A stretch of 64,000 nucleotides of DNA from Candidatus Methanogranum gryphiswaldense (GTDB lineage Archaea > Thermoplasmatota > Thermoplasmata > Methanomassiliicoccales > Methanomethylophilaceae). The stretch is from assembly GCA_019262145.1 (NCBI GenBank), contig CP076745.1:183093-247092 (forward strand). The letters run 5' to 3'. Below the pieces are notes generated by a model. It searched no databases. It was not told the DNA's origin and saw only the letters and a list, made by a program, of their open reading frames with translations. The first letter of the stretch is position 1. Each line of letters opens with the position of its first letter. Below are positions 1 through 64,000 of this stretch, in pieces. A program made the translations under genes and the position numbers.

Positions 1-1
1 G

Positions 2-829
2 AAAGTAGCGCGCGACAGGTTCATAGAGTGTGGTATCGCAGAGCAGAATATGATCGGTATATCATCTGGTCTAGCGGCATCAGGTAAGATTGTCTTTGCC
101 TCCACCTTTGCGGTTTTTGCTACCGGAAGATGTTGGGAGCAGATCAGACTCGCAGTGGCATACCCTAGGTTAAATGTCAAAATTGTTGCCACACACAGCG
201 GTATAAGTGTGGGGGAAGATGGAGCGTCTCATCAGGCTTTGGAAGACATAGCTTTGATGCGTTCTCTTCCGAATATGACGGTGATATCTCCTGCGGATGC
301 TTTCGAGGCATACCAAGCCACTATGGCCATTGCAGATTTTGATGGGCCCGTTTATATGAGATTGGGGCGCGCAGAATTTCCATGCGTAACTAATGAAGGA
401 GAAGCATTCGAGATTGGAAAGGCTAAAGTCCTTAAAGAAGGAAAAGACGTCACACTTATCGGTACTGGACAGATGGTTTCCAATTGTTTGGAGGCAGCAG
501 GTACACTTGCAAAAGAAGGGATTGACGCTGAAGTGATCAACATGTCCACAATAAAACCTCTTGACAATGAATCTGTGATGAGGTCAGTTAGAAAGACCAA
601 ATGTGTTGTCACAGCCGAGGAGCATAGTATTATCGGTGGACTCGGATCTGCGGTTGCTGAACTTCTTTCAGAAGAAATGCCAGTTCCACTGAAAAGGATA
701 GGTACGCGTGACACTTTTGGTGAATCTGGAACCCCAGATGAACTTTTTAAGAAATATGGGCTGACTGCAGATGATTTAGTTCAGGCAGCCAAAATTATTA
801 TTCAGAAGAAAAAGGAGATGATATTATGA
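2..829 (+). CDS. Transketolase, C-terminal subunit (5' end outside window)
   Basis: This is the pyrimidine-binding and C-terminal part of a split archaeal transketolase, which moves two-carbon units between sugar phosphates in the non-oxidative pentose phosphate pathway. The frame is open from base 2 to the window edge. The residues ahead of the first internal ATG (base 50) read [11 protein letters not shown], the conserved segment whose Glu activates thiamine diphosphate, so the true start lies upstream of the window. The next part ([21 protein letters not shown]) is also typical. The N-terminal subunit is expected just upstream. The stop overlaps the transaldolase start by 4 bp, so the two are co-translated. 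Confidence 0.93.
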
Positions 830-1470
830 AGATTTTTATTGACACAGCGAATCTTGACATGATTAGAGAGATCAACAGCTGGGGGATTCTGGACGGAGTG
901 ACCACAAATCCCAGTCTGATAGCAAAAGAGGGAACAGATACACCAACTCGCGTGAAGGAGATCGCGAAGATCGTCGACGGTCCCATTTCCGCAGAAGCAA
1001 TGTCTCTTGATGCAGAAAATATGATCAAGGAAGGACGTGAACTTGCGGCCATTCATCCCAATATCAATGTTAAGTTACCCATGTGTATCGAGGCTTTGAA
1101 GGCAACAAAAGTACTGTCATCAGAAGGCATCGATGTCAATGTGACGCTTATCTTCTCTGCGCAACAAGCGCTTCTTGCAGCAAAGGCGGGAGCGAGATAT
1201 GTTTCGCCATTTATTGGTCGTCTTGATGATATGGGCATTCACGGTAGCGATCTGGTTGGCGACATAATGCAGATATACGTCAATTATGATTTTGATACAG
1301 AAGTAATTGCTGCATCCATAAGAGGGCCTACTCATGTTTTGGAAGTAGCTTCAATGGGCTGCGATATAGCAACGATTCCATATAGTGTTCTTAAGTTGAT
1401 GGTTTCCCATCCAAAGACGGATGAAGGAATTCAGAAATTCATAGAGGACTATAGTAAGATCAAGAACTGA
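826..1470 (+). CDS. tal: Transaldolase (small, FSA-like type)
   Basis: This is a 214-residue single-domain TIM-barrel transaldolase of the short type found in archaea and many bacteria. It transfers a dihydroxyacetone unit between sugar phosphates. The start [10 protein letters not shown] and the TTNPSL motif (about residues 26-31) are diagnostic, and Lys83 in NVKLP is the expected Schiff-base lysine. AAGGAGATGAT just upstream is a good ribosome binding site, and the ATG overlaps the transketolase stop. With transketolase it supplies pentose phosphates, which matters where the oxidative branch is absent. A fructose-6-phosphate aldolase activity cannot be excluded. Confidence 0.92.
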
Positions 1471-1493
1471 TCCAAATCTTCGGGGTCGAGGAC

Positions 1494-2519
1494 ATGAGGA
1501 CCGTCAATTTAGCGAAGATCCCGGTGTCAGAGGCTCCGAAGGTAATTCCAAAATTTCTTCAGTTAGGATTTATTGATCCTTCAGCCAAGATAACGAAGGT
1601 TGAAGGATATTGTCTTGTGCCCATTGTAAGTGGTAAAGAGGATATATTTTTGAAAAATGGATATGCACTGACAGAAGGTCCTGCTTATACGATGGAAAGA
1701 AGGTCTCCCCAAGAAAGAATATTGGATAAAATGAGAGGAATTCCGGATGAGGTCCTTCGAATGCTCCCTATGAAATGGGAATATGTGGGGGATATTGTAA
1801 TTTTAAAGTTAGATCCTGCATGTGAACCATACAAAAATCATATCGGGGCGGTCTATGCGGAGGTTCTCGAAGCAAAGACCATCTGTGCGGATATCTGTGG
1901 TATATCAGGAGAATTGAGAAGACCAAGCATCGAGGTACTTTACGGTACAAATACAGAATCAATAAGATCAGAGAATGGGATAAAATATTCTTTCGATGTC
2001 TCAAAGGTGATGTTCGCCTCAGGTAATATAGACGAGAGATACCGCATGAGGAATATGGACTGTAGAGGAGAGACAGTGGTTGATATGTTTGCGGGTATTG
2101 GCTATTTTACTCTTCCAATAGCTAAATATTCGGGTGCTAGAAGGGTGTTTGCTTGTGAGAAAAATCCAGAGTCATATGAATTCTTGCTAAAAAATATAAT
2201 CCTCAATGGGGTGGAGGATAAGGTCATTCCAATCTTGGCCGATAATAAATATCTTCAAGGAAAAGATTTTGCAGATCGCATACTTATGGGTTATGTGCAA
2301 AGGACATCTGATTTTCTTCCCAAGGCATTATCAATGATAAAGAAGGGCGGCGTGATCCATTATCATGATACGTTCTATGTCAACGAATACAGAGAGAGAT
2401 TAGACTGTATATTCAAAGAGAAATGTGGAGAGAATGGTTTCCGGATAGAGAATGTGCATGAAGTAAAATCATTTGCTCCAGCAGTGTCCCATTATGTTGC
2501 TGACGTTCGCATATTTTAA
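1494..2519 (+). CDS. Trm5/TYW2-family tRNA methyltransferase or aminocarboxypropyltransferase
   Basis: This is a 341-residue class I SAM-dependent enzyme. The C-terminal Rossmann domain holds the SAM motif VDMFAGIGYFTLPIAK, then ACEKNP, as in the Trm5/TYW2 group that modifies position 37 of archaeal tRNA. The segment ILMGYVQRTSDFLPKAL stands where Trm5 has a NLP motif, which favours Taw2 (wyosine side-chain transfer) over an m1G methyltransferase, but the choice is an inference. The N-terminal 180 residues form the expected substrate-binding region. It follows transaldolase by 23 bp and overlaps the next, convergent gene by 4 bp at the stops. Confidence 0.8.
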   Translation: MRTVNLAKIPVSEAPKVIPKFLQLGFIDPSAKITKVEGYCLVPIVSGKEDIFLKNGYALTEGPAYTMERRSPQERILDKMRGIPDEVLRMLPMKWEYVGDIVILKLDPACEPYKNHIGAVYAEVLEAKTICADICGISGELRRPSIEVLYGTNTESIRSENGIKYSFDVSKVMFASGNIDERYRMRNMDCRGETVVDMFAGIGYFTLPIAKYSGARRVFACEKNPESYEFLLKNIILNGVEDKVIPILADNKYLQGKDFADRILMGYVQRTSDFLPKALSMIKKGGVIHYHDTFYVNEYRERLDCIFKEKCGENGFRIENVHEVKSFAPAVSHYVADVRIF

Positions 2520-4021
2520 ACCGATTCTCCGGAGCCGCAAGCGGTCAATAATGTGTTCATGGAATCTCTGTATTTTTCTCCATTCGACTCAATCACCATT
2601 TTTACGAATGGTACCAAGAATTGTGTGAATTCCATTTCATCCGCAGAAATATTGATGGGTGGTTTTGCCTTTTTATCACATGCGATCACAAATGCACCTG
2701 CTAGACAACGTTCTTTTGAATTTTTGAGTGTTTCCGAATTTATTACAGTTATGACGAAATCCAACCCATTTACCTTAGCAGCCTTGGCTAAAGTATCTGC
2801 AAGTTTTGTCATAGGTTTGGGTTTTTTAAATTCCGGTAGACTTGCTACAACATCTTCGGAAATATGTCTCTGATATGTTTCGTTCAGAACTATCTCATGA
2901 GAGGATTTGGGGCGTTCTTTGTATGACGATGCAATCTTTTCAGACGTATGTGCCGTTATTATTTCACGCCAATCGTTTTCCCACAGGGATATGAACGCCT
3001 CACTTGTCCTACCGTTCTTTAGTATCAGTGACCTAGGATTATTTTCCAAGAATTTTTTGAGAGTGGTCTTCTCTTGTTCTGTACCTGTGAGGGCCGAAAC
3101 GAATTCATTGATATTTGAACCGTAATTTTTATTACCGATAAGATACGTGGATTTATCAGAGCATTTTAGACAGCCAAGTTTATCTTTTTTGACATTTAGA
3201 AGCAATGTGCGATCATTTAACTCACCGCGTAGGTATTTTTGTAAGACCTCACCTTCGATCTTTGTTTCTCCGCTTTCACCTTCCTTGTGATATTTGTGAA
3301 TTACTTTTATTTCGATATCATCCATTGGATCTATCGCACAGATCCTTGCAATAATGAATTGGATAGTGGACACATCTTTGGCGCAATCTTCACAGATGCG
3401 AATGATCTCGTTCATAGACTTTATTCTTATATTAAGCACAAGTGAGGACTCGTGTCCACAGTCAAGACCATCATCTTTGAATTCATAAGGTGTTTCCCAA
3501 AATGTCTCATAGAGGTAATCCTCTGGCATATTGGGGGTGTCGGAGCATACCAATCCGTCCTCGAAAGAGTAAAGGTGAAGTTTGTTCTTTTTTATGAACT
3601 GATTGTATAGGAGCAATCTGATCTTGGGATCAGTGTAATATTGGCAACCAATAAGTTTGTCGTTGCCGACAGCACCTCTGACCGCAAAGGGTACCTTTTC
3701 ACCAGCCAGTGTAGCAGTTGCTAGAAGTGGTATCTTTCCTGCGGCAGAGAGTGATATTGTACCGGCATAGGCCTTTGCAATATCGTCGCTTCCTCTGGCA
3801 GCTAATTTCAAAAGGGCGGACTCGTCCTGTTTGTATTTGGAGATGGCATCAATATCTTTGAATGTTTTATCGAATACACATTTTCTGCAGTTGCCCGCAC
3901 ACATAGGCCTGAGGATGCTGGGGGTATCAGCTATTTTTTTTGAACGGCTGATGATCTCATCCTCGAGTCTCTTAGGGGTCTGTTTGACGCCTTTCATTCT
4001 GAGACGCTTCTTGCCTACCAT
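2516..4021 (-). CDS. Unrecognised Cys-rich protein
   Basis: I do not recognise this 501-residue protein. Counting from the chosen start, it has a CX3CX2C cluster (C41, C45, C48), then C188-x-H190 with C210-x2-C213, and C284-x2-C287, so one or more zinc or iron-sulfur sites are likely. No signal peptide or membrane segment is evident. The open frame continues 25 codons further upstream to 4096, but the ATG at 4021 has an ideal GGAGG seven bases ahead, and the extra residues look like translated promoter. It is divergent from the AMP-pathway operon and shares that intergenic region. The final codons overlap the convergent methyltransferase gene. Confidence 0.75.
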   Translation of the reverse strand: MVGKKRLRMKGVKQTPKRLEDEIISRSKKIADTPSILRPMCAGNCRKCVFDKTFKDIDAISKYKQDESALLKLAARGSDDIAKAYAGTISLSAAGKIPLLATATLAGEKVPFAVRGAVGNDKLIGCQYYTDPKIRLLLYNQFIKKNKLHLYSFEDGLVCSDTPNMPEDYLYETFWETPYEFKDDGLDCGHESSLVLNIRIKSMNEIIRICEDCAKDVSTIQFIIARICAIDPMDDIEIKVIHKYHKEGESGETKIEGEVLQKYLRGELNDRTLLLNVKKDKLGCLKCSDKSTYLIGNKNYGSNINEFVSALTGTEQEKTTLKKFLENNPRSLILKNGRTSEAFISLWENDWREIITAHTSEKIASSYKERPKSSHEIVLNETYQRHISEDVVASLPEFKKPKPMTKLADTLAKAAKVNGLDFVITVINSETLKNSKERCLAGAFVIACDKKAKPPINISADEMEFTQFLVPFVKMVIESNGEKYRDSMNTLLTACGSGESV

Positions 4022-4069
4022 AAGCCTCCGTATGTAATTTTTCGATAAATAACTACTGAGGAGGATAAG

Positions 4070-4085
4070 CACATTATTTAATGTG
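4070..4085. promoter_or_regulatory. Palindromic TATA region of the AMP-pathway operon
   Basis: CACATTA-TT-TAATGTG is a perfect inverted repeat with 7-bp arms and 2 bp between them. Its core doubles as a TATA element about 30 bp upstream of the GTG start at 4106, so transcription would start close to that codon. A protein bound to the palindrome would compete with TBP. The TATA role is well supported by position; the operator role is an inference. Confidence 0.5.
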
Positions 4086-4105
4086 TGCAATGACATCCTG
4101 GGTTC

Positions 4106-5038
4106 GTGTCAGACATCATCGTTCAAACGGCATCTGCGATCAAAGATATGCGCATACGTGGTGCTGGAAGGATAGCACGTGCAGGAGCATTCGCTCTAGG
4201 GACATTTGCAGATGATTACAAAGGTATCGGGTTGGACGATTTTAGAAGGGATTTGGATTCTGCCACAAGAATATTGTTGGATTCTAGGCCGACAGCCGTA
4301 TCTTTATGGAACGGGGTTCATGCGTGTGTCAAAGATGTGCCTAATGTAAAGACATTGGATGAGGCAGTGAATTCTGTTTCTGTTAACGCAAAGCGGTTCG
4401 TGGAGATGTCATCCGACGCCGTGGAGATCATAGGTAAGATAGGAGCAAAAAGGATCCAGGATGGAGATGTCATAATGACACATTGTAACAGCAGTGTTGC
4501 ACTGGAGGTTATTAAGGAGGCCCACCGGCAAGGTAAACAGTTCAAGGTATATGCGACCGAATCACGGCCTTGGAGACAGGGCATATTGACGGTCAATGAG
4601 CTTGCTGATGCTGGAATAGATGTTACATTGATAATTGACAGTGCAGTGCGTGCTGTTATGAAAAAGGTCACAAAGGTCTTTGTGGGCGCGGATACCATAA
4701 CATCCAACGGAACGCTCATAAATAAGATAGGGACATCGCAGTTGGCTCTTTCTGCTAATGAGGCCCGTGTACCATTTTATGTTTGCAGTGAGACGTATAA
4801 GTTCTCCCCAATGACACTTTTTGGCGACACGGTTACCATAGAAGAGAGAGGATATGAAGAAGTGGTAAAGCCAGGCGAGATACCGAAATCAGTAGGTATT
4901 TTCAATCCTGTATTTGACTCCACTCCGGCGAAGTATATCGATGCAATAATAACCGAGATCGGAATGATATCGCCTGGATCTGTGTATGACGTTATGGTAA
5001 GACAGCTTGGCGACAGTATATTCACACTGAGGGATTGA
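4106..5038 (+). CDS. Ribose-1,5-bisphosphate isomerase
   Basis: This 310-residue member of the eIF2B-alpha/MtnA fold converts ribose 1,5-bisphosphate to ribulose 1,5-bisphosphate, the RuBisCO substrate, in the archaeal AMP pathway. The signature MRIRGAGRIARAGAFALG lies near the N-terminus. The catalytic pair appears as Cys127 (MTHCNSS) and Asp196 (GADTITSNG). The start is a GTG about 31 bp from a TATA element, so the mRNA is probably nearly leaderless. RuBisCO follows after one base and AMP phosphorylase after that, which makes the assignment over other eIF2B-like proteins secure. Confidence 0.93.
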   Translation: MSDIIVQTASAIKDMRIRGAGRIARAGAFALGTFADDYKGIGLDDFRRDLDSATRILLDSRPTAVSLWNGVHACVKDVPNVKTLDEAVNSVSVNAKRFVEMSSDAVEIIGKIGAKRIQDGDVIMTHCNSSVALEVIKEAHRQGKQFKVYATESRPWRQGILTVNELADAGIDVTLIIDSAVRAVMKKVTKVFVGADTITSNGTLINKIGTSQLALSANEARVPFYVCSETYKFSPMTLFGDTVTIEERGYEEVVKPGEIPKSVGIFNPVFDSTPAKYIDAIITEIGMISPGSVYDVMVRQLGDSIFTLRD

Positions 5039-5039
5039 A

Positions 5040-6278
5040 ATGAAATGTTATTCGTATATGCACCTTGGAGAGTCCGTCGATCTAGACAAATATGTTGTTT
5101 GTAAGTATCGTGTCACAACAGATCTTTCCATGGAAAAAGCTTGTGAAGCCATAGCTGCAGAGCAATCGACCGGTACATGGACTGGTATCTCTACGCTGAG
5201 TCAAGAGATATTTGAAAACTACGGTGCGAGAGTAATTGAGATAAATGGAGACATGGTCACCATAGCCTACCCAGAAGAAGATTTCAGTATTGAGAACGGA
5301 GGCATTCCTCAAATACTCAGTGTCATCGCAGGAAATCTATTCGGATTGGATGCATTGAAAGGAGTAAGACTGGAAGATGTTGCTTTTTCGAAAGGGATCA
5401 TGGAGATGTACAAAGGTCCTAAATTCGGTGCAGACGGCCTTAGGGAAATATTACACCGTCCCGAGAAACCTCTGGTCGGTACGATTGTAAAACCAAAGAT
5501 CGGGCTGAATCCTAGGGACACAGCGAATTACGTCTATGAGGCTGGAAGTGGCGGGCTCACCAACAGTAAGGATGATGAGACCCTTGTTGATCAGAAGTTC
5601 TGTCCTATAGAGGACCGTACAATTGCTATTGCTGATGTTTTGGACAGACTCAAAGAAGAGGGACACTATATGGTCCACGCTGTGAATGTCAGTACGAATG
5701 GTGATAAGATAGTTGAATTGGCCGAGAAGGTCCAATCATGGGGAGCTAAACAGATAATGGTCGACGTGATCACATGTGGATTTGGCGCTGTTCAAGCATT
5801 GTCAGAGGATAGGTCGATAAAAGTACCGATACATGTTCATAGAACAATGCACGGTGCGATGACAAAAGACCCATTACACGGTGTTTCCATGCTTGCGATG
5901 ACAAGACTTGTACGTATGTGTGGAGGAGATGCGCTTCATATCGGTACGTTAGGGGTCGGAAAAATGACTGGAAACGTCAAAGGAGATTATGACAATCTTC
6001 AAGCGTGCCTCAATAAATCAGAATATTACAAGACAGTAATGCCAGTTTGTTCAGGTGGTGTATATCCAGGTATGATTGGGAAACTGATCGAGGAAGCAGG
6101 GAAGAACATCCAGATACAGGCGGGTGGCGGTGTTGCTGGACACCCAGGTGGTGTAAGAAAGGGGGCAATGGGCATGTGCCAAGCTGTTGACGCAGCATGT
6201 CTTGGTATTCCGCCTCAAGAATATGCGAAAAGCCATCCTGAATTGCAGGCAGCTCTTGACAAGTGGGGAATGAAATGA
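5040..6278 (+). CDS. rbcL: Ribulose-bisphosphate carboxylase, form III
   Basis: This 412-residue archaeal RuBisCO large subunit carboxylates ribulose 1,5-bisphosphate to two 3-phosphoglycerates. Active-site elements are in place: Lys151 (GTIVKPK), the carbamylated Lys177 in KDDE, His267-Arg268 and His271 (HVHRTMHG), the loop 6 Lys308 (GVGKMTG) and the C-terminal GGGVAGHPGG phosphate site. The residues before the carbamylated lysine read GGLTNS, where most RuBisCOs have GGxDxxK. Clustering with the isomerase and AMP phosphorylase marks form III-b, which works in nucleotide salvage and not in a Calvin cycle. No small subunit is expected or seen. Confidence 0.96.
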   Translation: MKCYSYMHLGESVDLDKYVVCKYRVTTDLSMEKACEAIAAEQSTGTWTGISTLSQEIFENYGARVIEINGDMVTIAYPEEDFSIENGGIPQILSVIAGNLFGLDALKGVRLEDVAFSKGIMEMYKGPKFGADGLREILHRPEKPLVGTIVKPKIGLNPRDTANYVYEAGSGGLTNSKDDETLVDQKFCPIEDRTIAIADVLDRLKEEGHYMVHAVNVSTNGDKIVELAEKVQSWGAKQIMVDVITCGFGAVQALSEDRSIKVPIHVHRTMHGAMTKDPLHGVSMLAMTRLVRMCGGDALHIGTLGVGKMTGNVKGDYDNLQACLNKSEYYKTVMPVCSGGVYPGMIGKLIEEAGKNIQIQAGGGVAGHPGGVRKGAMGMCQAVDAACLGIPPQEYAKSHPELQAALDKWGMK

Positions 6279-7792
6279 AACTAAAAGCTAAACTTATGGA
6301 TCTGGATGCGCCAGAGGTCCTTGTCGTCCTCACCGTCGCAGACGCAGGTGTTCTCGGAGTAAAAGAAAACGATCGCGTGCGTGTCGAGGCTAACAAGGAA
6401 TCGGCGACCGCGGTTGTAACGATCTCAGATGCATATCTCAATTCTGGGGAGATCTGCATCATAGATGAGACCATGAGGAAACTCAATTTGAAGGAGGGAG
6501 ACACAGTGGACGTGTATTACTCCGTAAGTCCTGAATCTGTTAGAAGCATTCGCAGAAAGATGGACAATGAGAAGTTAGCACCAGACGAGATCAGAAGTAT
6601 CGTCCAAGATATAGCAGACAGTAAGTTGTCAAGGATCGAGATATCTGCCTGGCTCACTGCATTATATATTAACGGCATGGACATCAGTGAGATAGCTGCA
6701 TTCACTCAGTCAATGGTGGATACAGGAGATAAGATACAATTTGATCGCACTCCAGTTTATGATTTTCACAGCATGGGCGGAGTTCCAGGTAATAAAGTGA
6801 CGCCCATCGTTGTATCCATCGTAGCATCTGCCGGAATGATGATACCAAAGACCTCTTCTCGTGCAATAAGCAGTGCATGTGGAACATCTGATTTTGTAGA
6901 GACCTTCTGCAATGTTGAATTAGATGCTTCGGAATTAAAGAGGATCGCCGAGTCCACCGGTGGGGTCTTGGCATGGGGAGGTTCACAGAATATTGCACCG
7001 GTCGATGACATTGTTATAAAGGTCGAGCATCCGTTGGGCATCAATCCGCGGGCGCAGATGCTTGCATCGATCCTAAGCAAAAAGGTCGCCATCGGGGCGA
7101 CGCATCTCGTTATGGACATCCCTACGGGCGCCGGTACCAAGGTGCCGACGATAGAAGTGGCTCGTGCATATGCAAGGGATTTCATGGACCTGGGAGAGGC
7201 ATTGGGCATACACATAGAATGTGCGATCACATATGCTGATCAACCGGTTGGTAACGCGATAGGGCCAATCTTGGAAGCAAGGGAGTGCATTAGTATACTT
7301 GAAGGAGCAAAACACCCATCCAGCGTTATCGAAAAGTCTTGCGATCTCGCTGGTATAATACTTGAGATGGGCGGTTATACAAATGGTTCTGTGAAGGCCA
7401 GAGAGATCTTGGACTCAGGAGAGGCTCTTAAGAAATTCAGAGAGATCGTTGCGGCGCAGGGAGGAAATCCCGCTCTGAAATCCACAGATATGGTTCCTGG
7501 AAAATATATTCATGATGTCATCTCAACCTCATCAGGATATGTCCATAACATAAACAACAAGGACATTGTGTCTGTGGCAAAAGCATCTGGAGCACCGTCT
7601 GATAAAGGAGCAGGGATCCTGTTGTATAAGAAAAAAGGTCAGAGGGTAGAGGTTGGAGACCTTTTATTCCAGATATATGCAGACAATGAAGCTAAACTGA
7701 GTCGTGCCAAGGATCTTGCGATTAAGTATAAGCCTTTTGAAATAGAGGGCATGCTCATAAAAAGAGTAACTGCTACAAGGGTTAGAGGATGA
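6275..7792 (+). CDS. deoA: AMP phosphorylase
   Basis: This enzyme splits AMP (also CMP and UMP) with phosphate to ribose 1,5-bisphosphate and the base, the entry step of the AMP pathway. It has the N-terminal archaeal extension and the thymidine-phosphorylase-like body with HSMGGVPGNK and KTSSRAISSACGT. The frame is open from a GTG at 6263, but the ATG at 6275 overlaps the RuBisCO stop (ATGA) and gives the family N-terminus MKLKAKL, 505 residues. The stop overlaps the next gene by 4 bp. The three enzymes in sequence give 3-phosphoglycerate from nucleotides. Confidence 0.95.
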   Translation: MKLKAKLMDLDAPEVLVVLTVADAGVLGVKENDRVRVEANKESATAVVTISDAYLNSGEICIIDETMRKLNLKEGDTVDVYYSVSPESVRSIRRKMDNEKLAPDEIRSIVQDIADSKLSRIEISAWLTALYINGMDISEIAAFTQSMVDTGDKIQFDRTPVYDFHSMGGVPGNKVTPIVVSIVASAGMMIPKTSSRAISSACGTSDFVETFCNVELDASELKRIAESTGGVLAWGGSQNIAPVDDIVIKVEHPLGINPRAQMLASILSKKVAIGATHLVMDIPTGAGTKVPTIEVARAYARDFMDLGEALGIHIECAITYADQPVGNAIGPILEARECISILEGAKHPSSVIEKSCDLAGIILEMGGYTNGSVKAREILDSGEALKKFREIVAAQGGNPALKSTDMVPGKYIHDVISTSSGYVHNINNKDIVSVAKASGAPSDKGAGILLYKKKGQRVEVGDLLFQIYADNEAKLSRAKDLAIKYKPFEIEGMLIKRVTATRVRG

Positions 7793-8613
7793 AGAGAGCA
7801 TTCTGTTTAACAGTGGATCTGGACAGAGACGTCAATATCTGTATAGATGGTCAGTTGGCCGCTGGTTCCTTTGACAGGGGTAGAGGTACTTCGCCCAGGT
7901 TCGATTCTACAGGCAGGGGTTTAGTACTTTTGTCCGATCTTTTAGATGAGTTGGAGATAAAAGCAACATATTTTGCTGAGGCACGGACACTTGAGAACAT
8001 AGAGTGTGCTCAATATCTAAGTGGACATGAGGTAGGAATGCATGGTCTTGACCACGAGGACCTTACCGGATGCAATGATGTTATTCTGAGTGCAGAGATG
8101 ATCGCTGCAATATTGGAAAGGTCCTCAGAGATCGTTACTGACATAACAGGAAGGATACCGAGGTGTTTTAGAGCACCATATATGAAGATCGACGATCTTG
8201 TAATCGATATGCTTCCTTCGGTTGGTGTGATCTACGATTCCTCGATGTATGCACCAATACAGGTAAGTTCGCACCCTTCTATGTGGGAGAACGGAATAAT
8301 TGAGGTGCCTATACCTGAGGATCAAGATTTGAATGGTAATAAAATGGCTGGGTATTTGTGGCCGATGCATGAGGGAAAAAGGACCCCTAAGGATTATTTG
8401 GATCTTTCAGATCATGTAAAAGAAGGTGTTTACACAATAGCTACGCATACCTGGCACATGTGTGAGTCGAGAAAAGGCGGATTTATGAGTGACAGTTTGG
8501 TAGCAAACAATATGGAGAATTTAAGAAAAATCCTCGTAGGACTTATGGACTCAGGGTTCACACCTATGACGATTCCAAAGGCTGCAGACAAGTTCTCTCG
8601 CGCGCTAGGCTAA
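7789..8613 (+). CDS. Polysaccharide deacetylase (NodB-like) family protein
   Basis: This is a 274-residue cytoplasmic-looking member of the NodB carbohydrate esterase fold, with no signal peptide. The TVDLDRD motif sits at the N-terminus, the metal-binding pair is His85 and His89 (MHGLDHED), RAPY (128-131) gives the catalytic arginine motif, and HTWHM is near the C-terminus. Its ATG overlaps the AMP phosphorylase stop, so it belongs to the AMP-pathway operon, although no deacetylation is needed there. The substrate is unknown; an N-acyl sugar or an amide in nucleotide breakdown are possibilities only. Confidence 0.8.
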   Translation: MKRAFCLTVDLDRDVNICIDGQLAAGSFDRGRGTSPRFDSTGRGLVLLSDLLDELEIKATYFAEARTLENIECAQYLSGHEVGMHGLDHEDLTGCNDVILSAEMIAAILERSSEIVTDITGRIPRCFRAPYMKIDDLVIDMLPSVGVIYDSSMYAPIQVSSHPSMWENGIIEVPIPEDQDLNGNKMAGYLWPMHEGKRTPKDYLDLSDHVKEGVYTIATHTWHMCESRKGGFMSDSLVANNMENLRKILVGLMDSGFTPMTIPKAADKFSRALG

Positions 8614-8641
8614 TATAATAAGAGGGCCTTCAAAGTTCGGT

Positions 8642-9535
8642 GTGGGTTTGACCGCTCGTTTGATATTAGGCAAGGAAGTTTCCGAGAGTATCTATTCGGA
8701 GCTCAGAGAGAGGATCGAGACATTGAAGGCAAAAGGAGTCACTCCCGGTCTTGCAGTGGTGTTGGTCGGCGAGGACCCAGCTTCTCAAACATATGTTAGG
8801 ATGAAGGGTAAAAAATGTGAGGAGTTGGGAATGCATTCCGTCACAATCATAATGCCTGAAAAAACAACGGAAGAGGAGCTTCTTTCAAAGGTCAGAGAAC
8901 TCAATAAAGATCATTCTATCCACGGATTCCTTGTACAGCTCCCCCTTCCCGAACACATTAACGAGGATATGATCATAAATGCCATAGATCCTAAGAAGGA
9001 TGTGGATTGTTTTCATCCAGTCAATGTTGGAAAGATGTTAATAGGCAATCCAAGTTTTCTTCCGGCCACACCTGCTGGAGTTCAGCAGATGCTAATAAGG
9101 TCAGGTATACAAACGGCCGGTAAGCATGTCGTTGTTGTAGGAAGGAGCAACATAGTAGGAAAGCCAATGGCGGCCATGATGTTCCAGAAAGGAAATGGTG
9201 CCGATTCTACAGTTACGCTGGTACATTCAAAAACAAAGGATCTTGCATCTATGACACGTCAGGCAGACATCCTTATAGTGGCCATAGGAAAACCAATGTT
9301 CATAACTAGGGACATGGTCAAAGAGGGGGCCGTCGTTATCGATGTGGGTACCAACAGGATAGAAGATCCAAAATCGAAGGATGGTTTCAGATCGGTAGGG
9401 GACGTAGATTTTGAAAATGTTAAAGAGGTCGCATCTGCGATAACACCCGTTCCCAAAGGTGTCGGTCCTATGACGATATGTATGTTGATGGCTAATGCAG
9501 TTAAAGCGGCAGAAAATGCCGCTTCTTCCAGGTGA
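8642..9535 (+). CDS. folD: Bifunctional methylene-tetrahydrofolate dehydrogenase/cyclohydrolase
   Basis: This 297-residue FolD interconverts methylene-, methenyl- and formyl-tetrahydrofolate. Hallmarks are the YVRMKGKKCEELGM region with the catalytic Tyr and Lys, QLPLPEHI, DPKKDVDCFHP, and the NADP site VVGRSNIVGKP. The GTG at 8642 is taken as start. A TTG two codons later (8648) would give MTARLILGKE, closer to the usual N-terminus, so the first two residues are uncertain. FolD in a methanogen of this type points to folate-based C1 metabolism for biosynthesis. It begins 28 bp after the deacetylase-like gene. Confidence 0.94.
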   Translation: MGLTARLILGKEVSESIYSELRERIETLKAKGVTPGLAVVLVGEDPASQTYVRMKGKKCEELGMHSVTIIMPEKTTEEELLSKVRELNKDHSIHGFLVQLPLPEHINEDMIINAIDPKKDVDCFHPVNVGKMLIGNPSFLPATPAGVQQMLIRSGIQTAGKHVVVVGRSNIVGKPMAAMMFQKGNGADSTVTLVHSKTKDLASMTRQADILIVAIGKPMFITRDMVKEGAVVIDVGTNRIEDPKSKDGFRSVGDVDFENVKEVASAITPVPKGVGPMTICMLMANAVKAAENAASSR

Positions 9536-9539
9536 TACG

Positions 9540-10223
9540 ATGATAAGAGATTGCGAGAACCACGGATATTTCCGCGCAGAGTACTGCCCGATCTGCGGAG
9601 AAGAGGGCAAATTCATAATGAGCGATTATGAGGTTGAAAAGCTAGGAAGGACCATGGCAGGGATCCTTAGGCATGGAAAATTCGAACTCGAGATGGATGA
9701 ACAAGGGTTTGTTGACATCAGGGATATAGTTTCTGCTGTAAAAGAGAGAAATCCACGTATGAAATGGTTGAGGCCCCATCATATCGAGGCAATGGTCGAG
9801 ACAGATCCTAAAGGAAGATATCAGATATCTGGTGCAGACGTCAGAGCCACTTATGGACACACAATAAAATTAAATCTCAATTTGCCAACGGACAATATAC
9901 CATACACACTTTATTATCCAACGACCGATGAAGAGTGCGACATCATCAGAGAGACAGGAATTCTTCCATCTGACAGGTCAATGGTCCATCTTTCTAAGAC
10001 CTACTGGGATGCGGTCAGAGTAGGTTCGATCCGTACAGAGGATCCCGTGATATTGGAGATTGATGTCGTAGGTTGCGAGGAGGCAGGTATAAAGATCGGA
10101 AGGGCTGCAAAAACTGTATTCCTCTGTGATAATGTTCCTCCGGAGTTCCTCATAATCGTCGAAGAAGAAGATATCGACGGCGAGGACGAATACGACGATG
10201 AAGATGGAAAAGGCGAGGATTGA
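9540..10223 (+). CDS. kptA: RNA 2'-phosphotransferase with N-terminal zinc finger
   Basis: Members of the Tpt1/KptA family remove a 2'-phosphate from RNA using NAD+. The body has the family pattern LGRTMAGILRHG, then MDEQGFVDI, then YGHT, followed by a C-terminal acidic tail. C5, H8, C16 and C19 at the start form a small zinc finger typical of archaeal members. The ATG at 9540 follows GGTGA by about five bases and excludes a 15-residue readthrough into folD. The protein is 227 residues. It is the second gene of a folD-kptA-mmp11 run. Archaeal tRNA ligation by RtcB leaves no 2'-phosphate, so the natural substrate is unclear. Confidence 0.88.
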   Translation: MIRDCENHGYFRAEYCPICGEEGKFIMSDYEVEKLGRTMAGILRHGKFELEMDEQGFVDIRDIVSAVKERNPRMKWLRPHHIEAMVETDPKGRYQISGADVRATYGHTIKLNLNLPTDNIPYTLYYPTTDEECDIIRETGILPSDRSMVHLSKTYWDAVRVGSIRTEDPVILEIDVVGCEEAGIKIGRAAKTVFLCDNVPPEFLIIVEEEDIDGEDEYDDEDGKGED

Positions 10224-10224
10224 G

Positions 10225-11175
10225 ATGGTACAGATCCTGAGACCAGATGAGGTCAAGGCCAAGTACGGGCAATTATTCTGTCAGGGATTTCTCACGATGG
10301 TAGATGAGGAAAAGGGTATTGCACAGGTAGTTGAGAAATGTATTTCACGCGGTCCAGGAGAATGGGATATTGTCAACAGAAGGCGCACAGGCGGTGTCAT
10401 CGATGATATCCGCATGGAAGGTCAAACGTTGATAATGAATACCATAATTGGTGAAAGGGAATTGAAGTTTGGACCAGCGTCTGTTGATATGGGTGGACAG
10501 GGGCTTTCCGCGTTAAAGGTCGAAGGCAATGAGGTACGTACCACATGGTATGGTATCGCTGGGGCTTCTGTTGGAATAGGTGCTTGCATACCCCAATGTA
10601 AAGATGTGATAAGGACCGAATATCCAGATGATTTTAGGATCGGCGGGGCCTTTAGGGCACATGTCGATATCATAACACCAAAGATGGTCAGGGTTATCAT
10701 CGGATTAGACGATACGGATACTAAAGAGAAGGGGGCTTCTTGGGTGGTCGCACTTAGACTCGGGACGTCATGCCCAATAGGTAGGTTCATAGATCATAAG
10801 ATAATTCAATTGAATCCAAAGGTTCCAAACAAGACAACCAACTGTTGTTCAACGGCTGTTTCTTTTGCTGTGAAAGAGGAAGACATTCCGTCACTCGTTG
10901 AATATTGCAGAGATTTCATAAAAGAAAACTCTTATTCCGAGGATGCAGTAATGACTGTTTACAAAGGGCTTAAGGTGCCAGAAGCCGTCATGAAGTTCGG
11001 TTGGGACGCAAAGAGCATTATTTTCAATATAGATGACGCGATAAAGATCGCAGAGGAAAACGGCATCCAAATAATATCTGTAACAGGTATGAAAGGCGTT
11101 ATAGGCGCAGTAGCTGCGATCGGATGCTTTGATTATGGGGAAAAGGCCGCAGGAATACCTGAAGATTTTGAGTGA
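10225..11175 (+). CDS. mmp11: Methanogenesis marker protein 11 (TiaS-like)
   Basis: This 316-residue protein matches the methanogen-only marker 11 family. The C-terminal half has IGLDDTDTKEKGASW and IIQLNPKVPNKT, which resemble the kinase domain of TiaS, the enzyme that attaches agmatine to tRNA-Ile2. The N-terminal half (residues 1-150, QGFLTMVDEEKG, GAFRAHVDI) is peculiar to the family. The ATG at 10225 with GGCGAGG ahead is preferred over an upstream in-frame ATG at 10198 inside kptA. The function is unknown. The kptA neighbour and the TiaS likeness suggest an RNA-linked role, which is an inference. Confidence 0.78.
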   Translation: MVQILRPDEVKAKYGQLFCQGFLTMVDEEKGIAQVVEKCISRGPGEWDIVNRRRTGGVIDDIRMEGQTLIMNTIIGERELKFGPASVDMGGQGLSALKVEGNEVRTTWYGIAGASVGIGACIPQCKDVIRTEYPDDFRIGGAFRAHVDIITPKMVRVIIGLDDTDTKEKGASWVVALRLGTSCPIGRFIDHKIIQLNPKVPNKTTNCCSTAVSFAVKEEDIPSLVEYCRDFIKENSYSEDAVMTVYKGLKVPEAVMKFGWDAKSIIFNIDDAIKIAEENGIQIISVTGMKGVIGAVAAIGCFDYGEKAAGIPEDFE

Positions 11176-11181
11176 TTGCTT

Positions 11182-11964
11182 ATGTCCGTACCTACACTGA
11201 TCACGAAGACTGCATATTCTAAGTATGAGAAGCAGTTGTTAAAGGAAGTTATGGAAGGGGGAACCATACCTAATCATCTTGCCATAATAATGGATGGAAA
11301 TCGTAGGTATGCGGAAGAGATACTCGATACCGAAGCAAATGTCGGTCATGGACTAGGGGAATTGAAACTCGAAGAGCTTTTGGATTGGTGTCTCGGGCTT
11401 GGCATAAAGTACGTCACGGTCTTTGCTTTTTCGACAGAGAATTTTTCCAGGGACTCACAAGAGGTCGAATACCTCATGGATCTTTTCGAGGCGTCACTTT
11501 ACAAGGTCGCAGATCTACCCAAGACCCATCAGGAAGGCATGAGAGTTAGGGTGATGGGGGACCGTAAAATACTTTCTGACGGTCTAAGGGAAGCAGTAGA
11601 TTATGCTGAAAGCAAGACCAATATGTATGATAAATTCAACTTCACAATAGCAATGGCATATGGTAGCAGACAGGAGATAATCTGTGCTGTGAAGGATATA
11701 GCACGTAAGGTAAAGGACGGGGAGATGACCTTGGAGGATATCTCTGAGGAAACGTTCTCGCAACATCTTTACACATCAGAACTTCCGGATCCGGATCTGA
11801 TACTTCGTACCTCTGGAGAGATAAGGATCTCAAATTTCCTTCTTTGGCAGATAGCATATTCGGAACTTTATTTCACGGATGTTTATTGGCCAGGGTTCAG
11901 GTATATCGATCTTTTGAGGGCCATAAGATCGTACCAGCAGCGTATCAGGCGTTATGGGGTATGA
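11182..11964 (+). CDS. uppS: Isoprenyl (cis-prenyl) diphosphate synthase
   Basis: This 260-residue cis-prenyltransferase makes the long polyprenyl diphosphate used as glycan carrier lipid. Family motifs are present in order: HLAIIMDGNRRYA with the catalytic Asp, GHGLGELKLEE, FAFSTENFSR, and the C-terminal LRTSGEIRISNFLLWQ with SELYFT. Translation can start at TTG 11176 or ATG 11182; the ATG is preferred. The gene abuts mmp11 and overlaps the usable start region of the next gene, so it is part of one transcript. Confidence 0.93.
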   Translation: MSVPTLITKTAYSKYEKQLLKEVMEGGTIPNHLAIIMDGNRRYAEEILDTEANVGHGLGELKLEELLDWCLGLGIKYVTVFAFSTENFSRDSQEVEYLMDLFEASLYKVADLPKTHQEGMRVRVMGDRKILSDGLREAVDYAESKTNMYDKFNFTIAMAYGSRQEIICAVKDIARKVKDGEMTLEDISEETFSQHLYTSELPDPDLILRTSGEIRISNFLLWQIAYSELYFTDVYWPGFRYIDLLRAIRSYQQRIRRYGV

Positions 11965-11965
11965 G

Positions 11966-13687
11966 ATGTCTTCAGACGTCATTTTCTTACATGCACCCAG
12001 TGTTTATGATTTTAGGAAGAAGCCGATATTCTATGGACCGGTAAGCGATGTAATTCCCTCATCGCCGGTGTTTGAATGTTATCCGATCGGATTCATGACA
12101 ATTTCTTCTCATCTTGAGGCTGCAGGGTTCAAGACCAGGATAGTGAATATCGCGGTCCAGATGCTACAGAGTGAAAAATTCGATGTTGAAAAGAAGATAA
12201 AATCACTTGAGGCGGATGTATTCGCCATAGACCTTCATTGGATGCCGCACGCGCACGGAGCGATAGAGCTCGCGAAGATAGTAAAAAAATATCATCCTGA
12301 ATCCAAAGTTGAGTTTGGAGGATTCACATCTTCTTATTTTTGGGAAGAGCTCATCAATAGGCCGGAAATAGATCTCGTGATGTGTGGTGATACGACAGAG
12401 GTGCCCACAGTAAAATTGATGGAAACATTGAGCAGAGGGGGAGATCTATCAGAAGTTCCGAATCTTGTTTGGAAGGATAAAACTGGAAAGGCTCACAACA
12501 ATGGTCTGACATATTCTCTTGAATCTTTGGATGAAGTGATATTTGATTATGGAGATATGATCAGATGTGTGATGAGGACGATGGACATCAAAGGCGCGCT
12601 TCCTTGGTATGGGTGGGATAAGACCCCATTGACATCGGTTTTCACTGTCAGAGGATGTTCTATCAATTGTGCGGAATGCGGCGGATCACATTTTGCTAAT
12701 GAAAAAGTTGTATGTAGAAGAGCACCCGCATACAGAAGTCCTGAGAAATTGGCCGAGGATCTAGAGGGTATACAGAATTATCTGAAATCCCCTGTATTCA
12801 TTGTCGGGGACCTAAGACAACACAGCATGGATTATGCAGACAGGTTCCTGAAAGAGGTCAAGGAGAGAGGTATACAGAATCACGCTGTCATAGAATTATT
12901 CAATGGTGCCAACGTAGAATATTTTAAAAAGGTCGATAGGGCCTTCGAAGGCGGATGGAGCATTGAATTCTCCCCAGATTCATATGATGAGGAGGTCAGG
13001 ATGGCATTGGGTAAGGGTTATACCAATGAGAATATAGACAGGACTGTCGAATCAGCATTCAAAAGTGGATGTGATAGAATGGACATGTTCTACATGAACG
13101 GCCTTCCTTTTCAGACTATTGACAGTGCCATGGACAGCGCTAAAGCATCCAAAAAATTATGGGGGCTTGTGAAAAAAGAAGATAGGTTCTTCATCTATAA
13201 CGCACCATTCGCACCATTCGTAGATCCCGGCAGCAGAGTATTCGAAGATCCTGAGAGATGGGGATACAAACTTTATGCAAGAACATTGGAAGAGCACCGT
13301 CAGAGGTTGGACAATCCTTCTTGGAAATATGTCTTGTCATATGAGACCAAATGGATGAATCGTGACGATATCGCTGAAGTATCATACGATGCCGCCAATG
13401 TATTGGCGACAATGGAGTACGAAAGCGGACGGATATCAGAAGATACACTAAATGCTAGGAAGGGAAGAACCGAGACCGCACGTTCGCTCATGCATGATAT
13501 CGATCAAATAATGAAGATCGAAGACAGAGAGCAGCGTGAAGCGAAGCTTTGGGAAACAAAGGACAGAAGTAAAGATCTTGTCAATTCGACGATATGCAAC
13601 AAGAACGATCTTGATTGGAATGCGGGTTCGATATATACCAACGGATTCCGTGTGGTATCAGGGCTCATGAAAAGAAGAAGACATTGA
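11966..13687 (+). CDS. B12-binding/radical SAM protein (Ta0216-like family)
   Basis: This 573-residue protein has a cobalamin-binding Rossmann domain (about residues 1-160; DVIFLHAPSVYDF at the start) followed by a radical SAM barrel with C231-x3-C235-x2-C238 in RGCSINCAECGG. The layout and sequence recall the Thermoplasmata family typified by Ta0216, whose reaction is unknown. B12 radical SAM enzymes commonly methylate unreactive carbons. An upstream ATG at 11954 is in frame; 11966 follows GGGG by several bases and avoids overlap with uppS. The uppS neighbour makes a lipid or carrier-lipid modification conceivable, but nothing in the sequence proves it. Confidence 0.82.
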   Translation: MSSDVIFLHAPSVYDFRKKPIFYGPVSDVIPSSPVFECYPIGFMTISSHLEAAGFKTRIVNIAVQMLQSEKFDVEKKIKSLEADVFAIDLHWMPHAHGAIELAKIVKKYHPESKVEFGGFTSSYFWEELINRPEIDLVMCGDTTEVPTVKLMETLSRGGDLSEVPNLVWKDKTGKAHNNGLTYSLESLDEVIFDYGDMIRCVMRTMDIKGALPWYGWDKTPLTSVFTVRGCSINCAECGGSHFANEKVVCRRAPAYRSPEKLAEDLEGIQNYLKSPVFIVGDLRQHSMDYADRFLKEVKERGIQNHAVIELFNGANVEYFKKVDRAFEGGWSIEFSPDSYDEEVRMALGKGYTNENIDRTVESAFKSGCDRMDMFYMNGLPFQTIDSAMDSAKASKKLWGLVKKEDRFFIYNAPFAPFVDPGSRVFEDPERWGYKLYARTLEEHRQRLDNPSWKYVLSYETKWMNRDDIAEVSYDAANVLATMEYESGRISEDTLNARKGRTETARSLMHDIDQIMKIEDREQREAKLWETKDRSKDLVNSTICNKNDLDWNAGSIYTNGFRVVSGLMKRRRH

Positions 13688-13721
13688 TCTGTCCATTCTA
13701 CATTGTTAGTATAATATAAGA

Positions 13722-13735
13722 GAGGGCAAGCCCTC
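13722..13735. terminator. Hairpin between convergent genes
   Basis: GAGGG-CAAG-CCCTC forms a short perfect stem-loop between the ends of the radical SAM gene and proC, overlapping the proC stop. On the plus strand it is followed within a few bases by a T-rich stretch, so it may act as a terminator. Confidence 0.35.
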
Positions 13736-14576
13736 ATTTGGTTTTTCCCAGTTCAATGGATCTTCTTATTGAGGAGTTAACAGCCTCTACGACAGTAGAC
13801 TCAAATCCTTGGTCATTGAGAACTTTAACACCTTCTATGGTGGTCCCTCCCGGTGAGCAAACTCCGTCGATCAACTGTTCAGGGGTCATTCCGCTTTCAA
13901 GTATCATTCTTCCAGCACCAATCATGGATTGTGCTGCAAGTTCAGTGGCAGCTTTCCTAGGCAGTCCAGCTAATACACCTGAATCAGATATCGCTCTGAT
14001 CATCATATACATGAATGCAGGAGAACTTCCACTCACACCTGTGACTGCATCTAGATCGCATTCTCTTACCTCAACAGCTAAACCTAGTGCTGAAAATATG
14101 GTGTTTGTTGTGTGCATATCTTCATCAGTGGCATTTGTTCCTCTAACGTATCCTGATGCGCCTTCGAGAACCATGCAACAATGATTTGGCATAACTCTTA
14201 TAATTCTGCTGTCTGGCACATATTGATTTAAGGTGTTTATTTTTACCCCTGCGGCAATGCTTATCAATAGGTGGTTGTGACCTAATTTTAAGTGTTCTTC
14301 TTCAAAGAGTGCAGGAATCTGTTTCGGTTTAATAGCAAGTATCAGGATATCTGCTTTTTTTGCCACCTCGGCTGCGTTTTTGTATGTATCGATGCCGTAC
14401 GATTGAGATATTTTATTACGGGTATCTTCGGTCGGGGCGCAGGCGATAATTTCATCAACATCATAGACCTTTTTTTCAATAAGTCCCTTGATCATAGCGC
14501 CTGCCATTCTGCCTGCTCCGATGAATCCAATCTTAGTCGTCATTTTATCTGCCAGATATATTGTGTTTTTACACAT
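13734..14576 (-). CDS. proC: Pyrroline-5-carboxylate reductase
   Basis: ProC reduces pyrroline-5-carboxylate to proline with NAD(P)H. The nucleotide-binding motif IGFIGAGRMAGAMIKG is near the N-terminus, and the C-terminal dimer domain shows VTGVSGSSPAFMYM and SPGGTTIEG. The full frame (280 residues) starts at 14576, about 30 bp from a TATA-like stretch and with GGAGAGG 10 bases ahead. The family N-terminus would fit better with the inner ATG at 14543, which lacks a ribosome binding site, so the start is open. It is divergent from the fpo operon. Confidence 0.92.
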   Translation of the reverse strand: MCKNTIYLADKMTTKIGFIGAGRMAGAMIKGLIEKKVYDVDEIIACAPTEDTRNKISQSYGIDTYKNAAEVAKKADILILAIKPKQIPALFEEEHLKLGHNHLLISIAAGVKINTLNQYVPDSRIIRVMPNHCCMVLEGASGYVRGTNATDEDMHTTNTIFSALGLAVEVRECDLDAVTGVSGSSPAFMYMMIRAISDSGVLAGLPRKAATELAAQSMIGAGRMILESGMTPEQLIDGVCSPGGTTIEGVKVLNDQGFESTVVEAVNSSIRRSIELGKTK

Positions 14577-14629
14577 TAAATAGGTTCCTCTCCCTATAAT
14601 AATATTAATAAAAATGCGTGCGTGAAACG

Positions 14630-14638
14630 TTATATATT
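14630..14638 (+). promoter_or_regulatory. TATA box of the fpo operon
   Basis: TTATATATT is centred 27 bp upstream of the fpoA ATG at 14661. That spacing puts the transcription start at or next to the start codon and supports a leaderless first gene. Confidence 0.6.
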
Positions 14639-14660
14639 AACAAAACATGCAGGACCACCA

Positions 14661-15023
14661 ATGTCACTAATTATGACCTATCTACCATTGGTCGTCGTGA
14701 GCATAATCGCTCTCGGTTTCGCACCTTTGTCGTGGTTAGTATCGAGGTTCATCAGACCTACTAAAACGACCGCGTGGATGGAGACAACATATGAGTGCGG
14801 TTCGGAACCAATCGGAGAGGCTCACGTTCAGTTCAAATTCCAATATTATTCTTTTGCAATTATTTTTGTAGTTTTTGATCTGGTCGCAACTTTCCTCATG
14901 GTTTGGGCCGTTGCTTTTGGAGGCCTTTCAACAATGGCCACCATATGGATGCTCATCTTCTTCGCGATCATGATATTGGGTGTGACATACGCTCTCAAAA
15001 AGGAGGAACACGTATGGATATGA
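14661..15023 (+). CDS. fpoA: Fpo complex subunit A (NuoA-like)
   Basis: This 120-residue membrane subunit of the proton- or sodium-pumping Fpo (complex I-like) machine has three predicted transmembrane helices and the loop TTYECGSEPIGEAHVQFKFQ, the NuoA signature. An in-frame GTG at 14622 lies upstream of the TATA box, so the leaderless ATG at 14661 is chosen. The last codons overlap fpoB. It opens a tight twelve-gene operon running to 25143. Confidence 0.93.
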   Translation: MSLIMTYLPLVVVSIIALGFAPLSWLVSRFIRPTKTTAWMETTYECGSEPIGEAHVQFKFQYYSFAIIFVVFDLVATFLMVWAVAFGGLSTMATIWMLIFFAIMILGVTYALKKEEHVWI

Positions 15024-15577
15024 GTCTCTACCCCCACGCCGTTGCAATGAGTGCAGAGGAGTTCACGACATGGTCTTCAGCCATGATCAACGATCTGCTC
15101 TCTGCGGGTACGAAAAAGACCGTCGACAAACTGACTGGACCAATTTGGTCCTGGGCAATGAAAAATTCTATGCACCCTCTGCACTGGGGCCTTGCATGCT
15201 GCGCTCTTGAGATGGCAGCGGCATCCGCACCTCGTTTTGATGCAGAAAGGTATGGAATGATCTACAGGTCTTCTCCTAGGCAGACTGATATCCTTCTGGT
15301 AAATGGCTGGATCTCTAAGAAGATCCGTCCAGAGATCAGACGTCTTTACGAACAGATACCTAACCCCAAGTGGGTCGTGGCAATGGGCGAATGTGCAATA
15401 TCCGGAGGACCCTGGTACGATTCATATAATACCGTTCAGGGACTGGATCAGATCCTTCCTGTTGATGTATATATCCCAGGATGTCCCGCAAGACCTGATG
15501 CAATGATCGACGGATTCATGCTTTTACAGAAGAAGATCGATGACTACTTCGCAAGAGGGGTTTTCCTGGAGGACTGA
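15014..15577 (+). CDS. fpoB: Fpo complex subunit B (NuoB-like, N2 cluster)
   Basis: This 187-residue peripheral subunit binds the terminal [4Fe-4S] cluster N2. The ligands are visible as the adjacent cysteines in GLACCALEM, the Cys in MGECAISGG and the Cys in PGCPARPDA. The ATG at 15014 has a perfect AAGGAGG eight bases ahead and overlaps the end of fpoA. A longer frame from 14903 would run through fpoA and is rejected. Electrons pass from FpoB to the membrane-embedded carrier site. Confidence 0.95.
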   Translation: MDMSLYPHAVAMSAEEFTTWSSAMINDLLSAGTKKTVDKLTGPIWSWAMKNSMHPLHWGLACCALEMAAASAPRFDAERYGMIYRSSPRQTDILLVNGWISKKIRPEIRRLYEQIPNPKWVVAMGECAISGGPWYDSYNTVQGLDQILPVDVYIPGCPARPDAMIDGFMLLQKKIDDYFARGVFLED

Positions 15578-15581
15578 GTAA

Positions 15582-16055
15582 ATGGATACAAATGCTGTTT
15601 ATCAGAAACCTTCTGAAGATGAGATCAAGACTCTGCTTTCCGAGAAATTCGGAGATTCGGTTCAAGTTACTAAGACAGAAACTAGAAGAGTTTATGCAAT
15701 TGTTAAAAGGGAAAGCATACACAAGGTTTGCGAGTATATTCATGACAATTTGACGTTCGAACATATTTCGACTGTCATCGGTGTTGATATGGTAAGTAAT
15801 ATGCGTGTTGTTTACCACATTAACAATTATTTTAACGGATGTGTCATAGAGTTGACCGTCGATGTTCCTAATGAGGATCTTCATATAGCTTCCATATCAG
15901 ACATCTGGGTCGGTGGAAATTGGCATGAGAGAGAGACATGGGAATTGTTCGGAATATTCTTTGACGGACATCCAAAACTAGAGAGACTTCTTACACCTGA
16001 TACATACGAGTTCTATCCGTTCAGGAAGTCTTATAAGATGAGGGGGCAGGAATGA
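15582..16055 (+). CDS. fpoC: Fpo complex subunit C (NuoC-like)
   Basis: This 157-residue peripheral subunit of the 30-kDa complex I family has HERETWELFGIFFDGHP followed by YPFRKSYKMRG, the conserved block that contacts FpoB and FpoD. The stop overlaps the fpoD start by 4 bp. Confidence 0.93.
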   Translation: MDTNAVYQKPSEDEIKTLLSEKFGDSVQVTKTETRRVYAIVKRESIHKVCEYIHDNLTFEHISTVIGVDMVSNMRVVYHINNYFNGCVIELTVDVPNEDLHIASISDIWVGGNWHERETWELFGIFFDGHPKLERLLTPDTYEFYPFRKSYKMRGQE

Positions 16056-17197
16056 TGGAAAGAGATCTTATGGATATAAGAGCAGAGACCGATGAGCTCA
16101 CTACCGATAAGATGTGGGTCATCATGGGTCCTCAGCACCCGTTCTCTCACGGACTGTGGACGCTCAAAGTTGAGCTCGACGGAGAGATCATCACTGATGC
16201 AGAGCCGATAGTAGGATATCTGCACAGGGGATGGGAAAAAGAGTGTGAGAACAGACCATATGCGAAAATCGTTCCGATGGCCGATCGTCTTTGTTACGCG
16301 GCCTCGATGACATATTCTCATCTTTATTGTATGACCGTTGAGAAAGCTCTCGACATTGAAGTACCTGAGAAAGCGCAGTACATCAGGGTAGTTTCTGATG
16401 AGATATGCCGTATCAGTTCGCACCTCATGTGGTTGGCTGCCGTTGGTACTGACCTTGGAAACTTTACGGTTTTCCTTTGGTGCATGAGGGAAAGAGAGTA
16501 TTGGATGGATCTTTTTGTTAGACTTTGTGGAGCAAGGATGACAACTAACTACCCCCGTATCGGAGGAGTGAGGAATGACATTACAGATCTTTTCGACAGA
16601 GATGTTGACAGATGCACAGAGCATTTTGAGAAGTCCTTGTGGGACATTATCACTTTGATCGATGATTCTTCAATATTCGTCTCAAGAATGAAAGGTACCG
16701 GAATTCTTACGCGTGAGCAGTGTGTAAACCTCGGAATAACGGGACCTGCCATGAGAGGAAACGGCGTGGACTTTGATATTCGCCGTGACGATCCGTACGA
16801 GACTTATGGTAAGATTGATTTCGAAGTACCCGTCATGAATGATGGAGATTCATACTCCAGATACATGGTCAGGGTCGAGGAGCTTTTCCAGTCCTGTAGG
16901 ATCATAAAGCAGGCAATGCAGAAGATCAGGGCAATAGGAAAGAATGCGCCATATAGACTCAAAGTACCTACTAATGTACCAGCTTGTACTGCAATGTGTA
17001 GACTCGAAGATCCACGTGGAGAGTCTCTGATGTACCTTGTGGCCGATGGAAGCGGAAAGCCTTATAGGTTGAAAGTACGCAGTCCGATATTTACGAACGT
17101 TTCAGCATCTAAACCGTTGGTCGTTGGAAGCAGGATCGCAGATGTTCCTGCTATAATGGCCATGATAGATATGTGTCTTGGAGAGACTGACAGGTGA
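16052..17197 (+). CDS. fpoD: Fpo complex subunit D (NuoD-like)
   Basis: This 381-residue 49-kDa-type subunit lines the electron acceptor site with FpoB. It has MGPQHPFSHGLWTLK at the N-terminus, GYLHRGWEK, and the C-terminal DPRGESLMYLVADGSGKPYR. The nickel-binding cysteines of related hydrogenases are absent, as expected for complex I-like enzymes. Two consecutive ATG codons begin the frame; the first makes an ATGA overlap with fpoC. Confidence 0.95.
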   Translation: MMERDLMDIRAETDELTTDKMWVIMGPQHPFSHGLWTLKVELDGEIITDAEPIVGYLHRGWEKECENRPYAKIVPMADRLCYAASMTYSHLYCMTVEKALDIEVPEKAQYIRVVSDEICRISSHLMWLAAVGTDLGNFTVFLWCMREREYWMDLFVRLCGARMTTNYPRIGGVRNDITDLFDRDVDRCTEHFEKSLWDIITLIDDSSIFVSRMKGTGILTREQCVNLGITGPAMRGNGVDFDIRRDDPYETYGKIDFEVPVMNDGDSYSRYMVRVEELFQSCRIIKQAMQKIRAIGKNAPYRLKVPTNVPACTAMCRLEDPRGESLMYLVADGSGKPYRLKVRSPIFTNVSASKPLVVGSRIADVPAIMAMIDMCLGETDR

Positions 17198-17201
17198 TAA
17201 T

Positions 17202-18374
17202 ATGGCATATAGTAGTATTCTTAATTGGATCACCTTCAACGACTTGATGCAGAATCCTTGGTACCCTTATGGTAACACATACAATCTTCCTTTCGATATA
17301 GCCTATAAGCTGTGGGAAATAATCGGCGGAGCCATAGCCTGGCTCATTAACCTATTGATTCCTGGCAACGCGGTTTCCACATGGCTTATTTCAGATGGAG
17401 TTTGTGTGGGTGGAGCGCTCATCATTTTCATGATCGTGATCTTCCTGGTGGTCTTCATATGTACTCTGATATCACTTTGGATGGAGCGTAAGGTCCTCGG
17501 AAGGGTCATGGACAGAAGGGGAACGATGATTGGAATGAAGGGATTCCTTCAGTGTGTAGCTGATGGACTTAAGACCTTCATGAAAGAGAACACAATCCCC
17601 AAGAAGGTCGACAAGATGACCTATATGTGGACGCTTTCACTGGTCATTGGTGTATCTGTGCTCATAGCATGTATGATACCCTTGTCTGGAAGATGGTTTG
17701 TAGTCAATTACGACACAGGTCTTCTAATAATCATGGCGTTCTTTGCCCTGGCACCCTTCTTCATCCTTGTTTCAGGATGGGCACAGAATAACAAATATTC
17801 TTTGATCGGTGGTATGAGAGCTGCAGAGCTTATGATCTCTTATGAGGTCCCAATGCTCATTATGATATCATCTGCTTGTTTACTGGCAGGCAGCTTCAAC
17901 ATCGGAGATATCGTCAATGCACAGCGCGATGTATGGTTCATCATACCCATGATCGTTGGTTTCATCACATTCCTTTTCTGCGCTACAGCGGAAGCAGAAC
18001 GTACACCGTTCGATATCGCGGAAGCAGAAGCTGAATTAGTCGAAGGATGGCAGACCGAGTACGCAGGAATGAAGTGGGGATTAATCATGCTCGGTGATTA
18101 CTTCAGAGGATACGTATCATGTGCAATGATAACCATTATCTTCTTGGGCGGATGGAATATACCATTTGTATCGGATAGCGTGAATAATTTCTTGCCAGAG
18201 GTCGTGTTCTTGTTGAAGACATGGTTTGTGTTCTTCCTCATGATCATGATAAGGGCGGCACTCCCAAGGGTCAGGACAGATCAGATAGTCAATATCGGAT
18301 GGAAGGTTTTCATGCCATTGTCGGTAGTTAACTTTGTGATAGTTCTTCTTCTAAAGTTAGGAGGGATATACTGA
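17202..18374 (+). CDS. fpoH: Fpo complex subunit H (NuoH-like)
   Basis: This 390-residue membrane subunit connects the peripheral arm to the ion-pumping arm. Typical blocks are WMERKVLGRVMDRRG, the DGLKTFMKE loop and the acidic ATAEAERTPFDIAEAEAELV region. About eight transmembrane segments are evident. AGGTGAT just before the ATG at 17202 sets the start. An upstream in-frame ATG at 17178 lies inside fpoD. The stop shares one base with fpoI. Confidence 0.95.
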   Translation: MAYSSILNWITFNDLMQNPWYPYGNTYNLPFDIAYKLWEIIGGAIAWLINLLIPGNAVSTWLISDGVCVGGALIIFMIVIFLVVFICTLISLWMERKVLGRVMDRRGTMIGMKGFLQCVADGLKTFMKENTIPKKVDKMTYMWTLSLVIGVSVLIACMIPLSGRWFVVNYDTGLLIIMAFFALAPFFILVSGWAQNNKYSLIGGMRAAELMISYEVPMLIMISSACLLAGSFNIGDIVNAQRDVWFIIPMIVGFITFLFCATAEAERTPFDIAEAEAELVEGWQTEYAGMKWGLIMLGDYFRGYVSCAMITIIFLGGWNIPFVSDSVNNFLPEVVFLLKTWFVFFLMIMIRAALPRVRTDQIVNIGWKVFMPLSVVNFVIVLLLKLGGIY

Positions 18375-19171
18375 TGGTTAATTCAAAAACAAATGACGAT
18401 TACAAGTATTCCTCTGACAGAGGCAATGTTGAGAACATGCCCTTTATGAAGGTTTACCCCAAGAATCCAGCTAGGTCTCTTTGGGTCATGAAGCCTCTTG
18501 TAAAGATGTTCAGGTTCTTAGGAAAGACCATCGTGCACAGGCCGGTATGTATACTATATCCATATGAGAAAATGTGGGTGCCTGATAACTATCGTGGACG
18601 TCCAGGACTCGATTTCAACATGTGTGTCGGTTGTGGAATGTGTGTCAGAATGTGTCCCACATCAGCAATTGTGCTGGTTGATGCACCTGATGATAACGGG
18701 AACATAGTCAAAAGGCCTCAGATCAATATGGGAAGATGTGCATTTTGTGGATATTGTGCAGAATACTGTCCAATCGATGCAATGACCGTTACGCCCGAGT
18801 TCGAATTGGCTGAATATACAAGAGAGGATCTCATCTACGGACCTCGCAGGCTTGCCTACAAGGGAACAAACGACATGATGAAGATCCAGATAGAGGAGAC
18901 GCTCATATCTGATATCAAGAACGGAAACCCCGAGAGGCGTGTAAAACCGTTCATGATCGACAGACCGGAGCTCGAATCCGCAAAATGTATCAGCTGTAAG
19001 AAATGTGAAAAGGTCTGTCCTGTTAGCGCCATAAAAATGGTGGAACACGGAGTTAACGCGAAAGGCAGACCGATTCTTTGGCCTGAGATCGATGACAGCA
19101 AGTGTATTTGCTGTGAGAATTGCGTGGATGAGTGTCCCAAATCAGCTCTCCACATAAAAGAGGTGCTATAA
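18374..19171 (+). CDS. fpoI: Fpo complex subunit I with four [4Fe-4S] motifs
   Basis: FpoI/NuoI normally carries two [4Fe-4S] clusters that wire the electron entry site to FpoB. Here the first two motifs are C84-x2-C87-x2-C90-x3-C94 and C122-x2-C125-x2-C128-x3-C132. A second ferredoxin-like domain adds C205-C208-C211-C215 and C244-C247-C250-C254, each followed by Pro. At 265 residues the protein is clearly longer than the usual two-cluster subunit. The extension may take the place of the missing FpoF as an electron input, which is an inference. The frame is intact and its stop overlaps the start of fpoJ. Confidence 0.93.
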   Translation: MVNSKTNDDYKYSSDRGNVENMPFMKVYPKNPARSLWVMKPLVKMFRFLGKTIVHRPVCILYPYEKMWVPDNYRGRPGLDFNMCVGCGMCVRMCPTSAIVLVDAPDDNGNIVKRPQINMGRCAFCGYCAEYCPIDAMTVTPEFELAEYTREDLIYGPRRLAYKGTNDMMKIQIEETLISDIKNGNPERRVKPFMIDRPELESAKCISCKKCEKVCPVSAIKMVEHGVNAKGRPILWPEIDDSKCICCENCVDECPKSALHIKEVL

Positions 19172-19500
19172 TGGGATCAATTGGAGATATCTGGAACGGA
19201 TTGATCGATGTCCTTCATTACATTTGGAGCAACGGTGATCTCGTCGCATTCCTTGTACTCGCCGGCATTGCAATAGCTGCCGCCGTGTATGTGGTAACGG
19301 TCAAAGAGGTCGTCCACAGTGCATTCTACCTCGCATTGGTATTCGTATGTGTTGGATTCACGTACTTCTTCCTTGAGGCAGAGTTCATAGGTGTGATTCA
19401 GTTGCTCGTGTACGTCGGAGCTATCACGATCCTGTTCGCATTCAGTATCATGCTTACCAGAAGGTATATAATGAAGACCGGAGGCGACAAAGATGAATAA
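19171..19500 (+). CDS. fpoJ: Fpo complex subunit J, N-terminal part
   Basis: This 109-residue NuoJ-like membrane protein has three transmembrane helices, including the block HSAFYLALVFVCVGFTYFF followed by GVIQLLVYVGAITILFAF, the family hallmark. GAGGTG precedes the ATG at 19171, whose A is shared with the fpoI stop. FpoJ is split into two polypeptides here, as in Methanosarcina. Confidence 0.93.
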   Translation: MGSIGDIWNGLIDVLHYIWSNGDLVAFLVLAGIAIAAAVYVVTVKEVVHSAFYLALVFVCVGFTYFFLEAEFIGVIQLLVYVGAITILFAFSIMLTRRYIMKTGGDKDE

Positions 19501-19792
19501 GAAGGTCGCAATCGGCGTTGGAGTAACAGCGCTCCTTATGGCTGTCTGTGTTGCAGGAGTGTTTGCCACAGAATGGAATGACTACATGAACTATGATGAA
19601 CCTCAGGAGGTTCCATATACAGATGTTGTTGATGATCAGGGCGAGATCGATGAGAGTTCGCTCAATTACAACCTGTTTGAGGTCTATGGGCCAGTATTAT
19701 TGATATTGGCGATCCTGATGTTCGGTGCCATGATAGGCGGAATATGTATTGCTAGAGAAGATTGGGAGGGTGAACAAGATGATTCCGATTGA
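19493..19792 (+). CDS. fpoJ: Fpo complex subunit J, C-terminal part
   Basis: This 99-residue protein has an N-terminal hydrophobic helix (residues 5-25), an acidic loop of about 40 residues and a second helix (VLLILAILMFGAMIGGICIA). Its place between fpoJ-N and fpoK, an 8-bp overlap with the former and 14 bp with the latter identify it as the other half of FpoJ. Sequence alone would not. Confidence 0.82.
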   Translation: MNKKVAIGVGVTALLMAVCVAGVFATEWNDYMNYDEPQEVPYTDVVDDQGEIDESSLNYNLFEVYGPVLLILAILMFGAMIGGICIAREDWEGEQDDSD

Positions 19793-20081
19793 GTTCTTCC
19801 TCGCTTTTGCAGCAATACTGTTTGCAATAGGCGCATATGGTGTCATGACAAAATCGAATACGATCATTGTTTTGATGTGCATAGAGCTCATGCTCAATGC
19901 GGCAAACATCAACTTTATCGCATTCTCAGCATTCCTAGGAGATGCCACAGGACAAGTATTCGTCATAATGACGATATCTGTTGCAGCTGCAGAGGTCGCG
20001 GTCGGTATTGCGATCCTGCTCAACGCTTATAAGATCAGAAAAACGACTGAGACCGATGCTCTCACTTCGATGAGGTGGTAA
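19779..20081 (+). CDS. fpoK: Fpo complex subunit K (NuoK-like)
   Basis: This 101-residue subunit has three transmembrane helices, with the conserved membrane glutamates in IELMLNAANINFIAF and the later AAAEVAVGIAIL block. These residues take part in ion transfer in the MrpC/NuoK family. The ATG at 19779 follows GAGGGTG and lies inside the end of the preceding gene. Confidence 0.94.
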   Translation: MIPIEFFLAFAAILFAIGAYGVMTKSNTIIVLMCIELMLNAANINFIAFSAFLGDATGQVFVIMTISVAAAEVAVGIAILLNAYKIRKTTETDALTSMRW

Positions 20082-20083
20082 AG

Positions 20084-22132
20084 ATGTTTGTAGAATATAC
20101 GTGGTTAGTCCCGCTTGTACCTGCCATCTGCTTCATCCTGGTGGGATTCTTCGGAAATAAATTTGATAAGCACAATGGTGGAGGTTACCTCGCAATATTT
20201 GGTGTGGCCTTTGCCTGTGTGTTATCTGTACTCATATCTATCGAGTTCTTCACATCCGAGGCTTATTCCGATCCAGGGTATGTAACGCAACAGTTCACAT
20301 GGTTCGTTTTCCCTGGTGGGTTTGAGATCAATATCGGATATTACGTCGATACCCTCGCATGCTTGATGATGATGTTCGCATCTTTCATCTCGATGCTCAT
20401 CTTCATCTATTCACTCGGATACATGCACGGAGAGGGCAAGAGGAAGAGGAGATATTTCGCAGAAGTAGCACTTTTCGTCACAGGTATGCTGGGTCTCGCA
20501 ATTTCAAGCAACTTCTTGGAGATGTTCATCTTCTGGGAGATAATGGGATTGTGTTCCTATCTTCTCATCGGATTCTGGAGCTTCAGTCATCCAGATGGCG
20601 ATGATAAGGCTGACAATGCTGCTTCAGCAGCAAAAAAGGCATTCCTGGTCACAAGATTGGGAGACGTATCTCTTATGGCAGGTCTGTTCGTCCTGCTGTT
20701 CGCATTCAAGAGTCTTGATTACACAGTCGTATTTGATGCTGCAAACATTGCATCGGTCGATCATAACCTCATCATATTGGCAAGCTTGTTGATCTTCGGA
20801 GGAGCTATCGGTAAATCCGCTCAGTTCCCTCTGCTCGATTGGCTTCCTGATGCGATGGCAGGTCCTACGACCGTATCTGCTTTGATCCACGCAGCAACAA
20901 TGGTCAAGGCGGGAGTGTACCTTGTCGCAAGGTGCTTCCCCATATTCTGTGAGGCGTCCAGTGTTTTGCTACTTGTAGCGATCATCGGAGGAGTCACAGC
21001 GTTCTTCGCCGCAACAATGGCTTTGAACAATATGAACATAAAGAAAGTCCTGGCTTATTCCACACTTTCGCAGTTGGGATACATGTTCCTTGCATTAGGT
21101 GCAGGCGGATACATGATCGCCCTGGGTATTGAGACCGGAGATACCGCACTCATTGCGGCCGGTTCTCTTGGATATACTGCAGGATGCCTGCACATGGTGA
21201 ACCATGCTTTCTTCAAAGCATTGCTATTCCTATGTTCCGGTTCGGTCATACATTCTACAGGAACAGAGGATATGCGTGAGATGGGTGGGCTGGATAAAAA
21301 GATGAAGATAACATCGATTACGATGTTGATCGGTTCTCTTTCGATTGCGGGATTCCCGTTCTTCGCCGGGTTCTGGTCCAAAGATCTGATTCTCGAGCAG
21401 ACGTTACATGCAAGTCAGTTTGGAGCTGCGGGGTGGGTGTTCCTTGTATTGTGGATACTTGCGATAATCACAGCTTTCATGACGGCATTCTACATGTTCC
21501 GTATGTGGTACATGACCTTCCGTGGACCCGAGGGCAAAAACTCGAAGCATTGCCACGGCGAATCACCCAGGTCTATGACCATTCCGCTCATGATCCTGTC
21601 CGTTTTCGCATTCGGTTTCGGTTTCGTCCTCTTCTTCGGTTTCGACAGCTTGCTGTGTATCGAGATCGAACATGGACAGTTCCGTGTTGGAGGCGGCGAG
21701 GCAGAAGGATTCGAGTATCTGGTTGATTTCTTCACCAATGTCTGGACATATGTTACAATAGCCCTTGTCCTGTTGGCAATATACATTGCAAGAGCAATGT
21801 ACTCGAAGAGAACGATCGATCCAGCAAAATTCAACAAGAATGGAGAGTCCTGGCTTTATAAGGCACTTACCAAAAGATGGTGGTTCCCCTATATGTATGA
21901 CCAAATCTCCTGGAAACTCGGTTACGGTGTCGCACGTGGTGTCGAATATGTCGATAAAAATATCGTTGACGGTACTGTGAACGGACTTTCCAATGCAGTA
22001 GTAGGAAGTGGAGATTTGATGAGTAAAGCTCAGACAGGAAATGTAAATAATTACGCAGCAGTGGTCATGGGAGGCATAGTTGTGCTCTTCGTCGCGATCA
22101 TTGCATTGTTCTTCTTCATGGGAGGGTTGTAA
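20084..22132 (+). CDS. fpoL: Fpo complex subunit L (NuoL-like ion pump)
   Basis: This 682-residue antiporter-like subunit has about 15-16 transmembrane segments. Features include SYLLIGFWSF, the ion-channel helices with SALIHAATMVKAGVYL, and the long C-terminal lateral helix region ending after residue 560. GAGGTGG precedes the ATG at 20084. As the distal pump it carries one of three antiporter modules in the complex (L, M, N). Confidence 0.95.
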   Translation: MFVEYTWLVPLVPAICFILVGFFGNKFDKHNGGGYLAIFGVAFACVLSVLISIEFFTSEAYSDPGYVTQQFTWFVFPGGFEINIGYYVDTLACLMMMFASFISMLIFIYSLGYMHGEGKRKRRYFAEVALFVTGMLGLAISSNFLEMFIFWEIMGLCSYLLIGFWSFSHPDGDDKADNAASAAKKAFLVTRLGDVSLMAGLFVLLFAFKSLDYTVVFDAANIASVDHNLIILASLLIFGGAIGKSAQFPLLDWLPDAMAGPTTVSALIHAATMVKAGVYLVARCFPIFCEASSVLLLVAIIGGVTAFFAATMALNNMNIKKVLAYSTLSQLGYMFLALGAGGYMIALGIETGDTALIAAGSLGYTAGCLHMVNHAFFKALLFLCSGSVIHSTGTEDMREMGGLDKKMKITSITMLIGSLSIAGFPFFAGFWSKDLILEQTLHASQFGAAGWVFLVLWILAIITAFMTAFYMFRMWYMTFRGPEGKNSKHCHGESPRSMTIPLMILSVFAFGFGFVLFFGFDSLLCIEIEHGQFRVGGGEAEGFEYLVDFFTNVWTYVTIALVLLAIYIARAMYSKRTIDPAKFNKNGESWLYKALTKRWWFPYMYDQISWKLGYGVARGVEYVDKNIVDGTVNGLSNAVVGSGDLMSKAQTGNVNNYAAVVMGGIVVLFVAIIALFFFMGGL

Positions 22133-22133
22133 G

Positions 22134-23645
22134 ATGTTCGATCTACCCGAGATACCCTATCTTCTTACACTCTTGGTCCTGATCCCATTGATAGGTGCGA
22201 TAGTAGCACTTTCAATGGGAGGAGAGAAACAAAAGTACGCTAAAACAGTGTCAATAATCTTCAGCGCGATCACATTGGTCCTTGCTGTCTACTTGATGCT
22301 TTCTAGTGACTATGGTCAATACACAGAGAACTACACATGGATCGAGACAGCCGGTCTGAAGATGTCATACATTTTGACGGTCGACGGATTGAGCATTCTG
22401 ATGGTATTCTTGACTGCATTATTGCTGTTGGTAGTATCCATCTTCTCGTCACATCAGACGGACAAGCCCAATTACTTCTTCGCATTGCTTTTGGCAATGG
22501 AAGTAGGTTTAATGGGCGTGTACATGTCAGCGGACTACTTCCTGTTCTACATAATGTGGGAGGTAACACTGATCCCAATGTACTTCATGATCTCGTGGTT
22601 TGGAGGACCCAGGAGGCATTATGCCGCCATCAAGTTCTTCATCTACACTCATGTGGCATCATTGGTGATGTTGATCGGTATATTCGCGCTTGCATTCCAG
22701 GCATCCCAGGGCGGGGTCGTCGACTTCTCCTTCGCGGCTGTTCTTGCAGGTTCAGTGGCATTCAGTGCGACATTCCAGACATTGGTCTTTGGGCTTATGT
22801 TCTTCGGATTTGCCGTCAAGATGCCTATTGTGCCGTTCCATACATGGTTGCCGGATGCGCACACAGAGGCACCCACAGCAGGATCCGTTCTGTTGGCAGG
22901 TGTAATGCTTAAGATGGGTTCCTACGGTATAATCAGGGTCTGTCTCGAAGCATTGCCCGATGGGGCTGTAACTTGGCAGCCAATAATGTTTGTAGTTGCG
23001 ATCGTTGCGATCATTTACGGTGCATACGCATGTATTGCCCAAAAGGATCTCAAGAAAATGGTTGCGTTCTCATCCATCAGCCATATGGGAATGGTCATGC
23101 TAGGTATTGCTTGCCTCTCAGAGATAGGATTGGAATTCGCTATATTCCTGATGTTCGCGCACGGACTTATCACGGCAGTATTGTTCATGACATGTGGTCT
23201 TGCTCACGATCTTTTCGAGACAAGGGAGATCCCCTTACTCGGGGGGCTCGCCTCAAAGGTACCTGTTTATGCTACGTTCATGATGTTTGGTTTCATGGCT
23301 TCCTTAGGTCTGCCTGGTCTCGTTGGATTCTGGGGAGAATTTGGTATCATATTCGGATTCTACGAATATGCGGAGTCAGTCAACATGATATGGTTGATCG
23401 TATTCTGTCTGTTCTCTCTATTGTTGACCGCGGGTTATTACCTGTGGGCAATGCAGAGGACCTTGTTCGGAAGGCTTACCAAAAAGCTACCTGGTGAAGT
23501 AATGGAACACATGCGTGACGTGAACAAGACTGAAGGTATAGCAATGGGGATCATGTGTCTCATGATCGCAATATTTGGACTCTGGCCTGATCTTGCGCTC
23601 AACATAATCTCTCAGTACTCATCTGCATTGATGGGGGTGATTTGA
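22134..23645 (+). CDS. fpoM: Fpo complex subunit M (NuoM-like ion pump)
   Basis: This 503-residue antiporter-like subunit has about 14 transmembrane helices. Conserved blocks are WEVTLIPMYFMI (membrane Glu), PFHTWLPDAHTEAPTAGSVL and KKMVAFSSISHMGMVMLG. The ATG at 22134 follows GGGAGGG; the longer frame from 22080 is inside fpoL. Confidence 0.95.
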   Translation: MFDLPEIPYLLTLLVLIPLIGAIVALSMGGEKQKYAKTVSIIFSAITLVLAVYLMLSSDYGQYTENYTWIETAGLKMSYILTVDGLSILMVFLTALLLLVVSIFSSHQTDKPNYFFALLLAMEVGLMGVYMSADYFLFYIMWEVTLIPMYFMISWFGGPRRHYAAIKFFIYTHVASLVMLIGIFALAFQASQGGVVDFSFAAVLAGSVAFSATFQTLVFGLMFFGFAVKMPIVPFHTWLPDAHTEAPTAGSVLLAGVMLKMGSYGIIRVCLEALPDGAVTWQPIMFVVAIVAIIYGAYACIAQKDLKKMVAFSSISHMGMVMLGIACLSEIGLEFAIFLMFAHGLITAVLFMTCGLAHDLFETREIPLLGGLASKVPVYATFMMFGFMASLGLPGLVGFWGEFGIIFGFYEYAESVNMIWLIVFCLFSLLLTAGYYLWAMQRTLFGRLTKKLPGEVMEHMRDVNKTEGIAMGIMCLMIAIFGLWPDLALNIISQYSSALMGVI

Positions 23646-23646
23646 G

Positions 23647-25143
23647 ATGGATGCTTCAATAATAACTAACCTCTTCGGGGAATTCAGTTCAATGGCGCCA
23701 ATGATCATATTGATCTTGGGCGTCCTACTGATGCCTGCACTGTACTTCACAACGAAAAACAGGAATGTTGTAAGCGTAGCGATGCTGTCATTCATCGTCG
23801 TTTCCATGCTTGTAAACGCGGTCCTTCTCTTGGGAAGTTACCAGGGAGATTATCTGGGGCTATTCGAGTACGATGCGTTCTCAGGTTTAATGATCCTGTT
23901 GTTCCAGATAGTAATTCTATTGGTTGCCATCGTATCTGCTTCCAGTGTTGAGGTCACCCATCTGCATTATGGTGCGTTCGCATCTTTGTTGATGGCAGCT
24001 ACAACCGGAATGATGTTTGTAGCAACAGCGACCGATCTTATCGTGATCTTTGTCGGTGTTGAACTGGCAAGTATCTCCTCGTATGTCCTTGTGGCCATGA
24101 AGAGGAATGATCCCAGAGCATCTGAGGCTGCTGTAAAGTACGTCATTATCGGTGGACTTTCCACAGCTTTGACTGTCTATGGTATCTCAATGCTTTACGG
24201 AGTGACAGGCACTACAAATCTTCAAGAGATTGCAGTATCACTCTCTACACAAGGATTCACATGGGCATTCGGAATCGCAATGATCACAATGATCGCTGGT
24301 TACGGATTCAAGATCGCGGCAGTGCCGTTCCATATGTGGGCGCCAGATGTATACGAGGGAGCACCAACACCCGTTTCCATGTTCCTCGCGACAGGTTCAA
24401 AGAAGATGGGAATCGTTGTATTCTTCAAGATCTTCCTTATAATGTTCGTAGCGGGAGTATCTGTTGCCTCATTCGCAACAGTTGAAATGCAGTACCTGTT
24501 CGCCATTATAGCAGCAATAACGATGACAGTGGGAAATGTCGTTGCGATTTCTCAGACCAATATCAAAAGGATGTTGGCATATTCGAGTATCGCACAGGCA
24601 GGTTACATACTGATCGTAATGGCCGTAATGAGTGAGTATGCTTTGACTGGTGGTATCTTCCACATGTTTACGCACGTTTTCATGAAAGGAGGAGCATTCC
24701 TGGTCGTTGGTGCACTCATCTGTGCGGGCATTGGTGAAAAGATAACGGATTACAGAGGTCTGGCAAAGAGGGCACCATTCCTTGCATTTGCAATGATGTT
24801 GTTCCTTTTCTCGTTGGCAGGAATTCCGCCTTTGGCAGGATTCACCTCGAAGTTCGTTCTGTTCTCATCGGCAATATATAGTGACGGCGGAGCAACTTCT
24901 CAATGGGTCTGGCTTGCATTCATTGCAATATTGAATTCTGCGATCTCACTTTACTACTATGCAAGGGTCGTCAAGGTCATGTATGTAGAGAAGGGAGAGT
25001 CGACAGAGAAGATCAAGGTGCCAAAGGCATTCCTTGCAGCGATATTGATCTGTGTCGTAGCAGTGATAGTTCTCGGTATATTCCCTCAGATCATACTGGG
25101 ACCTGCGGCTGATGCTGCAGCTGCATTCTTCTCGGTCGTTTGA
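23647..25143 (+). CDS. fpoN: Fpo complex subunit N (NuoN-like ion pump)
   Basis: This 498-residue antiporter-like subunit has about 14 transmembrane helices, with VGVELASISSYVLVA, PFHMWAPDVYEGAPTPVSMF and KRMLAYSSIAQAGYIL. It is the last gene of the operon: an oligo-T terminator and a new promoter follow. No fpoO or fpoF lies downstream. Confidence 0.95.
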   Translation: MDASIITNLFGEFSSMAPMIILILGVLLMPALYFTTKNRNVVSVAMLSFIVVSMLVNAVLLLGSYQGDYLGLFEYDAFSGLMILLFQIVILLVAIVSASSVEVTHLHYGAFASLLMAATTGMMFVATATDLIVIFVGVELASISSYVLVAMKRNDPRASEAAVKYVIIGGLSTALTVYGISMLYGVTGTTNLQEIAVSLSTQGFTWAFGIAMITMIAGYGFKIAAVPFHMWAPDVYEGAPTPVSMFLATGSKKMGIVVFFKIFLIMFVAGVSVASFATVEMQYLFAIIAAITMTVGNVVAISQTNIKRMLAYSSIAQAGYILIVMAVMSEYALTGGIFHMFTHVFMKGGAFLVVGALICAGIGEKITDYRGLAKRAPFLAFAMMLFLFSLAGIPPLAGFTSKFVLFSSAIYSDGGATSQWVWLAFIAILNSAISLYYYARVVKVMYVEKGESTEKIKVPKAFLAAILICVVAVIVLGIFPQIILGPAADAAAAFFSVV

Positions 25144-25177
25144 TCAAGTCCAAGTATTCAAACCTTTTAAAAAACAA

Positions 25178-25185
25178 TTTTTTTT
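25178..25185 (+). terminator. Oligo-T terminator of the fpo operon
   Basis: A run of eight T residues lies 35 bp after the fpoN stop in an AT-rich stretch. Archaeal RNA polymerase stops at such runs without needing a hairpin. Confidence 0.6.
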
Positions 25186-25207
25186 ATTATACCCATTTTT
25201 GTATGAG

Positions 25208-25218
25208 ATAAATATTAA
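25208..25218 (+). promoter_or_regulatory. TATA box of idsA
   Basis: ATAAATATTAA is centred about 30 bp upstream of the ATG at 25243, consistent with a leaderless or nearly leaderless transcript separate from the fpo operon. Confidence 0.5.
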
Positions 25219-25242
25219 GTACGGTCTTTCCATCTCTCATTA

Positions 25243-26208
25243 ATGGTCGAGGCGTGGGACACCTGTATTAACGAGGACCTGGCGAAGGTAGAAGGACTTA
25301 TGATGGACATCATAAGGTCCGATAATCTCGAACTTACAGAGATGTGTAGCTATGTCCTGAATGTGCATGGTAAAAGGATAAGGCCTGCGATCTGTCTTCT
25401 AAGTTATCTTGCATGCGGCGGTAAGGATATGGATAACCCCATCAAGGTGGGTGCCGCGCTTGAGATAATACACAATGCCACGCTTGTTCATGATGATATA
25501 AATGATGAGGCTGAGCTCAGAAGAGGCAGGAAAGCGCTCTACAAGGAATATTCGCTCAGCAAATCAATAGTTGCTGGTGATTTTCTTTTTGCGGTCGGCT
25601 TTCAGTTAATAGGGTCTTCTTCTCACAAGATCGTTGAATACGTCGTTGATGCAGCCGCATCTATGGGAGCCGGAGAATTCAATCAACAGGATTTTGAGCA
25701 CAAAGGAAAAGTTTCAGAATCTGATTACATGAGGATCGTCAACGGTAAGACGGCCAAGTTCATCGAATGTTCTGCGAAGTGTGGATCCTTCCTTTCAGGT
25801 GCGGAATTCAACAAAGTGGAAGCACTAGGATATTTTGCGGATAGGATAGGTATAGCATTCCAGATCATAGACGATACATTAGATATCATCGGCGATCAAA
25901 GTAAAACAGGAAAACCGATCGGGAATGATATCTTGGAGGGAAAGCCTACACTTCCCATAATCTATGGAATGCAGGACCCTGTACACGGGGAATCCATTAG
26001 AAAGGTCTTTGAGAAAGAAACTCCGACCATGGATGAGGTACAGGTTGCTATCGATCTGATAAAAAGGACCGATTCTATCGATAGATGCAGACGCGTTGCA
26101 AGGTCCATCGTGGATGAGGCCATGAACTCGCTTGTAATCATTGAGGATTCGATATACAAGGATTCGCTCATTGCGTTGGCGGATTATATTGTCAGACGCG
26201 ACAGGTGA
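25243..26208 (+). CDS. idsA: Trans-polyprenyl diphosphate synthase (GGPP/FPP type)
   Basis: This 321-residue trans-prenyltransferase builds geranylgeranyl diphosphate for archaeal lipids. The first aspartate-rich motif is DDINDEAELRRG and the second is IIDDTLDIIG; the N-terminal GKRIRP block binds isopentenyl diphosphate. It is followed closely by a geranylgeranyl reductase, consistent with membrane lipid synthesis. Chain length cannot be fixed by eye. Confidence 0.93.
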   Translation: MVEAWDTCINEDLAKVEGLMMDIIRSDNLELTEMCSYVLNVHGKRIRPAICLLSYLACGGKDMDNPIKVGAALEIIHNATLVHDDINDEAELRRGRKALYKEYSLSKSIVAGDFLFAVGFQLIGSSSHKIVEYVVDAAASMGAGEFNQQDFEHKGKVSESDYMRIVNGKTAKFIECSAKCGSFLSGAEFNKVEALGYFADRIGIAFQIIDDTLDIIGDQSKTGKPIGNDILEGKPTLPIIYGMQDPVHGESIRKVFEKETPTMDEVQVAIDLIKRTDSIDRCRRVARSIVDEAMNSLVIIEDSIYKDSLIALADYIVRRDR

Positions 26209-26212
26209 TGAA

Positions 26213-27310
26213 GTGACAGATAGGCTTAAGACAGACATCCTTGTCGTAGGTTCTGGGCCAGCAGGAAGTACAGCTGCAAGATATGCTGCTGAAAAAGGTG
26301 CCCAGGTCACGTTCATTGAGCGTCGTTCGGAGGTTGGAGTACCCGTAAGGTGTGGCGAGCTGATACCTTCCAATGAGGAAATAAAAGGCATGTTCCCCCA
26401 TTTGAAAGATGAGGATTCATTGTTCAATCTTCCATCTCAGCTTCGTTTGAAGGAAATTCAGGGTATAAAACTTGTCAATCCTAAAGGTAAATCCACTGTT
26501 TTGGATTTTACAGGATATACTACAGACAGAGACAAATTTGACCAGTATCTGGCAGAAGAAGCTCAGAAGGCAGGCGCAGACCTGATCAAGAATTGTCTTT
26601 TCAAGGAGATCAAGGAAGGTCACGCAGTCACTTCTATCGGTGACATAGAGTATAAAGTGATCATAGGTGCAGATGGACCAGGGTCCCGTGTGGCGCAGAG
26701 CCTGGGACTTCCAAGGAATAAAAACCCATATCCTGCGGTAACTGCACAAGCTAAAGGGGATTTTGATCCATATGTAGTGATGTTCTTTGGAGATATTGCT
26801 CCTGGAGCATATAGTTGGATAATCCCAAAGACAGGAAAGGCAAACGTAGGCGTAGGATTCTCTCCGAATTTTGCAAATGGGACCCTTGGAGATTATTTCA
26901 ATACATTTACAACAAAACGTGGATTTGAGATCATATCGCCCAAACTTGAAGGTAAATATGTACCGAGTGAAGGCGCGATATGTAGAACAGTTTCAGGTAA
27001 CGGAATGGTCGTCGGGGACGCAGCAGGGCATGTGATATCGGTCAACGGAGGAGGAGTTCCTTTAGCACTTATCGCGGGCCGTATATGCGGGCAGGTCGCC
27101 GGAGATAATGTGAATAACGGCCGTTCGTTGTCAGATTACGAAACAGAATGGAGAGATATACTTTACAAACCTCTGAAGATAGCTGCCAATAATAAGAGGT
27201 TAGCAGATATATTTGCATTCGGATCTGAAAGACGTACGGTCCTGTGCATGTCGATTCTTGGGGAAAGACGGATGGGCAAGCTCATACGCTGTAAACATCT
27301 CTTCCCGTGA
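26213..27310 (+). CDS. Geranylgeranyl reductase family flavoprotein
   Basis: This 365-residue FAD enzyme probably saturates the double bonds of digeranylgeranyl lipids. It has the dinucleotide motif VVGSGPAGSTAARYAAEKGA, then VPVRCGE, the lipid-pocket segment YSWIIPKTGKANVGVG and the second FAD motif VGDAAGHVISVNGGG. The frame opens inside idsA, but the GTG at 26213 follows AGGTGATG and gives the usual N-terminus. It ends directly against the convergent nob1. Confidence 0.92.
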   Translation: MTDRLKTDILVVGSGPAGSTAARYAAEKGAQVTFIERRSEVGVPVRCGELIPSNEEIKGMFPHLKDEDSLFNLPSQLRLKEIQGIKLVNPKGKSTVLDFTGYTTDRDKFDQYLAEEAQKAGADLIKNCLFKEIKEGHAVTSIGDIEYKVIIGADGPGSRVAQSLGLPRNKNPYPAVTAQAKGDFDPYVVMFFGDIAPGAYSWIIPKTGKANVGVGFSPNFANGTLGDYFNTFTTKRGFEIISPKLEGKYVPSEGAICRTVSGNGMVVGDAAGHVISVNGGGVPLALIAGRICGQVAGDNVNNGRSLSDYETEWRDILYKPLKIAANNKRLADIFAFGSERRTVLCMSILGERRMGKLIRCKHLFP

Positions 27311-27799
27311 TCATCTTTTTCTGCAAGCTTTCATAGAGGAACCGCAAATAGGGCATTCTGTCATTTTTTCTTTATACCATTTTTTGCATCCTATACATTG
27401 ATAATTCCATTTTTCTATTTTTTTTATTCCTTCTTGTCCGACGCCTTTGAATGGAAGGTTCATCAAACGCGCTACATTTTGTATGGAATAATCATCAGTA
27501 AGGATAGTTCCCTTTACATCAATGGCTAGTGCCAGCACGGTTATGTCAACGGGGGATAATTTTCCAAGGTCACCGCTTTTTTTTGCAATTTCCTTTACTT
27601 TTTCCACTGATTCTTTTGTGCAATCGAACACTCTGAGCAGGTCTCCCCACAGGTCTAGCCTATTATCTTTGTATTTGGTAAGTTCATCAACGACACCTGG
27701 TGGACAACAGGATTCCTCTTCAGGTAATTGAGCCATAGTAAAAAGTGCCGAACTGTCTAATACCAACATATAGGATTTATTGGGATCACTGTATTTCAT
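27311..27799 (-). CDS. nob1: rRNA maturation endonuclease Nob1 (PIN + zinc ribbon)
   Basis: This 162-residue nuclease matures the 3' end of 16S rRNA. The PIN-domain acidic residues are D15 (LVLDSSALF), E39, D85 and D102-D103 (LTDDYS). A C-terminal zinc ribbon follows with C135-x2-C138 and C149-x2-C152. An inner ATG (residue 11) is possible, since neither start has a clear ribosome binding site. It is monocistronic, divergent from carS with a 47-bp gap. Confidence 0.88.
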   Translation of the reverse strand: MKYSDPNKSYMLVLDSSALFTMAQLPEEESCCPPGVVDELTKYKDNRLDLWGDLLRVFDCTKESVEKVKEIAKKSGDLGKLSPVDITVLALAIDVKGTILTDDYSIQNVARLMNLPFKGVGQEGIKKIEKWNYQCIGCKKWYKEKMTECPICGSSMKACRKR

Positions 27800-27846
27800 G
27801 TTTCCGAAAGCTTAAACGATGATGCGCATATAGGTGACTGATAAGA

Positions 27847-28419
27847 ATGGATGCAGTAACCCTCCTTGTGATTATGCTCAATGGTCTTTGGTTGTTCCTA
27901 CCTGCAATGGTTCCCAATTCAGCGGCGGCCTTGTTTGGCGGTGGGACCACCATGGATTTTGGGAAGAAATGGAAAGGAAAAAGAATATTCGGAAGTGGAA
28001 AGACCTGGAAAGGTTTCTTCGGAGGCGCCATTGTCGGTATCATCTTAGGTGTGATAATGATCGATATAGCCTATTTCTTCGATCCAAAGAACTTCTGGGG
28101 ATATGGGCCATTCTGGAGCAATGTAGGAATAGTAATCTGTTTGGCTTTTGGTGCAGTATTAGGGGATCTTCTCGGAGCATTCATAAAGAGAAGGTTAGGT
28201 CTCAAAAGGGGTGAGAAAGCTCCAATATTGGACCAGTATGATTTTGTCTTTGGTGCTTTCCTTATCACGGCCATATTCTTCCCCGATTGGGTGTATTCAA
28301 CATACATAGAAGGTTGGCATCTGGCCGCTTTGTTGTTCATTTTATTGATAATGTTCTTTTTACACCGTGTTGCGAATATAGTTGCCTACAAATGGGGCGT
28401 TAAAAAAGAGCCTTGGTGA
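27847..28419 (+). CDS. carS: CDP-archaeol synthase
   Basis: This 190-residue integral membrane enzyme activates unsaturated archaetidic acid with CTP. The family block RIFGSGKTWKGFFGG (about residues 47-61) and the later GDLLGAFIKRRLGLKRGEKAP with LDQYDF are diagnostic of the former DUF46. About five transmembrane helices are predicted. It is followed by pyrE at five bases. Confidence 0.93.
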   Translation: MDAVTLLVIMLNGLWLFLPAMVPNSAAALFGGGTTMDFGKKWKGKRIFGSGKTWKGFFGGAIVGIILGVIMIDIAYFFDPKNFWGYGPFWSNVGIVICLAFGAVLGDLLGAFIKRRLGLKRGEKAPILDQYDFVFGAFLITAIFFPDWVYSTYIEGWHLAALLFILLIMFFLHRVANIVAYKWGVKKEPW

Positions 28420-28423
28420 ATTT

Positions 28424-28960
28424 ATGAGCGAGATATCAAAAGCATTGGAAGAATGTGGTGCATTGCAATTCGGGGATTTCACCCTCGCATCAGGGGTTAA
28501 GAGCAATTACTATATCGACATCAAGAAAGCAAGTACGAATCCTAAGGTCCTTTATCTGATCTCTCAGCTTATGGCTGAAAGGATGCAGATGGATAACATT
28601 CATCCTGATAAGATCGCTGGAGTGGTTCTTGGTTCCATACCTCTTGCGGCAGCACTATCATTGGCAACAGGTATTCCGTATGTCATGGTCAGAAAAGAAA
28701 AGAAGGACCACGGCACTGGAAGGCTGATAGAGGGGGATCTTAATGCAGGGGAGAAGGTCTTGGTCGTCGAAGACGTCATAACCACTGCTGGGTCGAGTAT
28801 CAAAGCGATCGAGACATTAAGGTCCGAAGGTGCTGATATAATCGGGGTCATATCAGTTATTGACCGTGAAGGCGGAGGAAGAGAGAATCTGGAACATGTT
28901 GGTGTTCATCTGAGGGCCCTTGTTAAGGGATCCGATCTCTTGAAGGCTCAAAAGTCATGA
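28424..28960 (+). CDS. pyrE: Orotate phosphoribosyltransferase
   Basis: This 178-residue type I phosphoribosyltransferase makes OMP from orotate and PRPP. It shows FTLASGVKSNYYIDIK and the PRPP-binding motif VLVVEDVITTAGSS. The ATG at 28424 is preceded by GGTGA; the frame extends upstream into carS but that part is not conserved. The stop overlaps the next gene by 4 bp. Confidence 0.95.
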   Translation: MSEISKALEECGALQFGDFTLASGVKSNYYIDIKKASTNPKVLYLISQLMAERMQMDNIHPDKIAGVVLGSIPLAAALSLATGIPYVMVRKEKKDHGTGRLIEGDLNAGEKVLVVEDVITTAGSSIKAIETLRSEGADIIGVISVIDREGGGRENLEHVGVHLRALVKGSDLLKAQKS

Positions 28961-29490
28961 GGCCAGATTCAGATTGTAGGCTTTGCGGGCTTTGTGAAGG
29001 CCGCATCAATATGGTCCTTCCAAGTGGAGATCTCGATTCCAAGGTGGTATTTGTGGGTGAAGCTCCCGGTGAGAAGGAGAATCTATGTGGAAAGCCATTC
29101 GTAGGACGTTCCGGGCAACTTTTGGATAAGATCATGGAAGAAGAGGGCCTCGATAGGTCAAGTATAATGATAACCAACACAGTAAAATGTCGTCCTCCGA
29201 ATAATAGAGACCCTACGAAAGAGGAGATGGCGGCCTGCCGTCCATTTTTAGATTCAGAGCTTTATGATAAGCACTTGATAGTCGGCCTGGGAAAGTCATC
29301 ATGTAGAGATCTTATGGGTTATGAAGGTAAAATGTCGGACATAGTCAATACCATTCAGAAAATAACAATTGGGGACAGGGAAGTAATTTTCATTCCTACA
29401 TATCATCCGGCCGCGTGCATATACAGCAAGGATGCCAGACAGGGATTGAAAGATACGATGAAGATCGTAAAAGAAAATTATTTGAGGTGA
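28957..29490 (+). CDS. udg: Uracil-DNA glycosylase, family 4
   Basis: This 177-residue repair enzyme removes uracil from DNA. Motif A GEAPGEKE, the GKPFVGRSG loop and TNTVKCRPPNNRDP match family 4. Cysteines at residues 7 and 10 (DCRLCGLC) and two later ones fit the [4Fe-4S] cluster of this family. HPAA near the C-terminus is motif B. The start makes an ATGA overlap with pyrE. Confidence 0.93.
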   Translation: MRPDSDCRLCGLCEGRINMVLPSGDLDSKVVFVGEAPGEKENLCGKPFVGRSGQLLDKIMEEEGLDRSSIMITNTVKCRPPNNRDPTKEEMAACRPFLDSELYDKHLIVGLGKSSCRDLMGYEGKMSDIVNTIQKITIGDREVIFIPTYHPAACIYSKDARQGLKDTMKIVKENYLR

Positions 29491-29512
29491 TAGACTGCAT
29501 TTCTCTGGTTTC

Positions 29513-30271
29513 ATGATCGATATGGATGGTACGGTCTACAAAGGCGGTAATGTTATTCCTGGTGCCGTGGAATTTATAGAATTTCTTGTAAATAGTGAAA
29601 TGCCATTTGTTTTTCTGACGAATAATTCTTCAAGTCCCAGATCATATTATTTCAATAAGTTGAGGAAAATGGGATTCAGGGTTTTAGAGGAAAATGTGAT
29701 AACCTCCAATATCGCAACGATCAGATATGTGCTAGAGAAGTATCCAGGTAAAAAGGTCTATCCAATAGCATCTGAAGATGTGATCGAGGAAATAAAGAAC
29801 GCAGGCATAAATATCACAGATAAAGACCCAGATGTAGTCTATCTAACATTCGATAAAACTATAGATTATGCCAAGATCAACGCAGGGTTCCATTTCATAT
29901 CTAAGGGTGCAAAGCTGGTCGCGACACATCCGGACGATGTTTGCCCGACCGAGGATTCTTATGATGTTGACATAGGACCATTCATACGGCTTTTCGAATC
30001 GATATCTGGATGCAAGGCAGAGATTGTAGGTAAACCCAACAGGCTAATGTTGGAGATGGCAGCAGTCGAAATGGGGGTACAGATAGAGGAAGCGGTCATG
30101 ATAGGGGACCGCCTGTATACAGACATAAAAATGGCCTCAGAGGCCTGCATCAGCTCTATCCTCGTATTGACAGGTGAAACTTCCAAGAAGGATCTGGAGA
30201 CATCGGAGATCAAGCCTACATATGTCCTGGAATCTGTGTCTGATATCCCCAGGTTTTTGTGTGAAGATTGA
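29513..30271 (+). CDS. HAD-superfamily phosphatase, NagD-like
   Basis: This 252-residue haloacid-dehalogenase-fold phosphatase has motif I DMDGTVYKG, motif II TNNSSS, a cap domain in the middle and motif III with GDRLYTDIKMA. Substrates of this branch are small phosphate esters such as sugar or nucleoside monophosphates; the precise one is unknown. The only ATG in the conserved region is at 29513, which leaves the first strand short and has no nearby ribosome binding site. A CTG at 29495 would restore HFSGFMIDMDG and lies four bases after GAGGTGA. It is convergent with the next gene. Confidence 0.85.
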   Translation: MIDMDGTVYKGGNVIPGAVEFIEFLVNSEMPFVFLTNNSSSPRSYYFNKLRKMGFRVLEENVITSNIATIRYVLEKYPGKKVYPIASEDVIEEIKNAGINITDKDPDVVYLTFDKTIDYAKINAGFHFISKGAKLVATHPDDVCPTEDSYDVDIGPFIRLFESISGCKAEIVGKPNRLMLEMAAVEMGVQIEEAVMIGDRLYTDIKMASEACISSILVLTGETSKKDLETSEIKPTYVLESVSDIPRFLCED

Positions 30272-30277
30272 TTGTTC

Positions 30278-30691
30278 TTATTTAACCACGAGAACAGGAC
30301 ACTTCGAGAGTCTGACGACCTTCTCCGCTACGCTTCCCATGATCGCATGTGAAAGTCCAGTACGTCCGAGTGTACCCATGACAATAAGGTCATAGTTTTG
30401 GGATATGTCGATGATACCTATGGCAGGGTCTCCTGAAGATATAAGTGGTTCTACCTTGACCCCTATTTTTTCTCCCATTTCGACTATTTTGTTGACATAT
30501 TCTTCAGATATTTTTTGAATGTACTGTGCTTCATTCGGATATTCGATGGAGCTGATACTGTTCAAGTCGAATACATGGATCGCGAAGACCAAAGCATTCG
30601 TGCTCTGTCCGAGTTCCAATCCGTATTCAGCTGCTACAAGTGCAGAATCGCTTCCGTCAGTAGGTATCAGTATGCGTTTTATTTTCACCAT
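30278..30691 (-). CDS. Universal stress protein (UspA family)
   Basis: This 137-residue single-domain Usp has RILIPTDGSDSA at the start and the ATP-binding pattern G-x2-G-x9-G-S in GTLGRTGLSHAIMGSVAEK, so it is probably an ATP-binding member. The ATG at 30691 lies 27 bp from a clear TATA element (TTATATAAAT), so the mRNA is leaderless. The open frame upstream of it is promoter sequence. The physiological role is not visible from context. Confidence 0.92.
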   Translation of the reverse strand: MVKIKRILIPTDGSDSALVAAEYGLELGQSTNALVFAIHVFDLNSISSIEYPNEAQYIQKISEEYVNKIVEMGEKIGVKVEPLISSGDPAIGIIDISQNYDLIVMGTLGRTGLSHAIMGSVAEKVVRLSKCPVLVVK

Positions 30692-30712
30692 AAGATAAAA
30701 ACAGATTTGGGG

Positions 30713-30722
30713 ATTTATATAA
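30713..30722 (-). promoter_or_regulatory. TATA box of the universal stress gene
   Basis: On the minus strand TTATATAAAT is centred 27 bp upstream of the ATG at 30691. Confidence 0.55.
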
Positions 30723-30804
30723 CATGCACTCGAAAAACCTGTGATGAGATTTTTGAATACTGCGTTCTCGGAGAGCCAAGAAGGCTTCAAATGTACATTT
30801 CTGG

Positions 30805-30839
30805 GCGCGGTATTTATATATCGCGCATATTTATATAAT
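30805..30839 (+). promoter_or_regulatory. smc promoter region with repeat-flanked TATA
   Basis: Two TATA-like elements (30811-30820 and 30829-30839) precede smc. The first is flanked by the inverted repeat GCGCG (30805-30809) and CGCGC (30822-30826), an arrangement that could be a repressor site. A start about 26 bp after the first TATA falls at the base of the hairpin described next. Confidence 0.45.
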
Positions 30840-30840
30840 G

Positions 30841-30907
30841 TTGCCTTTCGAGGCAAGTGGGATGCATACGAGTTCGAGCGCTCGCGTTGCCCTAGCAGGG
30901 GTGTAAC
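30841..30907 (+). promoter_or_regulatory. Structured GC-rich 5' leader of smc
   Basis: The 67 bases before the smc start can form TTGCCT-TTCG-AGGCAA (6-bp stem with a TTCG loop), then the palindrome CGAGCGCTCG, then CCCT-AGC-AGGG. The right arm of the last hairpin overlaps the GGGGTG ribosome binding site, so folding would hide it. The stretch is far richer in G+C than its surroundings. It could be a regulatory leader or contain a small RNA; no known class is recognised. Confidence 0.4.
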
Positions 30908-33900
30908 GTGTACTTAAAGCAGATAGAATTAGAGAATTTCAAATCGTTTGGCGGTAAATTAACCATACCGATGATGGAGGGCTATATGGCGGTCACGGGA
31001 CCGAATGGCTCGGGTAAATCGAATATTACAGATGCCATCCTATTTGTTCTTGGACCAAAGAGTTCGAAGGCAGTCAGGGCGGGAAGGTTAACCGATCTAA
31101 TTTTCGATGGCGGTAAAGCAAAGAATAAAGCCAGTTTTATGAAGGTTTCCCTCGTATTTGACAATTCTGACAGAATAATGCCCTGGGATGATGATATTGT
31201 AAGGCTTACACGTCACGTCAAGGTAGCCGATAATGGTACAGATTACAATTCATACTTCTTTGTGAACGATCAGAAGTCAACACTCACTGAATTTGACAGT
31301 CTTCTTACAAAAGCGCGCATAAGTGCAGATGGATATAACATGGTCCAACAGGGAGATGTGACCAGGATAGTCCAGATGGGCAACTTGGAGAGAAGGCGCA
31401 TATTAGATAGCATATCCGGAATAGCGAGTTATGATAACGATCTCGAAAAGGCCAATACTGAAAAGATCGAGGCACAGGCCAACTTAGAGCGCATAAATAT
31501 AATAGTAGGCGAGCTGGAGTCACAGCTGAAGAAGTTGGAGAAGGATAGAGAGGAAGCCAAGAAGTATCTTGAGACCCAGTCTTATAGAGATGTTGCGAAA
31601 GCCCAACTGGTCCACAGACAATATCAGATCGAGGAGGCAAAGCTCCAGAGTCTCAATGAGGCCATCGCAAAGATGGCAGAAGACATAACATTGCTAAAGG
31701 CCAGGAAGGAAGAGCTCAAGACAGAATACGATCTCAACGAACACGCAATACACGATAAGGAAGAAGAGATCGCTGCCAAGATCGGGCCTGAGTACAAAGA
31801 GATCAAGGGAAAGATAGAGGGTGCGAAGATATCACTCGCTACCCAGAAGGATCGTATTGAGCGTGCAAGGGATGACAAAGAGGAACAGAACGGGTTCAAG
31901 ACCAATTTCGAAGAGTCCATTTCTGAGAATAAGAAAGAGCATGCAACCTCAGTTGAATTATTGGCGGACGTCAATATAAAATTGGAAGAGGTCTCCAGGA
32001 AACTGGACGTGGCCAGATCAGAGGATGCTAAGATCAGCGAAGATATGGCTAGGAGCGGCGGAGAATACACAGAGCTCCAAAATAAACTCCTGAAGATCGA
32101 GAGAGAGATGGATGAGACCGAGACCAGAGAACAGGCAGCTCAGGTTTCATTTGCCAAGGCCGAGGCAATAGCGGAGGAGAATGCGCGTTCGAAGGCATCT
32201 TTGGACGAGAGACTCCAGTCAGCAGCATTCGATATAAAGGATGCAGAGTGGAACATTCAACAGGTAAAGCAGGAACTGGGCGGCACATCCGTAGAAGATT
32301 ATTCCCAGAAGATCTTGGCAGCAAGGAAGAAAGAGGCCGAACTGGAGAAACAGGAAGCGGAACTCAGAGAAGCCATAAGGAAATTCGACGCGGATTACAA
32401 TCAACTTGCTGCCGAAAAGAGGGTTTCAGATAACGTCAACGGTGGTAACAATGCTGTAAAAGTGATACTCGGCCTTAGAGACAAGGGTGAGATGACTGGA
32501 ATATACGGTACGATACAGGAGCTTGCTACCGTCAAACCAGGGTATGAGACAGCTCTATCCATAGCTGCTGGTAACAAGATGCAGGCCATCGTGGTCGGTG
32601 ATGATCAAGTGGCCTCGGATTGTATCAATTACCTCAAGAAGCAGAAGCTTGGAAGGGTCGCTTTCCTCCCATTGAGCAAAATGATAGGTGGGAAACCCAA
32701 GGCCAAGGCCATAATGATATTGAAACAGACAGAGGGGTACGCCACGGATCTCATAGATTATGATTCCAAATATGAAAATGCATTCTGGTATGTTTTCCAG
32801 GATACATTGGTAGTGGACAATCTAGAGAATGCCCGTGGCCTAATGGGGGGTGTCAGACTTGTGACCAGGGCCGGAGAGCTTATTGAAGCATCTGGTGCAA
32901 TGGTCGGAGGTACTATCAATCAACAATCCGTCATGAAGTTCGGGGCTTCTTCAGAATCCAAGCTCGAAGAAGTGGGTTCAAAGTTGAGGGCGGCAAACGC
33001 TTCTTTAGATATTTTGGTCTCCCAGCTTAGGGAGATGAGGAACAACATACGTGCGATGGACGATGAGATGAGAAAGGCCAATGCAGCAGGTATGGGAAGC
33101 CAGGCCAAGATGGGACAGCTCAACGCACAACTTTCGGAGCTCAAGAAAGTAAAACAACAGCTTTCAGATCAATTCGAAGCTAAGAAAAAGGAAAGCATCC
33201 AGGTAGAGAAGTCCTTGCAGGAAGCAAAGGATGAATTTGGAAGTATATCTGAAGCGCTGGAGAGTCTTAGGAGCAGCAGGTCCTCCGTAAGGGACCGTAT
33301 CGAGGAGATCGCGCCTGCAGAGATACAGGAAAAGATCCAGAAGGTAAGGGACAAGATCTATCGGTTGAGGGAAGAAGTTTCAGATCTCTCGTCGCAAAAG
33401 AACGCGCTATCGGTAGAGATCACAGGGCTCGCCAATCAGAAAGAATCATTGGAAATACAGCTCGCTTCCGTGGTCAAGAAGATCAAAGATAACGAGGTTT
33501 CGATCAAAGATAACGAGGAAAAGTGCAGAACGATCGAAATCGAGTTGGAAGCGTTAAGAAGTATAGAGCGCGACATGGAAAAGGGAATAGAGGGCCTAAG
33601 AAACCAAAAGGATCTGCTTCTGGAAAAGAAGTACAGTTTGGACAATCAGAGATCGTCCACACAGGAGAAGATCGAGGTAAAGGAGGGTATGAAACTCTCC
33701 CAAGAGGCGCAGGTCGGTATCGTCCAGGCGAATATAGCACAGTTGAGGATCGATATCGATGCGATAACGATCAAGGTCACAATGCCGATCCCGTCGGAGG
33801 AAGAATTAAGACGCACCATAAAATCTTGCGAGAATATACTTTCTAAGATCGGTAATGTGAATCTTCGGGCGATCGAAGAGTATGATGAGAAGAAGGGAAG

Positions 33901-34492
33901 ATATGACACATTGATGTCTGATGTCTCAACTCTCAACAGACAGATCAAAGACCTTGAGAATTTGAGAGAGTCCTTGAACTCTCAAAAGAAAGTTTTGTTC
34001 ATGAGGTCATATGACGCAGTGAACACGAATTTCAAAGCCACGTATGCTCAGCTTTCCGGAGGTGGAGAAGCATTTATGGACCTTGAGTGCCGGGATGACC
34101 CGTTTATCGGGGGCCTGTCTATCAATGCAAAGCCAAGGAATGGAAAGCTGTTGAAACTGGAGTCCTTGTCGGGGGGAGAGAAGTCCTTGACCGCCTTGGC
34201 ATTCATCTTTGCTATTCAGGAATACCAACCTTCTCCTTTCTATGTATTGGACGAGGTCGATATGTTCTTGGACGCAGTGAATGCAGAGATGGTTGCCAAG
34301 AGGATCAGGGAAAGCTCTCGTAAGGCACAGTTCATACAAGTATCCTTGAGGAAAGTGACCTTGGCGATGGCCGATCATCTGATTGGTGTCACAAGGCCGC
34401 CGTCAGGGATAAGTAAGGTGATCATACAGCCCGATTTCGATGAGGTCGCAAAGTATGAGGAAGAGGCTGTCAAGATGCAGCACCAGGATTAA
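30908..34492 (+). CDS. smc: Chromosome segregation ATPase SMC
   Basis: This 1194-residue condensin core protein has the N-terminal Walker A GPNGSGKSN (residues 31-39), two long coiled coils, a hinge around residues 515-650 (GIYGTIQELATVKPGYE), and the C-terminal ABC signature LSGGEKSLTALAF near residue 1087 with the Walker B YVLDEVDMFLDA. The start is a GTG four bases after GGGGTG. scpA and scpB follow in the same transcript, giving the full SMC-ScpAB complex that compacts and segregates the chromosome. Confidence 0.96.
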   Translation: MYLKQIELENFKSFGGKLTIPMMEGYMAVTGPNGSGKSNITDAILFVLGPKSSKAVRAGRLTDLIFDGGKAKNKASFMKVSLVFDNSDRIMPWDDDIVRLTRHVKVADNGTDYNSYFFVNDQKSTLTEFDSLLTKARISADGYNMVQQGDVTRIVQMGNLERRRILDSISGIASYDNDLEKANTEKIEAQANLERINIIVGELESQLKKLEKDREEAKKYLETQSYRDVAKAQLVHRQYQIEEAKLQSLNEAIAKMAEDITLLKARKEELKTEYDLNEHAIHDKEEEIAAKIGPEYKEIKGKIEGAKISLATQKDRIERARDDKEEQNGFKTNFEESISENKKEHATSVELLADVNIKLEEVSRKLDVARSEDAKISEDMARSGGEYTELQNKLLKIEREMDETETREQAAQVSFAKAEAIAEENARSKASLDERLQSAAFDIKDAEWNIQQVKQELGGTSVEDYSQKILAARKKEAELEKQEAELREAIRKFDADYNQLAAEKRVSDNVNGGNNAVKVILGLRDKGEMTGIYGTIQELATVKPGYETALSIAAGNKMQAIVVGDDQVASDCINYLKKQKLGRVAFLPLSKMIGGKPKAKAIMILKQTEGYATDLIDYDSKYENAFWYVFQDTLVVDNLENARGLMGGVRLVTRAGELIEASGAMVGGTINQQSVMKFGASSESKLEEVGSKLRAANASLDILVSQLREMRNNIRAMDDEMRKANAAGMGSQAKMGQLNAQLSELKKVKQQLSDQFEAKKKESIQVEKSLQEAKDEFGSISEALESLRSSRSSVRDRIEEIAPAEIQEKIQKVRDKIYRLREEVSDLSSQKNALSVEITGLANQKESLEIQLASVVKKIKDNEVSIKDNEEKCRTIEIELEALRSIERDMEKGIEGLRNQKDLLLEKKYSLDNQRSSTQEKIEVKEGMKLSQEAQVGIVQANIAQLRIDIDAITIKVTMPIPSEEELRRTIKSCENILSKIGNVNLRAIEEYDEKKGRYDTLMSDVSTLNRQIKDLENLRESLNSQKKVLFMRSYDAVNTNFKATYAQLSGGGEAFMDLECRDDPFIGGLSINAKPRNGKLLKLESLSGGEKSLTALAFIFAIQEYQPSPFYVLDEVDMFLDAVNAEMVAKRIRESSRKAQFIQVSLRKVTLAMADHLIGVTRPPSGISKVIIQPDFDEVAKYEEEAVKMQHQD

Positions 34493-34506
34493 AGAAGGGA
34501 TGGGAA

Positions 34507-35364
34507 ATGGAAAATATACAGATGTCAGAAATGGAGCAGCATTTGCTGTTCCACAAGGCGCTTGCGGAGGACGTGGGGTCCTTCGACAGGATCAACGGTT
34601 ACATGAAGATCCTGAACAGCACGATGGGCGAGAGGCTCAACGATCCAGTGGATGAATCCATAAGATCGGTGTTCAGTCTGGTCTTGGAGAACGGTATAGA
34701 TCCGTGGGAGATAGACCTCAGAGAGTTCGTTAGGATGTATTCCAAGAAGGTCTCGAACAATACGTTCGACATGATCGTTGCCGGAAAGCTACTGCTTATG
34801 GCGTGGAAGATCCTAAGATTGCAATCTGAAGCAACCTATGGAAAGGGAGCAGAACCAGTTGCGGAAGAGGAAGTTTTCACCTCGGATTTCGATCTGGAAG
34901 ATGAGGATGCGCAGATGGCAGTTCCAGAGGTATCCTTCATGAGGGCATTTCAGAGGGAAGCAATGCGCCCCGTTACCATGTATGAGTTGATCGATGCATT
35001 TGAGGATGCACGTGCAGAGATCGAGATACAGCAGGAGAGGGAACGCGTAAAGGTCGAATTGAATGCCAAGGAACCGAGGAAGTTCGAGAACAAGGCACAC
35101 GATGAGGACGATGAGAAGGATGTTGAGCACGTCTGGGAAAGGATCCAGAGATTCGGAACAGGGGCGATCCAGGTCAACGACCTATACATCCACAGTCTGA
35201 TGGAAGACCTTAGAACATTCATATCGATATTGCATCTTGTCAGAGAAGGCAAGTTGGATGTATGGCAGGACGTATTACCATATGGACAGGTCTTCATCGA
35301 GATCAAGATCCCAGGGGCATCTGGAATCTTGGAAGAGAGCACAGGCATCGAGGCGGTGAACTGA
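34507..35364 (+). CDS. scpA: Segregation and condensation protein A
   Basis: This 285-residue kleisin links the SMC heads. It has FSLVLENGIDPWEIDLREFV in the N-terminal part, an acidic middle region and the winged-helix C-terminus with FISILHLVREGKLDVWQD, typical of ScpA. It sits 14 bp after smc with GGGATGGG ahead of the ATG. The stop directly precedes the GTG of scpB. Confidence 0.92.
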   Translation: MENIQMSEMEQHLLFHKALAEDVGSFDRINGYMKILNSTMGERLNDPVDESIRSVFSLVLENGIDPWEIDLREFVRMYSKKVSNNTFDMIVAGKLLLMAWKILRLQSEATYGKGAEPVAEEEVFTSDFDLEDEDAQMAVPEVSFMRAFQREAMRPVTMYELIDAFEDARAEIEIQQERERVKVELNAKEPRKFENKAHDEDDEKDVEHVWERIQRFGTGAIQVNDLYIHSLMEDLRTFISILHLVREGKLDVWQDVLPYGQVFIEIKIPGASGILEESTGIEAVN

Positions 35365-35865
35365 GTGAATGTCAAAGGAGCGGTCGAGGCAGCCCTCTTC
35401 TCCTCCGCAGACAATATAACGGTTCAGGGGATCGTTGAAAGGACCGGATTGCCAGAATCTGATGTCAGGTATGCCATCATGGATCTGAGAAAGGAATACG
35501 AGGAACGCGATTCTGCCATAATGATAGCTAAGATAGGCAATGATTATCGCATGATGCTGAGGACCGAGTATTCTGATTATACGGGCAAATTTGCTAGGGC
35601 GGAGATGACCGGTGGAATGATGAGGACGTTAAGCACTATTGCATATAATCAGCCCGTACTTCAGTCCGAGTTGTTTAAGACCCGTGGTGCCCGTACATAT
35701 GATGATGTCAAGGCCCTTATGGACATGGATCTGATATCCGGAAAGAAGGCCGGACAAACCATCGAACTTACGACGACCAAAAAATTCTCTGAATATTTTG
35801 GGATAGGGAGTACCAAATTGGCGGACATCAGGATTTGGATCGAAGCCCAAGCGAAGAATATGTAA
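35365..35865 (+). CDS. scpB: Segregation and condensation protein B
   Basis: This 166-residue winged-helix protein binds ScpA and shows VKGAVEAALFSSADNITVQ and TLSTIAYNQPVLQSEL, the ScpB core. The GTG start adjoins the scpA stop. It is the last gene of the operon and is followed by a hairpin and T-rich sequence. Confidence 0.93.
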   Translation: MNVKGAVEAALFSSADNITVQGIVERTGLPESDVRYAIMDLRKEYEERDSAIMIAKIGNDYRMMLRTEYSDYTGKFARAEMTGGMMRTLSTIAYNQPVLQSELFKTRGARTYDDVKALMDMDLISGKKAGQTIELTTTKKFSEYFGIGSTKLADIRIWIEAQAKNM

Positions 35866-35880
35866 TGATTTTTAAGGTGT

Positions 35881-35903
35881 ACGATCCGTTTTTTGCGGGT
35901 CGT
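35881..35903 (+). terminator. Hairpin after scpB
   Basis: ACGATCCG-TTTTTTG-CGGGTCGT makes an 8-bp stem (one G-U pair) with six T residues in the loop, followed by T- and C-rich sequence. It lies 16 bp after the scpB stop and probably ends the smc-scpA-scpB transcript. Confidence 0.5.
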
Positions 35904-35971
35904 TACCTTCTTCTTCTATATAGACTATGTAAAAGTTTTTATTTAGAGCAATATATGGGCATTTGATATTT

Positions 35972-36193
35972 ATGGTAATGCCACAAGCCCTTTTGGAAAA
36001 ATCCGTGGACAAACGCGTCTCCCTTCTTTTGAAGGATGGGAGAATATTGGAAGGTAAACTCACTGGATTTGACGAGTACATGAACATGGTGCTCGAAGAG
36101 ACCGCTGAGAATAATGCGGCCGGTGGAGAGGAGAGACGTCTGGGAATGGTCGTCCTTCGCGGAAACAATGTAGTAAGCATCTCGATCCTCTGA
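35972..36193 (+). CDS. Sm-like (LSm) RNA-binding protein
   Basis: This 73-residue Lsm protein shows Sm1 (VDKRVSLLLKDGRILEGKLTGFDEYMNMVLE) in part and the Sm2 strand LGMVVLRGNNVVSI. It forms heptameric rings that bind U-rich RNA and tRNA-derived RNAs. The ATG at 35972 is about 30 bp from a TATA-like TTTTTATTTA, so it is probably leaderless; a second ATG two codons on is possible. The ABC transporter genes that follow are separated by two hairpins. Confidence 0.93.
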   Translation: MVMPQALLEKSVDKRVSLLLKDGRILEGKLTGFDEYMNMVLEETAENNAAGGEERRLGMVVLRGNNVVSISIL

Positions 36194-36234
36194 GATGGGC
36201 TTCTCAGTAAAAACACCGTTCGTTCGGTGAACGG
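36190..36234 (+). promoter_or_regulatory. Two tandem hairpins between lsm and the ABC permease
   Basis: CTGAGA-TGGGCT-TCTCAG (36190-36207) overlaps the lsm stop, and CCGTTC-GTTCGGT-GAACGG (36216-36234) lies immediately ahead of the GGAAGGT ribosome binding site of the permease. They may be a terminator plus a translation-control element. No known riboswitch class is recognised. Confidence 0.35.
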
Positions 36235-36247
36235 AAGGTATTCTCTG

Positions 36248-37879
36248 ATGTCCCTATTCAAAAAGATCAATGAGGTATCCAACAATGACGGGGCACGCAA
36301 GGCTTGGTTCGGCTTTGCGGTAGCCGTACTCATCTGTTTGATCATTTTACCTTCGATCTTTGTGGTCACAAAGCTGTTCACCGATTGGGGACTGGTCAGT
36401 CAAACGTTTGCAGACTCTGCAATGATGTCCACCATATATGGTGCGGTCTCGAATTCTTTCAGTATTGCTTTAATCGTTACAGTTCTTGACATTTTTGTCG
36501 GTATTCCGATGGCCTGGATCCTGGTAAGGAAGAATTTCAGGGGGAAACGATATCTTGACACATTGATGGATATGCCTTTGGCATTTCCGACTGCAGTTCT
36601 AGGCATATCGGTGGTCATATTCTGGGGTGCACCCGAAGGCATATCCATTCCGGGATTAGGTCTGATCGTTTCCCCATATGTGATGGTCATAATGTTGCAT
36701 ATCATCTTCACATATCCTTACATGGTAAGGTCTCTTTCAGCAATCTTAGAACAGATAGAACCGAATTATGAGACAGCGGCCATGACGCTCGGGGCATCAA
36801 GATTCACTGCCGTTAGAACAATAACTTTGCCACTTTTTCGTGCCGGTCTCGTAACAGGGTTCATTCTCTGTTTTGCGAGGTCTTTATCCGAGACCGGAGG
36901 AACGTATATCGCCCTGTCTTTGATGGGTGATGAGAGTTCATTTTTCACAGGACCAACATTCATCGCCTTCATGAAATCGCAATCGACAGAGGTTGCGATG
37001 GGCCCGATGATACTGATCAGTATAATAATGATAGTTTTAGCGCTCATCCTGTTATTGTTGGTTAAAAGGTTAATGACAAAGATCAAATTACCTGTGACCA
37101 AGGTCTGGCCACAGATAGGTAGGAAGCTTAGTAACGGATTCGCTCCCAAAGCAAAGGACATTTTCTCCATTGTTTTCCTCATGGTCATCGTGTTGATACC
37201 GTCCTTCTACATCTTTGCATATCTGACTCAACCGATAGCATCTGTGGATTATGGTTCGTTGATGTCGTCGATCGGCATATCGTTCTTTGTGGCAGGTGTA
37301 GCGGTTGTTTTCGATATAGTGTTCGGGATACCTGTCGCCCTTTACATCGCAAGGCATCGCAATACAAAGTTCGGGCAGGCGTTGGATAATATCGTGAATA
37401 TACCTCTAATAATTCCAACTACAGCTTTGGGATTTTCTCTTGCTTTATTCTGGGGGAGTCTTGGTGTCGGTGGCGCCATGTCCATATTGCTTGTGATCTT
37501 GGGACACATATCTTTCACGTATCCTCTGGTTGTCAGGAATATAGTCGGTGCGGTGGAGGAAGTGGACCCGTCTTATGAGGAAGTAGCTCTCACATTGGGG
37601 GCAAAGCCATTCCAGACATTTACTAAGGTTTTAATGCCAATAGTGAAAGCTTCGATGATCGCAGGGGCAATATTGGCATTTACAAGAAGTCTCGGAGAGA
37701 CAGGCGCAACACTCGCAATAACCAGCAACATCCAGACAGTCCCTATCTACATTACCAATCTGATAAAGGCAGGATTGTACTCCGAGGCAGCGATGTGTTC
37801 TATTGTACTGATCCTAATATGTTTCATCTTCATGTTCGCTGTAAGGATGGTCACGCACAGAGGTGATAAGAATGCCTGA
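36248..37879 (+). CDS. ABC transporter permease, two fused permease domains
   Basis: This membrane protein has two copies of the BPD-type permease domain, each with an EAA-like loop: LEQIEPNYETAAMTLGASRF in the first half and VEEVDPSYEEVALTLGAKPF in the second, about 12 helices in all. The architecture is that of importers for ferric iron, thiamine, tungstate or phosphonates. The frame opens at GTG 36227, but the ATG at 36248 follows GGAAGGT and gives 543 residues. Two different ATPases and a PhoU-like protein follow. No substrate-binding protein is in the window, so the substrate is unknown. Confidence 0.85.
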   Translation: MSLFKKINEVSNNDGARKAWFGFAVAVLICLIILPSIFVVTKLFTDWGLVSQTFADSAMMSTIYGAVSNSFSIALIVTVLDIFVGIPMAWILVRKNFRGKRYLDTLMDMPLAFPTAVLGISVVIFWGAPEGISIPGLGLIVSPYVMVIMLHIIFTYPYMVRSLSAILEQIEPNYETAAMTLGASRFTAVRTITLPLFRAGLVTGFILCFARSLSETGGTYIALSLMGDESSFFTGPTFIAFMKSQSTEVAMGPMILISIIMIVLALILLLLVKRLMTKIKLPVTKVWPQIGRKLSNGFAPKAKDIFSIVFLMVIVLIPSFYIFAYLTQPIASVDYGSLMSSIGISFFVAGVAVVFDIVFGIPVALYIARHRNTKFGQALDNIVNIPLIIPTTALGFSLALFWGSLGVGGAMSILLVILGHISFTYPLVVRNIVGAVEEVDPSYEEVALTLGAKPFQTFTKVLMPIVKASMIAGAILAFTRSLGETGATLAITSNIQTVPIYITNLIKAGLYSEAAMCSIVLILICFIFMFAVRMVTHRGDKNA

Positions 37880-39002
37880 GATCGTTCTCGATAAACTCGT
37901 TAAGAGGTACGGTCACACAGCGGCTGCAAACGGGCTTAGCCTTACTGTCAAGGATGGTGAGTATCTCTGTATACTGGGGCCAACAGGTGCGGGTAAAACG
38001 ACATGTCTTAGAATGATATGTGGACTTACGAAACAAGATTCAGGAACCGTGTCATTTGACGGTAAAGAGATCGACAAGATGCCAGTATCTGAACGTCAGA
38101 CCACTATGCTGTCTCAGGTCTATTCTCTGTTTCCTCCACTTACTGTATACGAGAATGTCATGTTTTCTCCGACCATCAAGGAATGGCCTGAAGATGATAG
38201 TAAAAAGTTAGTAAAAAGCATGATAAAAATGGTCCATATGGACCACAAAGTGCAACAATATCCGCATGAACTCAGCGGAGGGCAGCAGCAGCGTACCGCA
38301 CTCGCAAGGGCCTTGGCATCAGATTCCAAAGTATTGCTATTGGATGAGCCTCTAAGGGCATTGGATGCCCGCCTTAGATTGGAGCTTAGGAAAGAGCTCA
38401 AATCAATGACCAAGGAGTTGAAACTTACTGCTATTCATGTAACGCATGACCAGGATGAGGCGTTGGAGATGGCTGACCGCATCGCTATCATCCGCCATGG
38501 GAGTTTCGTCCAAGTAGGGACTCCGATAGAGATATTCCAAAATCCTGCAACGCCGTTCGTTGCGAATTTCGTAGGCAGGTCCAATATATTCACAGGAAAG
38601 ATAAGGTCCACATGTGAAGGATATACCGAAGTCGAGATAGGTGATGGAAAGATCATAAAAGCTAGAAAGACAGACATCCCCGTCGATACAGACGTAGTGG
38701 TCGCTATCAAGATAGGGTCTACAAAAATAGAACATATGTACGACCCGACCGAGGAAGATCTCGAAGAGATAATACCTGAAGGGTATTTTGAGGGTGAGAT
38801 AGAAAGGATATTGTATGAAGGTGCTACGGTAACCGTCGAGATGATATCAGATGGTGTTGGAAGAGTAATCACAAAAATCCCTAACAGGAAATATGATGAT
38901 TATGCAATCAAGGACCGTGTAATGATAAACTGGGTTCCAGACATGGCAGTGATATTCAACGTTCCAGAATGTGGCATCGAAGAAGAACTGAGGTTAGACT
39001 GA
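37872..39002 (+). CDS. ABC transporter ATP-binding protein (first)
   Basis: This 376-residue importer ATPase has Walker A GPTGAGKTT, signature LSGGQQQRTALARAL, Walker B LLLDEPLRALD and the switch His in HVTHDQDEA. The C-terminal third is a TOBE-type regulatory domain typical of iron, molybdate and sugar importers. The ATG at 37872 follows GAGGTGAT and overlaps the permease end. It differs from the second ATPase in sequence, so the pair may form a heterodimer on the fused permease. Confidence 0.9.
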   Translation: MPEIVLDKLVKRYGHTAAANGLSLTVKDGEYLCILGPTGAGKTTCLRMICGLTKQDSGTVSFDGKEIDKMPVSERQTTMLSQVYSLFPPLTVYENVMFSPTIKEWPEDDSKKLVKSMIKMVHMDHKVQQYPHELSGGQQQRTALARALASDSKVLLLDEPLRALDARLRLELRKELKSMTKELKLTAIHVTHDQDEALEMADRIAIIRHGSFVQVGTPIEIFQNPATPFVANFVGRSNIFTGKIRSTCEGYTEVEIGDGKIIKARKTDIPVDTDVVVAIKIGSTKIEHMYDPTEEDLEEIIPEGYFEGEIERILYEGATVTVEMISDGVGRVITKIPNRKYDDYAIKDRVMINWVPDMAVIFNVPECGIEEELRLD

Positions 39003-40087
39003 TGGCAAAGATAGAACTGAAGAACATATCAATGAGGTTCGGTGATTTTTTCGCTGTTAGGAATATCAGTTTGCAGATCGAAGAGGGCGAATACATCACA
39101 GTTCTAGGCCCATCAGGATGTGGAAAGACAACTCTGATCAAGGTCATCTCTGGTATATGGAAACCGACAGAGGGAAGGGTTTTCGTTGACGGAGTGGATG
39201 TAACGGATGTTCCCATCGAGGACAGAGACACAGGTTACGTGTTTCAGAATATAGCTTTGTTTCCCAATATGGACATCAGTGAGAATGTTGGTTACAGCCC
39301 TCGCGTGAAGGATAAAAAGAAAGATGAGATCGCTGCGATATCACAAGAATATCTGGAACTCGTCAAGATGCTGGATCGTTCAGGAATGTTCCCAAGGGAG
39401 CTTTCAGGCGGAGAACAACAGAAAGCAGCCATAGCAAGGGCATTGGCATCTGGTTCCAGGATGTTGATGTTGGATGAGCCCCTGTCTGCACTGGATGCGC
39501 GTGTTCGTGTTGAATTGAGATACGATATACGTAGACTTGTTAAGAAATTAGGGATAACTGTGATGCATGTTACGCATGATCAGGAAGAGGCAATGTCGGT
39601 CTCCGATAAGATAATACTGATGAGGGCAGGCGGAATACATGAGATAGGTTCTCCTTTGGAAATGTATAGAGAACCAAAATCCATCTTCGCGGCTTATTTC
39701 ATCGGAGAGACCAGCCTTCTCGAATGTACCGTTATCGAGAAGTCGAAAACGGGTAAAACCACTGTACGTTTAAGAGGGGGCAGAAATGCAAAGGCTGCCA
39801 GATCTCAATTGGAAGAAGGGGATGCTGCGGTAATATCAGTACGTCCTGAGCATGTTTACACTGCGAATGACGGGTTGAAGGCAAAAGTTCTGAATGTTGT
39901 TTTTATGGGTACATATTGGAGGGTAAGAACAGTCACCGAGACAAAGGATTACGTTGATTACAATGTCTCCGCGAGTGATGAGATACCCAATACTGGAGAC
40001 AAGGTGCATCTTGTCTTCAATAAGAAGGCGACAAAGGTCTTCAAAAGACCTGATGAGGGATTGATAGAGGCGATTAAGCTTGAGTGA
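39002..40087 (+). CDS. ABC transporter ATP-binding protein (second)
   Basis: This 361-residue importer ATPase has Walker A GPSGCGKTT, signature LSGGEQQKAAIARAL, Walker B MLDEPLSALD and HVTHDQEEA. A C-terminal TOBE-like region follows residue 240. The start codon shares one base with the stop of the first ATPase (TGATG). All catalytic motifs are intact in both ATPases, so neither looks degenerate. Confidence 0.9.
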   Translation: MAKIELKNISMRFGDFFAVRNISLQIEEGEYITVLGPSGCGKTTLIKVISGIWKPTEGRVFVDGVDVTDVPIEDRDTGYVFQNIALFPNMDISENVGYSPRVKDKKKDEIAAISQEYLELVKMLDRSGMFPRELSGGEQQKAAIARALASGSRMLMLDEPLSALDARVRVELRYDIRRLVKKLGITVMHVTHDQEEAMSVSDKIILMRAGGIHEIGSPLEMYREPKSIFAAYFIGETSLLECTVIEKSKTGKTTVRLRGGRNAKAARSQLEEGDAAVISVRPEHVYTANDGLKAKVLNVVFMGTYWRVRTVTETKDYVDYNVSASDEIPNTGDKVHLVFNKKATKVFKRPDEGLIEAIKLE

Positions 40088-40754
40088 AAAAGGAATGTTA
40101 GATTGGTTCTCAAAGAGAACAGAGGATTCTGTACGTATGGGGTCGAGAAGTCATGGGATCGTGGTACTTGATGCCGTGTCAGAATTGAATTTGGCCCTTA
40201 AGGCCATGGCAGATGGGAAGAAAGATGTGGCCCTAAAATGTTTGGAACGTCTTTTCTTGAGTGAGCATGAGGCAGATCGCATAGAGGACAAGCTTTGTGT
40301 GGAGATCGTCGGCGGGGAGTTAAGTGTACAAGAGAGGGAAGATCTCATTCATTTTGTTCGCCAGATGGATCACATTGCAAACTGGGCAAAAGAGGCAGCA
40401 TTATATATCCAGCTTATTTTAGAAACACGTTCTGAAGTGCCTCAGGATATATGGAAAGCAAATGAGAAGATGTCATCCGAGATAATGACGGCCGTAAAAT
40501 ATCTCATCAAGGCGATAGAATCTTTGGGAAGCGATTCCAAAGAGACCGTCAAGAATATCGATGCTGTAAATGATCAAGAAATGGTGGTCGATATACTTTA
40601 TTTCCAGAATATAAAACAAGCCCACCTTTCTGATATGGATCCAAGGGCGATCATGTTGGTACGCGATCTTGTCCATGCACTTGAAATGACGGCAGATATT
40701 TGTAAGACGTGTGCTGATACCATTACTATACTTTTGACGTCCAGGAGATTATGA
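40080..40754 (+). CDS. PhoU-like/DUF47 family protein
   Basis: This 224-residue all-helical protein resembles the DUF47 branch of PhoU-like proteins: LFLSEHEADRIEDKL in the first half, FVRQMDHIANWAKEA in the middle and a repeat-like second half. PhoU-like proteins restrain or signal for anion transporters. The TTG at 40080 lies five bases after GAGGCGAT; an ATG five codons later has no proper spacing. Overlap with the second ATPase and with the next gene places it in the transporter operon, perhaps as its regulator. Confidence 0.78.
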   Translation: MSEKGMLDWFSKRTEDSVRMGSRSHGIVVLDAVSELNLALKAMADGKKDVALKCLERLFLSEHEADRIEDKLCVEIVGGELSVQEREDLIHFVRQMDHIANWAKEAALYIQLILETRSEVPQDIWKANEKMSSEIMTAVKYLIKAIESLGSDSKETVKNIDAVNDQEMVVDILYFQNIKQAHLSDMDPRAIMLVRDLVHALEMTADICKTCADTITILLTSRRL

Positions 40755-42166
40755 GAATGGCAGAGAGGATGTTCGGGACGAATGGTGTTCGCGGTGTAAT
40801 CAACGAGTACCTTACCTGTGAACTTTCCCTGCAGATGGGAAAGGCCATAGGTTTGGCCATGAAAGGAAATATTGTGATAGCTACGGATACGAGGGTATCT
40901 GTCGACATGATTAAGACCTCCGTGGCCGCGGGTATTATGGCTACAGGATACAATGTCATCGATCTAGGTATCGTCCCGACACCTGCACTTCAATTCTTTG
41001 TAAAGACGCACTCTGAAAAAGTAGCGGGAGGAGTCATGATCACAGCTTCTCACAATCCTCCGCAGTTCAATGGTATCAAATGCATATCCAGTGATGGTAC
41101 AGAGGCAAGCCGTGTTGAAGAGGTCAAGGTAGAAGAACTTTACAATACGGAGATAACATGTGTTCCATGGAATAAAGTTGGAAAGATGGAGAGGTTTCTT
41201 GGCGCAGGTGAGGAATATATTGACAGTGTCTTGTCATTTGTTGATCGCGAGGCGATCCGTAACGCCAATCTGACAGTATGTTTAGATTGTGCTAATGGTG
41301 CTGCTTTTCAGACAACTCCCTTACTTCTTAAAAAATTGGGTGTAAGAGCAATCACGCTAAATTGTAATGCACAAGGGGAATTTCCTGGACACCAAAGTGA
41401 ACCAGTGGAAGAGAATCTCATCGATTTGATGTCCTTGGTAAAAAAGACCGGGTCGAATATCGGTATTGCCCATGATGGTGATGCAGATCGTTGTGTTTTC
41501 ATTTCATCTGAGGGAAAATATGTAAGCGGGGATAAGTGCTTAGCAATCCTATCGAAATATATACTTTCAAAGAAAAAGGGAATCATTGTTACACCTGTAA
41601 GCTCTTCATTATTGGTCGAAGAAGTAGTGAATGCTTCAGGTGGAAGTATTGTCTATACTGCTGTCGGCTCTCCAATAGTTGCAAGAAAAATGATGGAGAA
41701 TGGTGGCGTTTTCGGTGGAGAAGAAAACGGAGGTATGATCTTTCCCGATCAACAATATTGCAGGGACGGTGCAATGGCGATTGCCGTGATGCTTGAATGT
41801 ATCGTTAAGACTGGGCCGTTGAACAAGCAGCTGGCCGGCCTTCCTGTTTATTATACAGAGAAGAAAAAAGTTGATTGTCCGAATGATATGAAAAAGAAAG
41901 TATCAGAGTATATTCAGCAGATCAATAAAGATGTAAAGGTTGATGACACCGATGGTCTGAAGTTCATATACGATGACGGTTGGGTTTTGGCAAGACCGTC
42001 TGGTACGGAACCTATATTCAGAATATATTCAGAATCAAAGAATGAGGTCACTGCTAAAGAGAGGGCAGATAAGTTCGAGATAATGGTTTTGGATTATCTT
42101 GACCCAGAAGGCATTCATGAGATAGAGGCAATAGCACCGAAGAAGAAAAAATCAGTTAAGGATTAA
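40751..42166 (+). CDS. glmM: Phosphohexomutase (phosphoglucosamine/phosphomannomutase)
   Basis: This 471-residue alpha-D-phosphohexomutase carries the phosphoserine loop TASHNPP (Ser100), the metal loop DGDADR (about residue 242), the sugar loop GEENGG and the phosphate-binding RPSGTEPIFR. FGTNGVRG near the N-terminus favours phosphoglucosamine mutase for UDP-GlcNAc synthesis, but archaeal members can act on several hexose phosphates. It overlaps the PhoU-like gene by 4 bp. A lysine-rich tail ends the protein. Confidence 0.88.
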   Translation: MRMAERMFGTNGVRGVINEYLTCELSLQMGKAIGLAMKGNIVIATDTRVSVDMIKTSVAAGIMATGYNVIDLGIVPTPALQFFVKTHSEKVAGGVMITASHNPPQFNGIKCISSDGTEASRVEEVKVEELYNTEITCVPWNKVGKMERFLGAGEEYIDSVLSFVDREAIRNANLTVCLDCANGAAFQTTPLLLKKLGVRAITLNCNAQGEFPGHQSEPVEENLIDLMSLVKKTGSNIGIAHDGDADRCVFISSEGKYVSGDKCLAILSKYILSKKKGIIVTPVSSSLLVEEVVNASGGSIVYTAVGSPIVARKMMENGGVFGGEENGGMIFPDQQYCRDGAMAIAVMLECIVKTGPLNKQLAGLPVYYTEKKKVDCPNDMKKKVSEYIQQINKDVKVDDTDGLKFIYDDGWVLARPSGTEPIFRIYSESKNEVTAKERADKFEIMVLDYLDPEGIHEIEAIAPKKKKSVKD

Positions 42167-42174
42167 TCGTAAAT

Positions 42175-43038
42175 TTAACCCTTAGAATGTTTTGCGTAGA
42201 CCGCTAACGCCTCATTGATGAATCTGGCTGCAAGTATGGATGTTATCCCGGACGGATCTGCAGGGGGACAGACCTCAACTACATCGAATCCTGCTAGACG
42301 CTCTCCAATGATGTTTATGATCTTTTTTACGTCCATAGGCATGAGTCCGAATGGTTCTGGGGTCCCTGTTCCAGGGGCAAAGGCGGGGTCTATACCATCA
42401 ATATCGATCGAGAGGTATATGTTATCATTACGTACTTCGTCCATTGCTTTTTTTATTGCCCATTCTGCACCCTTATCCATCATCTCAAAGGAAGTAATGA
42501 ATGGTACAACATCTTCTCTATCCAATTCCTCTGCGCTTATTGCGCGTACGCCCAATGCATACACGTTATCAAGACCCAGATGTTCGGATGCCCTTCTTGT
42601 TACACATGCATGACTATACGAACTTCCCAGATATTCATCTCTTGAATCAAGGTGGGCGTCTATCGTAATAAGGGCAATATCACGATTGTCGTGGTTCTGT
42701 ATGATAGGCACTGTAATAGAATGCTCTCCACCCATCGCTATTGTGAATTTCTTATCCCTTATTGCAGGTTTCACTGCGAAGTTCACTTCTTCGATCATAT
42801 CCTCAGGTAATACGAAATCATCGCAGTTACCATAATCGTAAAGTTCCAGATGAGGCTGGTTAAGTCCATGTTCGAAATGGATCTCTTCAAAATTGTATGA
42901 TGCTCTTCTTATTGAGAAGGGCGCCTCTCTTGCACCAGCCTTGAAACTGGCAGTGTGGTCATACGGAATCCCAAAAATCACAGCGTCTGCCGAGTTATAA
43001 TCGGCCTCTGCGCCTGCGTATGAGATTCCGTATGGCAT
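42175..43038 (-). CDS. speB: Agmatinase/ureohydrolase family protein
   Basis: This 287-residue binuclear manganese ureohydrolase has GGEHS, DAHLD and SIDIDGIDPAFAPGTG, the metal-binding motifs of agmatinases. The ATG at 43038 is used because the frame beyond it overlaps the end of aIF5A. It lies 10 bp after the aIF5A stop on the same strand. In haloarchaea an agmatinase-like enzyme has been reported to complete the deoxyhypusine modification of aIF5A after agmatine is attached, so this pairing suggests such a role beside plain putrescine synthesis. Confidence 0.9.
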   Translation of the reverse strand: MPYGISYAGAEADYNSADAVIFGIPYDHTASFKAGAREAPFSIRRASYNFEEIHFEHGLNQPHLELYDYGNCDDFVLPEDMIEEVNFAVKPAIRDKKFTIAMGGEHSITVPIIQNHDNRDIALITIDAHLDSRDEYLGSSYSHACVTRRASEHLGLDNVYALGVRAISAEELDREDVVPFITSFEMMDKGAEWAIKKAMDEVRNDNIYLSIDIDGIDPAFAPGTGTPEPFGLMPMDVKKIINIIGERLAGFDVVEVCPPADPSGITSILAARFINEALAVYAKHSKG

Positions 43039-43048
43039 GTGGATACCT

Positions 43049-43426
43049 TTAGAGCAGTTTGCTTCTTCCCATTGCGACAATGTACATTACTTCTGCGCCT
43101 TCTGCGATCACACATTCGTGGTCGGAGTTGATGCCAATAGAGAATGTCTCGAATGTCTCAAGGTCCATGATCTGGATCTCTTCTCCTTGAATGGAGATGA
43201 TCTGTCCTTTTCTTCTGTCGATCTGGGGGACTTGAACTTTTGTGCTGACAGGTCCATTGATGGATTTTTTTGCACCTGTGAATATATCCGTTGCTTCAAT
43301 GGCAGCTTTTGCCGATCCATGTTTTCCAGGTTTGGACATGCTGATCGAAATGATTTTGCACGGTGACTCATCAATGTTCACATATCTTCCAATTTTCAAT
43401 TCTCTGATTTCTTTCATCTCCCACAT
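43049..43426 (-). CDS. eif5a: Translation initiation factor 5A (hypusine-containing)
   Basis: aIF5A helps ribosomes pass difficult peptide-bond sites. This 125-residue protein has the modification loop SKPGKHGSAKA, with Lys35 the hypusine site, in the N-terminal SH3-like domain and an OB-fold C-terminal domain. AAGGTAAT precedes the ATG; a second ATG three codons later is possible. It is followed by the agmatinase-like gene and preceded on the same strand by a possible 29-codon ORF. Confidence 0.94.
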   Translation of the reverse strand: MWEMKEIRELKIGRYVNIDESPCKIISISMSKPGKHGSAKAAIEATDIFTGAKKSINGPVSTKVQVPQIDRRKGQIISIQGEEIQIMDLETFETFSIGINSDHECVIAEGAEVMYIVAMGRSKLL

Positions 43427-43450
43427 GACAATTACCTTCTTTGTGTTAGC

Positions 43451-43540
43451 TCATGCTATGAATATCCGTTTGTTGTGTTCCGCCATTGAGGCAGGAATGT
43501 ACTTTACAAATTCGCATATCGACTGCATGATATCTAACAT
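43451..43540 (-). CDS. Possible small ORF ahead of aIF5A
   Basis: A 29-codon frame (MLDIMQSICEFVKY at the start, HNKRIFIA at the end) runs from an ATG at 43540 to a TGA. A TATA element (AAATATATTTAT on the minus strand, 43557-43568) lies about 22-24 bp ahead, so it would begin the transcript without a leader. It ends 24 bp before the aIF5A start. The composition looks protein-like, but the length makes chance possible. It could be a leader peptide or a small protein of unknown function. Confidence 0.35.
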   Translation of the reverse strand: MLDIMQSICEFVKYIPASMAEHNKRIFIA

Positions 43541-43556
43541 CCCCAATGAGACTGTA

Positions 43557-43568
43557 CATAAATATATT
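43557..43568 (-). promoter_or_regulatory. TATA box ahead of the aIF5A transcript
   Basis: An AT-only stretch on the minus strand between nop5 and aIF5A is the best promoter candidate for the aIF5A-agmatinase pair. It would give a leader of about 110 bases before aIF5A. Confidence 0.4.
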
Positions 43569-43569
43569 T

Positions 43570-44664
43570 TCACTGCGGGCGCGATCTTCCACCGCTATGT
43601 TTTTTCTTTTTATGGTTAGACGGTCCTGAGGTTTTTTTCTTAGGGGGATCTGGATATTTGCGTTTTATCTCTTCAACGCGGGCTTTGAAATCATTGTTGA
43701 GGGTATCTCCTCTAAATTCACCTTTATATGCATCGATCTTTGCAGCGATAAGTACTTTTCCTGCAAGTGCCCTTGAGATATTTCCTCTCTGCCAATATGG
43801 GGCACGGTGTACATCTGGGTATTGATAGATTATACCATGTTTCGGAGGTTTTTTTCCAGTCTTCAAATGTCTAAACATGGCTTTTTCAGCACCAAGTAAT
43901 TGAACGGTCGATGAAGGCAATGAAGCAAGTCTTTGTAGGCCTCCTGCTAGGGATATCAGTCTTGCAGAGAGTGGACCACCGAGGATGGTGCACATGTTTG
44001 GACAAATATCAATGACCATTTCATTGATGTATTCCTCAATTCTTTGTTTATCCTCATAGATCCTGCAAAGAGTGTCTGCGAGGTCCTGGACAGCCTTCAT
44101 GTCCTCGTCCCTGAAATCTGTTCCGATCGACTGTAGATCCAGACCAAGTTCTTCTATTATATTTTCACGTTCGCCATGACTGGCAATAAGCATAGCATAT
44201 CTCTGGTCTGTGGCAATATCCGCGAGTTCTGGAAAATGCATACCGTACCATTCGTGAAGTCTTTCATTGAGGAGATTTGCGGTGGATATTGTGTCATCTA
44301 AGTTTCTTATGGCCTGGACAAGGCTGTTGTCAGGTGGCATGGGCTCGGAGGTCCTGAGTTTTCCAAGGCCTAGCATGACCTCGTGCATTATCGAATCATT
44401 AAAGCCATATGATTCTGGCTTTATGAAGGACGCATCATAGAACATTGGTTTTCCAAGTTCTGATTGCCTTCTATCCAATACGTTTAGTCTGGGTATGTCT
44501 CCTGCTAGTTCTCTTTCTTCAGGTAGTATATTTCCTCTTTGGACCTGTGCTAATTTTTCTGCTGTTTGCACTGGGTCTTTGGGCATTAATCTTTTTTCTA
44601 GGATCTTATCTGTTTTTTCGTCGATCAGAAATACGCCAAACCATTTTGTTACTAATATGGTCAT
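43570..44664 (-). CDS. C/D box RNP protein Nop5/Nop56
   Basis: This 364-residue protein forms the core of archaeal box C/D RNPs that direct 2'-O-methylation. It has the coiled-coil middle domain (about 120-240), the Nop domain with CPNMCTILGGPLSARLIS and LPSSTVQLLGAEKAMFRHLK, and a basic tail rich in lysine. Fibrillarin, usually the partner gene next door, is not here: the gene follows a class II aldolase by four bases instead. A start at 44664 fits the conserved N-terminus. Confidence 0.93.
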   Translation of the reverse strand: MTILVTKWFGVFLIDEKTDKILEKRLMPKDPVQTAEKLAQVQRGNILPEERELAGDIPRLNVLDRRQSELGKPMFYDASFIKPESYGFNDSIMHEVMLGLGKLRTSEPMPPDNSLVQAIRNLDDTISTANLLNERLHEWYGMHFPELADIATDQRYAMLIASHGERENIIEELGLDLQSIGTDFRDEDMKAVQDLADTLCRIYEDKQRIEEYINEMVIDICPNMCTILGGPLSARLISLAGGLQRLASLPSSTVQLLGAEKAMFRHLKTGKKPPKHGIIYQYPDVHRAPYWQRGNISRALAGKVLIAAKIDAYKGEFRGDTLNNDFKARVEEIKRKYPDPPKKKTSGPSNHKKKKHSGGRSRPQ

Positions 44665-44668
44665 TGTT

Positions 44669-45274
44669 TTACATTCCCCTTATCTTGTCGATCTCTGCAG
44701 ACGGGAGTTCTCTGGTTCTACCAACAAGCAATTGTAGTTTTGCTTGGAACTCCATTTCCTCCATGCGATTATACGCCTCTTCCACGGTTTTTCCTTGTGT
44801 CAATGCACCATGTTTGCTCATCAAAATCGCATTATATGAGGAATATTTGCTGATCTCATCAACAAGTTCTTGAGACCCAGGAGTGAAATATTTTATCAGC
44901 GGGACTTCTCCTAAAAGCAACACCCCTTCTGGAGTTAGTGCACTGCGTATCTTTTTTTCCTGTACGGCCAATGCCACACAGTAAAGAGGATGACAGTGTA
45001 TCACTGCGTTTGTGTCGGAATTCTTTTTATAGAGCTCTAGATGGAATTTATGTTCGATTGAGGGTTTTCCGTTCGAGAGGATATTTCCATTAAGATCGAC
45101 TTTCACCATATCTTCTGGTTCCAACATACCTTTGTTTCTTCCGGTGGGAGTTATTATGACTTCCGCGTCATTCAGTCTTAAGCTCATATTTCCCCCTGCT
45201 GATACTGTAAGGTTGCGGTCATAGAGCAACTTGCATATCTCTGCAAGTTTTTGGCGGGCGTATTCTTCATTCAT
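44669..45274 (-). CDS. Class II aldolase (fuculose-phosphate aldolase type)
   Basis: This 201-residue zinc aldolase has SAGGNMS for the phosphate site, the catalytic Glu74 and zinc ligands His93, His95 (HCHP) and His155 (SKHGA), matching L-fuculose-1-phosphate aldolase. It overlaps mtnA by 4 bp. In methanogens such a pair has been linked to recycling of 5-deoxyribose from radical SAM enzymes, MtnA making 5-deoxyribulose 1-phosphate and the aldolase splitting it to lactaldehyde and dihydroxyacetone phosphate. That role fits the context better than fucose breakdown. Confidence 0.88.
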   Translation of the reverse strand: MNEEYARQKLAEICKLLYDRNLTVSAGGNMSLRLNDAEVIITPTGRNKGMLEPEDMVKVDLNGNILSNGKPSIEHKFHLELYKKNSDTNAVIHCHPLYCVALAVQEKKIRSALTPEGVLLLGEVPLIKYFTPGSQELVDEISKYSSYNAILMSKHGALTQGKTVEEAYNRMEEMEFQAKLQLLVGRTRELPSAEIDKIRGM

Positions 45275-46269
45275 TCTCTCACCTTGCGGATCTCGTCGGG
45301 TTTGAAGATTCCCTTTTCTGTTATGAAACCAGTTACGAGTTCGGCTGGAGTAACATCGAATGCAGGATTTTTTGCCGGAGAGCCAAGAGGTGCGATCCTT
45401 TGTCCGTATATCTCAGTGACTTCCTTTTCAGATCTTTGTTCTATCACAATCTCTTTTCCATTTTTCATGTTGAAATCAAATGTGGATATGGGTGCTGCAA
45501 CGAAGAATGGAATACCAAAATGTTTTGCGACTATGGCTTTATCGAATGTTCCAATTTTGTTAGCGAAATCTCCGTTGGATGTGATCCTATCAGCTCCAGT
45601 GATTATCATGTCCACTCCTTGGGACATATAGTATGCAGAGGCCCCATCAGGGATTATGGCATGATCTATGCCTTCTTGATTGAGTTCCCAGGCGGTAAGT
45701 TGCATTCCTTGTAGGCGCGGGCGGGTCTCAGATGCATATACAAAGAATCTTTTGCCATCTGCCCAGGCTTTCCTCATAGGTGCCAGTGCAGTACCTACAT
45801 CAACTGTTGCGAGAGCCCCTGCATTACAATGGGTCATTAGTTTCATACCGTCTTTGATCAGTTCTCCGCCGTATTCTCCGATCTTGGTACATTTATCGAC
45901 CATCATCTGTGCGTATTCGTTTGCAGAATCAATAGGGTCTTTTCCGTCAAGAATCTCTTTCTCCATATAGTCAACAGCGTAGAAGAGATCATTTGCTGTT
46001 GGTCTTGCCGCTTTAATTTCTGCCGCGGCTGTTTTAATATCCTTCTTTGAAAGTGCCGCAAGACACATACCATATGCAGCTGTCGCACCGATGGAAGGAG
46101 CCCCCCTTGTGGTCATGTTCCTTATGGCTTCCGCGACATCAAGATAACTGGTAAAGTCAGCGATAACTATCTTTTGAGGCAGTTCTCTCTGATCGATCAT
46201 TCTGACCTTTCCTTTTTCAAACCATACGGCTCTGATATCGACGTATCCATTCTCGGTCCTGACCTTCAT
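45271..46269 (-). CDS. mtnA: Methylthioribose/5-deoxyribose-1-phosphate isomerase
   Basis: This 332-residue aldose-ketose isomerase of the eIF2B fold has TTRGAPSIGATAAYG, the catalytic Cys148 (THCNAG) and Asp227 (GADRITSNG). It converts 5-methylthioribose 1-phosphate or 5-deoxyribose 1-phosphate to the ribulose form. It heads a minus-strand operon with the aldolase and nop5. It is a distant paralogue of the ribose-1,5-bisphosphate isomerase at 4106-5038 but keeps the longer N-terminal domain of MtnA. Confidence 0.93.
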   Translation of the reverse strand: MKVRTENGYVDIRAVWFEKGKVRMIDQRELPQKIVIADFTSYLDVAEAIRNMTTRGAPSIGATAAYGMCLAALSKKDIKTAAAEIKAARPTANDLFYAVDYMEKEILDGKDPIDSANEYAQMMVDKCTKIGEYGGELIKDGMKLMTHCNAGALATVDVGTALAPMRKAWADGKRFFVYASETRPRLQGMQLTAWELNQEGIDHAIIPDGASAYYMSQGVDMIITGADRITSNGDFANKIGTFDKAIVAKHFGIPFFVAAPISTFDFNMKNGKEIVIEQRSEKEVTEIYGQRIAPLGSPAKNPAFDVTPAELVTGFITEKGIFKPDEIRKVRE

Positions 46270-46318
46270 TTTGTTCTACCGTCCGCTAAATCTGTTTGTT
46301 ATAGTTAGTTTAAATGAT

Positions 46319-46948
46319 TTAATAACAAGGTGTGAATGTTAGAACTGCTCCATTGCCAAGAACCTCGACATTTTCTAATTTAAGGTTTATTCCGTTCTCG
46401 GCCAGCCAGCCATCGCCATCAGCGGGGGTCGGTGCAGTTCTTCCTCCGATCATGAACCCGCCTATATAGACCGTATACTTATCCACAAGTTTTTCTTTGA
46501 AAAATGCCGCTATTGTCTCACCACCGCCTTCAACAAGTATGCTTTCAATGCCTACTTCCTCCGAAAGCTCTTCAAGCATTTTTTTGAGATCGATGGTCTT
46601 TCCGGTGATTATGGTCTCTTCACAGTCGAATTCTTTTTCGCATTCTTCCGTGGTGATCATAATGGTCGGTGCGCTATCATTCAGTACCTTTGCGTCATCA
46701 GGGGTCTTTCCGTGAGGATCGATGACAATCCTTATTGGATTGGAATCATAATCCATGCCCTTTATTGTCAAGTGAGGATTATCTGACAATACTGTGCCGA
46801 CGCCCACCAATATAGCGTCATACTTTTTTCTAAGGGCCTTAACACGGGCTTTATCCTCATCAGAGGAGATGGTCACCTGTTTCCGGTCTATCCCTGCAAT
46901 CTTACCATCTGCTGACATTGCACAATTTACATGGATAAAAGGCTTCAT
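46319..46948 (-). CDS. arfC: Diaminohydroxyphosphoribosylamino-pyrimidinone reductase
   Basis: This 209-residue RibD-C-fold NADPH reductase of archaeal riboflavin and F420 synthesis reduces the ribosylamino side chain. It has NCAMSADGKIAG, KYDAILVGVGTVLSDNPHLT and VEGGGETIAAFF. The ATG at 46948 follows AGGAGATT and overlaps the rtcA stop. It is the last gene of a two-gene unit with rtcA. Confidence 0.9.
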   Translation of the reverse strand: MKPFIHVNCAMSADGKIAGIDRKQVTISSDEDKARVKALRKKYDAILVGVGTVLSDNPHLTIKGMDYDSNPIRIVIDPHGKTPDDAKVLNDSAPTIMITTEECEKEFDCEETIITGKTIDLKKMLEELSEEVGIESILVEGGGETIAAFFKEKLVDKYTVYIGGFMIGGRTAPTPADGDGWLAENGINLKLENVEVLGNGAVLTFTPCY

Positions 46949-47976
46949 TCGCAATCTCCTGGGTTTATACTGAAATGGAATCCATTATCTTTACGTTCAA
47001 CACCAAATCTTACGTCCAAGAAAGACTCCAGTGTGTCCATTTGGCTTAATAGATGTTTACTGATTCTAGATACAACGAACTCGCTCCGGCCTTTGGCCAT
47101 GGCCATATAGGGCAGAAGTTGATCAGCTGTATGGCTGTCAACAGTTGCACCCGTTCCAATCTCATCTATAAGATCGTTCGCAGCATCCTCTCCAGATTGT
47201 TCTGCAGAGTGTCCGCGTGATGTCAATACATTGCTGGAGATCATACCATTCTCATATTCAGCAACAAGGACCATTCCTGCTCCGCGAGAATTTCCAATGC
47301 TTTTCTGCATTTCAAAATCCACATCGTATTTAGGAGCCAGTGCTTTTTTACAGGCATCAGCCATATCCATTCCGATCTTGTCAGGAAGGTGTTGTACGAA
47401 TACTCTTCCTTTGATCCCATTGAATTCTCCGAGGTCTGTCAGCATCAGTGGTGATATGTCCCCTATTGGGTCCAATGTGGCGACCACGTGTCCGCCACCC
47501 AAAGGATAGAAGCCTCTTTCCAAGATATTCACATCCGCAGTTATGCCCATTCTTCTCATAAGCGGGAAAAGGACCATCTGATACGAGTCCAAAGGCGGAG
47601 CCCACATGACATTGGTGCCTCCGATGATATCAAGAGTTAGTCTTTTATCATGATTTCTTGCAGCCAGAAGTACAGCCTGCATGACCAGACTGATACTTCC
47701 TGCTGTACCTATGTCCAGTGTAAGATTGTTGACCTGTGTGTTTCCAGGTTCGAATGTGAGCTCGCTTGAACCTACGAAGTTTCCTTCTACGTTTGAGCCC
47801 GTCATCTGTGCCACTGCGTTTACTGCAGTCGTGTGTTGTTTGGATAGGCCATTCGTGGGTCTATTCTCACGGATCCTCGTAAGTCTCGTGGGAATGCCCG
47901 TGAGTGCGGATAGCGCCACAGACGTACGTACCATCTGTCCGCCTCCTTCGCCTCTCGAGCTGTCTATCTCTAACAT
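46945..47976 (-). CDS. rtcA: RNA 3'-terminal phosphate cyclase
   Basis: This 343-residue enzyme converts RNA 3'-phosphate ends to 2',3'-cyclic phosphates with ATP. The N-terminal GEGGGQMVRTSVALSALTG and the later RGHSAEQSGEDAA motif, with the catalytic His in the latter block, are clear. It is the first gene of the rtcA-arfC pair. The ligase RtcB, a frequent functional partner, is not in the window. Confidence 0.93.
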   Translation of the reverse strand: MLEIDSSRGEGGGQMVRTSVALSALTGIPTRLTRIRENRPTNGLSKQHTTAVNAVAQMTGSNVEGNFVGSSELTFEPGNTQVNNLTLDIGTAGSISLVMQAVLLAARNHDKRLTLDIIGGTNVMWAPPLDSYQMVLFPLMRRMGITADVNILERGFYPLGGGHVVATLDPIGDISPLMLTDLGEFNGIKGRVFVQHLPDKIGMDMADACKKALAPKYDVDFEMQKSIGNSRGAGMVLVAEYENGMISSNVLTSRGHSAEQSGEDAANDLIDEIGTGATVDSHTADQLLPYMAMAKGRSEFVVSRISKHLLSQMDTLESFLDVRFGVERKDNGFHFSINPGDCE

Positions 47977-48056
47977 AGAGTCACCTTATGCGCTTATTCA
48001 ATAAAATCATTATCAGCATATGTGAGTGAGTTGACAAGCAGAAATCTAATAATGAG

Positions 48057-48128
48057 TGCGAATGCCGGGATTCGAACCCGGGTCAGAGGCTTGGGAAGCA
48101 TCCGTCCTAACCACTGGACTACATTCGC
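48057..48128 (-). tRNA. tRNA-Gly (CCC)
   Basis: This 72-nt cloverleaf on the minus strand has acceptor GCGAATG/CATTCGC, D arm GTCC/GGAC, anticodon loop TTCCCAA and T arm CCGGG-TTCGAAT-CCCGG. The 3' CCA is not encoded. The anticodon stem has one T-C mismatch at pair 29-41. A TATA-like GTTAAATAAT lies about 35 bp upstream. Confidence 0.92.
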
Positions 48129-48215
48129 ACGATATTGACTCGATTGTCGGGCTATTATTTAACAACTCAGTTTTACTATGGTTTTTAATACCCCTTCGTT
48201 AATCAGGCTATCTAC

Positions 48216-48291
48216 GGACTCGTGGTCTAGGGGTTATGACGTCGCCCTTACAAGGCGAAGGTCGCCGGTTCAAATCCGGCCGGGTCCACCA
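48216..48291 (+). tRNA. tRNA-Val (TAC), CCA encoded
   Basis: This cloverleaf has acceptor GGACTCG/CGGGTCC, anticodon stem TCGCC/GGCGA with loop CTTACAA, and T arm GCCGG-TTCAAAT-CCGGC. The tRNA body ends at 48288 and an encoded CCA follows. TTTTTAATA about 30 bp ahead is a likely TATA element. It is nearly identical to the opposite-strand tRNA-Val at 48991-49066. Confidence 0.95.
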
Positions 48292-48382
48292 TATTCTCAC
48301 ACATTTTGTTTTGTTTATCATTTATCGTTTTGTTTACTATTGTTAATATTTTTATTGTACATATGTGCATTTTTTGTAAATA

Positions 48383-48393
48383 AAATATATATA
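48383..48393 (+). promoter_or_regulatory. TATA box before the possible structured RNA
   Basis: AAATATATATA is centred about 25 bp upstream of base 48412, where the first stem of the proposed RNA begins. Confidence 0.4.
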
Positions 48394-48411
48394 GTATATA
48401 CTTCGATAGAT

Positions 48412-48542
48412 GGAGTATGCAACCATCCAAATGGTTGCTGAACTCCAAAGGATTCCGTAATTCTTCCTCTGGGAATCTCGCGGGGAGCAAAATATCTCCA
48501 ATAAAAAAGGCGAGGAAATGGACGGGAAACTCGCCTCTTTTT
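48412..48542 (+). ncRNA. Possible novel structured RNA (no known class)
   Basis: About 130 bases downstream of a TATA element can form several helices: GGAGT with ACTCC (48412-48416, 48442-48446) enclosing GCAACCAT-CCAA-ATGGTTGC (8 bp, 48419-48438); GATTCC with GGAATC (48451-48456, 48472-48477); GGAG with CTCC (48484-48499); and AGGCGAG with CTCGCCT (48508-48536) followed by five T residues. No tRNA, SRP, RNase P or riboswitch signature is recognised. A 16-codon ORF beginning ATGGAGTAT overlaps the first half, so a short mRNA remains possible. Confidence 0.4.
48508..48542. terminator. Bidirectional hairpin terminator
   Basis: AGGCGAG and CTCGCCT form a 7-bp stem flanked by A-rich sequence on the left and T5 on the right, so it reads as hairpin plus T-run on both strands. 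It lies just past the stop of the minus-strand ORF that ends at 48548 and at the end of the proposed plus-strand RNA. Confidence 0.6.
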
Positions 48543-48547
48543 ATATT

Positions 48548-48946
48548 TTAAAAAAGTTTGCTGCATATGGGCACTTGACGGCAAGCCGAGGATGCAAAAT
48601 AGACTTGGATCTTATATCCCTTTTCGATCAAAGGACTAAAAGAATGTTGCCAACCATTCATAGAAAGTTCTTCAGGAATAAGAACAACGTTATTTCTGTC
48701 CGGTCCGCACATGGATTCTATGTAGAATGTTAATTCTCTTGGAAAAAGATATCTCGCGGTCGAATCCCTATCAAGAAGTATTATGTTGGCGGAAGGATCT
48801 TGTTTAAGAACCTCCTCCCTTACAATCTTGATAAGGCCCTTCGTGCCTTCTTCGCGCAGACCAGCAATTGTTCTTAAAGAACTGTCGCTGACGAACTTTT
48901 CAACAACCAATCTTGGATCTCCTTCTGCAGGACACGCATTGACCAT
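48548..48946 (-). CDS. Unrecognised 132-residue protein
   Basis: I do not recognise this protein. It has no membrane segment, and its C-terminus reads FASSACRQVPICSKLF with two cysteines. Acidic and basic residues alternate in the first half, suggesting a soluble alpha-beta protein. It is a single gene with its own TATA-like upstream stretch and a hairpin terminator, and it lies between two inverted tRNA-Val genes, so a past insertion is possible. Confidence 0.6.
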   Translation of the reverse strand: MVNACPAEGDPRLVVEKFVSDSSLRTIAGLREEGTKGLIKIVREEVLKQDPSANIILLDRDSTARYLFPRELTFYIESMCGPDRNNVVLIPEELSMNGWQHSFSPLIEKGYKIQVYFASSACRQVPICSKLF

Positions 48947-48990
48947 GAAGATGGTAGTGACTTGAGTATTATTACTCTTTATTGTAAAAA

Positions 48991-49066
48991 TGGTGGACCC
49001 GGCCGGATTTGAACCGGCGACCTTCGCCGTGTGAAGGCGACGTCATAACCCCTAGACCACGAGTCC
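48991..49066 (-). tRNA. tRNA-Val (CAC), CCA encoded
   Basis: This minus-strand cloverleaf is identical to the tRNA-Val at 48216-48291 except for three bases in the anticodon loop, here TTCACAC. The body is 48994-49066 and the encoded CCA occupies 48991-48993. GTTAAATAGG about 30 bp upstream is a likely TATA element. Confidence 0.95.
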
Positions 49067-49147
49067 GTCAAAAGACTGTAAAGTTTTTCCCTATTTAACG
49101 TTCATGTCTGAAAAGATTTTAGATAGGTCTAACACTACGTGGTAACC

Positions 49148-50539
49148 ATGACAGGCCTAGTCCATAGAGAGGCGTACGACGACAACAAATTCGAGACCGC
49201 ATTTCAGGCAATCCTTCAGATGGACAAAAGAGATTATCCTTCGTACATAGGCGGATTGATGATAGCATCAGGTGTCGATTATCCGTTATGCAGTCCTATT
49301 GATGAGAGTATACGTTTTGGAACACTTCAAGAATCAGAGCAAGGGATCGCAGATGAAGCAGTCAATGCGGCATTAAGAACATTCGAAGAATGGTCAGTGA
49401 AGACTGTGACCGAAAGGATGCAGACGATCGAGAAGATATACGAGCTCCTGGAGGGGCAGAGATACAGGCTCGCAGCAGCTGTTCTTGTATCTTCTGGAAT
49501 GACCCGGCAGGAATCTCTGATAGAGGTGGATACTCTATTGGAGATAATTGAAGAAGCGATCGATAAAATTAAACAATCATGTGGAAAACCGATGGGCCCA
49601 TGGGCCATAATAGCTTCTCACAGTTCACCATTGGCGTCACCAATAGGGTATGCAATGGTCGCAATGTTAGCCGGAAATACGACAGTCGTTATGCCTAGCA
49701 AGTATACTCCAATACCTGTGTTCATGGTCTATGACCTGTGCGTAAAGGCTGGACTTCCCGATGGGGTCTTCAATTTGATCATAGACCGTAATGATCAGAC
49801 ACAGATGGATCTTGCAAACGATGAATTACTGGCAGGCGTGGTTGTATCTGGTCCAGGCAAGTCATTTGAAGAGATGATGTTCCTAATGGTCGATGATCAA
49901 CTTTCGTTCTATAACGAGTTGAAGGGCATGAACCCCATTCTAATCTATAAGCCCGCAGATATGAAGAAGGCTGTAAAGGACGTGTTGGATTCTGCTTTCA
50001 GATACATGGGTCAAGGACTGTATTCGACTTCGAAGGTCGTAGTGACCATCGAGGATCAAAAAAGATTCATGGACGTCTTCATGGAGCAGGTAAAAACACT
50101 TAAGATCGCTGATCCGTCAGAAAAGGATGCATTCTGCGGTCCATTGATCTCTAAAGATAGCAAAAAGGCATTCGATTCATTTATTGCGAAAATGACACCC
50201 AATATCATGTACGGTGGGAAGCCAGTGATCTCTGAGTTCACACAGAATGGATCATATGTTACACCACTTGTGGTCACAGGGTTAGATGATGAGGATGATG
50301 AGGCATACATGGACCTGGGGCTTCCGGTGCTGTATATCAAGATGGTATCGGATCTGGATGAGGCATTCGAAGAGCTTGCTTATACTGAATGCGGGCTTTC
50401 TGCAGGTATATTTTCAAAAGATCAAAGGGTGATCGACAGATTCAAGGCCGAATCCGATATTCCAATTGTATTCATCAATGATTCCAGTCGTTCATTAAAA
50501 CCTGGCATCTATGCGAATATCGAGAATTTTGTTAAATGA
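49148..50539 (+). CDS. Aldehyde dehydrogenase superfamily protein lacking the catalytic Cys
   Basis: This 463-residue protein has the aldehyde dehydrogenase fold: MPSKYTP for the cofactor lysine, VSGPGKSFEEM for the glycine motif, NELKGMNP with the general-base glutamate, and a C-terminal oligomerisation region. However, the block that normally reads GQxC is GQGL (GQGLYSTSK), so the nucleophilic cysteine is Leu, and the PWNFP motif with the oxyanion Asn is replaced by SHSSP. It may be a pseudoenzyme or have another activity. The frame opens at GTG 49139; ATG 49148, about 28 bp from a TATA-like stretch, is preferred. Confidence 0.8.
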   Translation: MTGLVHREAYDDNKFETAFQAILQMDKRDYPSYIGGLMIASGVDYPLCSPIDESIRFGTLQESEQGIADEAVNAALRTFEEWSVKTVTERMQTIEKIYELLEGQRYRLAAAVLVSSGMTRQESLIEVDTLLEIIEEAIDKIKQSCGKPMGPWAIIASHSSPLASPIGYAMVAMLAGNTTVVMPSKYTPIPVFMVYDLCVKAGLPDGVFNLIIDRNDQTQMDLANDELLAGVVVSGPGKSFEEMMFLMVDDQLSFYNELKGMNPILIYKPADMKKAVKDVLDSAFRYMGQGLYSTSKVVVTIEDQKRFMDVFMEQVKTLKIADPSEKDAFCGPLISKDSKKAFDSFIAKMTPNIMYGGKPVISEFTQNGSYVTPLVVTGLDDEDDEAYMDLGLPVLYIKMVSDLDEAFEELAYTECGLSAGIFSKDQRVIDRFKAESDIPIVFINDSSRSLKPGIYANIENFVK

Positions 50540-50541
50540 GG

Positions 50542-51231
50542 TCAAATATCCCTTATACAAACATTTTTTACAAACCTTTTAGCACTTTTACCAAGGAGAG
50601 TCAATTCTGCTTGAGAATAGGGTTTGATCTTAGACATAGTCGGGTCTGATGTTTTACTGGGGTCAAATTGTACAATGGTGTAACGTTTTGTGAATTGTAT
50701 CTCTTTAGCGATCTCCATGATGGTATTTTCATTGATGATATCTGGTATCGCTACGGTCCTGAAGATATTGTCGACCTTCGATTCTTTGATCACAGATATG
50801 CTCTCTTTTATGACAGAGATATCAATTGGTTTTCCAGCCAAACGTGAGTACAGATCAGTTTTCAAGGGAGCCATAAGATTCATGCATACGCAATCCACAA
50901 GTTTTGCGCCAACAAGATCATCTATGGTCTCAGGGTGCATCCCATTGGTGTCAAGTCTGATAGCTATCTTTCTTTTTTTCAAGTCCTTCAACAACTTGTA
51001 TAGGTCAGGAGAACAAGACGGTTCACCGCCAGATACCACTATGCCGGTAAGAAAATCCAGTTTGCCGTCTATGTAATCCAATATCTCCTGTTGAGCTATT
51101 TCTTCCTCTACATCTTTGAATCTTTGATTGCAATAGGGACAGTTAAGATCACAGCCGGATAGGATGATCTTACAGGCATTCTTCCCTTCCCAGTCACGCA
51201 GTGTGGTCTTAGTGAAACCTGCAATCGTCAT
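50542..51231 (-). CDS. Radical SAM activating enzyme, NrdG-like
   Basis: This 229-residue radical SAM protein matches the activases of anaerobic ribonucleotide reductase. The cluster motif is CDLNCPYC (C-x3-C-x2-C), preceded by GFTKTTLRDWEGK, and GIVVSGGEPS is the SAM-binding GGE motif. The reductase itself is not in the window. It adjoins the ACT-domain gene upstream with one base between them. Confidence 0.88.
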   Translation of the reverse strand: MTIAGFTKTTLRDWEGKNACKIILSGCDLNCPYCNQRFKDVEEEIAQQEILDYIDGKLDFLTGIVVSGGEPSCSPDLYKLLKDLKKRKIAIRLDTNGMHPETIDDLVGAKLVDCVCMNLMAPLKTDLYSRLAGKPIDISVIKESISVIKESKVDNIFRTVAIPDIINENTIMEIAKEIQFTKRYTIVQFDPSKTSDPTMSKIKPYSQAELTLLGKSAKRFVKNVCIRDI

Positions 51232-51232
51232 C

Positions 51233-52144
51233 TCAGTTGAGTTTCCTGATGCCTTCGAGTTCGTATATGCCCTTCAGTTCTTTGTAGTACTCATTAATGA
51301 CCTTAGGCAGTTCTTCATAGGTGATATTGGCGTTCTTCATGTCTGCCACGATCTCCAATGACATGGTCTGATAAGCGATCATTATCTTAGAAAATACCGA
51401 TATAAGATTGATATTCGTTTTCGCAACGATATCAAGGGCCTTGTTGATACTTCCGGGGCAATCAGGTATCTTCATGTTCACTTCGATCAATTTTGTGTCT
51501 TGTTTGAAGAATACGATGGACACTATCCAAGAACTCATGTCGAGGGTCAGCATGACCTCGGTGTTGTTGATATCTGTCAACACATCTCCATATTCGACAG
51601 AAAGGTCGAATGTACCATCTGTGAAAGTGACAGGTGCGCCGTGCCTGAGCTCTTCTTTTACTGTTCCACTGTCGGATTCCTTTCTGAAGATACGTCCTAT
51701 CTTGGCAGGTTTCATGCTGATGTATTTTATTTTCTCCACTGACGGGTCGTTAGCTTCTTTCAAGCTCGTGAATCTCTCTTTTATGATCTCCCCTTCACCA
51801 GCAAAGTTGAGTTCAGCCATGATGCTCCAGATAATGGTAGTATCTGATATGCCGTTCAGAGATACGGAATTAAGAATATTGACGCCCTGATCACTAAGGA
51901 ACTTAGCGGATTGAACGGTTGAACCGGGAACATCTTCCATGAATATGTTGACCTGTGTGAGGGTACGGAAGTTCTCTTGAGGATACATGGACAGGATGAG
52001 TTCGTATCTCTTAGGCCCTTTCTCCGGGTATTTGAAAAGTGTGCTGTAGATATATCCGCCCTCGACAAGGCCCATCACGCCTGCTAGCCATTTATCGATC
52101 TTGATCTTGTTATCTTCGATCTTTGTGAATTCCCAGCTCTTCAT
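51233..52144 (-). CDS. ACT-domain protein
   Basis: This 303-residue protein has two regions with ACT-like pattern: VNIFMEDVPGSTVQSAKFLSD followed by GVNILNS in the first third, and VNMKIPDCPGSINKALDIVA followed by TNINLISV in the last third. ACT domains bind small ligands such as amino acids. There is no catalytic domain, so it is probably a sensor or regulator. It is co-transcribed with the NrdG-like gene. The ligand is unknown. Confidence 0.72.
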   Translation of the reverse strand: MKSWEFTKIEDNKIKIDKWLAGVMGLVEGGYIYSTLFKYPEKGPKRYELILSMYPQENFRTLTQVNIFMEDVPGSTVQSAKFLSDQGVNILNSVSLNGISDTTIIWSIMAELNFAGEGEIIKERFTSLKEANDPSVEKIKYISMKPAKIGRIFRKESDSGTVKEELRHGAPVTFTDGTFDLSVEYGDVLTDINNTEVMLTLDMSSWIVSIVFFKQDTKLIEVNMKIPDCPGSINKALDIVAKTNINLISVFSKIMIAYQTMSLEIVADMKNANITYEELPKVINEYYKELKGIYELEGIRKLN

Positions 52145-52177
52145 GCCATTCCCTTCTTTATCCTGATTATTTCTGTA

Positions 52178-52846
52178 TCATATATCTTTTCGGTCTATGT
52201 TTTTAATAGATACTGTTGGCCTAGTCCATATGGGGTCTTCTTTTTCAGTGGATCTAAGGTCCGCGATTAGGTTTGATATGCTGCCAGCCTGTTCCTTAGA
52301 ATTTGCCAAATGATCAAGGGTCTTCTTTATGTGAGCTCCTCTTTCTTTTATATCTGTCAAACTAAGGGCATCATCGATCAATATCGAGGCTTCCTTGAGT
52401 TTTGCTTTTGCCTTTTCAAGTTTTCTTATGCTTTTTTCAATATCAGAGACATCTGTTTTATTGGCTCTTGTGAATCCGTATCTGCTCGGCATAAGCATCT
52501 TTTGGCCAATGTTATAGGAGCAAACCGTACATTTCCTTTTGACCTCGACAATATTACCATCGAGCGACATGTTCTTTATGGGAGACATGGAATTTCTGCA
52601 TACAGGACATGTTTCCGGAAGATCTTTTTTTACTTCATGATAGTCTATCTCTATTTTGATGAGATTTCTTTCAACACCGATGCGTCTTATGCGTTCTCCT
52701 GTTGCGCGATAATCTTTATCAAGTTTTGAAAGTTGGTGGTTCACTATCTCTACAAGTTCTCTCTGGCTTCCAACATGGGGTGTGAGAATCAAGGCAGCTC
52801 TTATGGCCTTTGACAATGTTTCCTCATCGGGGACCTTATAGGACAT
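52178..52846 (-). CDS. Zinc-ribbon/coiled-coil protein, function unknown
   Basis: This 222-residue protein has an N-terminal helical part (IRAALILTPHVGSQRELVEIV), a central zinc ribbon with TCPVC and KCTVC (about residues 80 and 106) and a coiled-coil C-terminal part rich in Lys and Glu. The layout suggests a DNA- or RNA-associated factor, perhaps transcriptional, but I do not recognise the family. It lies upstream of the ACT gene on the same strand, 33 bp apart. Confidence 0.7.
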   Translation of the reverse strand: MSYKVPDEETLSKAIRAALILTPHVGSQRELVEIVNHQLSKLDKDYRATGERIRRIGVERNLIKIEIDYHEVKKDLPETCPVCRNSMSPIKNMSLDGNIVEVKRKCTVCSYNIGQKMLMPSRYGFTRANKTDVSDIEKSIRKLEKAKAKLKEASILIDDALSLTDIKERGAHIKKTLDHLANSKEQAGSISNLIADLRSTEKEDPIWTRPTVSIKNIDRKDI

Positions 52847-52925
52847 AAGGGTGCATTGCTGTCGTGTCTAATAACTATGCCCGAGGGAACTTATTATTAA
52901 TGAGATAGGCAATCGGAAGCTTGTA

Positions 52926-53008
52926 GCGGGGGTAGCCTAGCTGGCCAAAGGCGCGGGACTTAAGATCCCGTACTTAGTGTTCCATGGGTTCGAATCCCAT
53001 CCCCCGCA
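52926..53008 (+). tRNA. tRNA-Leu (TAA)
   Basis: This class II tRNA has acceptor GCGGGGG/CCCCCGC, anticodon loop CTTAAGA, a long variable arm and T arm ATGGG-TTCGAAT-CCCAT. The CCA end is not encoded. ACTTATTATTAA about 30 bp upstream is a likely TATA element. Confidence 0.95.
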
Positions 53009-53013
53009 CTCGA

Positions 53014-53745
53014 TCATCTGAATAGTTTTTTGATGGCATTCAGAGGTGTGAATACAGGTTCGATGAGTCTTCTGCCATGTCCGATCACGAATGCGCATTG
53101 CATTTTCTTCTGTTTTGGAACTTCATTAAAAAATTCAGCGATCTTTTCAGGCGATTCTCTGGCAGCTTCCATAATGATCACCGAATAGAATCCGGAGATC
53201 CCCATAGAGAATCCCTTTCTTTGGATCTTCATTGAAGCGAGCATGGCATCTTCCTGTTCTTTTGCAAATATGAATAGTACCTGTTGGCTTTCCCAGAGTA
53301 CAGGGTTCGGTTCCATCAAATCATGTTCTTTGCGCCATTTTTCCCATTCTTTCACAATAGGTGTCGTGGAAGCCTTGTCCTTTACAATGCTCCAGACCAG
53401 TTCCATGAATGAATTCAGGCGTTCTCCTTTCAGGGATATGAGATCGATCCTGTCTTCGGGTCTTACCGCGGTATGAGTGGCAGCATCGAACAGGAACGCA
53501 AATTCCTCATCAGAAATCAGTCTGCCATCGAACCACTTGCTCTTTTTGGTATCATCATCATCGTTTTTCAATTGAATTGCGCCTTTTGGACAAACAGAAA
53601 CACAATGGGAGCATTCAATGCAACCGGTATTTTGTTCTACAGCTTTTTTGTCGATGATCTTGATATTTTCTTTTAAGCAAGCAGATGCACATTTTTTGCA
53701 ACCGATACATTTGTCTGTGTCAATGATCAGATGATTCATGGTCAT
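53014..53745 (-). CDS. Ferredoxin fused to a nitroreductase-like domain
   Basis: The first 60 residues of this 243-residue protein hold two [4Fe-4S] motifs, C13-C16-C19-C23 and C42-C45-C48-C52. The remainder resembles the C-terminal half of nitroreductases (GFSMGISGFYSVIIMEAARE), but the usual flavin-binding RRS start is not obvious. It is probably an electron-transfer protein with bound or lost FMN. It ends six bases from tRNA-Leu and is divergent from mmp8. Confidence 0.75.
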   Translation of the reverse strand: MTMNHLIIDTDKCIGCKKCASACLKENIKIIDKKAVEQNTGCIECSHCVSVCPKGAIQLKNDDDDTKKSKWFDGRLISDEEFAFLFDAATHTAVRPEDRIDLISLKGERLNSFMELVWSIVKDKASTTPIVKEWEKWRKEHDLMEPNPVLWESQQVLFIFAKEQEDAMLASMKIQRKGFSMGISGFYSVIIMEAARESPEKIAEFFNEVPKQKKMQCAFVIGHGRRLIEPVFTPLNAIKKLFR

Positions 53746-54005
53746 TTCAGTATAGGCATCAAATGTATTAATTCAACGGATTCGACACTATCAGATTTTT
53801 ATATCCTCATTACAGTGATATCCTGGGTTTTGGTCATAGTTAATATGAAGCTCACAGCGGGTCTTCTAGAGAACATGCCATAGCAGTAAAAATCGAGCAA
53901 TTCATTCGATACAAGTTCTGATGAGAGCGTGTAAATACTGATACTCTGTCAGTCTCGGGTTCTGGTCAAATGGAACAGGTTGTAAATCAATGAAGGAGGG
54001 GTCAG
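53746..54005. other. Intergenic region ahead of mmp8
   Basis: These 260 bases hold a TATA-like TTTTTATATC (53796-53805) that would give mmp8 a leader of about 180 bases. The near-identical 12-mers GGGTTTTGGTCA (53825-53836) and GGGTTCTGGTCA (53957-53968) are direct repeats. A 12-codon ORF at 53845 ends in TAG. No other gene or RNA is evident. Confidence 0.4.
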
Positions 54006-54824
54006 ATGGATAAACATGTAATGGAAGCATTGGGAGTCGCCAGAGTAACAATAGTGGATGGCAAGGTTGTGGATGTGACAGAGCCGAAGATCAAATATTG
54101 CCCACTTTTTAAAAAATACCGTAATATCGATGAGATCAACACTCAGACGGTCAAAGATAACATGGAGTTTCGCATCAGTAATTTCGGCATGTGTACCAAT
54201 GATAGAAAAACAACAATGGAATATTTCTTGAATTTTGGAATATCTGAGATCCTTTGTCTTGCATGTAAGGATAAGAAGCTAGATGCGGTTGTTATCGCTG
54301 CGGATGGATGCGGTACTGTAGTTTTGGATGACCCGTCTACAATTCAAGGCATGGGCGGGAGGATATCGGCCATAATTGAGACATCTCCTTCTGAAAAGGT
54401 CATCAATGATATTGGCGCCAATAGAGTGTTGGATCCGATCACGGCAAGAATAGATCAAGATGCAGGCGTAGAGAAAGCTTTTGCAATGGGCTATTCCAGG
54501 ATAGGGGTGACCACGCCTTATGCGGAGAAAGCAAAGATGTTCCGTGAGAAATATGGTGACAAAATAATGATCTTTGGAGTTCATACTACAGGAATATCGG
54601 AGGAACAGGCCAATATGTTCTTTGATAACGCAGATGTTATTACAGCGTGCGCGTCCAAATGGGTGCGCGAGGTTGCAAAAAACAAAGCGCTGCTTCAGGC
54701 AGGTACAAAGGTACCAGTATATGGCGCAAGCAAAGAAGGGGCGGACCTGATGTGGGCAAAATTGAGAGAACTTGGTAAGCAGCCAGATACTGAGCTGACC
54801 GATGGGCCACGCCCATTGCTCTGA
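54006..54824 (+). CDS. mmp8: Methanogenesis marker protein 8 (DUF2099)
   Basis: This 272-residue protein belongs to the methanogen-specific DUF2099 family of unknown function. Conserved features are KYCPLFKKY, FGMCTNDRK, CLACKDKKLDAVVIAADGCG and ACASKWVRE, a set of cysteines compatible with a metal or Fe-S site. GGAGGGG sits just ahead of the ATG. It is convergent with larC, six bases apart. In other methanogens these markers accompany methyl-coenzyme M reductase maturation; that link is only a hypothesis here. Confidence 0.85.
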   Translation: MDKHVMEALGVARVTIVDGKVVDVTEPKIKYCPLFKKYRNIDEINTQTVKDNMEFRISNFGMCTNDRKTTMEYFLNFGISEILCLACKDKKLDAVVIAADGCGTVVLDDPSTIQGMGGRISAIIETSPSEKVINDIGANRVLDPITARIDQDAGVEKAFAMGYSRIGVTTPYAEKAKMFREKYGDKIMIFGVHTTGISEEQANMFFDNADVITACASKWVREVAKNKALLQAGTKVPVYGASKEGADLMWAKLRELGKQPDTELTDGPRPLL

Positions 54825-54830
54825 TTTTAT

Positions 54831-55997
54831 TTACTTACGATTTATGACTTTTCTAAGTTCGATCACAGGGATCCCTTTTTCTTTTGATATCTTTTCGAGG
54901 TCTTCGAATTCAAGTTTTTCTTTTTCTATTCCAAATCCTTTAGATCTTTTTATTCTGACCTTTCCGAATTCTGTATCTATTTGCTCAATTTCGGACATCA
55001 TCTCATAACGGTCTTTCTTGTCAATCCTAACGCCTATTGTGGATGTATTTTTTAGTATGATCTTTGAGAGGTTGTCAACATCATTCGGACGACAGATACA
55101 GGTAAGCATCGATCCAGGACGTCCTTTTTTCATTATTATGGGAATAATGAATGCATCCAATGCCCCATTCTGAAAAATAACATCCAGGGTTATCGAAAGA
55201 TCTTCTGGATACATGTCATCTACGTTGCATGATATCTCGCATATTTGCGGCAGGTCCTCTTTCGTATCTCCGAGGAATGCCCGCATGAAATTGGCCATAT
55301 GGAAGTCGTTTTTACCCATCCCATAACCTACACGATCGAAGGTCATAAGCGGCATATATGCGAACCTGTTAGCGAAATGTCTTATTATTGCTGCACCGGT
55401 CGGAGTACAGAATTCTCCTTCGATATCTCCTGCGAAAGATGGAATGCCACGGAGTATGAATTCCGTTGCTGGTGCGGGTATAGGGAGTATGCCGTGCATA
55501 CATTTCACGTGTCCTTTGCCAGTATGTACGGGAGATGCGATTATCTGTTCAGGGTCCAGCATTTCGATCAATAGACACGCGCCAATAACATCTGTGACCG
55601 CATCAAGCATCCCTACTTCATGAAAATGTATATTCTCAACAGGAATTCCATGTGCGTTGGATTCTGCTTCGGCAATCAGATCGTAGATCTTCTTTGCATC
55701 GGTTTTGACTTTTTTTGAGACTTTAAGCGAATCGATCAAACATCCTATGTTTTCCTGTGTGGCATGGTGGTGATTATGTTTCTCACAATCTTCTTCTTCA
55801 CCATGTATATTCACTTTCATGTGATTTCCTATAATACTGGATTTTTCTGAGCGTTCTAAGCATACCTCAACACCAGGAATATTCAGGTTGTTCAGTTCTC
55901 TTACTATCTCGTTAGGGTTAGAAAGGAGACCTGCCAGTGAGGCCATTATCATGTCTCCGGAGGCGCCTGTTGAGCATTCCATATAAAGTGTTCTCAT
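54831..55997 (-). CDS. larC: Nickel-pincer cofactor synthesis protein LarC
   Basis: LarC inserts nickel into the pyridinium-dithiocarboxylate cofactor of lactate racemase-type enzymes, consuming CTP. This 388-residue protein opens with YMECSTGASGDMIMASL, has a His-rich loop CEKHNHHH (about residues 71-78), HFHEVGMLDAVTDV and EFCTPTGAAIIRH. It is a single polypeptide, while in some bacteria it is made from two frames. The start makes an ATGA overlap with larB. LarE, the sulfur donor, is not nearby. Confidence 0.92.
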   Translation of the reverse strand: MRTLYMECSTGASGDMIMASLAGLLSNPNEIVRELNNLNIPGVEVCLERSEKSSIIGNHMKVNIHGEEEDCEKHNHHHATQENIGCLIDSLKVSKKVKTDAKKIYDLIAEAESNAHGIPVENIHFHEVGMLDAVTDVIGACLLIEMLDPEQIIASPVHTGKGHVKCMHGILPIPAPATEFILRGIPSFAGDIEGEFCTPTGAAIIRHFANRFAYMPLMTFDRVGYGMGKNDFHMANFMRAFLGDTKEDLPQICEISCNVDDMYPEDLSITLDVIFQNGALDAFIIPIIMKKGRPGSMLTCICRPNDVDNLSKIILKNTSTIGVRIDKKDRYEMMSEIEQIDTEFGKVRIKRSKGFGIEKEKLEFEDLEKISKEKGIPVIELRKVINRK

Positions 55998-56743
55998 TGC
56001 CTTTCACCTATCTGATTGATCATACTTGCAAGATATCCCGCTCCGAATCCGTTGTCGATATTGACAACGCTAACTCCGCTTGCACAGGAGTTTAACATCG
56101 AAAGTAAAGCTGAAACGCCTTCGAAAGAGGCACCATATCCAACCGAAGTAGGTACTGCAATGACAGGCACATCTACAAGACCGCCTACTACGCTCACAAG
56201 TGCCCCCTCCATCCCGGCTACGGCAATAACGACCTTTGCGCCCATTATGATGTCAAGATTGGCGATCAGTCTGTGCAATCCCGCAACACCCACATCATAT
56301 ACACGTTCAACTTTGTTTCCAAGGGCCTCTGATGTAAGGGCTGCTTCTTCGGCTACTGGAATATCGCTGGTACCTCCAGTGACCACAGCTATGAATCCGT
56401 TTCCAGGAGGGATGGGCATTTTGCCAATTATGCAGACCTTTGCATTCTTGTGATATATTGTGTCGGTTTCATTTTTTATAAGATAATCGGCGCCATCGTC
56501 ATCAATTCTTGTGACCAATACGCAGTCGGTGTCTTTTTTGATGGATCTTACGATGCCCAGTAGTTGTTCCGGGGTCTTTCCTGCGCCGTATACAACTTCT
56601 GCTGCTCCTTGTCTCAATATGCGGTGGTGGTCTATCTTTGCGTATCCAAGGTCTTCGAATGGATCCTTTCTGAGTTTAAGAGCGGCTTCTTCTGGCGATA
56701 TCGTGCCACTGCGTACATCGTTCATGAGTTTTATCAGATCCAT
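55994..56743 (-). CDS. larB: Nickel-pincer cofactor synthesis protein LarB
   Basis: LarB carboxylates and hydrolyses nicotinic acid adenine dinucleotide in the first step of the nickel-pincer cofactor. This 249-residue protein has the AIR-carboxylase-like core: VTGGTSDIPVAEEAALTSEA, YDVGVAGLHRL, and VGYGASFEGVSALLSMLNSC. GAGG lies ahead of the ATG. It is the first gene of larB-larC, and a palindrome covers its likely transcription start. Confidence 0.92.
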   Translation of the reverse strand: MDLIKLMNDVRSGTISPEEAALKLRKDPFEDLGYAKIDHHRILRQGAAEVVYGAGKTPEQLLGIVRSIKKDTDCVLVTRIDDDGADYLIKNETDTIYHKNAKVCIIGKMPIPPGNGFIAVVTGGTSDIPVAEEAALTSEALGNKVERVYDVGVAGLHRLIANLDIIMGAKVVIAVAGMEGALVSVVGGLVDVPVIAVPTSVGYGASFEGVSALLSMLNSCASGVSVVNIDNGFGAGYLASMINQIGERQ

Positions 56744-56762
56744 ATCAGTATCCTCTGTGTAT

Positions 56763-56784
56763 GTTCAATGAGACGCAATTGAAC
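56763..56784. promoter_or_regulatory. Palindrome at the larBC promoter
   Basis: GTTCAAT-N8-ATTGAAC is a perfect inverted repeat with 7-bp arms. It starts 20 bp upstream of the larB ATG and lies between a TATA-like stretch (about 56795-56802) and the start codon, where a repressor would block initiation. A role as operator, for example in response to nickel, is an inference. Confidence 0.45.
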
Positions 56785-56924
56785 TACTCGGATAAAGTAA
56801 TTTCAATGGAACATGAACATTCTAATAGGAATATACAGTGATGTAGATCATTGGTATTTTGATATCATTTATTCATTGTCAAAAAGAACTATATAATCAT
56901 ATTTCGTGAAGACCAGTGATACAT

Positions 56925-57200
56925 ATGGCAGAAGTAAAAGTCCGGTCAGAAGCAAAGTTCAAAGTCCAGTTGCTAGAGGCAATGTCTTCACTGATTGTTG
57001 CCGCTTTTGGATTGGTAGCTGCACTCGCATGGAACGAGGCTATAAAAGCGTTGATCAATCAGATATTCAAGTCAGAAGACGACACAATCGGACTTGTAGT
57101 ATACGCAGTAGTAGTCACAGTGCTCGCAGTAGTAATGACGTTGCTAATAACCAGGGCTGTAAAGAAAGCAAAGATAGCAGCTGGCGAAGTTGAGGAATGA
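56925..57200 (+). CDS. Small membrane protein, DUF5654-like
   Basis: This 91-residue protein has two transmembrane helices, MSSLIVAAFGLVAALAWNEAI and a second at about residues 53-75, between short charged ends. The block AAFGLVAALAWNEA is typical of the archaeal DUF5654 family, whose function is unknown. The ATG at 56925 lies about 34 bp from a TATA element (CTATATAAT); an upstream GTG is less likely. It is convergent with the next gene. Confidence 0.78.
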   Translation: MAEVKVRSEAKFKVQLLEAMSSLIVAAFGLVAALAWNEAIKALINQIFKSEDDTIGLVVYAVVVTVLAVVMTLLITRAVKKAKIAAGEVEE

Positions 57201-57215
57201 TAAGTTCCAGACAAT

Positions 57216-58382
57216 TCAGAATTTAAACCTTTTCTCATTATTTCTCTTTGAAAGTTTGAATCTGGTGGCAGCGTAATTAAGAAGATCAGTACCGTTGAGG
57301 TCGATGCTCGAGGGTCCTGAACGTACAAAGAAAGTCTCGTTCTTGCCGTCTATTAAAAACACAGGCATGTTGCTTTTTTGACAGGTAACCCTCATCACAC
57401 CCTTTCCATCAAAATCTACAAGTCTGAAAGATATGAAATGAAGGAAGTCGTTGCCGATCTGATTGGCGATAAGATGTGTCATGTGCAGGTTGAGTTTATC
57501 GCGGTTTTCAAAACTGTCTTCATCGATACCGATAACATTCCCATCATCTGATATGCCTATCAACAATGTTCCACCGTCTGTATTTAGGAATGCGACCAAT
57601 GTTTTCAGCACCGCCTTTTCGATTCTTGGGTCCTTTTCTCCAGTTGCAAGATTTGTTCTAAGGGTGGATTTGTATTCGACCTTTTCATTTTCACCACACT
57701 TTATTGATTTTTTTATCTCCTGTATCTCATATTCCTCGAGACCCATGGTACCTACGTTGGATTCCAAGTATTTGTTTACAGTATATTTGAAAAGTCCGTT
57801 GTGTTTGTTAAGATAGAATATAACAGCTACCAAAATCGTTCCAATAAACACTGTTGTGAACTGCCCCATCACATCATCCAGTGTGGGTGAGGAGCTATTC
57901 TTTATGACATGAATGTAAAAGGAAATCACGTTAAGTATGAGGTACATAGAAATACCTACACTGACGGAGACGAAGGAAGTAAGGAATGGCCTTTCATTTT
58001 TAACGTTCGGCATTGTTTTCAGCAGCGAATAAGTAATTATCATTCCTGCAAGTCCCAGAACTACTCCGAAGAGGATATTCACCGGTACTGATATTATGTA
58101 AGCATCGTCGTATCTTCTCCCTATCAGGATGAGGAGCATTATAATGACCAGCATTATGATCATTGCTGGTGGAATATGTACGATCCTTTTCTCTGTGAAC
58201 AAGGCATCTATGAGTATGAACATAATTAAGAGTGCCAGAACACAGTCATCGTATGCTTCTAACACGATACTGGAAGCGAATATGGCAATTGTTATGATAA
58301 AGAGAAGAACATATGTTATGTACAGCGTTTTGCTCGTATACAATTCTGTCTTTTCTTTATTATTTTCGACAGTTCCTTCCAT
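57216..58382 (-). CDS. Membrane-anchored AlbA_2 (Schlafen-like) domain protein
   Basis: This 388-residue protein has six predicted transmembrane helices in the first 195 residues, followed by a soluble AlbA_2/Schlafen-type domain: EKVEYKSTLR, then AVLKTLVAFLNTDGGTLLIGISDDGNVIGI, and RVTCQKSNMPVFL with FFVRSGPSSIDLNG near the end. AlbA_2 domains bind nucleic acids or nucleotides and occur in transcription factors and in antiviral proteins. Fusion to a membrane part suggests a sensor or an abortive-infection type effector. It is monocistronic with an AT-rich promoter region. Confidence 0.82.
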   Translation of the reverse strand: MEGTVENNKEKTELYTSKTLYITYVLLFIITIAIFASSIVLEAYDDCVLALLIMFILIDALFTEKRIVHIPPAMIIMLVIIMLLILIGRRYDDAYIISVPVNILFGVVLGLAGMIITYSLLKTMPNVKNERPFLTSFVSVSVGISMYLILNVISFYIHVIKNSSSPTLDDVMGQFTTVFIGTILVAVIFYLNKHNGLFKYTVNKYLESNVGTMGLEEYEIQEIKKSIKCGENEKVEYKSTLRTNLATGEKDPRIEKAVLKTLVAFLNTDGGTLLIGISDDGNVIGIDEDSFENRDKLNLHMTHLIANQIGNDFLHFISFRLVDFDGKGVMRVTCQKSNMPVFLIDGKNETFFVRSGPSSIDLNGTDLLNYAATRFKLSKRNNEKRFKF

Positions 58383-58614
58383 AGGACATTATATGTCAGC
58401 ATGTTAATAATCTTAGCCGAAATTTTTTCAATAGGGATATTTAAAAACATTACTTTTTTAATACTTCATTCAAAAGAATACGTCTTTTTTTATAAACCAC
58501 GACTTTTATTCTTTATATATGATTTTATAAATCCAAATACTACGTGGCATAAAGAAATTATATTACAAAGGGTTTTAAATAGTACATTCTGGTACACAGT
58601 CTGGAGAAATATAC
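58383..58614. other. AT-rich intergenic promoter region
   Basis: This stretch separates two divergent genes. It is very AT-rich, with several TATA-like elements and T-runs, and serves both promoters. TTTTAAATAGT lies about 40 bp before the TTG start at 58615. I see no gene or structured RNA in it. Confidence 0.4.
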
Positions 58615-59064
58615 TTGGCAGGGCCTATTTTAAATACACCTAAGGTTACTGAGACTAAACCCGCTGGCACAGGTACCAGACCAACAGGTACCAGTACTAG
58701 ACCAGCTGGCACAGGTACCAGACCAACAGGTACAGGTACCAGACCTTCGGGCACTGGTAACAAACCCAGGGGTTACGGTAATAAATCGAGACAAAAAACG
58801 AAAGAGAGCACAAAAAGACAATCGATGCTCAATACGCACAGGATTGCGCCTTTCAAGTATGATATGAACGAGGTCTTGTCTGCTTCTTCTATGGACCCTT
58901 CAAAAGCTTCTTCTTTTTTGGCAACCATTATTGCGAAGTCATCTCGTGTATCTACAAGGGATGCAAAAGATTTTGCTAAGACATTTATCGATTCAGAAGA
59001 TCTGAGCAAAGAAGAATACGATAAAATCGGTAGATTGTTGGACAAATATAGTAAGTATCGCTGA
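58615..59064 (+). CDS. Heptad-repeat protein with a helical C-terminal domain
   Basis: I do not recognise this 149-residue protein. Residues 15-56 are six copies of a seven-residue unit (R/K-P-x-G-T-G-T), giving a Thr-Gly-Pro-Arg-rich, disordered and basic N-terminus. The C-terminal 80 residues look folded and helical (MDPSKASSFLATIIAKS, then EDLSKEEYDKIGRLLDKYSK). The TTG start has GGAG eight bases ahead. The PPC-domain gene follows after 24 bases and could be co-expressed. A basic repeat tail would suit nucleic acid binding. Confidence 0.68.
   Translation: MAGPILNTPKVTETKPAGTGTRPTGTSTRPAGTGTRPTGTGTRPSGTGNKPRGYGNKSRQKTKESTKRQSMLNTHRIAPFKYDMNEVLSASSMDPSKASSFLATIIAKSSRVSTRDAKDFAKTFIDSEDLSKEEYDKIGRLLDKYSKYR
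58657..58782 (+). repeat. Six 21-bp tandem repeats inside a coding region
   Basis: Consecutive 21-bp units encode RPTGTGT-like heptads. The first four copies are nearly identical at DNA level (CCAGCTGGCACAGGTACCAG-like alternating with ACAGGTACC variants), and the last two are diverged. The phase is kept, so copy-number changes would not break the frame. Confidence 0.75.
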
Positions 59065-59088
59065 GGTGGGCTTATCAGGTCTGCAGAG

Positions 59089-59520
59089 ATGTCCGTTGGT
59101 AGGGTCTTCATACTTAGATTGGAGACTGGTGAGATGATCCACGAAGTACTTGAGAAGTTCTGTCGTGACAATGGCATATCTTATGCGACCTTGAGTATCG
59201 TTGGTGGTGTAGATAAGGGTTCCAAAATGGTTTCCGGCCCTACATTACCAATAACCGATAGGATAGTACCATACATACACACAATAGATTCTGAATCCGA
59301 GGTCACAGGTTTTGGTACTATTGTTCCAGATCAAGATGGCAATCCCGTAATGCACATGCATGGGTCTGTTGGCAGAGAGGGAGACTCCTCAACAGGATGT
59401 TTTCGTGCAGGTATGATAGCCTGGCTTGTTTTAGAGGTCGTTGTGATCGAACTCAAGGGAAAAGGTCCTGTAAGGAAGAAAGATCCAATTACAGGATTTA
59501 AGGTCCTTGAGATCGATTAA
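59089..59520 (+). CDS. PPC-domain (DUF296) protein
   Basis: This 143-residue protein has the PPC/DUF296 fold: VFILRLETGEMIHEVLEKFC, SIVGGVDKGSK, and the metal-binding region MHMHGSVGREG with TGCFRAG. In plants the domain sits with AT-hooks; free-standing prokaryotic forms have no settled role. The ATG at 59089 gives the usual N-terminus. It follows the repeat protein on the same strand. Confidence 0.85.
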   Translation: MSVGRVFILRLETGEMIHEVLEKFCRDNGISYATLSIVGGVDKGSKMVSGPTLPITDRIVPYIHTIDSESEVTGFGTIVPDQDGNPVMHMHGSVGREGDSSTGCFRAGMIAWLVLEVVVIELKGKGPVRKKDPITGFKVLEID

Positions 59521-59523
59521 ATC

Positions 59524-59868
59524 TCATTTTCTGTTATATGTGTCATCAAAATTATTGAAGACATTATCCGTATAGTTGTTAATACGGACTGCATCTTGCT
59601 TATCTGGTACGACGAACCCACTTAAAGGAAACTCAGAGTCACAATAAGGACATCTGACATTAGGACAATTTTGATTCGCTTTAGGGCAATATTTGCATGC
59701 TACCGCTCTCGATTGAAAAAGACTGAATTCCTTTCCGCACGAAGGGCAAAGGAACCTTTTTGCAGCTATTTTAAGATCCTTTGTAATTCCTGCTGCTTTT
59801 TCCTCTGGTGTCAGCCACATTGGGGCTTTGGCTGAGATAGGTCGGCTGTATGCAGGTGGATTCGACAA
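59524..59868 (-). CDS. Small zinc-ribbon protein
   Basis: This 114-residue protein has FLCPSCGKEFSLFQSRAVACKYC followed by NCPNVRCPYCDSEF in outline, giving four pairs of cysteines and at least two zinc sites. The frame starts at a TTG preceded by GGGAT right after the GGGP synthase gene; an inner ATG at 59820 lacks a ribosome binding site. It is probably the last gene of the lipid synthase unit. Its role is unknown. Confidence 0.68.
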   Translation of the reverse strand: MSNPPAYSRPISAKAPMWLTPEEKAAGITKDLKIAAKRFLCPSCGKEFSLFQSRAVACKYCPKANQNCPNVRCPYCDSEFPLSGFVVPDKQDAVRINNYTDNVFNNFDDTYNRK

Positions 59869-59877
59869 GTTATCCCT

Positions 59878-60615
59878 TCAAACTCCTTTTGACTCTTTTA
59901 TGACAGATCTCAACAATAAGTCATCAGTACAGGTTTCTATGAATGTACCTGTTACTATCGCGTTTGCTCCAGCTTTTCTTGCGGCCTTTGCAGCTTCTGG
60001 AGTTCTAATACCCCCTCCGACAATTAGAGGTATGGATATGGCCTTTCTAACGGCAGTGATCATTGCAAGAGGTACAGGTGTTCCTGCACCGCTTCCTGCT
60101 TCTAAATAGACAAAGTCCATTCCAAGCATTTCGCATGCAAGTGCATATCCTACGGCTTTTTCATATTCGTCCTGTTTAATTAGGTCCGCTTTTCCAACTT
60201 GCCCAACTTTCATTCCAGGTTCTATAATGATATATCCCATTGATATTGGTTCAATACCCGATTTTTTGATATATATCGCAGCTCCGGCCTGTGCTTTGAT
60301 CACAAAGAATGGATCAGCACTGTTTACCATGCTCATGAAAAATATTGCGTCCACTTCTTTAGACAGGGCCTGCGGTCCTGCAGGGAAATAAATCGTAGGA
60401 ATTTCTGCGCTTTCTCTAATGGCTTTTGCCGTAGCATTGAGATTTTCGTTGTTGATACCTGTGGAACCGCCGATCATAATGGCGTCAGTACCTGCCCGTT
60501 TTACTTTTAGAGCGATCTTTGCAGCCTCTTCTGGGCTTTGCTTATCTGGATCGATAAGTGTCATATGGACCGTTCCGTTCTTCATTTTATCAAGTAGATA
60601 CTGCTTTACCGTCAT
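59878..60615 (-). CDS. Geranylgeranylglyceryl phosphate synthase
   Basis: This 245-residue TIM-barrel prenyltransferase makes the first ether bond of archaeal lipids from sn-glycerol 1-phosphate and GGPP. It has HMTLIDPDKQSPEEA, IMIGGSTGI, YLEAGSGAGTPVP and LIVGGGIRTPEAA. It overlaps the downstream end of the DGGGP synthase gene by 4 bp, so the first two ether-bond enzymes are coupled. Confidence 0.95.
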   Translation of the reverse strand: MTVKQYLLDKMKNGTVHMTLIDPDKQSPEEAAKIALKVKRAGTDAIMIGGSTGINNENLNATAKAIRESAEIPTIYFPAGPQALSKEVDAIFFMSMVNSADPFFVIKAQAGAAIYIKKSGIEPISMGYIIIEPGMKVGQVGKADLIKQDEYEKAVGYALACEMLGMDFVYLEAGSGAGTPVPLAMITAVRKAISIPLIVGGGIRTPEAAKAARKAGANAIVTGTFIETCTDDLLLRSVIKESKGV

Positions 60616-61430
60616 TGGATAACACCCAATATGAACGCGACCAAGGCAACCAGCATGGCAAATTTTGCCATCTTTTGACTCTTATGTGCGTCACTGAAAA
60701 GTAACCATGCACAATATATAAACATTGCATCTGCCACGAATACTAGGCAATATAGCACGTTGAACATATCTGCAAAGAATGGATAGATACTTAATACTGG
60801 ACCAGCAATGTAAAAGATCGCAGCGAGGATAGAAGCTTTTTTCACTCCTATCTTCATAGGCAAAGTATTCCTTTGACCTTCATCAGATTTCATGTCTTCA
60901 ATATCCTTCGCGATCTCACGACCGATACTGACAAGCATTGCCATGGCAGCGATCACGAGGTTGCCTTGAATATTACCAACAACTGCGCCACCGAACAAAA
61001 ATACCATTCCAGTCAATACAGCAATCGTGATGTTACCCATGAAGCCACGTTGTTTTAATCCCAGCTCATATGCGATCATGAATATGGACGCGGCGAGAAC
61101 AATAACAGAGATCTCCAGAGAGCCCATCAGTAGAGAAAGAATACACGCAATCGTTAGACCGCCGATTCCACAATACAATGCATTTTTAGGAGGTATTTGT
61201 CCCATCGGTAAAGGGCGGTCGGGGTGTCCTATCTTATCGACCTCACGGTCGATGTAATCATTCAAGGAATTACCTCCTGCTATGAACGCGATGACGATAA
61301 AACAAGAAATTATTAGACTTACCAGATGGTCTCCGATGTTTGTGCCAACGGCTATGAAAGCTCCGATGATGACACCAAGAATCCCCATGATGCCGTTACC
61401 CAGCCTAAATAGACGGAGGTACTTGTTCAT
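60612..61430 (-). CDS. Digeranylgeranylglyceryl phosphate synthase (UbiA family)
   Basis: This 272-residue integral membrane prenyltransferase adds the second geranylgeranyl chain. The first aspartate motif is NDYIDREVDKIGHPDRPLP and the second is DIEDMKSDEGQRN, with about eight to nine helices. The ATG at 61430 lies about 27 bp from TTTATTAAAT and is taken as a leaderless start; the open frame begins three codons earlier with TTG. Confidence 0.93.
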   Translation of the reverse strand: MNKYLRLFRLGNGIMGILGVIIGAFIAVGTNIGDHLVSLIISCFIVIAFIAGGNSLNDYIDREVDKIGHPDRPLPMGQIPPKNALYCGIGGLTIACILSLLMGSLEISVIVLAASIFMIAYELGLKQRGFMGNITIAVLTGMVFLFGGAVVGNIQGNLVIAAMAMLVSIGREIAKDIEDMKSDEGQRNTLPMKIGVKKASILAAIFYIAGPVLSIYPFFADMFNVLYCLVFVADAMFIYCAWLLFSDAHKSQKMAKFAMLVALVAFILGVIQ

Positions 61431-61461
61431 ATCGAGCAATAGTGGGCAAATTTAATAAACC

Positions 61462-62457
61462 TTATTGATGCGTGTGAAAAATGTGGTAATATCTGGATAG
61501 GGATCCGTGAACAAATTGTTCGAATGTTGTTTCCAATGTCATAGTATCACACGAGATTTGATGAGGTAATACAACACCAGCTCTAGAATCTGGTTCAAGT
61601 ACCCTAGGTATTGTCTTCAGGGCACGAGAATATATTTGATCTATGTTTTCTCCGCCAGTTTTGGTGCTTCTTCCATAAGGAGGGTCGGTGGCGACAGCAT
61701 TTATCCCGTCAAAGAGTTCAGGAATATCTCCAATATCTGCAACGGCAAAATCATCAAGCTTCAAGCCGTAGAAATTCATATTTTCCTGGCATCCGATGAT
61801 CATTTCCTCATCAAAATCGGATGCGATCGTTTTCATGCCCATTTCTGCAGCTTCTATTAAAATTCCGCCAGTGCCACAGAAGGGGTCAAGAACGACCCCT
61901 CCTCTTTTCACTCCTGTGAGATTGACGAGGGCCCTGGCATATTTGGGATGTAAGGAAATAGGGGAAAAAAACGGCCTTTCTCCGACCTTTCTCTTTTCAA
62001 GAAGATTTTTGTCTATGGTTTTCTCTTCAATGAACAGATTGATGCTATCACTCATATTCATACGAACGATTATGTCTGGCTCTTTTAGATTAACGTCATT
62101 ATGTTTCGAAAGGACCTTACCAACATCTCTTGTGAGTTTTTGGGAGTCTACGTCTTTCATTAGGCCTTCAAATCTTTTTCCACGTACGGCAAAACTTCCT
62201 TCTGGCAATTCGATCTTTTCTATTTCAGATGTATCTCCAGGAGTACATGCCCCCAAATATCTACCGATACTGTGGGTAAGTGATATGCGGTCCGCGATTG
62301 AATCAAGACATTCAGAGTCGAATGAGGCTATGAGGTATCCCGGACCGCTCTTTATTATATGGTATTCTTCACATTCGGCTTCTATGCACCGCATTGCCTC
62401 AGCTGCGGGCATGTTTTTACATTCACCGAGCAGGTCGAAGTAATATGTGAGATACAC
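61462..62457 (-). CDS. trmG10: tRNA (guanine-N2)-dimethyltransferase TrmG10
   Basis: This 331-residue enzyme has a THUMP RNA-binding domain (about residues 50-160) and a C-terminal SAM-dependent domain with VVLDPFCGTGGILIEA, SDFDEEM and the catalytic TDPPYGRS. The family methylates G10 of archaeal tRNA. The ATG at 62457 directly follows radA on the same strand with 15 bases between. Confidence 0.9.
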   Translation of the reverse strand: MYLTYYFDLLGECKNMPAAEAMRCIEAECEEYHIIKSGPGYLIASFDSECLDSIADRISLTHSIGRYLGACTPGDTSEIEKIELPEGSFAVRGKRFEGLMKDVDSQKLTRDVGKVLSKHNDVNLKEPDIIVRMNMSDSINLFIEEKTIDKNLLEKRKVGERPFFSPISLHPKYARALVNLTGVKRGGVVLDPFCGTGGILIEAAEMGMKTIASDFDEEMIIGCQENMNFYGLKLDDFAVADIGDIPELFDGINAVATDPPYGRSTKTGGENIDQIYSRALKTIPRVLEPDSRAGVVLPHQISCDTMTLETTFEQFVHGSLSRYYHIFHTHQ

Positions 62458-62472
62458 GAGACCCTTAATTCG

Positions 62473-63414
62473 TCAGTCCTTAATACCATCTTCGGTGACT
62501 GAGAATACAGCTTCTCCTTCTGGGAGGTTTGGCGAGTCTATCAATCTAGCAATTCTTTTTCCAGCTTTTCCTTTTCTCAGATAGATACGGAAAGTCGCGG
62601 TGTGTCCTACTACATGCCCTCCTATTGGTCTCGTGGGATCCCCGAAGAATGCATCTGGCTTGGACGCTACTTGATTGGTAACTGCAATAACAGAATTGTT
62701 GAGTGTTGCAAAATTAAGGAGATCATGCATATGTTTGTTCAAGATCTGCTGTCTTTCTGCAAGTGCACCTCTTCCCAGATACTCTGCCCTAAAGTGCGAT
62801 GTAAGTGAATCGACGATAAGAAGTCTAACTTTGACAGTTTGCGCTAATTCTAATGCTTTGTCTACCAATAGTATTTGGTGTTGGGAATTGTAGGCCCTTG
62901 CCACATGTATTCTTTTTAATGTTGCATCAGGGTCCACGCCCAGATAGGTAGACATCTGGATTATCCTTTCAGGTCTGAAGGTGTTCTCGGTGTCGATTAT
63001 TATGACGTCGGAATCCAAGCCTCCTTTTTCTTCAGGTAATGTGGCATTGACGGCCAGTTGAAAACATACTTGAGTTTTGCAACTTCCGAATTCTCCAAAG
63101 AATTCAACTATGGATTGACTTTCTAACCCACCATTCATCAATTCATTGAATGCTTTGGATCCGGTTGTTAGTTTTGTAACAGCTCTGCGACGTTCGAGGA
63201 TGTTGTCTCCAGTTTCGAATCCGCCTATATCCGCACAAAGCTTAGCACCTTCTATGATGTCCATCGCTTTCTTTTCTCCGATCTCGCATGTTTCTGCGAG
63301 ATCTTTGGGAGCTGCCACTGCGATGGCCATAAGATCAGTATAACCTGCCTCACGGAGTTTTTCTGATATTGCGGGGCCCACTCCCGGTATGTCTTCTAGG
63401 GTTTTTTTGGCCAT
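62473..63414 (-). CDS. radA: DNA repair and recombination protein RadA
   Basis: This 313-residue archaeal recombinase pairs homologous DNA. It has an N-terminal helix-hairpin-helix domain ([17 protein letters not shown]), a Walker A block at residues 107-114, Walker [13 protein letters not shown] and the loop region [18 protein letters not shown]. Walker A reads GEFGSCKT: the normally invariant Gly before Lys is Cys112. The rest of the sequence is well conserved, so it is probably functional. A TATA-like element lies about 33 bp upstream. Confidence 0.95.
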
Positions 63415-63538
63415 TGATAATCACTGTGTTTCAATAGTCGGATTCTATATTTAAGTCGAACAGGGAGGGGTCACCGAATAATCCGAAACTACTGAAAGTG
63501 TGCATTAATTAATTGAGAACAAAGTTTTGTTAAGTAAA

Positions 63539-63549
63539 TGTTTATATGT
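63539..63549 (+). promoter_or_regulatory. TATA box of the last gene
   Basis: TGTTTATATGT is centred 29 bp upstream of the ATG at 63573, suggesting a nearly leaderless transcript. Confidence 0.45.
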
Positions 63550-63572
63550 GAGATTTAGAATCAGACTAACCG

Positions 63573-63944
63573 ATGGCGAAGAAGAAGAGACGTATCACCG
63601 AAGAGCCCATAGAGGACTATGAATTCAAGCCAAAGGAGTTTGACGAGCGTGAATTCATCTACAAGGATATCCACGGAACAAAGATTCTGATGGTAATTAC
63701 TATCCTAGCGATAGTATTCGGTATTGTGGCCGCGGTGCTCTGTCATTATGGGCCTGATTGGATGTGGTATCTGGTTACGATATTGTCTCTTTCTATCGCG
63801 GTCGGACTTAAGAAGATACTTATAATGATGAAATTCAGGCCAGATCTTCTTGACGGTAAGACAATGTATGCGAATTATTTCCTGTTCTTGTGTCTTGCGT
63901 TGGGAATATGTATTGTGTTCCTCAATCCGCCGTTCTTCAGTTGA
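63573..63944 (+). CDS. Small membrane protein, function unknown
   Basis: This 123-residue protein has a basic, charged N-terminus (MAKKKRRITEEP), then three predicted transmembrane helices at about residues 38-58, 63-82 and 99-118. I do not recognise the family. It is divergent from radA and is followed by an oligo-T terminator, so it forms its own transcript. Confidence 0.72.
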   Translation: MAKKKRRITEEPIEDYEFKPKEFDEREFIYKDIHGTKILMVITILAIVFGIVAAVLCHYGPDWMWYLVTILSLSIAVGLKKILIMMKFRPDLLDGKTMYANYFLFLCLALGICIVFLNPPFFS

Positions 63945-63954
63945 ACGTTGAAAC

Positions 63955-63962
63955 TTTTTTTT
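63955..63962 (+). terminator. Oligo-T terminator
   Basis: Eight T residues begin 11 bp after the stop of the last gene. Confidence 0.5.
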
Positions 63963-64000
63963 AATTATTTGTCCAACGATTGTGTTGGTCAGATATCCCA

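Follow-up and report, generated by a model that had tools for sequence, protein, structure and literature searches.

RyhB-type small RNAs of bacteria belong to a control system in which a metal- or cofactor-responsive repressor acts, and a scarce cofactor (iron) is spared by silencing its users. Some bacterial sRNAs carry C-rich loops that bind Shine-Dalgarno sequences. The archaeal sRNA162 of Methanosarcina mazei masks a ribosome-binding site and is linked to the methanol/methylamine switch; it targets a transcription-factor mRNA via an unstructured linker, plus a cis-encoded gene (PMC3510493). A cobalamin regulon with an unknown regulator has been predicted in Pyrococcus (PMC10746257).

The window analysed here is a 64,000-nt stretch of DNA from Candidatus Methanogranum gryphiswaldense. 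It contains a predicted small RNA, henceforth referred to as the window RNA, which probably acts in trans, under corrinoid or cobalt control, to block translation of mtmC by pairing with its ribosome-binding site. This proposal is held with reasonable but not strong confidence, and transcription, regulator and repression are all inferred. By analogy, the window RNA would work like sRNA162 and the RyhB-type sRNAs; no sequence kinship to either is claimed. It resembles the RyhB type in its proposed control by a cofactor-responsive repressor and in the likewise proposed silencing of cofactor users, and differs in being archaeal, in presenting a loop on a stem, in concerning corrinoid/cobalt rather than iron, and in that its regulator has not been identified. 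To our knowledge, no Hfq requirement is known for the window RNA. An exposed UCCUCC-like loop aimed at ribosome-binding sites is common to the window RNA and the C-rich-loop bacterial sRNAs, whereas the lineage, and an extended target-specific complementarity co-evolving with mtmC, set the window RNA apart. With sRNA162 it shares a methylotrophic methanogen host and the masking of a ribosome-binding site, the latter being a proposal for the window RNA; the tRNA-Val locus and the dyad described below belong to the window RNA, and sRNA162 is not known to have either (PMC3510493). For the Pyrococcus regulon and the window system alike, cobalamin genes are predicted to be under an archaeal transcription factor; the passage on the former (PMC10746257) mentions no RNA member. 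Archaeal sRNAs whose control site is defined, whose structure is conserved and whose target is named are few, and candidates for all three are obtained here from genomes.

The predicted RNA and its homologues

A preliminary description of this locus had proposed a new structured RNA of no recognised class between two tRNA-Val genes, with a TATA box about 25 bp ahead of a run of nested helices. Each of these elements is indeed present: the TATA box lies at 48386-48394, the helix with the CCAA loop, two more stems and a hairpin followed by T5 can all be traced in the sequence, and tRNA-Val genes of opposite orientation stand on either side. The features in window coordinates are as follows.

48216..48291, plus strand: tRNA-Val(TAC), 5' flank, member of the conserved locus (synteny)
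48386..48394, plus strand: TATA box TATATATAG, promoter of the predicted RNA (from sequence; ~25 bp 5' of 48412)
48411..48429, plus strand: dyad TGGAGTATGCAACCATCCA resembling an operator, one mismatch to TGGATTATNCANCCATCCA; overlaps the predicted transcript start; no binding data
48412..48542, plus strand: predicted small RNA, ~131 nt; start inferred from the TATA box and end from T5, no transcript data
48412..48446, plus strand: first hairpin, whole
48412-48416/48442-48446, plus strand: 5-bp closing stem of the first hairpin
48419-48426/48431-48438, plus strand: 8-bp inner stem of the first hairpin, CCAA loop
48450..48478, plus strand: second (conserved) hairpin GGAUUCC/GGAAUCU with exposed loop, stem 48450-48456/48472-48478; position-equivalent in 27 copies
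48461..48470, plus strand: loop UUCUUCCUCU, predicted to pair with mRNA; perfect 10-nt complement of AGAGGAAGAA, the ribosome-binding site of mtmC
48482..48499, plus strand: third stem, 48482-48486/48495-48499, window-specific
48509..48542, plus strand: terminator-like hairpin GGCGAG/CTCGCC, 48509-48514/48530-48535, with T5 at 48538-48542; not kept in homologues
48991..49066, minus strand: tRNA-Val(CAC), 3' flank, member of the conserved locus (synteny)

The minimum free energy of the element was -48.4 kcal/mol compared to -31.9 ± 4.1 for dinucleotide shuffles (z -4.0; 1 of 200 shuffles equalled it). Without the terminator hairpin the z value was -4.3, and none of 200 shuffles was as good. Rfam 15 covariance models run against the window and the homologous loci returned only tRNAs above the gathering score, and no family matched the element; the best sub-threshold match to the element had an E value of 2. 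The box C/D, H/ACA guide RNA, tRNA, RNase P and SRP RNA models do not match the element, and no published description of the RNA was found in the open-access literature.

A DNA similarity search with the element against 100 relatives gave one true match (G001, same genus), the rest being chance. Such a search is nearly blind because the stem sequence is rewritten while the loop stays, and homologues were recovered via synteny instead. The tRNA-Gly/tRNA-Val synteny, together with pattern searches, yielded 27 copies in 23 genomes of genera g1, g4, g5, g11 and g13, and the gene order tRNA-Gly / tRNA-Val(TAC) / RNA / tRNA-Val(CAC) is kept in many genomes of these genera. The corresponding place between the tRNA genes of genus g12 is occupied by other sequence. 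In all 27 copies a hairpin accompanies a TGGAT-N5/6-TCCA dyad close to the predicted transcript start, and an AT-rich, TATA-like box lies 5' of the dyad at a roughly constant position; tandem pairs occur in G049, G119, G035 and G126, both members having a TATA box and dyad of their own.

What homologues retain is limited to the TATA box, the start sequence and the UUCUUCCUC-loop hairpin at 48450-48478; conservation does not extend to the closing 5-bp stem, the third stem or the terminator hairpin. The CCAA hairpin is kept in G001 and G014 alone, both of which have lost the closing stem, and is absent from other genera. One compensatory change (CAACCAU/AUGGUUG to CAUCCAU/AUGGAUG) was observed in the G014 hairpin, and an exact search with the first-hairpin pattern recovered, among true copies, only the window genome (G000) and G001. 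The helix stressed by the preliminary description is present in the window but is not the conserved part, and its sequence is better read as partly a DNA control site overlapping the start. Compensatory changes in homologues, named there as the support to be sought, were found for the second hairpin, which had been listed merely as a further stem, and not for the outer 5-bp stem. Given homologues with such changes and no Rfam match, a new structured RNA is supported, with its transcription inferred.

Other differences at the locus were also observed. Rubredoxin-/flavodiiron-type genes (named by eye) lie between the tRNA-Val genes of G002, a third species of the window's genus (L079 1655-3262), and the RNA was not found in this incomplete genome. 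A segment containing the RNA and a 132-aa ORF is inverted in G001 relative to both tRNA-Val genes (L085 2533-3278 compared to window 48216-49066), as if recombination between the inverted tRNA repeats had flipped it. The ORF (window 48548-48946, minus strand) has no Pfam match, is shared at 35-49% identity by g1, g4 and a single g12 genome, and displays conserved cysteines near both ends (by eye) and weak similarity to parts of ~400-aa proteins. It was rejected as a partner of the RNA, its relatives in other genera having no adjacent tRNA-Val or RNA.

The conserved hairpin and its exposed loop

UUCCUC or UCCUCC is present in the loop of each of the 27 copies. With the loop core fixed and the flanks shuffled, a stem was detected at p<0.04 in 26 of the 27; the exception is the window's own hairpin, which at 7 bp is weak (shuffle p 0.22). 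The combined p of this hairpin-strength test, 5e-28 over 27 copies, is overstated because the copies are related and were partly selected for hairpins. Pairs were counted on nine closely alignable g4 hairpins only, because MAFFT did not align the genera as a whole well enough for this. In these sequence-aligned hairpins, 89.9% of cells are pairing compared to 42-57% for slid partners, and changes on both sides were observed at 6 of 11 pairs. Within the window's genus the second stem is GUGCCC/GGGCAC in G001 as against GGAUUCC/GGAAUCU in the window, with UCUUCCUCU in both loops, and at the equivalent place in G014, from another genus, a 12-bp stem GGGCCGAGGGAA/UUCCCUCGGCCC encloses UUCUUCCUCC.

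The loop core is predicted to be unpaired with a mean probability of 0.95 over the 27 copies. In the full window transcript the loop is predicted to be >0.9 unpaired, whereas a transcript cut short within the third stem folds the loop core in, leaving it 0.21 unpaired; in these folding models, the third stem of the window RNA may keep the loop free. Covariation among the genomes compared supports the hairpin with its loop as the conserved structured part of the RNA.

Complementarity between the loop and mtmC

For four genomes, a list of B12-binding genes was drawn up and the loop was compared with their ribosome-binding sites; mtmC was selected after viewing ~9 such genes per genome, and its orthologue was then fetched from the RNA-bearing genomes. 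The gene 3' of it is MtmB (PF05369, 2e-87), and the name mtmC is used because the gene precedes mtmB; NCBIfam places it in the general corrinoid-protein subfamily only, with a score below cut-off. Start codons were picked by rule. In the window genome the mtmC reading could be extended upstream in frame, though its orthologues share the same methionine start.

Most RNA-bearing genomes display 10-14 nt of perfect complementarity between the loop and the mtmC Shine-Dalgarno region, the uninterrupted runs being 10 nt in G000 and G050, 11 in G123, 12 in G049 and G027, 13 in G014, G026 and G122, and 14 in G005. The mtmC site AAGGAGGAATAAA of G026 is the exact complement of the loop sequence UUUAUUCCUCCUU. 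The predicted pairing covers the Shine-Dalgarno itself and ends a few bases from the start codon. Loop and site change in step, as with UGUCGUUUCCUCCU and AGGAGGAAACGACA in G005 and with UUUUCCUCCUU and AAGGAGGAAAA in G123, and the complementarity extends well past the loop core (AACGACA in G005, GGAAAA in G123, TAGG...AATAA in G049).

Loops and sites were swapped among 21 genomes, giving a mean of 9.05 for own pairs compared to 7.44 for swapped pairs (p 1e-5; within genus, p 4e-4). These p-values need a roughly tenfold discount because mtmC was chosen among ~9 genes, and the result still stands. Background sites did not reach the mtmC value in G000 (140 ribosome-binding sites, maximum 7), G026 (95 genes, maximum 11, itself a corrinoid protein gene) or G035 (78 genes, maximum 8). 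Some pairing is expected with any gene having a strong Shine-Dalgarno, because the loop core is complementary to such a site. The match is just 6-8 nt in several genomes; in the g4 subgroup G121, G124 and G130-G132 it is 6 nt and confined to the core, and no loop match was found for mtmC of G006 or of the g11 genomes G022 and G031. Genome comparison bears out an exposed loop that is complementary to, and co-varies with, the mtmC ribosome-binding site, and repression is inferred from it.

A similar test of mttB as a second co-varying target gave 7.2 with its own loop and 7.4 with others (p 0.82); despite runs of 9 nt in G000 and 8 nt in G001 with the own loop, mttB was rejected as co-evolving since no own-loop preference was observed. 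A 10-nt loop match GGAGGAAGAA lies 5' of ramA in G006, encoding the corrinoid-activating protein (RamA TIGR04270, 735 bits), and other corrinoid-system genes such as this one are possible targets. The candidate target list is not genome-wide complete. A 4Fe-4S protein gene of the window genome (L321 582-1367; G000:C1 about 1044780) carries GAGGAAGAA directly 5' of its start and is a candidate further target. Separately, a repeated gene with GAGGAAGAACTGGAATG near its start was observed in at least three identical contexts in G006 (C1 880424, 887865 and 1232322) and is probably a mobile element.

The dyad, the proposed mechanism and its alternatives

TGGAGTATGCAACCATCCA is a variant of a dyad, TGGAT-N5-ATCCA with an additional TCCA, that occurs widely in the order. 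Order-wide, motif matches were ~15-fold over the reversed control. A TATA-like box was present within 45 nt of 29 of 41 dyads, compared to 2.6 at random positions; the 41 are loci fetched around motif matches, RNA copies included. In the window genome the dyad adjoins the gene for the adenosylcobalamin-dependent ribonucleotide reductase (at 890518). Other genes adjacent to it encode CbiG, CobD, corrinoid proteins, NifH/CfbC-like proteins and a periplasmic-binding/dockerin protein. It is from the many corrinoid/B12-type genes beside the dyad that a corrinoid- or cobalt-responsive repressor is inferred. Genes without an obvious corrinoid link (TopA, Sel1, P-type ATPase, hydantoinase) also lie next to the dyad, and no formal enrichment test was performed. 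That a repressor at the dyad senses corrinoid or cobalt has not been shown, the regulator being unidentified and binding data absent.

In the proposed mechanism, an inferred repressor sensing corrinoid or cobalt supply would occupy the TGGAT-N5/6-TCCA dyad at the RNA start, and the RNA would be produced under corrinoid shortage. A pyrimidine-rich loop, roughly U(U/A)UUCCUCC(U), would then be displayed on a GC-rich stem, a structure backed by covariation, and would bind the Shine-Dalgarno region of mtmC, a pairing backed by the co-variation of loop and target. Ribosomes would thereby be blocked at mtmC, the head of the monomethylamine corrinoid/methyltransferase operon, and corrinoid spared; this repression is inferred. 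The broader proposal is about as likely as not: a family-wide archaeal analogue of RyhB, sometimes in two tandem copies with own operators, that shuts down corrinoid-dependent methylamine methanogenesis under corrinoid shortage and whose loop and target co-evolve between genera. If true, methane formation from methylamines by the methanogens of guts and wetlands would be linked to corrinoid supply, and archaea too would have evolved the metal-sparing logic of bacterial sRNAs. The co-variation of loop and leader provides natural swap pairs between genera.

A real conserved structured RNA could instead bind a protein through its CCUCC loop, or serve as a general Shine-Dalgarno decoy, with the mtmC pairing a by-product of strong sites. 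Any strong Shine-Dalgarno can pair with the invariant core UCCUC(C), mttB matches the loops of other genomes as well as its own, and the 6-8 nt mtmC matches in several genomes point the same way. Complementarity well beyond the core that shifts together with the loop in G005, G123 and G049, and the swap-test result both overall and within genera, however speak against a by-product, and we regard this explanation as unlikely while keeping it in view. Activation of the targets, or stabilisation of their mRNA, is harder to address since the direction of regulation cannot be read from sequence; it is considered very improbable, the pairing spanning the Shine-Dalgarno much as archaeal sRNA162 masks a ribosome-binding site (PMC3510493).

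The dyad is the best conserved stretch and is present at many other promoters, as it would be if the element were mainly a DNA operator/promoter and the hairpins side effects or the first part of a longer transcript (an untranslated leader, for instance). Against this stand a covarying hairpin with an invariant loop core 3' of the dyad in 27 of 27 copies, the repetition of promoter and hairpin in each tandem g4 copy, and the convergent orientation of the following gene in the window and in G001; only a slight chance is given to this reading. A short coding gene, with a peptide starting from ATGGAGTATGCAACC... in the window and G001, is scarcely credible. ATG-GA(G/T)-TAT-(G/T)CA-ACC-ATC-CAA is in frame in G000 and G001, but the g4 copies are without the ATG, the frame ends ahead of the conserved loop in the window, and the dyad-to-loop distance varies among copies. 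The short ORF was rejected on this variation of start codon and spacing.

Two further settings of the dyad were observed. In several g12 genomes (L138, L140, L147, L167) it precedes the gene for DNA topoisomerase I, an unexpected member of a corrinoid-type regulon. It also lies upstream of surface proteins (L136, L146, L156, L163), mostly of the dockerin type and one with a periplasmic-binding domain, which possibly capture corrinoid or metal.
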